From an uncultured Gammaproteobacteria bacterium (GTDB taxonomy: Bacteria; Pseudomonadota; Gammaproteobacteria; UBA6429; Thiohalophilaceae), in NCBI GenBank assembly GCA_913064945.1, contig CAJYAN010000018.1:1-46734 (forward strand): a DNA stretch of 46,734 nucleotides, given 5' to 3'. Shown here piece after piece: positions 1 through 46,734 of this stretch; position 1 is the stretch's first letter; every line of letters begins with the position of its first letter. A program made the position numbers and the translations under genes. The notes under the pieces are model-generated. The model was not told the DNA's origin. It searched no databases and saw only the letters and a list, made by a program, of their open reading frames with translations.

Positions 1-257
1 CAGCTCTGCGAGCTTCGCCCCTCCGGGGCCATTGCTCCGCAATGTTCTTCGCGGTTATCACCGCTCGTCGAACCGCTTGATTATATTTTCTCGGGTCCGA
101 ATCTTATATGGCGGAGAGCGAGGGATTACTCAGCTCTGCGAGCTTCGCCCCTCCGGGGCCATTGCTCCGCAATGTTCTTCGCGGTTATCACCGCTCGTCG
201 AACCGCTTGATTATATTTTCTCGGGTCCGAATCTTATATGGCGGAGAGCGAGGGATT
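1..257 (-). repeat. Tandem 130-bp repeat carrying the tRNA-Ser 3' end
   Basis: Bases 1-127 and 131-257 are identical, so the period is 130 bp. The copy at 131-257 includes the last 19 bases of the tRNA-Ser gene (239-257), and the copy at 1-127 carries the same 19 bases (109-127) without the rest of the tRNA. Each unit contains four short inverted repeats: 3-13, 17-29, 31-43 and 51-64 in the first copy. On the minus strand, in the direction of tRNA transcription, the hairpins at 17-29 and 31-43 have the loop GGA. The layout resembles the E. coli tyrT locus, where tandem repeats also start with 19 bp of the tRNA 3' end. The window begins exactly at a unit boundary, so more copies may lie to the left. 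Confidence 0.9.
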
Positions 258-328
258 CGAACCCTCGATAGAGTTTCCCCTATACACCCTTAGCAGGGGT
301 GCGCCTTCAGCCGCTCGGCCAGCTCTCC
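239..328 (-). tRNA. tRNA-Ser (anticodon GCU)
   Basis: Read on the minus strand, the sequence runs from GGAGAGCTGGCCGAGCGG through the D-loop, an anticodon loop CTGCTAA (anticodon GCU, decoding AGC/AGU), a long variable arm typical of class II serine tRNAs, and the T-loop GGTTCGAATCC, to the acceptor end CGCTCTCC, the discriminator G and an encoded CCA. Total length is about 90 nt. It lies directly downstream of csrA on the same strand, the same order as csrA-serV in E. coli. Its last 19 bases are duplicated downstream in the tandem repeat. Confidence 0.95.
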
Positions 329-430
329 TGACGGAGACAGCAGCAGGGCATCTCCGAGGATGTGAAGGATACTAGGGCATTCGCCCAAGGTAAAGTGATA
401 CAGACGGTTTAAGGAGGTGAAATAGGCAAC

Positions 431-616
431 TTAGCCTTGCTTGACGTCCTGTTGTTCATTTTTGATACGTTCGTAAATTTCTTCACGGTGTACTGCCACA
501 TCTTTCGGCGCATTCACACCAATGCGGACCTGATTACCTTTGACACCTAATACCGTTACAGAAACTTCATCACCTATCATGAGCGTCTCACCAACACGTC
601 GCGTTAATATCAACAT
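431..616 (-). CDS. csrA: Carbon storage regulator CsrA (RsmA)
   Basis: CsrA is a homodimeric RNA-binding protein that recognises GGA motifs in mRNA leaders, often in hairpin loops, and alters translation and stability. The protein has 61 residues, the usual length. It opens with [10 protein letters not shown] and keeps the RNA-contacting L4, R6 and R44 (VHREEIY, 42-48). A good ribosome site (AGGGAGA) precedes the ATG. It lies between lysC and tRNA-Ser in the conserved recA-recX-alaS-(lysC)-csrA-serine tRNA order of gammaproteobacteria. Two possible ligands are visible in this window: a GGA-rich small RNA at 22240-22440 and the GGA-loop hairpins of the repeat at 1-257. Orthology is secure; those links are inferred. 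Confidence 0.97.
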
Positions 617-755
617 ATAAAAAATTCTCCCTAAACCTATAAACTTAAAAAATTAACCTGGTGATGGGCTTCCAGCGGTCCATGGCGTGCTCCACTGTGG
701 GTATCGACCGGTTATTAAGTAAACTTTAATAAAAAACTGCTTGAATGACGGCTAT

Positions 756-1982
756 TTATTCCGTCGCCTTCTGTTCCAGATCGAAGGCGCTATGCAGTGC
801 TCGAACACCTAATTCCAGGTATTTTTCATCCACAACAACGGAAATTTTTATCTCGGAGGTCGAGATCATTCGAATGTTGATACCCTCTTTGGACAGGGCC
901 TCAAACATCTTGCTTGCCACACCGGCGTGTGAGCGCATACCAACGCCGACCAGGGATATCTTCACAATGGAGGTATCTCCATTGACTTCCCGTGCCCCGA
1001 GCTCACGGGAGACCTGTTCCAGTATTTTGAGCGCTTTCGGGTAATCATTGCGGTGCACGGTAAAGGTAAAGTCGGTTGTACCATCGGCCCCGACATTCTG
1101 GATAATCATATCCACTTCGATATTGGCCGCACTCACCGGTCCTAAAATATTAAAGGCCACACCCGGCTGATCGGGGACGCCCTGGATGGTCAGCTTGGCT
1201 TCATCACGATTAAAGGCTATGCCTGAAATAACCGGTTGTTCCATTGTCTGTTCCTCGTAACTAATCAACGTCCCTGGACCATCCTTAAAGGACGAGAGCA
1301 CCCGTAAAGGCACATTATATTTGCCCGCAAATTCGACGGAGCGGATTTGCAAAACCTTTGACCCAAGGCTGGCCATTTCCAGCATTTCTTCGAAAGTAAT
1401 ACGTTCCAGGCGACGTGCCGAGGGCACCACACGGGGGTCGGTTGTGTAGACACCATCGACATCCGTATATATCTGACATTCATCGGCCTTGAGTGCCGCC
1501 GCCAGGGCCACCGCCGTGGTATCGGAGCCACCACGGCCGAGGGTCGTGATATTACCGACCTCATCCACGCCCTGAAAACCTGCCACGACGACGACACGAC
1601 CGGCATCGAGATCGGCACGTACCTTGGCTTCGTCAATATCCATGATGCGCGCCTTGGTAAAGGCGCTATCGGTCCGAATATGCACCTGTGTCCCGGTATA
1701 GGAACGTGCCGGGTAGCCACGTTTATTGAGTGCCATGCTAAGTAGCGCGATAGTCACCTGCTCACCGGTGGAGACTAGCACGTCCATCTCACGCGGGTCG
1801 GGATGTTCGCTGATCTGTGCCGCCAGGCCAATCAGTCGATTGGTTTCACCGCTCATTGCAGAGACCACGACGATGACATCATCACCTGCGTCTCGCGCGG
1901 TTATTACCTTTTTGGCAACGTTTTCAATACGTTCTACGTCGCCTACTGAGGTCCCGCCATATTTTTGAACAATTAGTGCCAT
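756..1982 (-). CDS. lysC: Aspartate kinase, monofunctional, with ACT domains
   Basis: It phosphorylates aspartate to aspartyl-4-phosphate, the first step towards lysine, threonine, methionine and diaminopimelate. The 408-residue protein begins with the kinase signature KYGGTSVG (7-14), carries GRGGSDTT in the middle of the amino-acid-kinase domain (about 150-157), and ends in two ACT regulatory domains (about 265-405). This is the length and architecture of the monofunctional, feedback-inhibited enzyme of Pseudomonas; no homoserine dehydrogenase domain is fused. It lies between alaS and csrA, as in Pseudomonas. The ATG has a GGCGAGA-type ribosome site. Confidence 0.96.
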   Translation of the reverse strand: MALIVQKYGGTSVGDVERIENVAKKVITARDAGDDVIVVVSAMSGETNRLIGLAAQISEHPDPREMDVLVSTGEQVTIALLSMALNKRGYPARSYTGTQVHIRTDSAFTKARIMDIDEAKVRADLDAGRVVVVAGFQGVDEVGNITTLGRGGSDTTAVALAAALKADECQIYTDVDGVYTTDPRVVPSARRLERITFEEMLEMASLGSKVLQIRSVEFAGKYNVPLRVLSSFKDGPGTLISYEEQTMEQPVISGIAFNRDEAKLTIQGVPDQPGVAFNILGPVSAANIEVDMIIQNVGADGTTDFTFTVHRNDYPKALKILEQVSRELGAREVNGDTSIVKISLVGVGMRSHAGVASKMFEALSKEGINIRMISTSEIKISVVVDEKYLELGVRALHSAFDLEQKATE

Positions 1983-2063
1983 GAATTCTCGCCGAGAATC
2001 AAAAGGCGGTGATTAAACACTACTTCTAGCCGGTTGAAAAGGGGCTCGTGGTTAAAACATCAC

Positions 2064-4682
2064 CTACAGACGCTGCCTGACCCAGTCGTTCACGGAAGCA
2101 AGTGCAGCACTGAGACCCTCGGGCGCATTACCACCCGCCTGAGCCATGTCCGGACGACCACCACCTTTGCCACCCACTTGCTGGGCCACCATATTGACTA
2201 ACTCGCCAGCCTTCAGCTTGTCAGTACGATCCGCGGTGACACCGGCGGCGAGGCTGACTTTACCATCTTTTACTGTGGCCAGGACAATGGCCGCCGTCGC
2301 CAGTTTGTTTTTCAACTGATCCAGAATATCCCGTAGAGACTTGGGGTCAGCGCCCTCCAGATGGGCCGCCAGGACTTTCGTGCCGTTGACATCGACGGCC
2401 TCTGCGGCCAGGTCACTCCCCTGCGAAGAGGCCAGCTTACCCTTGAGTTGTTCCAGTTCTTTTTCAATCTGACGCTGGCGTTCCAGTAGCTGACTCACCT
2501 TATCTGTGAGCTGATCCGGTGATGATTTCAGGATTACCGCCAGCTGCTGTATGTCAGACTCGACCTGCTCCATCCAGGTCACGGCATTTTGGCCCGTCAC
2601 CGCTTCAATGCGGCGCACACCTGCCGCAATACCGGTTTCGCTAATGATCTTGAAGGCACCGATATCACCGGTCCGTGACACATGCGTCCCGCCACAAAGC
2701 TCTACCGAAAAGTCGCCCATACGCAGGACACGCACCTTGTCGCTATACTTTTCGCCAAATAAGGCCATGGCGCCGCTATCGACTGCCGCCTGATAGTCCA
2801 TCAGGTTGGTCTCAACCGCATGATTGGCGCGTATCTCTTTATTGACCAGTGCCTCTATCGTATTGAGCTGTTCACGACTGATGGCTTCAAAGTGTGAGAA
2901 ATCGAAACGTAGCCGCTCCGGTTCGACCAACGAGCCTTTTTGTGCCACATGATCACCCAGGATCTGACGCAGGGCGGCGTGTAGTAAATGTGTGGCGGAG
3001 TGATTATAGGCTGTGGCCTGACGCTTGCCGTGATCCACATCGGCACGGACAACATCACCGACCTTTAACGAACCCGAATTTAATGTACCCAGGTGCAGAA
3101 AAATGCCGCCGGGCTGTTTCTGTGTATCGCTCACACAGAAACTCGCATCGTTGGCTGCCAACAGTCCCAGGTCACCCGCCTGACCACCGGACTCGGCATA
3201 AAACGGTGTCTTATCCAGTACGACGACCCCCTGCTCACCCGCCTGTAACTCCTGTGCAGGCTGTCCATCTTTTAACAGGGCGAGAATTTTGGCCTTATCA
3301 CTTAAGTGTTCATAACCGGTAAAGCGCGTCTCACTCTCCAGCTCGACACGCTGATGATAGTCGGCAACAAAACCCTTGGCGGCGCGGGCACGTTCACGCT
3401 GGCCGGCCATGGCCTTGTCAAAACCAGCGGTATCCACCTGCAGGTCACGTTCCCGGGCAATATCGGCCGTTAGGTCAAAGGGAAAACCATAGGTGTCATA
3501 GAGTTTAAAAATCGTCTGACCATCAATCACCTTGCCTTTCAGCTTGGCAATAGCGTCATCCAGAATACCCATGCCCTGTTCCAGGGTCTCGGCAAAACGT
3601 TCTTCTTCCTGGCGTAAGACCTTTTCCACCATGGCCTGCTGCTTGCGCAACTCGGGATAGGCATCACCCATCTCGCTTACCAGCGCATCTACCAGTCTGT
3701 AGAAAAATGGTTCACTCCTGCCGAGTTTGTGACCGTGGCGTACAGCACGGCGAATAATGCGACGCAGGACATAACCACGACCTTCATTAGAGGGCAGCAC
3801 GCCATCCACAATCAGGAAACTACAGGAACGAATATGATCGGCAATCACGCGTAAGGATTTGTTTTCTATATTCGCACAACCGGTAACCTCAGCGGCCGCC
3901 TGGATAAGATTCACAAACAGATCGATTTCATAATTACTGTGCACGCCTTGCAATACCGCCGCCAATCGCTCCAGCCCCATACCGGTATCGACAGAAGGTT
4001 TGGGTAGCGGTGCCATTGTGCCATCGGCGGCACGGTCGTATTGCATAAAGACCAGGTTCCAGATCTCGATATAGCGATCGCCATCTTCTTCCGGGCTGCC
4101 TGGCGGGCCACCGGGTACCTCGGCACCATGGTCATAAAATATCTCGGTACAGGGACCACAGGGACCGGTATCGCCCATTGACCAGAAGTTATCACTCTCA
4201 AACTTCTTGCCCGGCTTATCGCCAATGCGCGTAAAACGCTCCGCATCGACACCAATTTCATTCAACCAGATGTCCGCCGCCTCGCTGTCATCGGCATAGA
4301 CCGTCACCCATAGGCGTTCTGCGGGCAGCTGTAGGGTACTGGTTAAAAATTCCCAGGCAAACTGGATCGCCTCACGTTTGAAGTAATCGCCAAAACTGAA
4401 ATTACCCAGCATTTCAAAAAAGGTATGGTGGCGCGCTGTATAGCCGACGTTTTCCAGGTCATTATGCTTGCCACCGGCGCGGACACAGCGCTGTGAGCTC
4501 GTGGCACGGACGTAACTGCGCCTCTCGCGGCCCAGAAACGTATCCTTAAACTGCACCATACCGGCGTTGGTGAACAATAGGGTCGGGTCATTGCCCGGCA
4601 CCAGTGAACTCGATGTCACGACTTCGTGACCATGCTTGGCAAAGTATTCCAGGAAGGCTGTACGGATATCCGCGCTTTTCAT
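2064..4682 (-). CDS. alaS: Alanyl-tRNA synthetase
   Basis: This cytoplasmic class II synthetase charges tRNA-Ala and edits mischarged Ser/Gly-tRNA-Ala. The 872 residues match the full-length bacterial enzyme. The N-terminal catalytic core is present (for example [13 protein letters not shown] and GRGYVLRR). The editing domain has the zinc/editing motif [11 protein letters not shown] and the distal CGGTH. A C-terminal coiled coil and DHHA1-type region follow, with the glycine-rich [15 protein letters not shown] near the end. It is flanked by recX upstream and lysC downstream, the typical gammaproteobacterial order. Confidence 0.98.
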
Positions 4683-4763
4683 AATAAAATCAATATGTAA
4701 AGAAACAAGGAGCTGGATTATATATCAAAACCAGCGTGTGATTATATATGGATAGTGGGGTGG

Positions 4764-5225
4764 CTAGATCCCGTCGAGGTCATCGTCGCGCATGACCGCG
4801 CGTATCTGTTCATGTGAAAAGCCGCGGTATTCCAGAAAGCGGGACTGGCGCACACGCTCTTTAAAATCTTCGGGCAGACTGGTGCCAAACTTTTTCTCCC
4901 GCACCCGTCCAGCGGCCTGCGCCCACACGGGATCGTGGGGCTCGAGGTATTCGGTAATCAGTTCCGGATCGATTCGATGCTGCTGTAGTTCTTTTTTGAT
5001 CTTGACCGGGCCACTACCACGCTGACGACGTGAACTGATAAAACACTCGGTAAAGCGTTCATTACTAAGCAGGTTTTCCAATGCCAATGCCGACAGTAAT
5101 TCATGTACCTCATCAGCGGCAAAGCCTTTTTGAAGCAGCTTGCGCGCCAGTTCCGAGGTGCTGTGCTCACGAATCGCCAGCAGACGCATGGCGACTACAC
5201 GAGCATCATTGACCACCTGAACCAA
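4764..5225 (-). CDS. recX: Regulatory protein RecX
   Basis: RecX binds RecA filaments and limits their extension. The 153-residue, helix-rich protein has the family's three-helix repeats, with RLLAIREHSTSELARKL at the N-terminus and FLEYRGFSHEQI near the C-terminus. The likely start is TTG at 5225, four bases after the recA stop, with GAAGAGG inside the end of recA as ribosome site; a GTG five codons in is an alternative. Close spacing suggests cotranscription and coupling with recA. Confidence 0.93.
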   Translation of the reverse strand: MVQVVNDARVVAMRLLAIREHSTSELARKLLQKGFAADEVHELLSALALENLLSNERFTECFISSRRQRGSGPVKIKKELQQHRIDPELITEYLEPHDPVWAQAAGRVREKKFGTSLPEDFKERVRQSRFLEYRGFSHEQIRAVMRDDDLDGI

Positions 5226-5229
5226 GAAA

Positions 5230-6294
5230 CTAGGCCTCTTCTACCAGCTCATCGGCCAGTTTCGCCTCATCGATCGGCACGACATTATCGCCTCGCTTCG
5301 GTAGCAATTCGGCACGAATACGGCCTTCAATCTCTTCTGCCATGCCGGTATTCTCTTTGAGAAAGTTACGCACATTATCCTTACCCTGACCGATACGGTC
5401 GCCGTTATAGCTATACCAGGCACCCGCTTTATCCACAATGTCCAGCTTCACCCCCATATCGATGATCTCCCCCTCGCGGGAAATACCCTCGCCATAGAGA
5501 ATATCAAACTCCGCCTGCTTGAACGGCGGTGCCACCTTGTTTTTGACGATCTTGACACGGGTCTCGTTACCGACCACCTCATCGCCCTTCTTGATGGCGC
5601 CAATACGACGGATATCCAGACGGACCGAGGCGTAAAACTTCAGCGCGTTACCGCCAGTGGTCGTCTCGGGGCTACCGAACATAACGCCGATTTTCATACG
5701 GATCTGATTAATGAAAATAACCAGGGTATTGGAGCGTTTGATGTTGGCCGTTAATTTACGCAGGGCCTGTGACATCAGACGCGCCTGCAGACCCATGTGA
5801 GAATCCCCCATTTCACCCTCGATTTCCGCCTTGGGCGTCAGGGCGGCGACGGAGTCAACGACCACTACATCGACCGCGCTGGAACGTACCAGCATATCGG
5901 TAATCTCCAGGGCCTGTTCACCGGTATCGGGCTGCGAGACCAGCAGGTCATCGACATTCACACCGAGCTTTTCCGCATACTGCGGGTCAAGGGCATGCTC
6001 GGCATCGACAAAGGCGCAGGTGCCGCCGACCTTCTGACACTCAGCAATAACCTGCAAGGTCAGCGTTGTCTTACCGGAGGATTCCGGGCCGTAGATTTCA
6101 ACCACACGCCCCTTGGGCAGGCCGCCAATGCCCAGGGCGACATCCAGACCCAGTGACCCAGTCGAGATTGCCTCGATATCCCGTAGCAAACCCTGGTCAC
6201 CCATACGCATGACCGAGCCTTTACCAAACTGCTTTTCAATCTGGCCAAGGGCGGCACTGAGGGCCTTCTTTTTGTCGTCTGTTGTATTTGCCAT
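5230..6294 (-). CDS. recA: Recombinase RecA
   Basis: RecA is the ATP-dependent strand-exchange protein of homologous recombination and the co-protease of the SOS response. The start chosen is the ATG at 6294, preceded by GGGAGGAAAGGAC, giving 354 residues beginning [12 protein letters not shown]; an in-frame start at 6351 would add 19 residues and lacks this ribosome site. Walker A is GPESSGKT, Walker B is [10 protein letters not shown], and loop L2 contains [16 protein letters not shown]. recX follows directly. The gene upstream, divergent, is a WYL-domain regulator. I could not find a canonical CTG-N10-CAG LexA box in the upstream region. Confidence 0.98.
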
Positions 6295-6374
6295 GTCCTT
6301 TCCTCCCACATCCGTGGTTAATTTGTCTTGATTAAAAGTCGGGCAGCTCAATCACACACTGCAGCATGGGGGTA

Positions 6375-6403
6375 ACTTTAGGTTATATATTTTTTAATGT
6401 CAA
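6375..6403 (-). promoter_or_regulatory. Probable sigma-70 promoter of recA
   Basis: On the minus strand TTGACA (6398-6403) is followed after a 17-bp spacer by TAAAGT (6375-6380). The -35 is a perfect consensus match and the -10 matches four of six. Transcription would start near 6368, about 74 bases before the recA ATG. AT-rich sequence lies just upstream. Confidence 0.7.
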
Positions 6404-6448
6404 TACTTTTTATCACCTTGTTATTTTTTACTATGTAATACTTTTTAT
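6402..6448. promoter_or_regulatory. Direct-repeat pair and palindrome between the divergent promoters
   Basis: The 12-mer AATACTTTTTAT occurs twice, at 6402-6413 and 6437-6448, with centres 35 bp apart. Each copy abuts or overlaps the -35 element of one of the two divergent promoters. Between them lies a small inverted repeat TTAC-TAT-GTAA (6428-6438). These could be sites for the WYL regulator or UP-like AT-rich elements; the sequence alone does not decide. Confidence 0.4.
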
Positions 6449-6476
6449 TGAGAGCATCCTGTTAAAGCCATATACT
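6448..6476 (+). promoter_or_regulatory. Probable sigma-70 promoter of the WYL regulator gene
   Basis: TTGAGA (6448-6453) and TATACT (6471-6476) are separated by 17 bp, each matching five of six consensus bases. Transcription would start near 6483, leaving a very short leader that contains GGGGAG (6490-6495), six bases before the ATG at 6502. Confidence 0.65.
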
Positions 6477-6501
6477 TGACCTGTTTTACGGGGAGTACGG
6501 T

Positions 6502-7371
6502 ATGGCAGATATCAAGTGGGCAACCCAACAGCGCCTGCAATATATTGAGATTATGGCCTTTTATACGGGGTTGGTGACGCGCAGCGATGTCGCCCGCGCC
6601 TTTGGCATCTCCGATGCGGCCGCTACCAAAGACCTGAAACTCTATGGCCAACGGGCACCGGAAAACCTGATTTATAAACACAATGTCTTCGGCTTTGTAC
6701 CGGCGGAGAGATTTCAGGCCCTGTTTGCCGACCTGTCACCAGCCAATGTCCTGCCCATGATTGCCGGCAACCAGGCCGCGGCGCAGGGACCCTATGGCGA
6801 TGAACATATCTATGGCATAACCGTCGACTCCCTGCCTCTGCCAAATCGTCTACCAACGGCAACCGTCCTGGCGCAGATCGTTCGTGCCATACGCCAGCAA
6901 AAAAAGGTCAACGTGCTCTACCACTCGTTGTCGGATCGTGAAAGCAGTCCTGAGCGTATTATCGAGCCGCACTCATTGGTGAATACCGGCTCGCGCTGGC
7001 ATGTACGAGCCTATAGTAATAACAGCTATGACTTCCGTGACTTTGTCCTGTCACGTTTTGTCGAGGCCAGGCTATTGAATGAAAGTGCCGAATCAAATGC
7101 AGAGTATGACGATGACTGGGTTGAGATCGTCAGCCTGCTACTGGTCCCTCACCCGAAACTCGGCGCACAAAAACAAAACAGCTTGTTGATCGATTATCAC
7201 GGTGAGAATGGTGTGATCGAATTAAATGTGCGCCGCGCCTTGATCGGGTATGCACTGCAGCGACTATCGGTTGACACCACATCGGATCACTCCATGAATC
7301 CCAGTGCCTACCCGTTAATTGTTAAGAACCGCGACGAGATAGAACCCTTTGCCGGTTGGGTATTTCAATAA
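6502..7371 (+). CDS. WYL-domain transcriptional regulator (BrxR/CapW/PafB-like)
   Basis: The 289-residue protein has an N-terminal winged-helix region (about 20-55, including SDVARAFGISDAAATKDL), a WYL sensor domain (about 133-190, core RIIEPHSLV and RWHVRAYS; the W-Y-L triad is replaced by W166-H-V), and a C-terminal extension (about 205-289). WYL proteins bind ligands, probably nucleic acid, and include DNA-damage-responsive regulators such as PafBC and CapW. It is divergent from recA with about 207 bp between starts and strong promoters both ways. No BREX, CBASS or other defence genes lie beside it, so it looks like a stand-alone regulator. Control of recA is an inference from position. 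Confidence 0.8.
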   Translation: MADIKWATQQRLQYIEIMAFYTGLVTRSDVARAFGISDAAATKDLKLYGQRAPENLIYKHNVFGFVPAERFQALFADLSPANVLPMIAGNQAAAQGPYGDEHIYGITVDSLPLPNRLPTATVLAQIVRAIRQQKKVNVLYHSLSDRESSPERIIEPHSLVNTGSRWHVRAYSNNSYDFRDFVLSRFVEARLLNESAESNAEYDDDWVEIVSLLLVPHPKLGAQKQNSLLIDYHGENGVIELNVRRALIGYALQRLSVDTTSDHSMNPSAYPLIVKNRDEIEPFAGWVFQ

Positions 7372-7401
7372 TGCGGGCATACCCCGATAGGACGATTTTA
7401 G

Positions 7402-7557
7402 TCAATATGAGGTTGTCTCGACCTGTAGACACTCCGCCGACGGCAGGCCGTTAACCCTGGCAAGACCGAGGTGTTTTAAAACGGCATCACCAATATTGCT
7501 ATCGGTGACAGCACAGCTACTGATCGTTGCTAAAACGACACGTGTTTCTGAAGAACC
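7402..7557 (-). pseudogene. Possible C-terminal gene remnant
   Basis: A minus-strand frame of 51 codons is open from just after a TAG (7558-7560) to a TGA at 7402-7404. It contains protein-like sequence (TRVVLATISSC, then VLKHLGLARVNGLPS) but no usable start codon. A second frame just upstream also reads openly from a GTG, which would fit a frameshift. It lies downstream of thpR on the same strand. I do not recognise the family. It may be a decayed gene end or chance. Confidence 0.3.
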
Positions 7558-7605
7558 CTAACCTGACGTGAGGTATCTTTATCCCCGCAGCCTTGGTCAC
7601 AGATT

Positions 7606-8142
7606 TTATTTGTTAACCTCACTCCACTGCCGAAGAATTCTATAATCACTTCCGGTACTTGCAAACGACGATTCTATCAGCACGAACTGTTCAACCTGCC
7701 AGGTAATCGGCATAAACTGAATATTCGCGGGACGACGTGTGACTTTGCGTATTAAGGTCATATGCGCCTTGAAATCTTTATACTCGGGTTCATAACCACA
7801 GGCTTTGAGTGCTACGTTAAGATCAGTTACCAGGGTTTTTAATACGTCGGGCATGTTCTGACTACCCAGCCACACAACTTTAGGTCGAGACCAGTAACCA
7901 ACCGTATCCAGCGTCAATTCAAAACTTTGCACTGAAACCTGCGCTGCCTGTTGCTGCACACAGGTAAGCATTTCTTCACTGATATTACCCAAAAATGCCA
8001 GTGTGATATGCCACTGGTGCTGGTCGACGTTACGTCCGGCGACATTCTCAAGCGACGGTATGGCATGTCTAGAAATGGCCCGACGTGTTTCCAGGTCCGG
8101 CCATAGGGCAAAAAAAACGCGGTGTGTCTTTGGTTTATCCAC
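7606..8142 (-). CDS. thpR: RNA 2',3'-cyclic phosphodiesterase (2'-5' RNA ligase family)
   Basis: ThpR/LigT enzymes open 2',3'-cyclic phosphates on RNA ends and can join 2'-5' linkages in vitro. The 178-residue protein has the two signature HxT motifs of the 2H phosphoesterase fold: H45-I-T47 in HITLAFLG and H127-M-T129 in HMTLIRK. The start is a GTG at 8142, inside the end of pncC; the genes overlap by eight bases, so translational coupling is likely. Confidence 0.92.
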   Translation of the reverse strand: MDKPKTHRVFFALWPDLETRRAISRHAIPSLENVAGRNVDQHQWHITLAFLGNISEEMLTCVQQQAAQVSVQSFELTLDTVGYWSRPKVVWLGSQNMPDVLKTLVTDLNVALKACGYEPEYKDFKAHMTLIRKVTRRPANIQFMPITWQVEQFVLIESSFASTGSDYRILRQWSEVNK

Positions 8143-8629
8143 TCATTTTTTGCAGCACGCCCTGCATGGCGGCAAATACCGCCTGCATGCGTATGGCGCG
8201 ACGGTCACCTACAAAAACTTCCTGTCGGGTGAGCTGCCAACTATCGCGGCCAGCCCAGGCCAGACACACTGTCCCCACCGGTTTATCGACACTACCGCCA
8301 CCGGGACCTGCAATGCCGCTGATTGCCAGACTGATATCGGCATGACTATATTGCAATGCCCCTTGTGCCATTTCCTGTACAGTCGCTTCGCTGACGGCAC
8401 CGTGAGTGGTTAAGGTCTCGGCACTCACGCCGAGCATCTCGCATTTAGCGTCGTTGGTATAGGTAACAAAACCACGCTCGAACCAGTCTGAACTGCCTTC
8501 AATATCGGTCACTACCTTGGCAACCCAGCCTCCCGTACAGGACTCGGCAGTCGCCAGGCGTAAACTGGCCGCCTTTAATGCCATTCCCAGGCTACGTGCA
8601 AGGGTCACCAGTTCAGATTCGCTAATCAT
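8135..8629 (-). CDS. pncC: Nicotinamide-nucleotide amidohydrolase (CinA C-terminal family)
   Basis: PncC converts nicotinamide mononucleotide to nicotinate mononucleotide plus ammonia in NAD salvage. The 164-residue protein is the stand-alone CinA C-terminal domain: ATAESCTGGW (27-35) holds the catalytic serine/threonine region, followed by TYTNDAKCEMLGV and SGIAGPGGGS. No N-terminal MoCF/CinA domain is fused. A cinA-type gene near recA is common in gammaproteobacteria; here thpR and the WYL gene separate them. Confidence 0.94.
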   Translation of the reverse strand: MISESELVTLARSLGMALKAASLRLATAESCTGGWVAKVVTDIEGSSDWFERGFVTYTNDAKCEMLGVSAETLTTHGAVSEATVQEMAQGALQYSHADISLAISGIAGPGGGSVDKPVGTVCLAWAGRDSWQLTRQEVFVGDRRAIRMQAVFAAMQGVLQKMSG

Positions 8630-8822
8630 GACAAACCTCCACCCGACAGAATCATAGACATACTTCGTCTACCCCATTAATTACCCATACATAATAAGGA
8701 AAAAATTTCACCAACAGCGTGCGCTGAAACACCGACAGATGACGGAATTTTGCGCTATAACGATGTGACGCCAGAAATCTGTTTGAATATAACGTGCTTG
8801 AGAAAAAGGACAAGTCCACCGA

Positions 8823-9101
8823 ATGGTCATTAGCCCCCGCCTGGCTTCTCCGAACAACTTTGGAAAACTGACGCTACCCCGGCGACGTCATTCAGATCCT
8901 AAAGCGCCCGGCAACACAAGTCTTGTCGCCGAGAATAGTCAGCCAATCCCTGACACATCTAAAATATCTACACCACCATTTCGCCTTGTCATGCCGAATC
9001 ACGCAATCACACGACGCGGACAGCTGGCCTTGCAGGAATATCAGACAATTCAAAGTGACGGCGACGTCGAACTACTCAGCCGTATCGATATCTGGGTTTA
9101 A
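8823..9101 (+). CDS. Possible small uncharacterised protein
   Basis: This 92-codon frame ends in sequence with a natural look (AITRRGQLALQEYQTIQ, then LSRIDIWV). Its first half is proline- and basic-rich and less convincing. A weak AAGGAC lies 12-15 bases before the ATG. Its stop overlaps the stop of the convergent PilZ gene. Short proteins ending in an AYQ...LLGID-like tail occur in related bacteria, but I cannot name a family. It may be a shorter gene starting further in, or not a gene. The stretch 8630-8822 before it shows nothing recognisable. Confidence 0.35.
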   Translation: MVISPRLASPNNFGKLTLPRRRHSDPKAPGNTSLVAENSQPIPDTSKISTPPFRLVMPNHAITRRGQLALQEYQTIQSDGDVELLSRIDIWV

Positions 9102-9433
9102 TTCTGAACATCAGCGTCCATGTCTACCAGCTCATCGTCGGCTTTCTGAATAACAGCGCCAATCTCGTAACCATCACCATGACGTTGTTTGGTGACACGT
9201 ACCACACGTACCTGCGCATTCAGCGAAGGGGTGATTTTAGTGACTGGTTCGATCCGGATATCTATAATACTTTCTCTGGAGATCGGGTGGCTGGCAATAA
9301 ACATCATGCCCCGCCCGCTTAAGTTCTGTAGCTGGCCCAGTTGCTCCTCGTCATCATAGTCTGTTTTGTAATACAGCTCGGATTCGACGCTGACGCGAAT
9401 ATAATCACGTTTTTCATCATAATCCCGTGACAT
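9098..9433 (-). CDS. PilZ-domain protein
   Basis: PilZ domains bind cyclic di-GMP and relay it to motility, adhesion or exopolysaccharide targets. The start chosen is the ATG at 9433, with GGGGAGAG upstream, giving 111 residues. The two c-di-GMP motifs are intact: R9-x3-R13 (RDYIR) and N37-x-S39-x2-G42 (NLSGRG). It is a single-domain protein, so it probably acts on a partner. It is alone on its strand, convergent with the small frame at 8823-9101. Confidence 0.88.
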   Translation of the reverse strand: MSRDYDEKRDYIRVSVESELYYKTDYDDEEQLGQLQNLSGRGMMFIASHPISRESIIDIRIEPVTKITPSLNAQVRVVRVTKQRHGDGYEIGAVIQKADDELVDMDADVQN

Positions 9434-9924
9434 GGTCTCTCCCCTGTTGAAATTTCGAATATTGTTAACAAACTTTTGGCGACAAGGTAAGCACATCATA
9501 CACAGTACGCCATACTAGTGTAACGGTCAGCTGACCTTGTGCTTTAGATCCCGATCCACCGCCGATATCGATGACTAGCACCGGGGACGAATCAGCCAAA
9601 CGACAGGTCTGTTGAGGCACGAACATTTATCACTTATTATTCAACAAGTTATGCACAGCAAAAACTGCATTCTACACAATAGCCTGGCGTTTCTTTACGT
9701 GAAGATCCCCTTCTTAACACGTTACTCAAACCTTCTATATCAGCGACACGTGAGTGTCACGCGGTAGGTGTATAAAATCCATATTAAAAACGGCTACCCT
9801 TTGACGCCGCTGAAATAAATTCGCTAAGCTGAAACATTATTTTATGCCCATGGTGGTGAGTACGAATATTTTTATCCAGAGCATTCTTACCAAATCCAGC
9901 TTTGGCTCATATCAAACCACATCG
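9434..9924. other. Intergenic stretch, no gene recognised
   Basis: Stop codons break all frames and no RNA gene is apparent. The only structure seen is a small inverted repeat around 9745-9761, which can pair as GACAC-GTGA-GTGTC or CGTGA-GTG-TCACG. The promoter of the PilZ gene presumably lies near 9434-9550. Confidence 0.5.
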
Positions 9925-10995
9925 TTAGACGGTAGTTGTTTTCCTGTTAGCAGGAATGTCCAGATAACGGGTGTCGCGTAATACGATACCACGTAGTAAA
10001 CGACCAAGAATATCAGCGCCGGTAATAACGCGTTTATCATCTGACCAAATTAAAATGAGATCGTCATCGACAACATCATCGATGTCAGACTGTGCATAAA
10101 CCTTTAACTTTGAGAGTACATTACCCAGTAATGTATAGGGATCAGTGATAATCATTGGACGATGACAATAACTATATGGATTGAACTCCCCTGTTCCGAA
10201 CAGAGCGTCCCTAAGAAATGCATTCGCATTCAACACAAGGCAAGGTTGATCATGTTCATCAACGAGGATGACCCATTTTTTTTCCGAGCGATTAATCTTT
10301 TGTAAAAAAGGATCCAGGGCACGACGATCAAATTCCGGAAAAATGGGCTTGCCCGCTTTTGTTGACAAGCGAATGATACTCTCAGGATCGATATGTTCAC
10401 CCTCCTGGCTGACCTTAATATCATCCAATGCCAGAAAATTCATCGCACCGATACCCTCCAGCCGATCAATCTCAGATTCTTCAGCTTCGATATGTTTTCG
10501 GATGACCGCACGCAGGTCTTGCTCCTTGAAATAACTAATCCCTTCTTCACCCAACCACCTGTCCAAAACCATAGCGCTAGGCTTGGCTACCGGATAAAGC
10601 AGGAATTGGTAAAAACGCAAGACAGGAGACAATAACGCTCCCATGCGCATAGCATGCTTCGAGAAGTATGCCTGGGGAATAATTTCGCCCAAAAATGTGA
10701 TAAGAAATGTAGAGAAGAGAAATGCGGTCACACCCGTCATGACCGAACCGGACAGCAATGTAAGCAACACGTTGATGGATACATTACCCCAAAGAATGGT
10801 AGTCAACAGCAAATTAAAATCTTTCCGCAATAAGAGTATCTTCGCGGCAGAAGAATTTCCTGTGAGCGCTTCTACTTCAAGTCGCAAACGACTTATACTG
10901 AGTAACGCCAGGTTAAGTCCGGAAAAAATAGCTGACTGACTAATACAAAAAAATATCCCCAACCATATAAAGATATTTGCTGATATTGATTCCAT
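9925..10995 (-). CDS. CNNM-domain (DUF21) membrane protein with CBS pair
   Basis: The family includes CorB/CNNM magnesium and cobalt transport or efflux proteins. The N-terminal half has about four membrane segments: near the N-terminus; LLTTILWGNVSINVLLTLL; a segment ending in the conserved GEIIPQ; and LLSPVLRFYQFLLYPVAKP. The C-terminal part (about 190-340) fits a CBS pair with degenerate sequence. At 356 residues it ends there and lacks the C-terminal CorC_HlyC domain often present. The ATG at 10995 was preferred over a TTG at 11007; neither has a strong ribosome site. Substrate is unknown. Confidence 0.8.
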   Translation of the reverse strand: MESISANIFIWLGIFFCISQSAIFSGLNLALLSISRLRLEVEALTGNSSAAKILLLRKDFNLLLTTILWGNVSINVLLTLLSGSVMTGVTAFLFSTFLITFLGEIIPQAYFSKHAMRMGALLSPVLRFYQFLLYPVAKPSAMVLDRWLGEEGISYFKEQDLRAVIRKHIEAEESEIDRLEGIGAMNFLALDDIKVSQEGEHIDPESIIRLSTKAGKPIFPEFDRRALDPFLQKINRSEKKWVILVDEHDQPCLVLNANAFLRDALFGTGEFNPYSYCHRPMIITDPYTLLGNVLSKLKVYAQSDIDDVVDDDLILIWSDDKRVITGADILGRLLRGIVLRDTRYLDIPANRKTTTV

Positions 10996-11568
10996 AATAA
11001 TATTCAATTCTTATTGTTAATTAATTGTAAGCCTGCCAAATCGAAATAATTTTTACTGCACTTCAATGACAGTATCGTTCTGATTTGTGTTTACGCAAGC
11101 AAATATACCTCGCCGAGTTCGCATATTTCTTTATATACTTGATAGGCCGCACGTCGAGTCAGATTATTCTGATCGAGAAGGAGTGCCCGGTTACCTCTTT
11201 GCGCCCATCAGTGATCACTATCACGGCAAGCAGAAACAGGCCTGGCCCACCTACCAAGGTCCCGAACGTTGATAGACGCATGAGCGTATTAAGGAAGGAA
11301 ACTGACTCGTTCATATTTTTCATTACCGCCCTGTATGGTATGGCCTTCCGCTGGTATGGCTTACTTTTATTGTGCTTCGATTAAACTATCAGCAACGCCT
11401 CACTTCACATCGTCATAATCAAAACATGTATTGATGCCGATCAATTGAACTAACAATGTCTAGTATCATACGATATGGTAGCCAACAGACAATCAATAAC
11501 GATTTGCCTACAGCTATTGGTTGCATCGATGCCTCCGTGCATCCATGTAGAAATACAAAGGTAACCTC
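10996..11568. other. Long spacer with a possible gene remnant
   Basis: A plus-strand frame at 11087-11272 ends in a protein-like stretch (GVPGYLFAPISDHYHGKQ). It has no ribosome site, a weak N-terminal half and no recognised family, so it may be a decayed gene. The rest shows no gene or RNA. The promoter of the following symporter should lie near its right end. Confidence 0.35.
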
Positions 11569-12924
11569 ATGATGAATATCTCAGCGAATAACCCGTTCAA
11601 CTATCTCAGCAACCACCTGACCAAACTGGTAAAAGGACGCCTGTGGTTGAAAGTGCTGATAGGGATGGTGCTGGGTATTGCGACAGGCATGTTAATTGGT
11701 CCTACCACAGGCTGGCTCCCCACTGACACCGCTACCACAGTCGGAAACTGGCTGGCACTACCCGGTCAATTATTTCTGACCCTGATTCAAATGATCGTCA
11801 TGCCATTAATATTTGCCTCTGTTGTGCGAGGTCTGACATCGAGTAACAGTTTTGAGCAGTTACGTAAGATGGGCATCGGTGTCGTGGTCTATTTTGTGAT
11901 TACCACCACTATTGCCATTATCATTGGTCTGGCCATTGCCAAACTGGTCAATCCCGGCAGTTTTGTTGATGCCGGCAGTCTAAAATCTACGTTGCCAGCC
12001 AGTGTAACACTACCCAATACTGCACAGGCGGCGATGCCTAGCCTGGCGGAGCTGCCGAAAACACTCGTGACGATATTACCTACCAATCCGCTAACTTCCA
12101 TGGTTGAAGGACAAATGTTACAGGTGGTTCTCTTTGCCGCCATCATGGGGATCGCGCTGGTAATGATGAATGCCGCCCAATCAAAACCCTTACTCGACCT
12201 GGTCGCTTCGCTTCAGGAAGTCTGTATGACGGTCGTGGGCTGGGCAATGCGTCTTGCGCCAATCGCCGTGTTTGGTCTGATGGCGCAACTCACCACCAAG
12301 ATAGGGCTAAATGCAATATTAGGCATGGGTGTCTACGTCGGCACGGTACTACTCGGTCTGGCGATCCTTCTGTCAATGTATCTATTGCTTATATACATTT
12401 TCGCCAGGGAGACTCCCTTGCATTTTCTTGGCAATAGCCGTGATGTATTGTTGTTAGCATTCTCAACCTCCAGTTCTGCTGCTGTCATGCCACTTTCGAT
12501 TAAAACAGCGGAGGAAAAACTCAACGTAAACCCATCAGTTTCCCAGTTCGTGATCCCGCTGGGGGCCACTATCAACATGAATGGCACCGCCCTGTATCAG
12601 GGTGTCGCCACCATCTTTCTGGCGCAGGTCTATGGCGTGGACCTGAATACAAGCGCATTGCTGCTGGTCATCGTCACGGCCGTTGGTGCCTCCATCGGTT
12701 CACCGGGAACACCGGGTGTTGGCATTATCATTCTCGCTATGGTGTTGGAAACAGCGGGTATCCCAACCGCAGGAATTGCCCTCATTATGGGTGTCGATCG
12801 CATCCTGGATATGAGCCGTACGGCGGTCAATGTCTGCGGTGACCTGGTGGCCGCCAAACTGATGGATCGCTGGCTGATTAACACGAATGTCCTCGAGACA
12901 CCTATACCTGAAGCAGCCGACTAA
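11569..12924 (+). CDS. Dicarboxylate/amino acid:cation symporter (GltP/DctA type)
   Basis: This inner-membrane carrier takes up acidic amino acids or C4-dicarboxylates with Na+ or H+. The 451 residues carry the family hallmarks in order: IQMIVMPLIFASVVRGL, the serine-rich hairpin FSTSSSAAVMPLS, the TM7 motif NMNGTALYQG (NMDGT in archaeal GltPh), hairpin 2 GSPGTPGVG, and TM8 DRILDMSRTAVNVCGD. The TM8 Asp and Arg pair binds the substrate amino and side-chain carboxylate groups in glutamate transporters, which favours aspartate/glutamate. AAGGTAAC precedes the ATG. It stands alone; a P-type ATPase follows after 222 bases. Confidence 0.9.
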   Translation: MMNISANNPFNYLSNHLTKLVKGRLWLKVLIGMVLGIATGMLIGPTTGWLPTDTATTVGNWLALPGQLFLTLIQMIVMPLIFASVVRGLTSSNSFEQLRKMGIGVVVYFVITTTIAIIIGLAIAKLVNPGSFVDAGSLKSTLPASVTLPNTAQAAMPSLAELPKTLVTILPTNPLTSMVEGQMLQVVLFAAIMGIALVMMNAAQSKPLLDLVASLQEVCMTVVGWAMRLAPIAVFGLMAQLTTKIGLNAILGMGVYVGTVLLGLAILLSMYLLLIYIFARETPLHFLGNSRDVLLLAFSTSSSAAVMPLSIKTAEEKLNVNPSVSQFVIPLGATINMNGTALYQGVATIFLAQVYGVDLNTSALLLVIVTAVGASIGSPGTPGVGIIILAMVLETAGIPTAGIALIMGVDRILDMSRTAVNVCGDLVAAKLMDRWLINTNVLETPIPEAAD

Positions 12925-13146
12925 TCATGCGACTTATTGTCAGTTCGGTGCGCGTATAACTAGGACATCAGTTTGTAAAAATTAACAGTATTGTCGCAGG
13001 CTTTACTGGTAGCCGAATCATAGATCAAGTTTCAGCGTGCCTAAACGCAACCGCATCTCGGGAGGTTAGTAGAATCTGAGACACCTCGCTTGTATATACA
13101 GGCCTTGTGCGTCAGCGACTGACGACCATTTCAGGAGGAATAAATA

Positions 13147-15852
13147 ATGGCTGATCCCGATAGCCTCGTAGACATACTCTGGCACAGTCAGGACCGCGAT
13201 ACGATTTTTATGAAAGTATCATCGTCTGCAGAAGGCCTGTCGCAACAGGATGCACAAGTCCGCTTGCAGGCAGCTGGTCCCAATCGTCTTTCTGATGCAA
13301 AGAAAAAAGGCCTGCTGGCACGTCTTCTCGAACAGTTTCATAATGTTCTCATTTATGTCCTGCTGGGGGCTGGCGCCGTCACTGCCCTGCTCGGTCACTG
13401 GGTCGACAGCGGCGTCATTCTTGGTGTGGTGGTCATCAATGCCATTATTGGTTTCATTCAGGAGGGCAAGGCGGAAAAGGCCCTCGACGCCATCCGCAAT
13501 ATGCTCTCTCAACAGGCCATGATTAAACGTGATGGCAGGTTCATCAACCTTCCTGCTGAACAGTTAGTCCCCGGTGATGTGGTTTTACTTCAGTCCGGTG
13601 ACAAGGTCCCGGCAGACCTGCGCCTGTTCAAGGTCCGTGAACTCCGCATCGAAGAGGCCATGCTCACCGGTGAATCAGTGCCTGTGGAAAAAAACACCCA
13701 TCCAGTCGACGAACATGCCTCCATCGGTGATCGCAAGTGCCTCGCCTACTCCGGCACCCTGGTGACCTACGGTCAGGGCCAGGGTGTTGTCGTCGCGACC
13801 GGCGATCATACCGAGATCGGGCGCATCAGCGGCATGTTAGACAAAGTGCAAACCCTCACCACGCCACTGCTGCGACAGATGGCAACCTTTGCCAGGTGGC
13901 TCACGATTGCCATCGGTATCATCGCCGCCGCCACCTTTGCCTATGGTGTAATGCTGCAGGATTATTCTGCCGGTGACATGTTTCTCGCCGCCGTGGGACT
14001 GGCGGTGGCAGGCATCCCGGAGGGACTACCCGCCATCATGACCATCACCCTGGCCATTGGTGTGCAACGCATGGCCCGGCAACATGCCATCATACGCCGT
14101 CTGCCGGCAGTGGAGACCCTGGGTTCGGTCAGTGTCATCTGTTCGGACAAGACCGGTACCCTGACCCGTAATGAAATGACCGTGCAGAATGTCGCCACCG
14201 GTGCCGGTATCTATGCGGTCAGCGGCGCGGGTTATGATCCCCACGGTGCCTTTAGCCTGGAAGGCCGCGATGTTAGTCCGAAAGCGTTTCCGTTGCTCCA
14301 GGAAATTGCGCAAGCGGCATTGTTATGCAATGACGCTTCATTGTCGGAAGTGAATGGCCAGTGGCTGATGCAGGGCGATCCCACCGAGGGGGCGCTGGTG
14401 ACACTGGCGTTGAAGGCGGGGCTTGAGCACATCTATTGCCAGAACCAATTTCCTCGAACCGATGCCATCCCCTTCGAATCGCAGCACCGCTTTATGGCTA
14501 CCCTGCACCATGACCACGCCGGGCACGGTTTCGTCTATCTCAAAGGGGCACCGGAACGGGTACTGGAAATGTGTCACCTGCAGCGCATGCGTGGTAAAGA
14601 TACTCCCCTGGACATGACCTACTGGAATGATTGCATGCACGCCATGGCCACCCGCGGTCAACGATTGCTGGCCATCGCCTTTAAAACTGCCACGGCCGAA
14701 CAACAGAGTCTTGACTTTAAGGATGTGGAAAGCAGTTTTACCCTGCTCGGCGTGGTGGGGATTATCGATCCACCACGTGAGGAGGCAACCCAGTCGGTGC
14801 ACGACTGCCAGTCGGCCGGCATCCGGGTAAAAATGATCACCGGTGACCACGCCATTACCGCACTCGCGATCGGCACACAAATGGGCATCGGCGATGGTGT
14901 CACGGTCATCAGTGGTAACGAGCTGGAGACCTATGACGAATCTCAGCTGCAAAACGCCGTACAGCGGTCTGATATCTTTGCCCGAGTCTCACCTGAGCAG
15001 AAACTGCAATTGGTAACGGCATTACAGGCCGCTGGCGAAGTCGTTTCCATGACCGGTGACGGTGTCAACGACGCACCGGCGCTAAAGCGTGCCGATGTGG
15101 GTGTCGCCATGGGGCTCAAGGGCACCGAAGTCGCCAAGGAAGCCGCGGAGATGGTGCTCGCCGATGACAACTTTGCCTCCATTGCCCATGCCGTGAAGCA
15201 GGGACGTACGGTGTACGACAATCTGAAGAAATCTATCCTGTTCGTACTCCCCACCAACGGCGGCGAGGCGCTCATCATCATCGCGGCTATTGTCATGGGC
15301 CGTCAACTGCCCATCACCCCGGCACAGATCCTCTGGATCAACATGATCACGGCGGTGACCCTGGCGCTGACCCTGGCCTTTGAGCCGGCAGAACGGCATG
15401 TCATGCAGCGCCCACCGCGAAACCCAAAAGAACCCCTGCTCTCGAAATTCCTGATCTGGCGTATTATCTTTGTCTCCCTGATCCTGGTGGCCGGTACCTT
15501 CGGCCTGTTCCTGTGGGAACGGCAACATGGTGCCTCCATCGAGCTGGCCCGCACTGTCGCCGTTAACACGCTGGTCATGTTTGAGATATTCTATTTATTC
15601 AGCGCCCGTTATCTACTGGCACCTTCATTGACGTATGAGGGCTTGTTCGGCAACCGTTATGTCCTGTATGCCATCGGCCTGCTCGTGCTATTCCAGCTGG
15701 GTTTCACCTACCTCGGTACGATGCAAACACTGTTCGCCACGACTACCATGAGTGGTGAGGCATGGTTGCGTGTCATCGCTGTCGCTTCATCCGTGTTGTT
15801 TCTGGTCGAGATAGAAAAGCTACTGCTCCGTAAATACACCCAATCAGAATAG
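13147..15852 (+). CDS. P-type cation-transporting ATPase (P2 type)
   Basis: The 901-residue membrane pump has all P2 ATPase domains: an N-terminal cation ATPase domain, the actuator loop with TGES, TM4 GIPEGLPAI, the phosphorylated Asp in DKTGTLT (D334), the hinge MTGDGVNDAPAL, and six C-terminal membrane segments. TM5 reads NGGEAL, keeping the Asn and Glu of the calcium site. In TM6 (LWINMITAV) Ala replaces the Asp that completes calcium site II in SERCA. Substrate could be Ca2+, Na+, Mn2+ or H+ and cannot be settled here. AGGAGGA precedes the ATG. Confidence 0.9.
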   Translation: MADPDSLVDILWHSQDRDTIFMKVSSSAEGLSQQDAQVRLQAAGPNRLSDAKKKGLLARLLEQFHNVLIYVLLGAGAVTALLGHWVDSGVILGVVVINAIIGFIQEGKAEKALDAIRNMLSQQAMIKRDGRFINLPAEQLVPGDVVLLQSGDKVPADLRLFKVRELRIEEAMLTGESVPVEKNTHPVDEHASIGDRKCLAYSGTLVTYGQGQGVVVATGDHTEIGRISGMLDKVQTLTTPLLRQMATFARWLTIAIGIIAAATFAYGVMLQDYSAGDMFLAAVGLAVAGIPEGLPAIMTITLAIGVQRMARQHAIIRRLPAVETLGSVSVICSDKTGTLTRNEMTVQNVATGAGIYAVSGAGYDPHGAFSLEGRDVSPKAFPLLQEIAQAALLCNDASLSEVNGQWLMQGDPTEGALVTLALKAGLEHIYCQNQFPRTDAIPFESQHRFMATLHHDHAGHGFVYLKGAPERVLEMCHLQRMRGKDTPLDMTYWNDCMHAMATRGQRLLAIAFKTATAEQQSLDFKDVESSFTLLGVVGIIDPPREEATQSVHDCQSAGIRVKMITGDHAITALAIGTQMGIGDGVTVISGNELETYDESQLQNAVQRSDIFARVSPEQKLQLVTALQAAGEVVSMTGDGVNDAPALKRADVGVAMGLKGTEVAKEAAEMVLADDNFASIAHAVKQGRTVYDNLKKSILFVLPTNGGEALIIIAAIVMGRQLPITPAQILWINMITAVTLALTLAFEPAERHVMQRPPRNPKEPLLSKFLIWRIIFVSLILVAGTFGLFLWERQHGASIELARTVAVNTLVMFEIFYLFSARYLLAPSLTYEGLFGNRYVLYAIGLLVLFQLGFTYLGTMQTLFATTTMSGEAWLRVIAVASSVLFLVEIEKLLLRKYTQSE

Positions 15853-16212
15853 CGGGCATTCTGGCGAGGTAAAAAGCAGGGAAGTGCGCTTCGTTACTTC
15901 AACATCAATCAGGCCGACCTGAATCTAACCACACTCCATCAAGGCTGTGGAATGGTATATTTCAATACGAATCAGTAGCGCCTGTTACCCCTGATGCTGC
16001 CCCCCAGAAAATGAGTTTGGCCCGTAATGATTACCTCACAATTTGAGTTTTGCGCCAGCCGCTAAAAACCATGCGCTATTATCAAACCAGCTTGAACTCC
16101 ATATCACACCAGACATACGCTTCACAACGCAATCGCTGTTACAATCACTCATTGATAATAAACAGTTTTGCATACTGGATACGACAAACCTGATCATTGA
16201 TACTAAGGCTCA
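15853..16212. other. Intergenic stretch, no gene recognised
   Basis: No open frame of note, RNA gene or clear terminator hairpin was seen between the ATPase gene and mutS. The mutS promoter is presumably in the AT-rich right half. mutS itself lacks a strong ribosome site. Confidence 0.5.
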
Positions 16213-18774
16213 ATGAATAAACCCGCACAACTACTCAAGCCCCACACCCCCATGATGCAGCAGTATCTGCGTATCAAGGCCGAACATCCGGATATTCTGC
16301 TGTTTTACCGCATGGGTGATTTTTATGAACTCTTTTATGACGATGCCAAACAGGCGGCCGATTTATTAGGCATTACGCTAACCGCCCGCGGCCAGTCAGC
16401 GGGCACCCCTATTCCAATGGCCGGTGTGCCCTACCATGCGGTGGAGGGCTATCTGGCCAAATTGGTCAAACGGGGACAATCGATTGCGATTTGTGAGCAG
16501 ATTGGTGACCCGGCGACGTCGAAAGGCCCGGTTGAACGTCAGGTGGTACGCATTATCACCCCCGGCACCCTCACCGACGAGGCACTGCTGTCGGAACAAC
16601 GTGACAATTTATTAGCCTGCCTGTTTTCCCAGGGGACCGAAACGGGCCTGGCCGCGCTGGACCTGAGCAGCGGCCGCTTCCATGTGATGGAATTCAATCA
16701 GCCCATCCAGCTACAGCATGAACTGGCACGCCTGCAGGCGGCTGAGCTCCTGTATCCTGATAGTGAAGACTTACCTGATATCCCGTCAAACGCCCATGCC
16801 GTAACAGCCTTGCCAGCCTGGCACTTTGACACCAGCGCCGCCCGGCAGCGCCTGTGTACACAATTCGGCACCCGCGACCTGGCCGGTTTTGGCTGTGAAC
16901 ACATGCCCTTGGCCATAGCCGCCGCCGGGGCATTGCTTCACTATGTCCAGGATACCCAGCGCACGGCCCTACCCCATATTCGCTCGCTGCAAGTGGAGCA
17001 GGTCAGCGATAGCGTAATGCTCGATGCCAGCACCCGTCTGAACCTGGAGCTGGAGACCAGTCTCTCCGGTCACGAGCAACACACCCTCCTCGGTGTGCTG
17101 GACAAGTGCGCCACCCCCATGGGCAGTCGCCAGTTACGACGCTGGCTACAACGCCCGCTACGCAACCGGGAGATATTGCAACAGCGCCAGGCCTGTGTCG
17201 GTGAACTTCTGGCGGGGCAACTCTACGAGGAATTTTACGCCGCCCTGCGTGGCCTGGGCGACATGGAACGCATCCTGTCGCGGGTCGCCCTGCGCTCTGC
17301 ACGACCACGCGACCTGAAACAGCTGGCCATCATTCTCAGTCAGCTACCCACAATACAGGCACAACTGGGGCAGCGACATTCATCGTTACTCACAAGCCTG
17401 TCACAACAACTGGGCAGTTTCCCGGCCCTGGCCGAGCGTCTGGACAAGGCCCTGGTGGAAAACCCGCCCCAGATCATCCGCGATGGCGGGGTCATTGCCA
17501 ACGGCTACGACGCTACTTTGGACGAGCTTCGCTGCCTGCGCGACAACGTCGGCGAGACTCTCTCGCAGCTGGAACAGGCCGTCAAAGCAGAGACCGGCAT
17601 CAATACCCTCAAGGTCAGTTTCAATAAAGTACATGGCTATTACATAGAGGTCAGCCGGGCACAAAGCGTGAACATGCCGGCCCATTATCAGCGGCGTCAG
17701 ACCCTGAAAAATGCCGAGCGTTACATTACCCCTGAACTGAAAGCGCTGGAAGACAAGGTCCTCAGCGCCGGTGAACGTGCCCTGAGCAGGGAAAAGGCAC
17801 TGTATGAAGAACTACTCGACGTCCTCAATGCCGACCTGGCAACCCTACAGGACAGCGCCATCGCGCTGGCCACACTCGACTGCCTACAAACGCTGGCCGA
17901 GCGCGCCGCCAGCCTCCATCTGAAACCTGCAGACCTCAGCGACAAGACGGGGATTTCGATCCAGCAGGGTCGCCACCTGGTCATTGAACAGGTTCAGCAA
18001 GCGCCCTTCACCGCCAACGATATCGAGCTGAATGATGAGACGGGGCGTATGTTGCTGATAACGGGCCCCAATATGGGGGGCAAGTCCACCTACATGCGTC
18101 AGACGGCGTTGATTGTCCTGCTGGCGCACATCGGCAGTTATGTCCCGGCCGACAGCGCAACGATTGGACCCATCGACCGCATCTTTACCCGCATCGGCGC
18201 GGCAGATGACCTGGCCAGTGGTCGCTCAACCTTCATGGTGGAAATGACCGAGACCGCCAATATCCTGCACAACGCCACCGCGGACTCCCTCGTACTGATG
18301 GATGAAATTGGCCGTGGCACCGGGACCTTCGATGGCATGTCCCTGGCCTGGGCCTGCGCCGAGGAACTGGCAAAACACATTGGTGCCTATTGCCTGTTTG
18401 CGACTCACTACTTTGAGCTGACCCAGCTGGCAGATCAATTAAACAACTGCCGTAATGTCCATCTGGAGGCCATCGAACATGGCGAGCGCATTGTCTTCTT
18501 GCACCATGTCAAAGATGGCCCCGCAGACCGCAGCTATGGTCTGCACGTCGCCGCCCTCGCCGGCGTACCGCCACACGTCATCAAAACGGCGCGAGAAAAA
18601 CTGCGGCAGTTGGAACACAGTCGTACCGATCAGGCACCCACGGTGATCGCAGCCGAACCGAGTACACCCGCTCGTTCGCGCCTGGAGGAAACGCTCAGCA
18701 GCATCAATCCCGATGACCTCAGCCCCAAAGAAGCCCTGGAACTGCTCTATCGTCTACAACAGGATCTACTTTGA
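16213..18774 (+). CDS. mutS: DNA mismatch repair protein MutS
   Basis: MutS recognises mismatches and small loops and starts methyl-directed repair with MutL. The 853 residues equal the E. coli length. The mismatch-wedge motif DFYELF is at about 35-40, the Walker [11 protein letters not shown] at about 617-626, then Walker B and signature regions ([13 protein letters not shown]) and the C-terminal helix-turn-helix. The short C-terminal tail after about 800 ([13 protein letters not shown]) matches the tetramerisation segment. fdxA follows after 155 bases, an order shared with Pseudomonas. Confidence 0.98.
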
Positions 18775-18929
18775 GTGCCTCACTTTTTGTTTAACCCATC
18801 TCAAAATACTTTTCTCACGACAATAAATTTACTGCCATATATGCGAGGCTATTTCTCATCACCTGCGAATTGGATTATGATGAGCCCTCAGTCACAATAC
18901 GGCCTCATTCGCTTTAACAGGAATTTTCA

Positions 18930-19253
18930 ATGACTTACGTAGTAACCGATAACTGTATCCGCTGCAAATACACCGACTGTGTCGAAGTCTGCCCGGTAGA
19001 CTGCTTTCATGAGGGTCCCAATTTCCTGGTCATTGACCCGGATGAATGCATCGACTGCACCCTGTGTGAACCCGAATGCCCGGCAGGGGCTATCTTCGCT
19101 GAAGATGATGTGCCTGATGGCATGGAGCATTTTACCGCCCTTAATGCCGAACTGGCCAACAAGTGGCCGGTAATCACGGAAATGAAACCGGCCCCGGATG
19201 ATGCCAAGGAATGGGATGGCAAGCCGGACAAACTCAAATACCTGGAACGCTAG
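18930..19253 (+). CDS. fdxA: Seven-iron ferredoxin FdxA
   Basis: This small soluble electron carrier holds one [3Fe-4S] and one [4Fe-4S] cluster. In the 107-residue protein C9, C17 and C50 match the three-iron ligands, and C21, C40, C43 and C46 the four-iron ligands of Azotobacter ferredoxin I. CPVDC and [11 protein letters not shown] are visible. The C-terminal extension (about 60-107) is typical of the family. AGGAATTTTCA precedes the ATG. In P. aeruginosa the neighbour of fdxA is the small RNA gene rsmZ; here a similar RNA lies one gene further on. Confidence 0.97.
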
Positions 19254-19274
19254 GTCGCTGGCTCTCGGGCACGC

Positions 19275-22229
19275 ATGAGCCCAGCGGCCAGCACAATACC
19301 TGACTCACCATTTCTGTGGATCCCCTATGCACAGGATCCGCTGTTGGCCCTGGCACAGCACCTGCTCAGCCAGCATGCAGAAAAGCTGCCCAATCTAAGC
19401 AGCATTGTCATTTTATTGAATGAACCCCAGGCGGCACGTGGTCTACGTCGTTGTCTGCTCGATCAGGCACGGCAGCAGGGCTACGCCGCCCTGCTTGCGC
19501 CGAAAATTGAACGCCTGGACGAATTTGTCAGCGCGCGAGCCAACCTCGAACAGTCACGACACTTCATCGATAGCACCAGCCGTGAACTAATCCTGATCGA
19601 GGCCTTACAACAGCATCCCGCTATCCTCGGTAACGCCAATCCCTGGGTCCTCGCCGAACACCTGTTGAGCCTGTTTGATGAGTTGACCCTCAACCAGCAG
19701 GATCTGCCCGCGAAACTGGAAGACTTTACTGCCTGGCTGCAACAACGATATCAGATCAACGGTCCATCGCTTTCCGGACAAAGCCGTGAAGCGGCACTAA
19801 TCCATACTCTATGGCTCGCCTGGCATACCGAGCTGGAACAACGACAGTCGATAGACAAGACCATTGCCTATACCCAGGCCCTGCAACAACGGCTCGACCT
19901 GCGCGATATCGAGATGATTTATTATGCCGGGGGCATGGCACCCAGCCGCAGCGAAATTCACTGGCTTCAGCAACAGCTACCCGAGAAAAAACTGACCCTG
20001 TGTCTCCAGGGTCAGGTCGATCCCCTGGCCAGTGCGATCCATCCCTCGACACCTCTACGGCAACTGGCCGCAATATTATCCGCGCCCCCTCAGACCACCG
20101 ACACGGTTTCCGCCTATAGCGATACGCTGGATCAGGTCTATGCAGAACATCGAGAGGTGCTGGCTACACGCGCCCGACAACAACAACACAAATTCCAGCA
20201 GAGCCCGCTTCAGGATCGGTTGAGCATCGTCCTGGCTAATAGTGCCGAACAGGAGGCGCGCGCCGTCGATATCCAGATCCGCCAGTGGCTACTGCAGGGT
20301 AAGACCAATATCGCCGTCGTCTGTGAAAATCGACGCCTGTCGCGTCGGCTGCGTGCGCTCCTCGAACGGGCCAACGTCGCCCTGCAGGACACCACCGGCT
20401 GGGCCCTCTCGACCACCAGCGCCAGCGCCACCCTGGAACGCTGGCTGGAATGTATTGAAGAAGACTTTGCCCATGCACCGTTACTGGACTTATTGTCCTC
20501 GGTCTTTATTTTTAGCGACTATGCGTCGGCACAATATAAAAAACTCATCTTCCGTTTTGAGCAGGACATCATTCAAAACGAGAATATTGCCCGTGACCTG
20601 AATCGCTATCGTGCCCATATTCGTGACCGTAGCCAACGGGTTGAAGCCTGGCGCTCCGAACTCGCCAGCGAGTTATTGACGTTATTAGATCAACTGGAAA
20701 TCGCGGCCCAACCCCTGCTACACATTTATCGCGGTCGGCACCCGGCCAATGCATTTCTGTCTGCCCTGCAACAAAGTCTGCACCTGCTGAGCGCAACTGA
20801 GGCACTCAATGGCGATGCGGCCGGGCGACAATTACTCCTGGAACTGGATCGCCTGCAACACAGCGCCCAACAGGCACCACTACCGATGGACTGGTCTACG
20901 TTTCGTACCTGGTTCGGCCGCCATCTGGAACAGTGCCACTTTCGCCCGGAGGTGCATGGCAACCCTGTGCGGCTCATGGGGCTGGCACAGACCCAGTGGC
21001 AGAGTTTTGATGCGCTCATCATTGCCGGTGCCGAGCAACGCTATTTACCCGACAGTGGCGGCAGCTCACCCTTTTTTAATGAGACGGTGAGACAGGAGCT
21101 TGGTCTGACAACCCGGGCCAGTCATATCGCCGAACGCTTTTATCATTTTCGTCGCCTGCTCGAGAGTGCGCCACAGATCGTCATTACGGCCTGTCAGCAA
21201 GACAGTGGTGACCCCGTTGCCATTAGCCCCTGGCTGGAACGCCTGTTGGCCTTTCATCAGATCGCCTGGGGTAATCGGCTGCAGAATGACTCGCTCGCAC
21301 TACTCAGCAAATCACCACAGACGCAGGTCAACCGCGACCCGGATAGCCCCCTGCCCGCTATTCCACAAGCGGCCAGTGCGGTTTTGCCTGTGACTGAACT
21401 GCCGCAGAAATTTTCCGCCAGCGATTATCAAACCCTGCTCGATTGTCCATACCAGTATTTTGCGGCTCGCAGCCTGTCCCTGTCGGCGCCAGAGGAAGTG
21501 CGCCTGGCGTTATCGAAAGCAGATTATGGCTCACGCATACACCAGTGCCTGGATGCCTTGCACGCTGACCGCGCTGGTCTGCCCGGCCCATTCAGGCAGA
21601 CGTTTGATCAGCATCACCGTCAGGCCGCTATCGACCTGCTGAATGAAATTTCGAGTGCCGTGTTTGCCAAAGACCTGCAGGACCACTTCAGTCATCAGGG
21701 CTGGTTACAAAAATGGCAGAGTCAGATCCCTGCCTATATCGATTGGGAAATTGAACGCGCACCACAGTGGCAGGTTGACAGGACCGAAGCCAGTTTTGAA
21801 TCAACAACTCCCAATGGTATTACCTTAAGAGGACAGGTAGATCGACTGGACGTACACGAGGATAAATTTGCGGTGGTCGATTATAAAACCGGTGTCGTAC
21901 CGAAAATGGATGAGGTTGAAGCGGGGGAAAAAATCCAGCTACCTTTTTATACCCTGCTGACTAAAGATACTTCCGCTGTGACGCAGGTGAGTTATTTGGG
22001 TCTGGACCCTGTCAGTAAAAAAGAGGCTGCACTATCCGATGAAGCCTTACAGACCCTCGCCTTTGACATACAACAACGACTGGATACCGTGGTGACAGAA
22101 ATGTCGCAGGGACGGGGCCTGCCCGCCTGGGGGGATAATCGTGCCTGTCGTTACTGCGATATGAACCGAATTTGTCGCCGTGCGGTCTGGGAAAATGAAT
22201 CGACTCTGGAGCAAGAGCCTCATGCCTGA
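19275..22229 (+). CDS. AddB-like DNA repair nuclease/helicase subunit
   Basis: AddB is the partner of AddA in double-strand-break end processing. The 984-residue protein has the C-terminal PD-(D/E)XK nuclease (GITLRGQVDRLD, then VVDYKTG near residue 870). The four cysteines of the AddB iron-sulfur staple are C724 in DCPYQYF and C958, C961, C967 in CRYCDMNRIC. The N-terminus has no Walker A motif, unlike Bacillus AddB, which fits the gammaproteobacterial AddB-like group often labelled 'probable DNA repair protein'. It starts 22 bases after fdxA. AddA follows, separated by 339 bases that hold an opposite-strand small RNA. Confidence 0.87.
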   Translation: MSPAASTIPDSPFLWIPYAQDPLLALAQHLLSQHAEKLPNLSSIVILLNEPQAARGLRRCLLDQARQQGYAALLAPKIERLDEFVSARANLEQSRHFIDSTSRELILIEALQQHPAILGNANPWVLAEHLLSLFDELTLNQQDLPAKLEDFTAWLQQRYQINGPSLSGQSREAALIHTLWLAWHTELEQRQSIDKTIAYTQALQQRLDLRDIEMIYYAGGMAPSRSEIHWLQQQLPEKKLTLCLQGQVDPLASAIHPSTPLRQLAAILSAPPQTTDTVSAYSDTLDQVYAEHREVLATRARQQQHKFQQSPLQDRLSIVLANSAEQEARAVDIQIRQWLLQGKTNIAVVCENRRLSRRLRALLERANVALQDTTGWALSTTSASATLERWLECIEEDFAHAPLLDLLSSVFIFSDYASAQYKKLIFRFEQDIIQNENIARDLNRYRAHIRDRSQRVEAWRSELASELLTLLDQLEIAAQPLLHIYRGRHPANAFLSALQQSLHLLSATEALNGDAAGRQLLLELDRLQHSAQQAPLPMDWSTFRTWFGRHLEQCHFRPEVHGNPVRLMGLAQTQWQSFDALIIAGAEQRYLPDSGGSSPFFNETVRQELGLTTRASHIAERFYHFRRLLESAPQIVITACQQDSGDPVAISPWLERLLAFHQIAWGNRLQNDSLALLSKSPQTQVNRDPDSPLPAIPQAASAVLPVTELPQKFSASDYQTLLDCPYQYFAARSLSLSAPEEVRLALSKADYGSRIHQCLDALHADRAGLPGPFRQTFDQHHRQAAIDLLNEISSAVFAKDLQDHFSHQGWLQKWQSQIPAYIDWEIERAPQWQVDRTEASFESTTPNGITLRGQVDRLDVHEDKFAVVDYKTGVVPKMDEVEAGEKIQLPFYTLLTKDTSAVTQVSYLGLDPVSKKEAALSDEALQTLAFDIQQRLDTVVTEMSQGRGLPAWGDNRACRYCDMNRICRRAVWENESTLEQEPHA

Positions 22230-22239
22230 TATCGGACAT

Positions 22240-22265
22240 AAAAAAAAGCGGCCAATCCTGGCCGC
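22240..22265 (-). terminator. Rho-independent terminator of the small RNA
   Basis: On the minus strand a perfect 7-bp stem GCGGCCA/TGGCCGC with loop GGAT (22248-22265) is followed by eight T (22240-22247). No protein gene on this strand ends here, so it should terminate a non-coding transcript. The loop itself contains a GGA motif. Confidence 0.85.
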
Positions 22266-22440
22266 CCATCTTAGTCCCTTGCAGGCATTCCTGCCCGTTG
22301 CTATGTACCCTGCAGATTCATACGTATCAACAGCGCAAACCGTTGACCAGCATCCTGCTGCTGCATCAAGTCCCTGGCCGATCCTTGTGGGCCTTCCCGC
22401 CCAATATCACGTGTCCGTGTGTTTTGTCCTATTACTCGCA
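22240..22440 (-). ncRNA. CsrB/RsmZ-type CsrA-sequestering small RNA (predicted)
   Basis: Read on the minus strand, the roughly 200-nt segment has nine GGA motifs (plus-strand TCC at 22256, 22275, 22289, 22353, 22371, 22382, 22395, 22414 and 22427). Several lie in hairpin loops: TGGGC-GGGAAG-GCCCA (22388-22403), CAGC-AGGAT-GCTG (22348-22360), GGCA-GGAA-TGCC (22284-22295) and the terminator loop (22255-22258). Such RNAs bind several CsrA dimers and relieve repression; csrA is in this window. No protein frame fits this strand. In Pseudomonas rsmZ is also beside fdxA. A GacA-type upstream site (TGTAAG-N6-CTTACA) was not found. The 5' end is estimated from the promoter. Confidence 0.78.
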
Positions 22441-22446
22441 AGCACG

Positions 22447-22474
22447 GTAATACTAAACCCTATAAGCCTAGCAA
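22447..22474 (-). promoter_or_regulatory. Possible promoter of the small RNA
   Basis: On the minus strand TTGCTA (22469-22474) and TATTAC (22447-22452) are 16 bp apart, each matching four of six consensus bases. This would start transcription near 22440, just before the first GGA motif. It is a modest match. Confidence 0.4.
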
Positions 22475-22568
22475 GTTACCCGGACATCGCAAGTCGAACA
22501 TCGCACATCATATTAAAATATGGCAAAACCGTGTCGACGTTCTCACCCTGCTATCGTGAGATGAACCA

Positions 22569-25500
22569 ATGACCACATCAACCGCCATCGAATACAACCC
22601 CGCCGATGTAGGACATTTACCGTATTTAACCGTGCAGGCCTCAGCCGGTAGCGGCAAGACCTATCTGCTGGTCAGTCGTCTCATTTATTTATTGCTCGGT
22701 GGACATACCCCTAATGCTATTCTCGCCATTACCTTTACCCGCAAGGCCTCCGCCGAAATGCACTGTCGTTTACTGGAGCGACTTTATACGCTAAGCCAGG
22801 CGAATGAACAGCAACTCACTGTTGAACTCCAGGCCCTCGGACTCGAGGCGAACGCACAAAACCGACAACGCGCACAACGACTCTACGAGGAATTGCTAAG
22901 TAGCGAACAACAGGTACGCATCACAACCTTTCACGCCTTTTGTCAGGAACTCCTGCGCCGCTTTCCACTGGAAGCGGATATACCCCCGGGCTTTGAGCTG
23001 ATCGAACGTACCGGTGAATTCCGTGATGAGGCCTGGGAGGCATTAATGACCCGTGCCGCAAAACAACCACAGTCAACCACAGCAGAGGCGCTGCGTTTTT
23101 TGTTTGCCGAGCTGGAACAATTTAATACTCGACAGGCACTGGATAGTTTTCTTAATCATCGCAGCGACTGGTGGGCCTTTAGTCGAGATAACGACAGTCC
23201 GGTAGAGACGGCGCAACAGCAACTGCTGGCCGAGCTGGACATTGACCTTGATATAGACCCAGTCGCAATTTTTTTTGCAAACGATAGCCTGCTCCAACGC
23301 ATACAGCGTTTTTTATATTGCCTGGAAAAACACAGTAACAAGACGAATGACCAACATGCCGCACAACTGCGTGGCGCATTGAGTGATCAATGGTCGACCG
23401 AGGAGCGTCGGTTACTACTCAGTGATGTCTTCCTCACACAAAAGGGTGAACCGCGCAGTCGCAAACCCGGCAAGACCCTCGATAGCAAACTGGGGGGCGA
23501 GGCTGCCGTGCAGTTTATCGAAGACCATCACTTTATTTGCACGTGCCTGCTGGAACTCAACGCCACACTAAAAAGCTATACGACCTATCAACGCTGCTCG
23601 GCCTGGTATATCGCCGGTCAACAATATTTGCATGACTACCAGCGTATTAAACAGGAGCAACGTCTGCTCGATTTTTCCGATCTGGAATGGAAGGCCTATC
23701 AACTCTTAAATGAAAGTGAGCACGCCCTGTGGGTGCAATATAAACTCGATACCCGCCTGGACCACATCCTGATCGATGAATTTCAGGATACCAACCCGAC
23801 CCAATGGCGACTGCTATTACCCCTGCTGGAGGAACTCGCCAGCCAGACCGCGGAGCGACACCGCAGTGTGCTATTTGTCGGCGATGCCAAACAATCCATT
23901 TATCGTTTTCGACGTGCTGAACCCAGGCTATTTGACAGTGCGGAGCACTGGCTACGTAGCCGACTATCCGCAACCACCCTGCCCCTATCATCGTCATGGC
24001 GTTCATCACCGGCCATCATCAATTTTGTTAACACGCTCTTTGCGAGTGGTCCCTTACACGAAGCGCTGCCGGAGTTTCATGAACACAGTACCCATCAACA
24101 GAATGACTGGGGGCGGGTAACACTCATGCCGCTGTGTGACGAACCGGAACAGCATGCCGACGAACGTTACTATATGCGTAACCCGCTACGGACACCTCGA
24201 CAGGAAAAACAGAGTCAGCGTTATTATCAGGAAGGCGTGCTGATCGCCAGGCAGATCAAATTACTGCTACAGGAAAAAACCGTCATAGGTCAGCCGGACA
24301 ACGCGCGCCTACTGGATTACGGCGATATTATGATCCTGCTGCGCTATCGTACCCATGCCGATGACTATGAACGTGCGCTACGCGATAATGGCATCCCCTA
24401 CATTGGCGCCGAACGCGGCACACTGTTAGAAAGCATTGAAATTCAGGATATGCAGGACCTGCTGCACTTTCTCATCACCCCTCAATATAATCTGGCCCTG
24501 GCCGGGGTTCTGCGTTCCCCCTTGTTTGCGGCCAGCGAGGATGACTTATTACGCTTAGCCGGCAGCCATAATACCGCCTGGTGGGAAGCCTTGCGTCAGT
24601 TAGCGGCAGCACTACCCGAGGAGAGTGTTTTAGCCAGGGCCTATCGATTGCTGAGTCAATGGATTGCCCTGACCGGCCACCTGCCCGTACATGACTTGCT
24701 CGACCGTATATTTTGCGAAGGTAATGTTATTGCACGCTATGCCAGTGCTTCACCACCGCACATGGTCAATCGGGTCACCACGAATCTGACCCGCTTTCTG
24801 GAGCTGGCACTGGAAGTCGATAGTGGGCGTTATCCCAGCCTGTTACGGTTTTTAAGTTGGCTAAAGGATTTACGCCAGCAAAATAACGAAGCCCCCGACG
24901 CACCACCTGCCGGAGAAGATCAGCGCCGCGTCCAGATCATGACCATCCACTCGGCCAAAGGTCTGGAGGCACCCGTGGTTTTCCTGGCGGACTGTGCTGG
25001 TAGTGACCGCAATAAACATGCCCATCAGGCCCTGGTGCACTGGCCCGTCGACAGCGCACAACCCGAGGCCTTTTTACTCAACCCGGGCAAGGAACAGCGT
25101 GACCCCTTCACGGCACGGATTTTCAGTGACTATGAGATCGCCCTGGAGCAGGAAAATGCCAATCTATTTTATGTGGCCACCACACGCTGTCGCCAGCTGT
25201 TATATCTATCCGGCAGTCGACCTCAAAAAGGCGAAGGGCTCGGCTGGTATGGGCATGTGTTAAATCAATACCACAAATCTGCTGATGACGTGACTGCGAG
25301 CCTACTGCTTGAGTCGTACCTGCACATGCCAGAGGCACAACCCGTGCCGATACTACCTCCGATGGTCGAGGCTGACGCCACCGGGCTGGACCAGCCCCTA
25401 CAGGTCCTTGCCCAGGAACGGGAGATAGCCCCCAGCCGACATACCTATCAAGTCCAACAGAACACCAGCGACGACCCGGATGGCCGTGAACGCGGTATTG

Positions 25501-25967
25501 TCATCCATCTGTTACTACAACACCTGACACAGACACCGACCCAGCATGAAAGTCGCGACTGGTTACATCTACTGAGTAAACAACTACGCCAGGCAATTGA
25601 TGAGTCTTTATGGCAATCCTGCTGGGAAGAAGTCCAGGGCATACTCAACACAGTTGAAAATGCCGATATATTCAGCGCAGAGAACTATGCTCAGGCATTA
25701 AATGAAGTACCGATCATCTATTATCAGGGAGGCACCCTCGTGCATGGGATTATCGACCGCCTGGTCATCACAGGCGATAGTGCCATCATTATCGACTACA
25801 AATCACATCAACATGTCAGCGTTGACAATCTATTGTCGTTGGCCGAATCCTACCGTGAACAATTACAATACTATATTGAGGGTATCAAACAGCTTTGGCC
25901 TGCGAAAAGGATCCGTGCCGAACTCCTGTTTACTGCAGGTAATCTGCGCTGGGTACTTCCAGCGTAG
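22569..25967 (+). CDS. addA: AddA-like UvrD-family helicase-nuclease
   Basis: AddA is the ATP-driven 3'-5' helicase and nuclease of the AddAB double-strand-break resection complex. The 1132-residue protein has Walker A in ASAGSGKTYLLV (about 24-35), motif Ia AITFTRKASAEM, the motif II region ILIDEFQDTNPTQW, motif III VGDAKQSIYRFRRA, later motifs (TIHSAKGLEAPVV, FYVATTRCR), and a C-terminal RecB-type nuclease (VHGIIDRL, then IIDYKSH near the end). Length and domain order match AddA rather than RecB. The start is the ATG at 22569; GTGAGATGAACC upstream gives only a weak ribosome site. Confidence 0.9.
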   Translation: MTTSTAIEYNPADVGHLPYLTVQASAGSGKTYLLVSRLIYLLLGGHTPNAILAITFTRKASAEMHCRLLERLYTLSQANEQQLTVELQALGLEANAQNRQRAQRLYEELLSSEQQVRITTFHAFCQELLRRFPLEADIPPGFELIERTGEFRDEAWEALMTRAAKQPQSTTAEALRFLFAELEQFNTRQALDSFLNHRSDWWAFSRDNDSPVETAQQQLLAELDIDLDIDPVAIFFANDSLLQRIQRFLYCLEKHSNKTNDQHAAQLRGALSDQWSTEERRLLLSDVFLTQKGEPRSRKPGKTLDSKLGGEAAVQFIEDHHFICTCLLELNATLKSYTTYQRCSAWYIAGQQYLHDYQRIKQEQRLLDFSDLEWKAYQLLNESEHALWVQYKLDTRLDHILIDEFQDTNPTQWRLLLPLLEELASQTAERHRSVLFVGDAKQSIYRFRRAEPRLFDSAEHWLRSRLSATTLPLSSSWRSSPAIINFVNTLFASGPLHEALPEFHEHSTHQQNDWGRVTLMPLCDEPEQHADERYYMRNPLRTPRQEKQSQRYYQEGVLIARQIKLLLQEKTVIGQPDNARLLDYGDIMILLRYRTHADDYERALRDNGIPYIGAERGTLLESIEIQDMQDLLHFLITPQYNLALAGVLRSPLFAASEDDLLRLAGSHNTAWWEALRQLAAALPEESVLARAYRLLSQWIALTGHLPVHDLLDRIFCEGNVIARYASASPPHMVNRVTTNLTRFLELALEVDSGRYPSLLRFLSWLKDLRQQNNEAPDAPPAGEDQRRVQIMTIHSAKGLEAPVVFLADCAGSDRNKHAHQALVHWPVDSAQPEAFLLNPGKEQRDPFTARIFSDYEIALEQENANLFYVATTRCRQLLYLSGSRPQKGEGLGWYGHVLNQYHKSADDVTASLLLESYLHMPEAQPVPILPPMVEADATGLDQPLQVLAQEREIAPSRHTYQVQQNTSDDPDGRERGIVIHLLLQHLTQTPTQHESRDWLHLLSKQLRQAIDESLWQSCWEEVQGILNTVENADIFSAENYAQALNEVPIIYYQGGTLVHGIIDRLVITGDSAIIIDYKSHQHVSVDNLLSLAESYREQLQYYIEGIKQLWPAKRIRAELLFTAGNLRWVLPA

Positions 25968-26050
25968 ACACGCTAATCGCCAGGCAGGGATTGCAATGCC
26001 CGCAGGTCATCCTTATATAGAAGTCACCCATAGAAATTCAAGAGGACGTT

Positions 26051-26911
26051 ATGAGCACATCAGCCCATATTATTGACATCACCAGCGAAAACTTTATGAC
26101 TGAAGTCATGGAGGCCTCTCAAACTACCTTAATCGTTCTCGACTTCTGGGCGACATGGTGCGGCCCATGCCAGTCACTCATGCCTGTTATCAGCAAGCTC
26201 GTGGATGAATATAACGGTAGTTTTCGTCTTGCCAAAGTCAACATCGATGAACAGCAGGAACTGGCCGGACAATTCGCCGTGCGTAGTGTCCCAACCGTGA
26301 AATTTATTAAGCAGGGCCAGGTCGTCGACGAGTTTAATGGCGCCCTCCCCGAAGGAGAGATTCGCAAGTTTCTCGACCGGTATATTGAAAAAGCCTCAGA
26401 TAAATTACTCGATGCCGCCCTCGCCCAGTACGAGGCCGGCGAAAAGCTTCCGGCCATCGAGGCCATCCAGGAAATCAGCCAACAGGACCCGAACAATCCA
26501 CGCATTGCCCTGGTCTACGCCGACTTGATGATTCGAGAGACACGTTATGACCTGGCACAGGAAGTCCTGCAAAGCCTGCCTTATGAAACCCGGCAAACAG
26601 AACAGGTGGCGGCCATGTTGGCAAAAATAGAATTCGCCGCCAATGCGGCAGACCTGCCTGGCGAAGAGGATTTGCTCAAGACCATTACTGACAATCCCAA
26701 GGCCAGTAAAGCCCGCCATCAACTCAGTACGCTCTATACAATGCAGGGCAATTACGACAAGGCATTAGAACAATTACTGGAAATTGTGAAACGAGACCGG
26801 GCTTATGAAGATGATGCGGGGCGTAAGGCCATGTTGAAGCTATTTGATATGCTCGGCGATAACGCATTAGTACATCAGTTTCGTCGTAAAATGATGGCGG
26901 CTTTATATTAG
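26051..26911 (+). CDS. cnoX: Thioredoxin-TPR chaperone CnoX (YbbN)
   Basis: CnoX protects substrates under oxidative (bleach) stress and hands them to GroEL and DnaK. The 286-residue protein has an N-terminal thioredoxin domain (1-110) with WCGPC (C37, C40) and the cis-proline segment RSVPTVKF, followed by tetratricopeptide-like helices (about 118-286). The E. coli homologue lacks the full CxxC, while this one keeps both cysteines, as in Caulobacter CnoX, so redox activity is likely. AGAGGACGTT precedes the ATG. It begins 83 bases after addA. Confidence 0.9.
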   Translation: MSTSAHIIDITSENFMTEVMEASQTTLIVLDFWATWCGPCQSLMPVISKLVDEYNGSFRLAKVNIDEQQELAGQFAVRSVPTVKFIKQGQVVDEFNGALPEGEIRKFLDRYIEKASDKLLDAALAQYEAGEKLPAIEAIQEISQQDPNNPRIALVYADLMIRETRYDLAQEVLQSLPYETRQTEQVAAMLAKIEFAANAADLPGEEDLLKTITDNPKASKARHQLSTLYTMQGNYDKALEQLLEIVKRDRAYEDDAGRKAMLKLFDMLGDNALVHQFRRKMMAALY

Positions 26912-27343
26912 CAGACATACAAATTGATATCAGCGCGCTTTCTTTCCTGTACATTTCGCCTGAGGGAAAGTCACGGTGTCAATCACGCTCGGCTGAAAAG
27001 AACCGCCGATCGACACCCAGGGCAAGACGTGTTGTTCAATCAGGGCCATGCCTCCTGACGGTCATAATAGTCATGGTTTTGAGAAATCTCGTATTGAAGA
27101 CGTCAGTGTCCATATTAAGGGCTACATCACAACCCATAGCCGCATACAACGCCCTTCTTGAAACCGGCGATGCCTGAATTTTAGTCACCTTGTCATGCGT
27201 TGCTTATTATAAAGTATTAGCATTTGCTAATTCTCATTCCATATTCCTGGACACTTTCTATCGCGGCACCTAAAGTCATGATTTAGTTTTGTCGATAACC
27301 CTACTACTTAAAGATGAATTTGGCCGACGGCCAGGGTATGTTT
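26912..27343. other. Spacer with a small open frame and an operator-like palindrome
   Basis: A minus-strand frame at 26930-27049 reads 39 residues from an ATG (MALIEQHVLPWVSIGG, then PSVIDTVTFPQ) to TGA and looks protein-like, but the AGGAGG is too close to the ATG. It may be a gene remnant. An AT-rich palindrome lies at 27216-27231. No other gene or RNA was seen. Confidence 0.35.
27216..27231. promoter_or_regulatory. Palindrome, possibly Fur-like
   Basis: ATTAGCA-TT-TGCTAAT is a perfect 7-2-7 inverted repeat, followed by TCTCATT. AT-rich palindromes with AATGAGAAT-like halves resemble Fur sites, but the match to the Fur consensus is partial. It sits about 110 bases upstream of the secreted Sel1 protein gene. 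Confidence 0.3.
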
Positions 27344-28180
27344 ATGAAAAACATGACGATCCTAACTCAAACCATCATGCTGTTTCTAATGGCGGTGGTT
27401 TATATTCAGCCTGCGCAAAGCGAAGAAATCGATTCAAGCTGGAACCAGGTATTTAACTTTCAATTCAATCTCGCGCGCCATGGAAATTCCCGTGCCCAAT
27501 TTATTCTCGGCGAAATGTATCAAAAGGGTCGTGGTGTTAAGCAAGACCTGAATACCGCCCTACTCTGGTATCGTAAAGCAGAAAAAAGCGGTAGCAAAAA
27601 GGCCGCTGCACGCATTGCTACGATTCAGCAAACCATGCAGAACGAGGCGCGAGAAAAGGCCCGTAATGCGGCTCAAAAAGCACGTCAAGCAAAAGAACAG
27701 GCACACCAGCGGGCCCTGCAAAAACAACGCGAGGCAGAGGCTCAGGTACACCAGCAGGCCCTGCAAAAACAACACGAAGCAGAGGTTCAGGCATATCAGC
27801 AGGCCCTGCAAAAACAACGCGAAGCTGAGGCTCAGGTACACCAGCGCAAGTTGCTAAAACAACCGCTAACGACATCAGCCGCCATCACAAAAAGGCTGAC
27901 GCCAGCGAGCGTCGAGACGACCGTGAGTACAGCCGCCTCGGGCAAAGCCACCGCTAACACTTCCCAGCAAGCTATCGATCATGGCCTGAGCCCCGAAGAG
28001 CGCGCGAAAAAAATTAAAGAGGCCAACGAGCGTGTGCAGGAAATTGTGCGCCAAAATGCTTTACATCAGCAGCAAAAGGCTGAGGCCGCTCTTGAGAAGT
28101 ATCGCGCCGCCATGAAACAATCGAGCCAACGTCAGACGACAACGAATGCCGCGACGCGATATCAGGATCCTTTTGAATGA
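27344..28180 (+). CDS. Secreted Sel1-repeat protein with coiled-coil repeats
   Basis: The start chosen is the ATG at 27344, seven bases after AGGG, which opens a clear signal peptide (MKNMTILTQTIMLFLMAVV, cleavage near PAQS). Starts at 27314 and 27338 would add residues before it. The 278-residue protein then has one Sel1/TPR-like unit (HGNSRAQFILGEMYQKGRGV, then ALLWYRKA) and a long basic, glutamine-rich coiled coil with three near-identical 15-residue repeats (consensus HQQALQKQREAEAQV). It probably acts in the periplasm as a scaffold or binding protein. No specific function is recognised. It stands alone. Confidence 0.75.
   Translation: MKNMTILTQTIMLFLMAVVYIQPAQSEEIDSSWNQVFNFQFNLARHGNSRAQFILGEMYQKGRGVKQDLNTALLWYRKAEKSGSKKAAARIATIQQTMQNEAREKARNAAQKARQAKEQAHQRALQKQREAEAQVHQQALQKQHEAEVQAYQQALQKQREAEAQVHQRKLLKQPLTTSAAITKRLTPASVETTVSTAASGKATANTSQQAIDHGLSPEERAKKIKEANERVQEIVRQNALHQQQKAEAALEKYRAAMKQSSQRQTTTNAATRYQDPFE
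27704..27838 (+). repeat. Three 45-bp in-frame tandem repeats
   Basis: Units at 27704-27748, 27749-27793 and 27794-27838 differ at only a few bases, and each encodes 15 residues of coiled coil. A fourth, diverged start follows. Near-identity at the DNA level implies recent expansion or copy-number variation. Confidence 0.9.
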
Positions 28181-28438
28181 GACTCCACACTGCTTCATTG
28201 ACTCGCCGCGTGGCTTTAAGATTGCCTGCTATGATACGGAAAGTTACACACCGATCATCGCCTCGAATCCCCTGACAAAATGATCTCAGCTCGGCAACCA
28301 TTTTCATAAGCAAAAGCATCGGTCCCGGCTCTCTAACAGGTTTGCGTCATCAGGAAGATGGAATATCCACGACGCTATCTATCAGTAAAGTCATAGGCTA
28401 GAATTGCGCCCATTGTATCCTTAACCAGATAATTAATC

Positions 28439-28831
28439 ATGAAGACCTTTACTCACCAGCATTTCTCACTCACCCTCCCTGATAATTGGGTTGTTGAAAA
28501 AGAAACAGACTACACCAGCCTATATCAGCAGGATGGTGTTGGCGATTTGTTAATCAGCAGCTTTCACTACGAGCACGAAGTGACAGAAGAAGACCTTGAA
28601 GAGTTTGCCGCCGAACACTTCGATAATAATGTCGATGCCGCCGATGTTGATTTTGGCGACTTTAACGGTTTTTTCTTTTGTTACGATACAAATGCAGAAT
28701 ACCTCTGTGAGTGGTATCTGAAATCTGCTGGTTTAATGCTATTTATCACCTATAGTTGCCCTCTGGAAGATGAAGATAATAGCGAAGCAGATATCGCCGA
28801 GACTATCCTGAATTCCCTGCAGGCAAAATAA
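28439..28831 (+). CDS. Small acidic uncharacterised protein
   Basis: The 130-residue protein has no signal peptide or membrane segment and is strongly acidic (EDLEEFAAEHFDNN and PLEDEDNSEAD). The opening HFSLTLPDNWVVEKE and the alternating strands recall the PsbP/DcrB-like fold of DUF1795-type proteins, where such an opening strand is common. I cannot assign a function. A strong bidirectional terminator follows directly, so it is a single-gene unit convergent with dsbC. Confidence 0.7.
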   Translation: MKTFTHQHFSLTLPDNWVVEKETDYTSLYQQDGVGDLLISSFHYEHEVTEEDLEEFAAEHFDNNVDAADVDFGDFNGFFFCYDTNAEYLCEWYLKSAGLMLFITYSCPLEDEDNSEADIAETILNSLQAK

Positions 28832-28854
28832 AAAACGGGGCAATGCCCCGTTTT
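28832..28854. terminator. Bidirectional rho-independent terminator
   Basis: The hairpin CGGGGC-AAT-GCCCCG is flanked by A-runs on the left and T-runs on the right, so it can terminate both the plus-strand gene ending at 28831 and dsbC arriving on the minus strand. Confidence 0.9.
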
Positions 28855-28875
28855 CGATAGACGTTTAAAACTAAT

Positions 28876-29610
28876 TTACATTGATTTTGATTGCTCCAGC
28901 ACTTTTATTAACTTGTCAGCCGGATAATAACCAGGCAACAGTTGGCCATTTTCCAGAAAAATAGCCGGAGTCCCGGTAACACCAACCTTAACCCCAGTTA
29001 CAAACTGCTTCATCACCGGGTTGTTGCAAGTCTTTGCCTCTATTGATTTTCCATTCATTGCATCGGTAATAGCCTTTTTCCGATCTTTGGCACACCAGAC
29101 ATGTTCAGCCTTGGTAAAAGATGGTGTATTCGGACCAGACCGAGGATAGGCGAGATATCTTACCCGGATTCCCAGAGCATTATATTTATCAATTTCGTTA
29201 TGGAGTTTATGGCAATAAGGGCAATCAATATCGGTAAAAACGGAAATGGTATATTTGGTCTTTTTAGGTGCGTAGATAATCATACTAGCTTCACCCAATT
29301 GATTAATGGTGGTGATGCGCGCCTTCGCCTGTTTCTCTTGTGTAATATTTCGATCGGCAGGAAGGTCTATCAAGTCACCATTAATGACATATTTAGCATC
29401 CTTACTAATATAAAAAATATGCGGTGGCATTTCCACTTCATAGAGATCAGGTACTAACGACTTTTCAATCCGGCTGATGTTGGCCTGCGGAAATTTATGC
29501 TTTAAGACTGCGCGAATATTTTTCACGCTATCCGTTTCTGCTAAAACTGAAAAACTCTGGAGTAATAACCATGCCGTAAGGCTAAAAATCAAAAAGGGTT
29601 TTTTTGTCAC
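28876..29610 (-). CDS. dsbC: Thiol:disulfide interchange protein DsbC
   Basis: DsbC is the periplasmic disulfide isomerase, kept reduced by DsbD. The best start is the GTG at 29610: AAGGA lies eight bases upstream and a signal peptide follows (TKKPFLIFSLTAWLLL, cleavage after VLA24). A longer frame to 29925 would run into xerD and has no such signal. The 244-residue protein has an N-terminal dimerisation domain and a thioredoxin-fold domain with C130-PY-C133, the cis-proline TGTPA, and a second cysteine pair further on (VWCAKD and KTCNNP). xerD lies 94 bases upstream on the same strand, a common xerD-dsbC pairing. Confidence 0.92.
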   Translation of the reverse strand: MTKKPFLIFSLTAWLLLQSFSVLAETDSVKNIRAVLKHKFPQANISRIEKSLVPDLYEVEMPPHIFYISKDAKYVINGDLIDLPADRNITQEKQAKARITTINQLGEASMIIYAPKKTKYTISVFTDIDCPYCHKLHNEIDKYNALGIRVRYLAYPRSGPNTPSFTKAEHVWCAKDRKKAITDAMNGKSIEAKTCNNPVMKQFVTGVKVGVTGTPAIFLENGQLLPGYYPADKLIKVLEQSKSM

Positions 29611-29704
29611 AACTTGAATCCTTATACAATGCCTGAATAATTTCAGGATAGTCTTATTTTCGATGTCAGCGCAATCGAAAAGTTCAGCCTTGTAATACAA
29701 ATAC

Positions 29705-30595
29705 TTAGCCTCGGGGGTGATGCTTGCTGTGGAGCTGTTGCAAACGCGCCTGTGCAACATGAGTATAAATCTGTGTCGTCGATAAATCACTATGTCCGAG
29801 TAATAACTGCACCACGCGAAGATCGGCACCGTGATTGAGCAAATGCGTCGCAAAGGCATGCCGGAGTGTATGTGGAGAAAGAATGCTATCGATTCCCGCT
29901 CGCTTTGCGTGACGCTTAATTGCATGCCAGAACGTCTGACGTGTCATTTGCCGGGCACGATTACTGGGAAAGAGGACATCATTTATCTGGCCTTTCAATA
30001 ATGGTGGGCGGGCCTCCAGCAGATAACGTTCAAGCCAGGCAATGGCTTCTTCGCCCATCGGTACCAGTCGTTGTTTATTGCCCTTACCCGTTATACGTAA
30101 AACACCCTGCCGCAGATTAATCTGGCCTATTTCAAGTCCGACCAATTCGGATACGCGAAGGCCACAGGCATAGAGCACCTCCAACATGGTGCGATCCCGT
30201 AGTCCGATTGCCGTGCGGGTATCAGGCTCCCGCAACAGCTTCTCAACTTCACTCTCACTTAACGTTTTCGGTAATGCACGCCCCAGTCTGGGCGAGTCCA
30301 GTAACGCTGTCGGGTCTGCATCCATTATTTTATGCCGGCGTAAATATCGATAGAATCGACGCAGGCTGGAGAGGCACCTGGCCAGACTACGTGGTTTAGC
30401 GGCCTTTTCTAAACGTTGTGACAAATAGGTCTGTATGTCTTCTCGCTGAACCTGTAATAATGAAGTTTTCGGGGCATTTTTTGTCAGCCAATGAATAAAC
30501 CCGTTCAGGTCATTTCGATAAGCGGCTAAAGTATTATCGCTAAGATCCTGTTCACTCCATAGCTCATCCAGGAAACGATCTATTAGCTGCCCCAT
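29705..30595 (-). CDS. xerD: Tyrosine recombinase XerD
   Basis: XerD with XerC resolves chromosome dimers at dif under FtsK control. The start at 30595 gives 296 residues and aligns with the family N-terminus (LIDRFLDELWSEQDLSDNT). In-frame starts at 30640 (ATG) and 30646 (TTG) would add 15-17 residues; none has a clear ribosome site. Catalytic residues are present: Arg in CGLRVSELVGL, Lys in GKGNKQRLVP, HTLRHAFATHLL, LLGHSDLSTTQIYTHV with the nucleophilic Tyr. It follows the secreted protein gene closely and precedes dsbC. Confidence 0.94.
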   Translation of the reverse strand: MGQLIDRFLDELWSEQDLSDNTLAAYRNDLNGFIHWLTKNAPKTSLLQVQREDIQTYLSQRLEKAAKPRSLARCLSSLRRFYRYLRRHKIMDADPTALLDSPRLGRALPKTLSESEVEKLLREPDTRTAIGLRDRTMLEVLYACGLRVSELVGLEIGQINLRQGVLRITGKGNKQRLVPMGEEAIAWLERYLLEARPPLLKGQINDVLFPSNRARQMTRQTFWHAIKRHAKRAGIDSILSPHTLRHAFATHLLNHGADLRVVQLLLGHSDLSTTQIYTHVAQARLQQLHSKHHPRG

Positions 30596-30648
30596 ATCGG
30601 TAGACTTTAATATCACGCTGGTCGGCCTATACAATGGCATTGACAATT

Positions 30649-31035
30649 CTATCGACGGATCTGATAGCGGTCACCGGTATTTTTGGTCATGTCCACCTTA
30701 ACGCGATCCTGACTCCAGCCATGGACAGTGTCATGTGCCTCAATATACACCACAGCGATATTATCAGGAATAACCACGTCAGTCAGACTGCGAGTAAATG
30801 GCTGTTCCTTTACATGGGGGTGGTACAAAGTGCGTGTACCAATAACATCACCTCGGGCACTTACGATACGCCAGGCGTCTGCATAGTGCTCCCAGCCCGT
30901 ATCTTTATGTTCCAACGTGACATGCAAAGTCCATGCACCGTTGGCCTGATGTAATTGTACATCCCGGATAGCGACTTGGTTGGCCGCGACACTGGTGGTC
31001 CATGCCATCAAGCAGAAGAGTAGCCATTTTTTCAT
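30649..31035 (-). CDS. Secreted conserved protein of unknown function
   Basis: The 128-residue protein has a signal peptide (MKKWLLFCLMAWTTSVA, cleavage near VAA-NQ) and one compact beta-rich domain. The conserved-looking core GWEHYADAW, GTRTLYHPHVKEQPFTRSL and AHDTVHGWS resembles a family of periplasmic proteins seen in many proteobacteria without assigned role. The histidines might bind metal, but that is a guess. It lies 41 bases after pgpA and just before xerD. Confidence 0.75.
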   Translation of the reverse strand: MKKWLLFCLMAWTTSVAANQVAIRDVQLHQANGAWTLHVTLEHKDTGWEHYADAWRIVSARGDVIGTRTLYHPHVKEQPFTRSLTDVVIPDNIAVVYIEAHDTVHGWSQDRVKVDMTKNTGDRYQIRR

Positions 31036-31076
31036 TGTTTCCCCCCGTCACTCACACAATACACGACAGAAAAATG

Positions 31077-31574
31077 TTATCGGCCAAAATAATAGAGAAA
31101 GCCCTGCATTACCATTAAACCATAGACGCCGGCCAGAACATCGTCCAGCATAATCCCTACGCCACCTTCGATCCGGCGGTCGATCACATTTATCGGCCAC
31201 GGTTTTAGAACATCAAAAAAGCGAAAGACAAAAAATCCCACCAACATCCATTGCCAGCTATGGGGAATACTGAACATGGTGATGAGATAACCGACAATTT
31301 CATCCCAGACAATTGCCGAGTGATCATGCTTACCCATGGCTCGCGTGGTATAGCCGCAGACATAAAAACCCAGCAACAACATTGCCAGCACCAACAACAG
31401 GTAGATTTGAGATGACAGGTTAGCCATGAAATAGAAAATAGGAATCGCGGCCGCCGTGCCGGCGGTACCCGGTGCCCAGGGCGAATAACCTGAACCAAAA
31501 CCAAAACTGAGAAAGTGCCAGGGATGGGCGAGATGTTTTAACGGTGGCGGCGTTCTTTTAAGTTTAATATCCAT
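31077..31574 (-). CDS. pgpA: Phosphatidylglycerophosphatase A
   Basis: PgpA dephosphorylates phosphatidylglycerophosphate to phosphatidylglycerol in the inner membrane. The 165 residues include the family motif FGFGSGYSPWAPGTAGT (about 25-41), IVWDEIVGYL with acidic active-site residues, and DDVLAGVYGL near the end, with several membrane segments. It ends the thiL-pgpA pair of the nusB operon, 10 bases after thiL. Confidence 0.95.
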   Translation of the reverse strand: MDIKLKRTPPPLKHLAHPWHFLSFGFGSGYSPWAPGTAGTAAAIPIFYFMANLSSQIYLLLVLAMLLLGFYVCGYTTRAMGKHDHSAIVWDEIVGYLITMFSIPHSWQWMLVGFFVFRFFDVLKPWPINVIDRRIEGGVGIMLDDVLAGVYGLMVMQGFLYYFGR

Positions 31575-31584
31575 AAATTTTCGT

Positions 31585-32541
31585 CTAAGTGAAATGCTGA
31601 TAGCCTAAGGTATCGGTTGTGATTTCGCTACCCTCTGATGAATGCAGCATCACACTATTGCCATCGGTAATACAACCAATCACCGCACAGGGGACTTCAA
31701 TATCTGCCAGTCTGGTTTGTGTTGCTGCCAGCTGGCTTTCACTGACCGTAAAGCACAATTCATAGTCATCGCCACCACCGAGCGCCAGGCGATATTTTTC
31801 TGACTGTGTTATGGCATCGTCTCGTAGCGTGGGTGATAGTGGTAACTGTTCCAGCTCAATGATCGCCCCCACGCCGCTGGCAGTCGTAATATGTGATAAA
31901 TCGCTGTAGAGGCCATCAGAGATATCAATACAGGCGGTTGCCACGTCCAGCAATTGCTGACCGGCAGCGATCCGTGGCGATGGCCGATTAAGTTGGGCAA
32001 GATATTCATCAGGGATGTCGCTGTCCTGTTGCTGCAGGAGTTGCAGGCCACGTGCGGCATCGCCCAGCATACCCGTAACGAGAATGACGTCTCCAGGTTT
32101 GGCGCCAGAGCGTAATAAGGCTTTATCTTTCGTGACCACACCTCCCACTTGAATGGAGATCGTCAACGGTCCCTGCGTCGTGTCCCCTCCCACCAGCGCC
32201 ACATGAAATTTATCCGCAAGCACGAATAAACCCTTGGAAAACTCGCTTAACCACAGTTCATCCGCCTGTGGTAGTGTCAGTGCCAGGGTCATCCAGCAGG
32301 GTGTCGCCCCCATCGCGGCAAGGTCACTGAGATTAACGGCCAGCGCCTTAAAACCTATATCATGGGGTGTCGTGTTTAATGGGAAGTGGACACCGGCGAC
32401 CAGGGTATCAACAGCAACGACAAGATTGGTATCGGTCTGTATGTTAAGTACGGCTGCATCATCGCCAATACCGATGCGAACGATATCATTGCGGTGTGTC
32501 TTTTCCTGGAAATAGCGGCGTATGATGTCAAATTCTGGCAT
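31585..32541 (-). CDS. thiL: Thiamine-monophosphate kinase
   Basis: ThiL phosphorylates thiamine phosphate to the active cofactor thiamine diphosphate. The 318-residue protein has the AIR-synthase-like fold motifs: RIGIGDDAAVL (metal and ATP binding), VDTLVAGVHF, VGGDTTQGP and CIDISDGLYSDL. It lies between nusB and pgpA in the conserved order, 18 bases after nusB. Confidence 0.97.
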   Translation of the reverse strand: MPEFDIIRRYFQEKTHRNDIVRIGIGDDAAVLNIQTDTNLVVAVDTLVAGVHFPLNTTPHDIGFKALAVNLSDLAAMGATPCWMTLALTLPQADELWLSEFSKGLFVLADKFHVALVGGDTTQGPLTISIQVGGVVTKDKALLRSGAKPGDVILVTGMLGDAARGLQLLQQQDSDIPDEYLAQLNRPSPRIAAGQQLLDVATACIDISDGLYSDLSHITTASGVGAIIELEQLPLSPTLRDDAITQSEKYRLALGGGDDYELCFTVSESQLAATQTRLADIEVPCAVIGCITDGNSVMLHSSEGSEITTDTLGYQHFT

Positions 32542-32559
32542 GTCACCGGCGCCTGATTT

Positions 32560-33003
32560 TCACGAAGTCTTTTTTCCTGCCCTGGCAGTAATCTCTATCG
32601 CGCGCACTTCCGCCGCCAGTTTATCCAGGATGCCATTGACGAATCGATGCCCCTGTTCACCGCCATAGCGCTTGGCCAATTCGACCGCTTCATTAATGGC
32701 GACACGATAAGGGATATCCATGCGGGCAATCAGTTCATAAGCACCCAGGCGCAGGACGGCACGTTCTACGCCATCACTCTCACTCAACTCGCGCCCCATG
32801 AAGACCTGTAGCTGTTTATCCAGTGTTTCGACCTGAGCCGATACCTGCTGCATTAATTCCTGAAAATAATCGGCATCCATACCCTGCGCCTCCTTGGTAT
32901 CCTTGAGGCGCGCAATAATTTCCGCAGGTGAGTTGTCACTCATCTGCCATTCATATAAACCTTGTAGCGCCAGACGACGGGCGCGGGTACGGGAAACACT
33001 CAT
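32560..33003 (-). CDS. nusB: Transcription antitermination protein NusB
   Basis: NusB with NusE (S10) binds boxA RNA and supports antitermination of rRNA operons. The 147-residue all-helical protein shows RRLALQGLYEWQMS at the N-terminus and the family signature YRVAINEAVELAKRYGG followed by RFVNGILDKLA. It sits between ribH and thiL, 19 bases after ribH, as in most gammaproteobacteria. Confidence 0.97.
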   Translation of the reverse strand: MSVSRTRARRLALQGLYEWQMSDNSPAEIIARLKDTKEAQGMDADYFQELMQQVSAQVETLDKQLQVFMGRELSESDGVERAVLRLGAYELIARMDIPYRVAINEAVELAKRYGGEQGHRFVNGILDKLAAEVRAIEITARAGKKTS

Positions 33004-33022
33004 TTTAATTTGCTATCCGGAA

Positions 33023-33496
33023 TTAATCGATTTTTTTCAGCAGGTTGACCATCTCGATGGCAGACAGGGTGGCCTCAGCGCCTTTATTACCGGCCTTGGT
33101 GCCCGCACGCTCAATCGCCTGCTCAATAGTATCAACTGTCAGCACACCAAAGGATACAGGGACATTCTGCTGCATCATGACCATGGAAAGACCTTTAGTA
33201 CATTCCCCGGCGACATAATCAAAATGAGGTGTCCCACCACGGATCACAGCACCCAGTGCAATAATCGCGTCATATTTTTTTGTCGCCGCCATGCGTTGTA
33301 CTGCCAAAGGTAACTCAAAGGCACCGGGGACTCGTACGACTTCAATATCAGTACTCTTGGCACCATGACGTTGCAGACAGTCGACGGCACCTTCAAGCAG
33401 ACTCTCGACCACAAAACTGTTAAAGCGCGCGACCGCAATACCAAAGGTTGAACCGTTAACAATCAGCTCGCCCTCTAATGTGTTGTATTGACTCAT
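33023..33496 (-). CDS. ribH: 6,7-dimethyl-8-ribityllumazine synthase
   Basis: It joins 5-amino-6-ribitylaminouracil and dihydroxybutanone phosphate to lumazine, the last but one step of riboflavin synthesis, usually as a 60-subunit shell or smaller oligomer. The 157-residue protein has [31 protein letters not shown] with the catalytic His, and a GNKGAEAT motif near the C-terminus. It follows ribBA after 39 bases. Confidence 0.97.
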
Positions 33497-33535
33497 AATA
33501 CTTTCCTTACTGAATTTGTTTAAATGTAGATTAAC

Positions 33536-34654
33536 TTATTGCTTTGAATCATAGACGTATTCGACAACTTCCAGACCGAAACCTGACAGGGCATGCATTT
33601 TTTTCGGCGCACTCAGGACTCGCATTTGCTTCACGCCGAGATCAGTAAGAATTTGTGCGCCAACGCCATAGGTCCGCAGATCCTCTGTATAATCCTGTTC
33701 ACCCATCACAACGCCCTGGTCTTCTTTATCGTAATTCCGAATCTGGTTGACCAACATATCAGATTCTTCCGTTAGCCGTAGAATGATGACGACACCACGT
33801 CCCTCGTCTTCAATACGCTGCATGGCGTCGCGCAGTGGCCAGCCACAGTGGCTGCGCTGACTGCCAAAAATATCACACAGACTATTTTCCACATGCACAC
33901 GAACCAGGACTGGAGAACCATCATCAACCTTGCCCTTTACCAAGGCCATATGTACCTGGCCATCAATGGCATTGCGATAGGCGTGCAGACAAAATTCGCC
34001 CTGTTCAGTCGGCATTTTAGAGGAGGCAACATGCTCAACCGTCTTTTCATTTTGCATGCGGTAGTGAATCAAATCCGCCACTGTGCCAATCTTTAACCCA
34101 TGTTGCTGGGCAAAGACTTCCAGATCCGGGCGACGTGCCATGGAACCATCTTCATTTAAAATCTCGACAATGACCGCGGCAGGTTCCAGTCCTGCCAGAC
34201 GTGCCAGGTCACATCCAGCTTCGGTATGACCGGCGCGCGTCATAACACCGCCCGCCTGTGCCATTAACGGAAAAATATGTCCTGGCTGGACGAGGTCACC
34301 CGGTACCGCCGCTTTGGCGACGGCGGCCTGTACCGTAGTCGCACGGTCAGCGGCGGAAATCCCGGTCGTGACACCTCTGGCAGCCTCGATGGATAAGGTA
34401 AAGTTCGTCCCGTGCGATTCCTTATTGTCGCGTACCATCAATGGCAATTGTAAGCGTTCACAACGTTCTTGTGTCAGGGTGAGACAAATCAGGCCACGAC
34501 CATACCTGGCCATAAAATTTATATCCTCGGCGCGCACACACGAAGCGGCCATAATCAGGTCACCTTCATTTTCGCGGTCCTCGTCATCCATCAGCACAAC
34601 CATTTTACCCTGACGAATATCTTCGACGATTTCTTCAATACTGTTTAACTTCAT
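33536..34654 (-). CDS. ribBA: DHBP synthase fused to a degenerate GTP cyclohydrolase II-like domain
   Basis: The N-terminal half (1-200) is 3,4-dihydroxy-2-butanone-4-phosphate synthase, with [10 protein letters not shown] (23-32) and [14 protein letters not shown] (142-155) intact. The C-terminal half (about 207-370) is GTP cyclohydrolase II-like, but two of the three zinc cysteines are changed: the site that normally reads C-x10-C-x-C aligns with N257, S268 and C270. So cyclohydrolase activity is probably lost, a form called RibBX in some proteobacteria; a functional ribA is expected elsewhere. The start overlaps the end of ribE by four bases. Confidence 0.93.
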
Positions 34655-35310
34655 TTCATAAAACCCGATTCACGTAGTAACTGTTCACTGATACCCGAGG
34701 CACCCGCGTCTGCCGCCTGGTCGCCCATTAACAGGCGTTCCAGGTAACGGGCAATAAGGTCCACTTCCAGATTGACTGGACTACCCACGTTCAAGTGCTG
34801 CAGGGTTGTTTCCTGCAGGGTATGTGGCACGATATTCAAATCAAATTCGGCACCATTGACCGCGTTAACGGTCAGACTAATACCTTCGATGCAGACTGAT
34901 CCCTTATGTGCAATATATTTTGCCAGTTCATTCGGGGCACGAATAACAAATTTGATCGATCGGCCAATCGCTGTACGAGAAACCACTTCGCCCACACCAT
35001 CAACATGGCCACTCACAAGATGACCACCTAATCGCGTCGTCGGCGTCAGTGCCTTTTCGAGATTAACCGGTGTACCCATTTTTAATCTGGCCAGGGTTGT
35101 TCTCGCCAGCGTCTCAGCGGAGACATCGGCTACATAACCATCGCCCGGCAATTCAATCGCGGTGAGGCAGACACCATTCGTCGCAATGCTATCACCCAGT
35201 TTCACATCACTCAGATCCAGTTTGCCGGTGTGAATATGCATACGCACGTCGCCACCTTTGGCTTCAATGGCCTGTATCGTGCCAACCGCTTCTATAATGC
35301 CTGTAAACAT
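34651..35310 (-). CDS. ribE: Riboflavin synthase alpha chain
   Basis: It dismutates two lumazine molecules to riboflavin and the ribitylaminouracil precursor. The 219-residue protein is two tandem lumazine-binding barrels: [10 protein letters not shown] and NGVCLTA in the first, SGHVDGVG and [10 protein letters not shown] in the second. The C-terminal helix for trimerisation follows. The gene is sandwiched between ribD and ribBA and overlaps ribBA by four bases. Confidence 0.96.
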
Positions 35311-35345
35311 ATCGCTATTCTATGGTTATATACTTTCAGTCGTCA

Positions 35346-36428
35346 TTACGAATTTAATATTCTTGCCCGTAAGCGCCAGTCATGACCTACCTGTCGCTGC
35401 TCAAAAATTTCAAGTGGCATCCTGTCGGCCATCCGTTCCAGCCCCGGTAGATGAAACAGGCCACGCGCGGCATCGCCCATCAACACGGGGGCGATATAGA
35501 TCAACAGCTCATCAACCAAGCCCGCCTGCAACATAGCCCCACTTAAGGTTGCCCCGCTCTCCAGATGGACCTCGTTAATCTGGCGTCGCCCCAACTCATC
35601 CAGTACGGCATGGAGGTCAACGCGCCCCGCGATGGCGGGCACCGTCATCACCTCGGCATTGGCCAGCGTAGCGTCTGCCTCACAAGTAAAGACCAGCGTC
35701 TGACCCGTCTGCGCCAGCATGTCTCGATCCGCCGTCATGCGCAGCTTTGAATCGACCACCACGCGTAGGGGCTGTCTCTCAGCTTCAGGCAAACGCACAT
35801 TCATGCGTGGGTTATCCTGCATGACCGTACCAATTCCCGTCATAATACAATCGGCGCTCGCACGCCAGTGTTGCACATCCTGGCGTGCCGCCTCTGCGGT
35901 GATCCATTCGCTTTCACCCGAGGCCATGGCGGTGCGGCCATCCAGGCTCATGGCCATTTTGCAGCGCACATAGGGGCGGCCGGTTTGCATGCGCCTGATA
36001 AAACCAGGATTCAACATCCGCGCCTCGCCCTCGAGCAAACCGATTGCCGTTTCAATACCCGCCTGTTGCAACTGCAACATACCGCTGCCCGAAACTTTAT
36101 TATTCGGGTCCTGCATGGCGGCAATGACTTTTGTCACACCGGCCTTGATCAGCGCCTCACTACAAGGTGGTGTGCGACCATAATGGCAACAGGGCTCCAG
36201 GGTGACATACGCCGTTGCGCCGTTGGCGGCAGCGCCTGCTTCATTTAACGCATGGATCTCGGCGTGTGCCTCACCGGCCCTGATATGCCAGCCGTCACCT
36301 ACAACCTTCCCGGCTTTGACCAGGACACAGCCAACACGTGGATTGGGATGCGTGGTATAGCGTCCACGCTTTGCCAACTCAATAGCGCGTGACATAAAAC
36401 GAAAATCGTCGGCGCCAAAATCACTCAT
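35346..36428 (-). CDS. ribD: Riboflavin-specific deaminase/reductase RibD
   Basis: RibD deaminates then reduces the pyrimidine intermediate of riboflavin synthesis. The 360-residue bifunctional protein has an N-terminal zinc deaminase (GEAHAEIHALNEAG and PCCHYGRTPPC) and a C-terminal dihydrofolate-reductase-like domain beginning near RPYVRCKMAMSLDGR. Its start overlaps the nrdR stop by one base, indicating coupling. Confidence 0.97.
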   Translation of the reverse strand: MSDFGADDFRFMSRAIELAKRGRYTTHPNPRVGCVLVKAGKVVGDGWHIRAGEAHAEIHALNEAGAAANGATAYVTLEPCCHYGRTPPCSEALIKAGVTKVIAAMQDPNNKVSGSGMLQLQQAGIETAIGLLEGEARMLNPGFIRRMQTGRPYVRCKMAMSLDGRTAMASGESEWITAEAARQDVQHWRASADCIMTGIGTVMQDNPRMNVRLPEAERQPLRVVVDSKLRMTADRDMLAQTGQTLVFTCEADATLANAEVMTVPAIAGRVDLHAVLDELGRRQINEVHLESGATLSGAMLQAGLVDELLIYIAPVLMGDAARGLFHLPGLERMADRMPLEIFEQRQVGHDWRLRARILNS

Positions 36429-36934
36429 CAGGATTCGTCATCCGGTAATAACGACTGCTGGCGCTTTTTTAATTCCGGTGAGGGAATATTTTTTAGTTTG
36501 TCGATCTCTTCCTGAAACGCACTGACATCCTGAAAGCTACGATATACCGAGGCAAAACGCACGTAGGCCACCTGGTCCAGGTCCCGCAACTCATCCATAA
36601 CCCAGCCGCCGACGTTATTAGCGGCAATTTCGCGTTCACCCAGGGAACGAATACGCTTGAGAATACGATTGACGGCCGCCTCCACATCTTCTGTTTGCAC
36701 CGGGCGTTTCTCCAGTGCCCGCCAGATACCGGAGCTCAATTTTTCTTCATCAAAAGGCTCACGGCGGTCATCACTTTTAATGATGCGCGGCATGACCAGC
36801 TCGGCAGTTTCAAATGTGGTGAAGCGTTCTGCACATGCCTGACATTCGCGACGACGTCTTACCGAGGCACCTTCACTGGCAAGACGCGAGTCAATGACCT
36901 TGGTATCATCCGCGCCACAAAATGGACAGTGCAT
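36428..36934 (-). CDS. nrdR: Transcriptional repressor NrdR
   Basis: NrdR is a zinc-ribbon, ATP-cone repressor of ribonucleotide reductase genes; dATP/ATP binding controls DNA binding. The 168-residue protein has C3-x2-C6 in [12 protein letters not shown], a second pair in [13 protein letters not shown], and an ATP-cone domain (about 47-137). It leads the rib cluster, as in E. coli (nrdR-ribD). No NrdR target gene is in this window. Confidence 0.97.
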
Positions 36935-37028
36935 ATCAAAAACCAGTAACGAGTATCGAGGCTCGAGGACTAAGGAATATAATCATCATAAACTGACCTC
37001 GTGACTCGTCCCTTGCCACTCGAACCTG

Positions 37029-38282
37029 TTATTGATAGACCGGCAGGCGCTGGCAAATTGCCAGTGCCTTTGTCTTCACTTCGGCGATCACCTTGGCATC
37101 ACCCCTGGCATCAATGACATCGCACATCCAGCCTGCCAGCTCGACACAGTCCTTTTCATTAAAACCACGCGTCGTCACCGCTGGCGTACCGACACGGATA
37201 CCACTGGTCACAAACGGTGACTGTGGGTCATTGGGTACGGCATTCATATTGACGGTGATATTGGCGTTGCCCAACCAGGCATCCACGTCCTTACCGGTCA
37301 GACCAGCTTTAATAAAGCTGACCAGAAAAAGATGGTTGTCAGTGCCACCGGACACAACGTCGTAACCACGATTGATAAAGACATCGGCCATGGCCGAGGC
37401 ATTGACCTTCACCTGCTGCTGATAGGTTTTGAAGTCATCCTGCAAGGCCTCTTTAAAGGCAACCGCCTTAGCCGCAATAACGTGCATCAATGGACCACCC
37501 TGGGTGCCGGGAAAGACCAGTGAATTGAGTTTCTTTTCAATCTCGGGATTCGACCTGGCCAGGATAATCCCGCCCCGGGGGCCACGCAGGGTTTTGTGGG
37601 TGGTCGACGTTGTGACATCGGCAATATTGACCGGTGAAGGATAAACCCCTGCCGCGACCAGCCCGGCAACATGGGCCATGTCGACAAACAGGTAAGCGCC
37701 CACTTCATCGGCAATACTACGAAAACGCTGCCAATCCACGACGCGGGAGTAGGCGGAAAAGCCGGCGACAATCATTTTGGGTCTATGTTCACGCGCCAGA
37801 GATTCGACCTGGGCATAGTCAATCTCGCCGGTCGATTCATCCAGACCATACTGCACGGCATTGAACAGCTTGCCGGAGAAGTTGACCTTGGCACCGTGAG
37901 TCAGGTGACCACCATGCGCCAGGCTCATACCGAGAATGGTATCGCCTGGCAGACAGAGGGCAAGATAGACCGCCGCATTCGCCTGTGAGCCGGAGTGCGG
38001 CTGAACATTGGCATAGTCGGCATCGAAAAGCTGTTTAACGCGGTCAATGGCTAGCTGCTCAGCGACATCGACATTCTCACAGCCACCGTAGTAGCGCTTA
38101 CCGGGATAACCTTCGGCATATTTGTTGGTCAGCACGGAGCCCTGCGCCTCCATGACCCGCGGACTGGCATAATTCTCAGAGGCGATCAGTTCGATATGTT
38201 CTTCCTGACGACGCTCCTCAGCCTGAATCGCCTGCCATAATTCGTCATCAAAACCCGCGACGGTCATATCTTTTTTGAACAT
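37029..38282 (-). CDS. glyA: Serine hydroxymethyltransferase
   Basis: GlyA interconverts serine and glycine with tetrahydrofolate, the main source of one-carbon units, and is PLP-dependent and cytoplasmic. The start at 38282 (ATG after CAGGGGGATTA) gives 417 residues, the normal length; an upstream in-frame start at 38390 would add 36 unrelated residues. Motifs include [23 protein letters not shown] and the PLP lysine segment [14 protein letters not shown]. It is the first gene of the glyA-nrdR-rib run. Confidence 0.97.
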
Positions 38283-38414
38283 TAATCCCCCTGGATTCAA
38301 TAAGTTAGTAAACACTGGCCGCAACCCCGGTAAAACTGAGTCACTGGCGAAAAGGGCGTAAATAGTACCCGATCCCGCCATTATTTTCATTGTTTCTTAA
38401 ATCAGGCCAATAAA

Positions 38415-38440
38415 AAAGGCCGATCAAATGACCGGCCTTT
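38415..38440 (-). terminator. Rho-independent terminator
   Basis: An 11-bp stem with one mismatch (left arm AAAGGCCGATC, loop AAAT) is followed on the minus strand by a T-run. It lies just after the stop of the DUF302-like gene at 38463 and separates it from glyA. Confidence 0.88.
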
Positions 38441-38462
38441 ACGTGCCTGACATCGTGGCAGA

Positions 38463-39365
38463 TTAATAATCCATCTTACCGCCAGCGGCGGCCGTCAGCG
38501 CTTCCTTAATCGCAGACGGTGCACACATGATGGAGGCAAAACTGTTACTGCCCATCATCGACAGGTCCGGAAAGCTAATCGCAATGCGGAATTCCGCCGG
38601 CAGGGCATAGACATGCTTACCGGAAATCACCATTTCATAGGGCAGGTGTGCACTGGATTTATATTCTTTAAAATCGATGCGACTCATAATATACTGGTCA
38701 CCACTGCAATCGTTATTCTTCGGGCCGCTCATATGAACGCCGATCAGGGTCTTTTCCTTACCCGGCAGATCGATGCGATACACCTGAGAGACCCCACCGG
38801 CCTTCGCCGCCAGTTGTTTCTCGACCGCCGCAATCGCCGCCGCATGGCTCTTGTATTCCGCAAGGTCCAGACGGTCATAAAAATACGGCATCAAAAACTT
38901 GTAGTGGTAGTCGCGCAGGTCTGACTTGCTCAAACCCTTTTCCGGACCATATTGACCCTGATTACCTAGCGCCTTGTTCAATGCCGCCGTGACATCATCC
39001 ATATCCGTTTTCATTTGGTACGCATTGGCCATATACGTCGGATTGGTATAAGCAATCTGCATACCGCTGCCAGCCTTGGTGATACTGACACGCTGGGCGG
39101 CACCAAAAATGCCGTAATCCGACATCGCTGCCGCTGCCTTCATCGCCGGGCTGGTGACCACCACAATCGTAGTACCGGGATAGGGACTCACATCACCGAC
39201 GACTGCAAAACCGCCGGCGGTGAGTTTCTGTTTTACCGCTGACACCACCTGAGCCATATCGCCAGTGATGCTATCTGCTTTGAAATAGGGTTTGATTAGT
39301 GCATCGCTTGCCGAGGCACTCGCCACAGCAAACAAAAAGAGAAAACCGGTAATTAAAGATTTCAT
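38463..39365 (-). CDS. Periplasmic protein with DUF302-like domain
   Basis: The 300-residue protein has a signal peptide (MKSLITGFLFLFAVASASA). The first half (about 30-140) resembles DUF302 (VVSAVKQKLTAGGFAVVGDV, later MQIAYTNPTYMANAYQM). The second half has similar secondary structure and two cysteines (NNDCSG and SIMCAP), perhaps a diverged second copy. DUF302 proteins are small periplasmic or membrane-bound domains of unknown function common in sulfur oxidisers. It is its own transcription unit between two terminators and beside the dsrE2-fadL pair. Confidence 0.7.
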   Translation of the reverse strand: MKSLITGFLFLFAVASASASDALIKPYFKADSITGDMAQVVSAVKQKLTAGGFAVVGDVSPYPGTTIVVVTSPAMKAAAAMSDYGIFGAAQRVSITKAGSGMQIAYTNPTYMANAYQMKTDMDDVTAALNKALGNQGQYGPEKGLSKSDLRDYHYKFLMPYFYDRLDLAEYKSHAAAIAAVEKQLAAKAGGVSQVYRIDLPGKEKTLIGVHMSGPKNNDCSGDQYIMSRIDFKEYKSSAHLPYEMVISGKHVYALPAEFRIAISFPDLSMMGSNSFASIMCAPSAIKEALTAAAGGKMDY

Positions 39366-39394
39366 ACAAGTACCTCTAAAATATTTTTGGAAAA

Positions 39395-39422
39395 AAAAGG
39401 GCTATGCGAACATAGCCCTTTT
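39395..39422. terminator. Strong rho-independent terminator
   Basis: A perfect 12-bp stem AAAAGGGCTATG/CATAGCCCTTTT with loop CGAA, with eight A on its left giving a T-run on the minus strand. It follows the fadL-type gene at 39452 and can stop transcription in either direction. Confidence 0.92.
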
Positions 39423-39451
39423 GTCGAACCACTAAGACTCAACTGAACAGC

Positions 39452-40723
39452 TTAGAACTTCCAGCCGTAGGCAACACCCAGTGAATCCTGGCTCATTTTC
39501 AGGTTGGCTTCAGCACCTGATATAACGTTACCTGAATTATCTCTGATTGACTGACTACCATTGACAGTCTTCTCAAAGGCATGCATATAGGCCACGGTCA
39601 ACTCTGCCTTGTTGGCCAGTGTCCAGGTTGCACCCAGGGTCAGGTGGTCTTCGACCACACCTGGGGCCAGCAGGTTAAAAAGCGTCTGGTTTGCAGGAAT
39701 CGGCTGGTCACCATGATTCCAACCGGCACGTAAGACCAATGAGTCACTATACTGGTAATCAAAGCCCAGTTTGTAAACCGTCATATCCTGCCAGCCAAAA
39801 CCTGAGCCGCCTGCTGTTCCTAACAAATTAGTTCCAGGATTGGGATTTGATATGGACTTCACTTCACTGTAATTAATTTTAGTGATGTCCAGCGCCACAT
39901 TCATCCTGGGGCTTGCCTTCACCGCGATACCGACACCATAAGTCGATGGGATATCAAACTTACCATTCTCTGCGAACAGGCCTTTGTACTTGTCAAACGC
40001 CTTCATGTCGGCCTTTGACTGATAAGTTAAACCCACGGTTACCATGTCATTGATGGTGCCCGTCCAGCCCAGGCGGAGACTATAACCCGTCGAGGTATCA
40101 TCACCGTTATCGGACACACTCCCTACGTGTGATGTATGAGCGTTATCGTTAAAATTCTGCAGACCTGTCGCCTTGAATTTCTGGTAAATCAAATTCACGG
40201 CGACACCAATGGCATTCTTATCGTTCAGCTTTCTGGAATAGTTCGGTGCGATATACAACTGCTCAAGGTTCACACCGGCATTGGTGCTACCAAACCATGC
40301 AATAGGCTTTTTATAGCTGGTATTCATACCACCATTACCAAATACCGATACACCCCAGGAACTGACATTATCGATCATCGAGTTATAGCCAAATTCCGGG
40401 ATCAGGAACATATCGTCCTTATTTGGACTGTAGCTACCGTTATAACTACTATATGCTCCCGAAAAACCGGTAATTGATGTTGTACGCACCGGCTTAAACA
40501 GGTCAACACCAAAATCAATGCGGCCACCGACTAAAACAGAGTTTGCAGGGTTAGTCCCTGCCGCCAGCGCATCCTGACCATAGGCGATACCCGCACCGGC
40601 CATGCCCTTGGCTTTCATACCAACACCATGCGCGAAATAACCATTCGTCGCGTTTGCACCAAATGAGGCTACCATACCGGCAGCAACCAGACCCGCCATC
40701 AGGCTCTTATTAAACTTCTTCAT
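39452..40723 (-). CDS. FadL-family outer-membrane transporter
   Basis: FadL-type (OMPP1/TodX) barrels let hydrophobic compounds such as fatty acids or aromatics diffuse into the outer membrane. The 423-residue protein has a signal peptide (cleavage after ANA25), the N-terminal hatch segment NGYFAHGVGMKAKGMAGAG with NPAN, a 14-strand-like repeated beta pattern, and a terminal Phe (GWKF). It lies 64 bases after dsrE2 on the same strand and is followed by a terminator, so dsrE2-fadL looks like one unit. The substrate is unknown; the neighbours suggest sulfur chemistry. Confidence 0.88.
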   Translation of the reverse strand: MKKFNKSLMAGLVAAGMVASFGANATNGYFAHGVGMKAKGMAGAGIAYGQDALAAGTNPANSVLVGGRIDFGVDLFKPVRTTSITGFSGAYSSYNGSYSPNKDDMFLIPEFGYNSMIDNVSSWGVSVFGNGGMNTSYKKPIAWFGSTNAGVNLEQLYIAPNYSRKLNDKNAIGVAVNLIYQKFKATGLQNFNDNAHTSHVGSVSDNGDDTSTGYSLRLGWTGTINDMVTVGLTYQSKADMKAFDKYKGLFAENGKFDIPSTYGVGIAVKASPRMNVALDITKINYSEVKSISNPNPGTNLLGTAGGSGFGWQDMTVYKLGFDYQYSDSLVLRAGWNHGDQPIPANQTLFNLLAPGVVEDHLTLGATWTLANKAELTVAYMHAFEKTVNGSQSIRDNSGNVISGAEANLKMSQDSLGVAYGWKF

Positions 40724-40787
40724 TATGACTCTCCTCCACTTAACGTAGGTATTTTATTGAACTACTTTTATTAATTACTTGTTATCA

Positions 40788-41267
40788 CTAGATGTACAGA
40801 CAAATATCGGATTCACCGGCAAATTCAAAAAACGTTGCCGCGCCTCCAAATTCAATTCCATCGACAAATTCCGCAGGGTTCATATCAAACAGGTCAACCG
40901 TCATCTGACAGGCGACCATTTTCACTTCGGCTTCACTACAAAGTTCACGCAGTTCTTCGAGGCTGGCAACACCTTTTGACTTCATTTTGGACTTCATCAT
41001 CATGGTCATGATGCTTTGCATACCGGGAATCGCGGTACCAATGACCGGAAACCACTTGTCCATTCCCATGGGCATCGGCATTCCAGGATTACCCAGCGGG
41101 CTGACCTGGACATTCATTTTTTTCTTGAGTAGTTGCAGGCCGTAAAAGGTGAAAAAGATTTGTACCTCATAACCCAGTGCGGCGGCTGTAGAAGCCAGGA
41201 TAAACGGGGGGTAACCCCAGTCGAGTGTGCCTTTAGTGGCAATTATGGCAAGTTTCTTTTCGCTCAT
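40788..41267 (-). CDS. dsrE2: DsrE2-type sulfur-trafficking protein (DsrE/F/H-like)
   Basis: DsrE-family proteins carry sulfane sulfur on a cysteine and pass it to TusA in dissimilatory sulfur oxidation. The start at 41267 (ATG after AGGGG) gives 159 residues and opens KKLAIIATKGTLDWGYPP, the usual N-terminus of the DsrE2 group. C120 in KMVACQMTVDLFDM is at the position of the conserved active cysteine; C110 is second. Two hydrophobic stretches (about 20-47 and 73-92) fit the membrane association seen in this group. tusA is 2.8 kb away, with two fadL genes and a Crp/Fnr gene nearby. Confidence 0.88.
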   Translation of the reverse strand: MSEKKLAIIATKGTLDWGYPPFILASTAAALGYEVQIFFTFYGLQLLKKKMNVQVSPLGNPGMPMPMGMDKWFPVIGTAIPGMQSIMTMMMKSKMKSKGVASLEELRELCSEAEVKMVACQMTVDLFDMNPAEFVDGIEFGGAATFFEFAGESDICLYI

Positions 41268-41442
41268 GAATGTTTCCCCTATCACTAGCAGTTTTATAAT
41301 ATGGTTGATGGGGGGTATTTTGCCGTCTCTGCAAAAAAGTTCAGTGCCTTTTGGCACATAACTGCCTTTTATTTACGGGGAAGGTCTTAAGAGTAGTCTG
41401 TACTGAAAACAGGGAGATTTTAAAAAAACGCTGACATTTCAG

Positions 41443-41459
41443 TCAGTAAGTATTACTGA
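41443..41459. promoter_or_regulatory. Palindromic operator candidate upstream of dsrE2
   Basis: TCAGTAA-GTA-TTACTGA is a perfect 7-3-7 inverted repeat 176 bases before the dsrE2 start and after the crp-type gene. It shares AGTA/TACT half-sites with palindromes in the tusA-bepA gap. It may be an operator or a weak hairpin. Confidence 0.45.
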
Positions 41460-41560
41460 GAAGCACTTAGAAGACACCGCTGGCCACCGTAAACGATAGC
41501 GCGTGCCAGTTCAGTACCGCAATCTTTAATGCCGTGTCGAATAGCGAGCCATACTCGCCG

Positions 41561-42304
41561 TCAGGAAATATCTTTACGAACCTTGCCCTTACCTTCTCCG
41601 ACCAGATGCAGGGTATGTTTACAAAGCAAATGAATGCGGCCACGGGCCAGCTGAATACAGCGCTTGTGTTCAAAGTCTTTCAGTATGCGGCTTACCATCT
41701 CACGAGTCGTCCCCAGCTCATGGGCAATATCACTATGCGTCACCTGTACCGGACGACCGCAGTTACGTTCAAACTGATTGTTTAGCCAGCAGGCCACTCG
41801 TAAATCCAGTCGATCAAAGGCAAAACCCGAAACCAGATTGGCCATATGCGCCAGTCGCTCGGTGAGATTACGCAGGACATAGCCACGGAAGCTGCTGGAT
41901 TCCGCCAGTGCCTTGTGAAAGGCCGCCCGTGAAATAACCAGGCCACGCATGACCGTTTCGGAACTGGCCATGACCGAGAACTGGATACCATCGACCAGAT
42001 TATTGAGATTGTGAATACAAAGCTGACCGGGTTCGACACGATAAAGCGTGACTTCACGCCCCTCATCTGAATTCTTGTACACACGTACAGAGCCCTCAAC
42101 AATGAGCATCAGGTGCTTACAGTCAATACCTTCGCGGAATAACAGGGTATTGGCGGTGCAGCCATGCACCCTGGCGCTGGACAACATTTCCCAGCAGGCC
42201 TCATCCGCGTTTTCAATCAGGTCAGGATAATCGGTGAGCAGTTTTTTTAACTCTACCTGCTCATAAGAAGCTGATGGGGCCAGCAAAGGGGCAACTGTAC
42301 TCAT
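41561..42304 (-). CDS. Crp/Fnr-family transcriptional regulator
   Basis: The 247-residue protein has an N-terminal cyclic-nucleotide-fold sensor (about 20-140; FREGIDCKHLMLIVEGSVRVY) and a C-terminal winged helix (about 175-245), with the recognition region VTHSDIAHELGTTREMVSRIL. The residues for cAMP binding do not look conserved. Four cysteines (C37, C49, C62, C96) in the sensor half suggest a redox or sulfane-sulfur signal, but the spacing is not that of FNR, so an iron-sulfur cluster cannot be claimed. It is divergent from a fadL gene and upstream of dsrE2, and may control both. Exact subfamily is not assigned. Confidence 0.88.
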   Translation of the reverse strand: MSTVAPLLAPSASYEQVELKKLLTDYPDLIENADEACWEMLSSARVHGCTANTLLFREGIDCKHLMLIVEGSVRVYKNSDEGREVTLYRVEPGQLCIHNLNNLVDGIQFSVMASSETVMRGLVISRAAFHKALAESSSFRGYVLRNLTERLAHMANLVSGFAFDRLDLRVACWLNNQFERNCGRPVQVTHSDIAHELGTTREMVSRILKDFEHKRCIQLARGRIHLLCKHTLHLVGEGKGKVRKDIS

Positions 42305-42694
42305 AATGTGTTTTACCTCGACCTGTAATACACCGGATGGCTCGGTATCGCCCGCGATACCCTAACATTTCCACACAGGGGAATTCACGAACGCAACGCT
42401 TCAGGATAGCCTAACTTCGTCCGTGAATGATACCAAATAAGCAAGCGTAATGTTGTATTAGAACCACAATATGTATTGATTAAGCATCACCATAGTGGTG
42501 CAAGTGACAATAGTATTCGACGAGCCACGTCATTGAGTCAAGTCTTTGTTTTAGCCTGTACAAACATAAGTAACTGCTTATGTTGAATTTTCCGACAGGC
42601 CCACAGCGATAAAAAATTTAAAAACCTGAAATCTAGTGCTATGGTCTATGCATACCAAAACATCATCAGGGGAATTCCTCAGGGAGAGCACGCC
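42305..42694. promoter_or_regulatory. Divergent control region between crp-type and fadL genes
   Basis: No gene is seen in the 390 bases. CACCA-TAG-TGGTG (42488-42500) is a perfect inverted repeat and the best operator candidate. The nearby TTGATTAAGCATCA is only half an FNR site. AGGGAGAG (42681-42688) is the ribosome site of the following gene. Confidence 0.45.
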
Positions 42695-43927
42695 ATGAAA
42701 TATTTATCCTCAAAGCTCCGTGCCAGCACCGTGATTACGGGCATCGCCACCTTTTGTTTGCTCAATGGCCAGGTATTTGCCTCTGGTTTTCGCATTCCCG
42801 AGCTCTCCATTGCCGGTCTTGGCACAGCCAACGCCCTGGTTGCCAATACCACGGAAGTAGGTGCCCTGGCCTATAACCCCGCGGGGATGGCCTTTCACAA
42901 CGATCAGCAAGTCACGGCTGGCCTCGTCAATATCAATCTGGATCTGCGTGCCACGCCAACAGGCGGGACGAATACGAAGAGTACGGGAGAGTCATCCTTT
43001 CTCGTCCCTAATTTATATTACATGTCACGCCTCAATGAGCGCTGGACCTGGGGCGTAGCACTTAATGCCCCCTTTGGTCTGGAAACCAAATGGCCAAAAG
43101 ATACCTTTCCCGGCTTCACCGGGGCGCTTGATGGTGCCGAGCCCGCCCTGAGCAAGATTGAAATGCTTAACCTGAATCCGAATATTGCCTACCAGATCGA
43201 TAAAAACAGCAGTTTTTCTTTTGGTGTTGATTACTACGATGTCCGCAAGGTCAACCTCAATACGCAATCCAGTGTTATTTCCGGTAGCGGCCATAAATAT
43301 GGCTGGAACATCAGTTTTATTCAAAAGGCCGGTGACCTCCAGTTCGGATTCTCCTATCACGATGCCATCAAAGTTCCTCTCAAGGGCACGCTTGGCACAA
43401 CCCCCGTTGCGACAGAGGTGGAATTCCCTGCAATGGCACAGTTTGGCGTGGTTTACCAGGCAACTCAGAGGCTGGCACTCGAATTTGATGTCGATAAGAC
43501 TGACTGGAGTAGTTACGACAACATCCAGATTCGTTCTGCGGCAAGCAACGCCACCCTGGCCACCTCAACCAGTAACTGGGAAGATTCGACGGCCTATCGC
43601 CTAAGTGGAATTTACAAACTCACCGACAAAACCAAGCTTTTCTTTGGCTATTCCAAAGACAATACGCCACAAACGGGACCCTTTCGCTTCTCGGCGCGGT
43701 TACCCGATGCCGATCGCCAGCTCTATAGCGTGGGTGTGCAGCACGCGTTTGGTGTCTGGACACTCGAGGCCGCATATATGTATATCAACATCGATAGCAA
43801 GACCGTCAACAGTAGCACGTCTTTTGGAACCTATGGCACCGATGCGAACGGCACCGTCCTGTATAATGGCGTTTACGACACCAAAATTAATCTCTTTGGT
43901 CTCGGCATCAATTACGCTTTCAGATAA
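42695..43927 (+). CDS. Second FadL-family outer-membrane transporter
   Basis: The start at 42695 (ATG after AGGGAGAG) gives 410 residues with a signal peptide (cleavage near VFA-SGF). GFRIPELSIAGLGTANAL and YNPAGMAF are the FadL hatch motifs, followed by an amphipathic beta-strand pattern to GINYAFR. It is closer to typical FadL/TodX than the protein at 39452 and clearly diverged from it, so this is not a recent duplication. It is divergent from the Crp/Fnr gene and convergent with tusA. Confidence 0.88.
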   Translation: MKYLSSKLRASTVITGIATFCLLNGQVFASGFRIPELSIAGLGTANALVANTTEVGALAYNPAGMAFHNDQQVTAGLVNINLDLRATPTGGTNTKSTGESSFLVPNLYYMSRLNERWTWGVALNAPFGLETKWPKDTFPGFTGALDGAEPALSKIEMLNLNPNIAYQIDKNSSFSFGVDYYDVRKVNLNTQSSVISGSGHKYGWNISFIQKAGDLQFGFSYHDAIKVPLKGTLGTTPVATEVEFPAMAQFGVVYQATQRLALEFDVDKTDWSSYDNIQIRSAASNATLATSTSNWEDSTAYRLSGIYKLTDKTKLFFGYSKDNTPQTGPFRFSARLPDADRQLYSVGVQHAFGVWTLEAAYMYINIDSKTVNSSTSFGTYGTDANGTVLYNGVYDTKINLFGLGINYAFR

Positions 43928-43969
43928 TGGGCGGGGGCTTTGTTAGGGGGTGATAACCCGAGGAAAACA

Positions 43970-44001
43970 ACCCTCTCCGCGTTGCGAAACGCCGAGAGGG
44001 T
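43970..44001. terminator. Hairpin terminator between convergent genes
   Basis: A 14-bp stem with one mismatch (left arm ACCCTCTCCGCGTT, loop GCGA) lies between the fadL gene ending at 43927 and tusA ending at 44029. T-rich sequence follows on both strands but no long T-run, so activity is likely bidirectional and perhaps partial. Confidence 0.75.
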
Positions 44002-44028
44002 CGTTATGAAAACCGTCTGGCGGTCTCC

Positions 44029-44259
44029 TTATGATTTCTTGATCAGAAAGAAGAACTTGCCGCCTTCTTCTTTGGATTCCATTAATTCATTACCTGTCTG
44101 CTTGGCAAAGGCTTCAAAGTCTTTTACCGAACCAGGATCAGTAGCGATAATGTGCAGAACCTGACCTGCAGACAGACCCGCCAGTGATTTTTTAGCTCGC
44201 AAAATAGGTAGCGGACAATTCAAACCGGTCGCGTCGAGTTCTTGATCGAAATTAGCCAT
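44029..44259 (-). CDS. tusA: Sulfur carrier protein TusA
   Basis: TusA carries persulfide sulfur on one cysteine between rhodaneses, DsrE-type proteins and sulfur-oxidising enzymes, or for tRNA thiolation. The 76-residue protein has the family motif C15-P-L-P18 in ATGLNCPLPILRAKK and the SirA/TusA fold to the end. AAGGAGT precedes the ATG. In sulfur oxidisers tusA is often beside dsrE2 and a rhodanese; no rhodanese is in this window. The nearby sox genes and DsrE2 suggest a role in sulfur oxidation. Confidence 0.95.
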   Translation of the reverse strand: MANFDQELDATGLNCPLPILRAKKSLAGLSAGQVLHIIATDPGSVKDFEAFAKQTGNELMESKEEGGKFFFLIKKS

Positions 44260-44448
44260 TTGTTTTACTCCTTAGGTTTAGCTTGATTGGCATGCAGGCA
44301 CCCTGGGTACCATTTATTAGAAAACAATTTTGTACTTATATGACAACTATGTTTAGAAAACAACTTTTTATCTATGTGCCTTTATATCAAATATGCGTAT
44401 TATCTTGCAGGAATAAATATTAGTTGAACCTAGTTATTTTATTTCAGT

Positions 44449-44491
44449 CTTACTAATCAGTAAGTTATCAATTACCTAGTATTTTACTAGG
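44449..44491. promoter_or_regulatory. Two palindromes in the tusA-bepA divergent region
   Basis: CTTACT-AATC-AGTAAG (44449-44464) and CCTAGTA-TTT-TACTAGG (44475-44491) are perfect inverted repeats 10 bases apart. The second has the same 7-3-7 layout as the site before dsrE2. The region is AT-rich and lies upstream of both genes. Confidence 0.45.
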
Positions 44492-44592
44492 GTATGTGCT
44501 TAATTGGAAGGCTGAGAAGAATTTTTGAGCTGGGACAACGTTATTCAGCCCAACCCATTTGTTTTATTTACAGGATAAACCCGCCAACTACC

Positions 44593-46035
44593 ATGTTTCA
44601 CCATTTCCTCAAGGCTTGTCTACTCGTCTCCATGCTGCTCGCAATCACGCCGTCGGTATGCATGGCACAAACCACTGATTTACCGGATATCGGTGGTATT
44701 GCCAATGCCCCCTCCCCCGAGGATGAACACCGCATGGGCCAGGCGGTTATGCGAAATTTGCGCCGTGCCGGGGCCCTGGTCGATGACTTGCAACTCACTG
44801 ACTATATTAATGACCTTGGCTACCGTTTACTCGCCACACATGAGCAGACGGGGCTGGAGTTTCACTTTTTTCTGGTCAATGACAAGGTCATCAACGCCTT
44901 TGCCCTGCCGGGAGGCTATATCGGCATCAACTACGGCCTTATCCTGGCTTCGCAGAGTGAGGACGAACTGGCCGCCGTCGTCGCACACGAAATAGCTCAT
45001 ATCACACAAAAACACTTTTCCCGTAGCTATGCTCACCAATCAAGCCAGATCCCTGTTATCGCCGCCATTATCGCCGCCGCGATGTTGGGCAATGCCCAGG
45101 TAGGCCAGGCCGCCATCGCAGGCTCCGTCGCATTACAGGCGCAACAACAATTAAGTTTTAGTCGCTCAAATGAGCGGGAAGCTGACCGCATTGGCATCGG
45201 TATGTTGGCCAAAGCCGGGTTTGACCCCCATGGAATGGCTGCTTTTTTTGGTCGCCTCGAAGAGCAGTCCAGACTTTATGGTCCACAGGCACCTGAGTTT
45301 CTGCGCACCCACCCGGTCACCGTGAATCGTATAACTGACGCCAATAACCGCGCCAGTCAGTTTCAATATAAACCCAAGGCCAGCAGCATCGAATACCTTC
45401 TCATGCGCAGTCGCCTGCAGGTCCTGAGTGCGGATCAACCAGCCGAGATTTTGCGCACGCTGACTGAACAAAGAGACAGCACACCCAAGCCGGGGCTTGG
45501 TCTTGAGTATGGGTGCCTACTGGCGGAAATTGAAAATAAAGACTATGTCGCTGCCGATAAGACCATTGGCAGCCTGACAACATCGGAAAAGGATCACTTG
45601 CCCGTACGGTTGGCCATCCTGCAGGCTGAACTCCATCGTCAGCCCAGGCTCGCCATAAAACATTATCAGGATCTGCTGCAATTTTATCCAAACGATGCCG
45701 CTGTAATACATGACTACGCGGAGGCGTTACTCACTTTAAACAAGCCGGCCGAGGCACAAAATCTACTCAACGAGGTACTGAAAAAGAATCCAGAGCAACC
45801 GCTCTTTTTTCGACTCCTGGCAAAGACAGAGTCCCGCCTCTCCAACCAGGCAGCCTCCCATCAGGCGATGGCAGAGTTCTACTACCAGACGGGACAGGTA
45901 ACACAGGCCATACAACAACTCGAGCTTGCCTTAAAAGCCGGCAACCTGGATTTTTATCGCTTAAGCCAGATAGAGGCACGACAATCTGAATTTAAAGATG
46001 AGTTGCAACAGCTGAAAAACTCCAAAGACAATTAA
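44593..46035 (+). CDS. bepA: BepA-type periplasmic M48 metalloprotease with TPRs
   Basis: BepA (YfgC) helps LptD and other outer-membrane proteins fold and degrades failed intermediates. The start at 44593 opens a signal peptide (KACLLVSMLLAITPSVCMA); an upstream frame from 44494 would bury it. No strong ribosome site is at the proper distance. The 480-residue protein has the zinc motif H132-E133-IA-H136, the third ligand E194 in NEREADRIG, and a C-terminal TPR region (about 290-470). Length matches E. coli BepA. It is divergent from tusA; sox genes follow. Confidence 0.9.
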   Translation: MFHHFLKACLLVSMLLAITPSVCMAQTTDLPDIGGIANAPSPEDEHRMGQAVMRNLRRAGALVDDLQLTDYINDLGYRLLATHEQTGLEFHFFLVNDKVINAFALPGGYIGINYGLILASQSEDELAAVVAHEIAHITQKHFSRSYAHQSSQIPVIAAIIAAAMLGNAQVGQAAIAGSVALQAQQQLSFSRSNEREADRIGIGMLAKAGFDPHGMAAFFGRLEEQSRLYGPQAPEFLRTHPVTVNRITDANNRASQFQYKPKASSIEYLLMRSRLQVLSADQPAEILRTLTEQRDSTPKPGLGLEYGCLLAEIENKDYVAADKTIGSLTTSEKDHLPVRLAILQAELHRQPRLAIKHYQDLLQFYPNDAAVIHDYAEALLTLNKPAEAQNLLNEVLKKNPEQPLFFRLLAKTESRLSNQAASHQAMAEFYYQTGQVTQAIQQLELALKAGNLDFYRLSQIEARQSEFKDELQQLKNSKDN

Positions 46036-46100
46036 ATCCAGCTTGTAGAATGGCGCATGTATTTAAGCGTTTTCTAATTTACTAAACTTTCGTTTACCCC

Positions 46101-46128
46101 TTGCGATCCAATACCTTTTCTGTATGCT
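46101..46128 (+). promoter_or_regulatory. Possible promoter of the sox genes
   Basis: TTGCGA (46101-46106) and TATGCT (46123-46128) are 16 bp apart, each matching four of six consensus bases. The start would be near 46135, about 90 bases before soxX. Confidence 0.4.
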
Positions 46129-46179
46129 AGAGGCCATAGCGTATAACGGTGTTGGTTTGTTATAAGCATAATAATTACT

Positions 46180-46193
46180 CGGTGTTATCACCG
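46180..46193. promoter_or_regulatory. Palindrome in the sox leader
   Basis: CGGTG-TTAT-CACCG is a perfect 5-4-5 inverted repeat about 32 bases before the soxX ATG, between the presumed promoter and the AGGAGGAG ribosome site. Part of it (CGGTGTT) also occurs at 46147-46153. It could be a regulator site or an RNA hairpin. Confidence 0.4.
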
Positions 46194-46225
46194 TAATCGT
46201 CGATATTAAATTTTAGGAGGAGACC

Positions 46226-46591
46226 ATGCGGAAACCCGCCAAACTGATCGCTGCATCTAGTGTTCTTGCGGTATTGCTCGGTACATTGGCAGCAGCGCCT
46301 CAAATCGCTTCTGCGGATGACATGGTAGCATTAGGCAAAAAGATTGCTGAGAATCGCAAGCTAGGTAACTGCTTCACATGTCATAGTTATGAAGGTGCCA
46401 ACTTGCCCGGAAATATTGGGCCACCCCTGGTTGCTATGAAGGCCCGCTTTCCTGATAAGGCCAAGCTTCGCGCACAAATCTATGATGCTACAAAAAATAA
46501 CCCGAACACATTAATGCCTCCTTTCGGCAAGTATGGCGTCCTGACTGCCAAGGAAATTGATGCGGTTACTGATTGGGTATACACACTATAA
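46226..46591 (+). CDS. soxX: Sulfur oxidation c-type cytochrome SoxX
   Basis: SoxX pairs with SoxA to attach thiosulfate to SoxY and accepts the released electrons in the periplasm. The 121-residue protein has a signal peptide (cleavage after ASA30), one haem site C49-FT-C52-H53, and a likely axial Met in TLMPPFGKYG (M97). AGGAGGAG precedes the ATG. soxY follows after 24 bases, as expected for soxXY. Length and the DWVYTL end fit SoxX. Confidence 0.93.
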   Translation: MRKPAKLIAASSVLAVLLGTLAAAPQIASADDMVALGKKIAENRKLGNCFTCHSYEGANLPGNIGPPLVAMKARFPDKAKLRAQIYDATKNNPNTLMPPFGKYGVLTAKEIDAVTDWVYTL

Positions 46592-46615
46592 ATTAACGAT
46601 TTGCGGAGAATCCAA

Positions 46616-46734
46616 ATGCAACGTAGAACCTTCATGAAAGGCACGCTGGCGGGCAGCACCATTGCTGTTGCGATTAGTGCCGGACTATTAAGTCCCCGTA
46701 CCGTCCTGGCGGCCTGGCCAAAAAGCGCCTTTGG
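46616..46734 (+). CDS. soxY: SoxY, sulfur carrier of the Sox system (partial)
   Basis: Only the first 39 codons are in the window; the gene runs off the right edge. They encode a twin-arginine signal (QRRTFMKGTLAG, hydrophobic run, LSPRTVLA) followed by AWPKSAF, the usual beginning of mature SoxY. SoxY holds sulfur intermediates on a C-terminal Cys in a GGCG motif, which is not visible here. GCGGAGA lies five bases before the ATG. soxZ and soxA are expected further right. Confidence 0.88.
   Translation, partial: MQRRTFMKGTLAGSTIAVAISAGLLSPRTVLAAWPKSAF

Follow-up and report, generated by a model that had tools for sequence, protein, structure and literature searches.

The stretch of DNA analysed here (the window; 46,734 nucleotides of contig CAJYAN010000018.1 from an uncultured gammaproteobacterium assigned to the Thiohalophilaceae) contains a 339-base intergenic gap between the end of addB (22229) and the start of addA (22569), and the minus strand of this gap carries a predicted small RNA gene of the CsrB/RsmZ type, which overlaps neither coding region in the window (Table 1). 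The addB gene sits between fdxA and the RNA gene. The AddAB pair of the window (19275-25967) was nearest to alphaproteobacterial models, though under their cut-offs. The earlier note on this DNA placed csrA in the same window, and the NF002469 match bears this out. The 5' end of the RNA gene was assigned from the conserved promoter, with a precision of about 3 nt on either side.

Table 1. Coordinates of the genes and of the predicted RNA features in the window
Feature	Position	Strand	Basis or remark
csrA, presumed target protein	431-616	-	NF002469, 110.1 bits (cut-off 73)
fdxA, syntenic marker common to rsmZ loci	18930-19253	+	NF045490, 168.4 bits (cut-off 135)
addB, flanking gene	19275-22229	+	TIGR02786, 164.4 bits (below cut-off 486.5); PF12705
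Predicted CsrB/RsmZ-type small RNA gene, about 220 nt	22240-22458	-	R1 match, promoter, RF00018 match
Intrinsic terminator	22240-22267	-	GGA in loop
GGA between hairpin 4 and terminator	22275-22277	-	in AGGGA
Hairpin 4, CGGGCA-GGAA-TGCCTG	22282-22297	-	GGA in loop
Hairpin 3, CAGCA-GCAGGA-TGCTG	22348-22363	-	GGA in loop
GGA between hairpins 2 and 3	22371-22373	-	in AGGGA
GGA between hairpins 2 and 3	22382-22384	-	in AAGGA; partly paired in the window's fold
Hairpin 2, TGGGC-GGGAAG-GCCCA	22388-22403	-	GGA in loop
Hairpin 1, CACACGGACACGTG	22408-22421	-	GGA in loop in the family consensus fold
-10 box TAGGCT, preceded by TGC (extended -10)	22465-22470	-	conserved pattern
-35 box CTTGCG	22488-22493	-	conserved pattern
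addA, flanking gene	22569-25967	+	TIGR02784, 591.8 bits (below cut-off 860.75)

The perfect minus-strand terminator that had been described was seen at 22265-22240, with a stem of GCGGCCA (22265-22259) and TGGCCGC (22254-22248), the loop GGAT (22258-22255) and eight T (22247-22240). On the plus strand no T run follows the stem, which speaks against a terminator of addB. The dense GGA motifs were likewise recovered: nine were counted within 22236-22437 of the minus strand, and nowhere in the window, on either strand, do 202 nt hold more. An equal count is reached at 13551-13752 of the minus strand (nine GGA in 202 nt), a stretch antisense to a P-type ATPase gene whose richness in GGA is probably an effect of composition. 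The GGA count at the RNA locus is by itself mildly unusual (at least nine in 126 of 2,000 shuffles). Four GGA in hairpin loops, as present in hairpins 2, 3, 4 and the terminator of the window's fold, were rare and were matched by one of 500 shuffles. When the window's sequence is folded at lowest energy, some bases of the hairpin 1 GGA are paired. The minus strand of 265 nt folded more stably than its shuffles (z = -3.44).

The predicted promoter of the RNA in the window (22493-22465) consists of CTTGCG, a spacer of 17 and TAGGCT. The corresponding pattern CTTG-N19-TANNNT (spacer 17), which was derived by eye from these same upstream sequences, was found in 13 of 35 family loci including that of the window and was missing in 22; the remaining spacers between 14 and 22 each gave 0-2 of the 35. 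The modest promoter proposed earlier did not hold, since the sole promoter-like site of the scan, at 22537-22510, differs from the conserved one; chance alone would give 1.1 such sites. As in known members of the class, an own promoter and a Rho-independent terminator can thus be recognised at the sequence level.

The scan with Rfam models that had been suggested gave no call at curated scores for either CsrB or RsmZ; at gathering scores only tRNA was reported in the window. At a loose threshold, RF00018 (CsrB) matched 22236-22437 of the minus strand with 15.1 bits (E 0.1; below the gathering score of 71), and nowhere else in the 3.2-Mb genome did CsrB match at E <= 10. The loose scan discarded one further, weaker match from the CsrB clan, which was not named and overlapped that of CsrB. 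RF00166 (PrrB_RsmZ; gathering score 44 bits, not reached) had no match at the RNA locus in the genome search. Its best match in the genome (C21:14979; 22.6 bits, E 0.005) was rejected, as it coincides in part with the end of an open reading frame and with the terminator of that frame; the neighbouring gene looks by eye like one for a DNA methyltransferase. Five weaker RF00166 matches were also returned.

For the comparison with relatives, AddA was sought in all 40 genomes of the family, and 25 of the 30 returned loci supplied upstream regions. A minus-strand terminator passed the filter in 22 of these 25, and in 22, all but L040, L054 and L055, the minus strand was richer in GGA than the plus strand. 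By DNA similarity alone, the RNA was matched in two of 57 other genomes (G012 and G005); the remaining matches were short and were disregarded. The alignment, from hairpin 1 through the terminator, comprised 24 of the 25 loci including the window's; 23 sequences were cut by the hairpin 1 pattern (CACA-GGA type) and L043 was cut by hand, and the remaining hairpins were not used for cutting. The GGA of hairpins 1, 2, 3 and 4 was retained in 24, 23, 23 and 24 of the 24 aligned sequences, the conservation of hairpin 1 being partly built in by the cutting, and in 11, 10, 10 and 11 of 11 held-out relatives. Conservation of the GGA-loop positions in related genomes, on which the earlier note had staked its reading, was thus found for hairpins 1 to 4, with covarying stems. 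Its statement on GGA in loops stood in part: four lie in hairpin loops of the window, the terminator loop among them, but the GGA of the terminator hairpin is not a family feature (6 of the 24 aligned sequences).

In the structure-free alignment of the 24 sequences, changes on both sides were found in 12 of 23 predicted pairs, compared with none of 500 shuffles, which overstate the covariation somewhat because the aligned sequences are kin, and at most 5 in slid versions. In the alignment of 38 sequences fitted to the model described below, and hence biased towards its structure, both sides had changed in 18 of 23 pairs (at most 7 in slid versions). All seven terminator pairs changed on both sides. 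Hairpin 1 of most relatives reads CACARGGA...GTG, which resembles the CsrA site RUACARGGAUGU obtained by SELEX, as quoted in a passage of PMC7652899. The traits of a CsrA-sponge RNA found here are GGA in hairpin loops and spacers, compensatory changes in the fold and a CsrA in the same genome.

An RNA model (R1) was built from the 24 aligned relatives and searched in 115 genomes with stricter filters. In the window, R1 matched 22238-22429 of the minus strand with 127.4 bits (E 4.2e-32, whole genome searched), the window's own RNA sequence having been part of the model; this was the sole match at E <= 0.1 in that genome, in which no second copy was found. Matches at E <= 0.1 were obtained in 49 of the 115 genomes. 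One strong copy (E <= 4e-17) was present in 35 of the 40 family genomes, some of which carry additional weak matches (E 0.0017 or above), and 11 of the 35 lie outside the model (G011, G017, G020, G022, G023, G028, G030, G031, G032, G033 and G059). Three family genomes were not judged for presence of the RNA: G009 had weak R1 matches only and its fdxA contig ends inside addB, the contig of G002 stops 63 bases upstream of the AddA match, and in G025 an fdxA match was not found. In the other two (G007 and G021), genomes of good quality from one genus, there was no RNA between fdxA and the thioredoxin-TPR gene (gap of about 116 and 137 bases), and we read this as true absence. This genus (loci L160 and L161) seems to have lost the RNA, and it has no close AddA.

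Outside the family, weak R1 matches occurred in 13 of 75 genomes, the five best being G084, G055, G057, G094 and G095. The neighbourhood backs three of these: the match of G055 adjoins fdxA, that of G084 lies about 0.8 kb from fdxA, and that of G094 is flanked by addB and addA. When aligned, the G084 and G094 sequences lack the front hairpins or show them poorly. The matches of G057 and G095 have neither fdxA nor add genes adjacent and are not claimed.

In five of the family genomes that have no close AddA (G011, G017, G022, G023 and G033, three of them less than 90% complete), the RNA lies directly beside fdxA and convergent with it; about 15-25 nt separate its 3' end from the stop codon of fdxA on the opposite strand. 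The same neighbour is found at RsmZ loci. For this comparison we used the best 30 loci, one per genome, from another family, in which 43 of 59 genomes matched RF00166: fdxA is convergent on the 3' side in 17 of the 30, and in 22 rpoS lies 5' of RsmZ with the same orientation. This agrees with the position of rsmZ between rpoS and fdxA in P. aeruginosa given in the cited part of PMC3349714, and with the neighbours named in that of PMC4353343. The argument from the fdxA neighbourhood, which the earlier note had made for P. aeruginosa, holds for both sets of loci. In one genus of the RsmZ-bearing family (G327, G343, G354 and G366), 8, 10, 15 and 8 RsmZ matches were counted, many of them above the Rfam cut-off.

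R1 holds no RsmZ sequence. Searched against the 30 RsmZ loci (92 kb), it gave 21 matches at E <= 1 in 20 loci (best 3.9e-6), 20 of them on the RsmZ gene and on its strand and one beside the gene on the other strand; 16 matches had E <= 0.05 and 10 had E <= 1e-3. Only one of the 10 best matched loci (L139) adjoins fdxA, and 8 of the 17 fdxA-linked loci were matched. Because of this poor overlap between R1 matches and fdxA linkage, the profile match could mean shared architecture and not descent; a common ancestor of this RNA and RsmZ is likely but not proven. The two have in common GGA in hairpin loops and between hairpins, the terminator, and a 3' end that faces the 3' end of fdxA. They differ in that RF00166 covers 133 model positions, compared with about 220 nt here, and misses the RNA, and in that the RNA of the window is flanked by addB and addA and not by rpoS. 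CsrB/RsmB (RF00018) is similar in its many GGA hairpins and gives the full-length weak match mentioned above, whereas its model has 356 positions and the score falls far under the gathering score.

These data also bear on the explanation that the RNA is a structured base-pairing small RNA of the Hfq or ProQ type, in which GGA is present for another reason. The terminator and the stable hairpins would suit such an RNA equally well. However, four separate hairpins retain their GGA even as the stem pairs vary, and both the place and the profile are shared with RsmZ; we consider this explanation very unlikely.

The gene order fdxA-addB-RNA-addA, for which conservation in relatives had been left to be checked, holds in part. 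The RNA lies upstream of addA in the 24 aligned loci, and addB was genuinely matched upstream of addA at 15 loci of the 25; for the remaining ten it was not found within the stretch examined, which is at most 1.5 kb (63 bases in L040; a chance match only in L042). In the five genomes just described, however, the order is not kept. As they have no close AddA and the RNA is still beside fdxA, the flanking repair genes come and go and the RNA stays. In G023, and in G055 outside the family, the other side of the RNA is occupied by the thioredoxin-TPR gene, which follows addA in the window. AddA/RecB-like matches were only distant in eight family genomes (G007, G011, G017, G021, G022, G023, G028 and G033), and in these the addAB pair seems to have been lost or exchanged.

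The RNA could also be thought to act in cis, its transcription or its pairing tuning the recombination genes addB and addA on the opposite strand, as might be suggested by its position upstream of addA, on the other strand, in the aligned loci, by addB on its other side in many of them, and by the weak partial R1 match between addB and addA in another family (G094). This too is, in our view, very unlikely: the RNA overlaps neither coding region in the window, five genomes keep it beside fdxA without a close AddA, and the conserved feature is GGA in hairpin loops. That there is no gene at all, and that a chance terminator or the terminator of addB adjoins GGA present by chance, is almost certainly wrong: the GGA number is indeed reached by shuffles at the frequency given above, but the plus-strand stem has no T run after it, and 35 of 40 genomes conserve both the hairpins and the terminator.

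The RNA is thus very probably one that sequesters CsrA, and its lineage is probably that of RsmZ. The build of a CsrA-titrating RNA, which the earlier note had recognised, is upheld by the conserved GGA hairpins, the covarying stems and the place common to rsmZ. On this strong comparative evidence, the RNA between addB and addA very probably adds a new, so far unannotated member to the CsrA-sponge class; among the matches listed for the Csr/Rsm RNA literature there was no report of it, and a report filed under a species name could be missed in such a search. According to the proposed mechanism, RNA polymerase would initiate near 22458 on the minus strand and stop at the terminator at 22240, and the transcript would fold into a row of short hairpins with GGA in the loops and further GGA between them. 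CsrA dimers would bind these GGA sites and be drawn off mRNA leaders, and the CsrA regulon would thereby be released.

Regulators that might act on such a gene were searched for in the window's genome. The best relative of UvrY/GacA is on contig C22 (50-52% identity), with uvrC about 1 kb downstream. The best BarA match, one among many kinase matches, is a hybrid-kinase-like protein on contig C20 (32% identity over part of the query). CRP relatives at E <= 1e-20 were found in 39 of the 40 family genomes, and in 37 of these the identity to E. coli CRP is 63-69%; in the window's genome it is 67%.

The GacA box has the consensus TGTAAG-N6-CTTACA. With at most one mismatch it was present in 27 of the 30 RsmZ loci, whereas with at most two mismatches it was found in none of the 34 family upstream regions; at three mismatches, matches in five of the 34 were not clearly raised over the 3.0 expected. 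The window's genome was also searched for a second sponge RNA by means of the GacA box, and two palindromic places with one mismatch were obtained, compared with three in the reversed-pattern control. Both were rejected as sponge RNAs, as no GGA-rich stretch with a terminator follows either. The motif TGTGA-N6-TCACA, which we take to be the CRP-type palindrome, showed the opposite distribution: with at most one mismatch it was present in 17 of the 34 family loci, compared with 0.2 in shuffles, whereas the 30 RsmZ loci had no such site even when two mismatches were allowed. The 17 sites span eight of 18 genera and are not 17 independent events. Eight loci (L083, L085, L086, L090, L097, L101, L103 and L104) have the perfect palindrome upstream of the RNA. 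Among the spacing controls, a spacer of five gave one and a spacer of seven gave two family loci; the N8 control, too, exceeded expectation (14 of 34 when up to two mismatches were allowed, 2.9 expected), which we take to be overlap with the true CRP-type sites. In the cited part of PMC4353343, the site upstream of rsmZ has the form of the GacA box.

The position of the CRP-type site is variable, from 20 to 198 bases before the start of the R1 model. Ten family loci show the promoter together with a site of no more than two mismatches; in seven of them the site is centred 56.5 to 59.5 bases upstream of the predicted start (six of the seven in one genus), and the other three centres are at -75.5, -80.5 and +7.5. 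In G011, G017 and G022 the gene on the 5' side of the RNA encodes a DsbC relative (46-49% identity to that of the window); it runs towards the RNA and ends before the CRP-type site, and no divergent gene start was seen near the site, which most likely serves the RNA. The gap after fdxA in G007 and G021, the two genomes without the RNA, has no CRP-type site (best five mismatches). Note that the window's own copy of the RNA has neither a CRP-type site (best three mismatches, chance level) nor a GacA box.

In many relatives, the promoter of the RNA is thus probably addressed by CRP and not by GacA. We lean, with some reserve, towards the wider view that in much of the family an RNA of the RsmZ line has a CRP site in place of the GacA box, so that cAMP-CRP (carbon status), and not Gac, would set CsrA activity at this gene. 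A link between Csr RNAs and CRP has been described in Yersinia, acting on CsrB through UvrY, in the cited part of PMC3523269. According to PMC5568370, predicted RNAs regulating RsmA may be activated by factors other than GacA; the likeness to them is a control not tied to Gac, whereas section 16 of that article has RpoN-like sites in P. syringae, and neither a CRP-type site nor an addA/addB locus was seen in it.

The RNA would supply a likely CsrA antagonist for a family in which the CsrB and RsmZ models of Rfam, as tried in the window's genome, stay below threshold, and the R1 model detects it in 35 of the 40 genomes. The sponge RNA appears to hold its place through gain and loss of the surrounding repair genes. 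With the control site apparently changed from GacA to CRP, the evolution of Csr/Rsm wiring becomes open to direct test.
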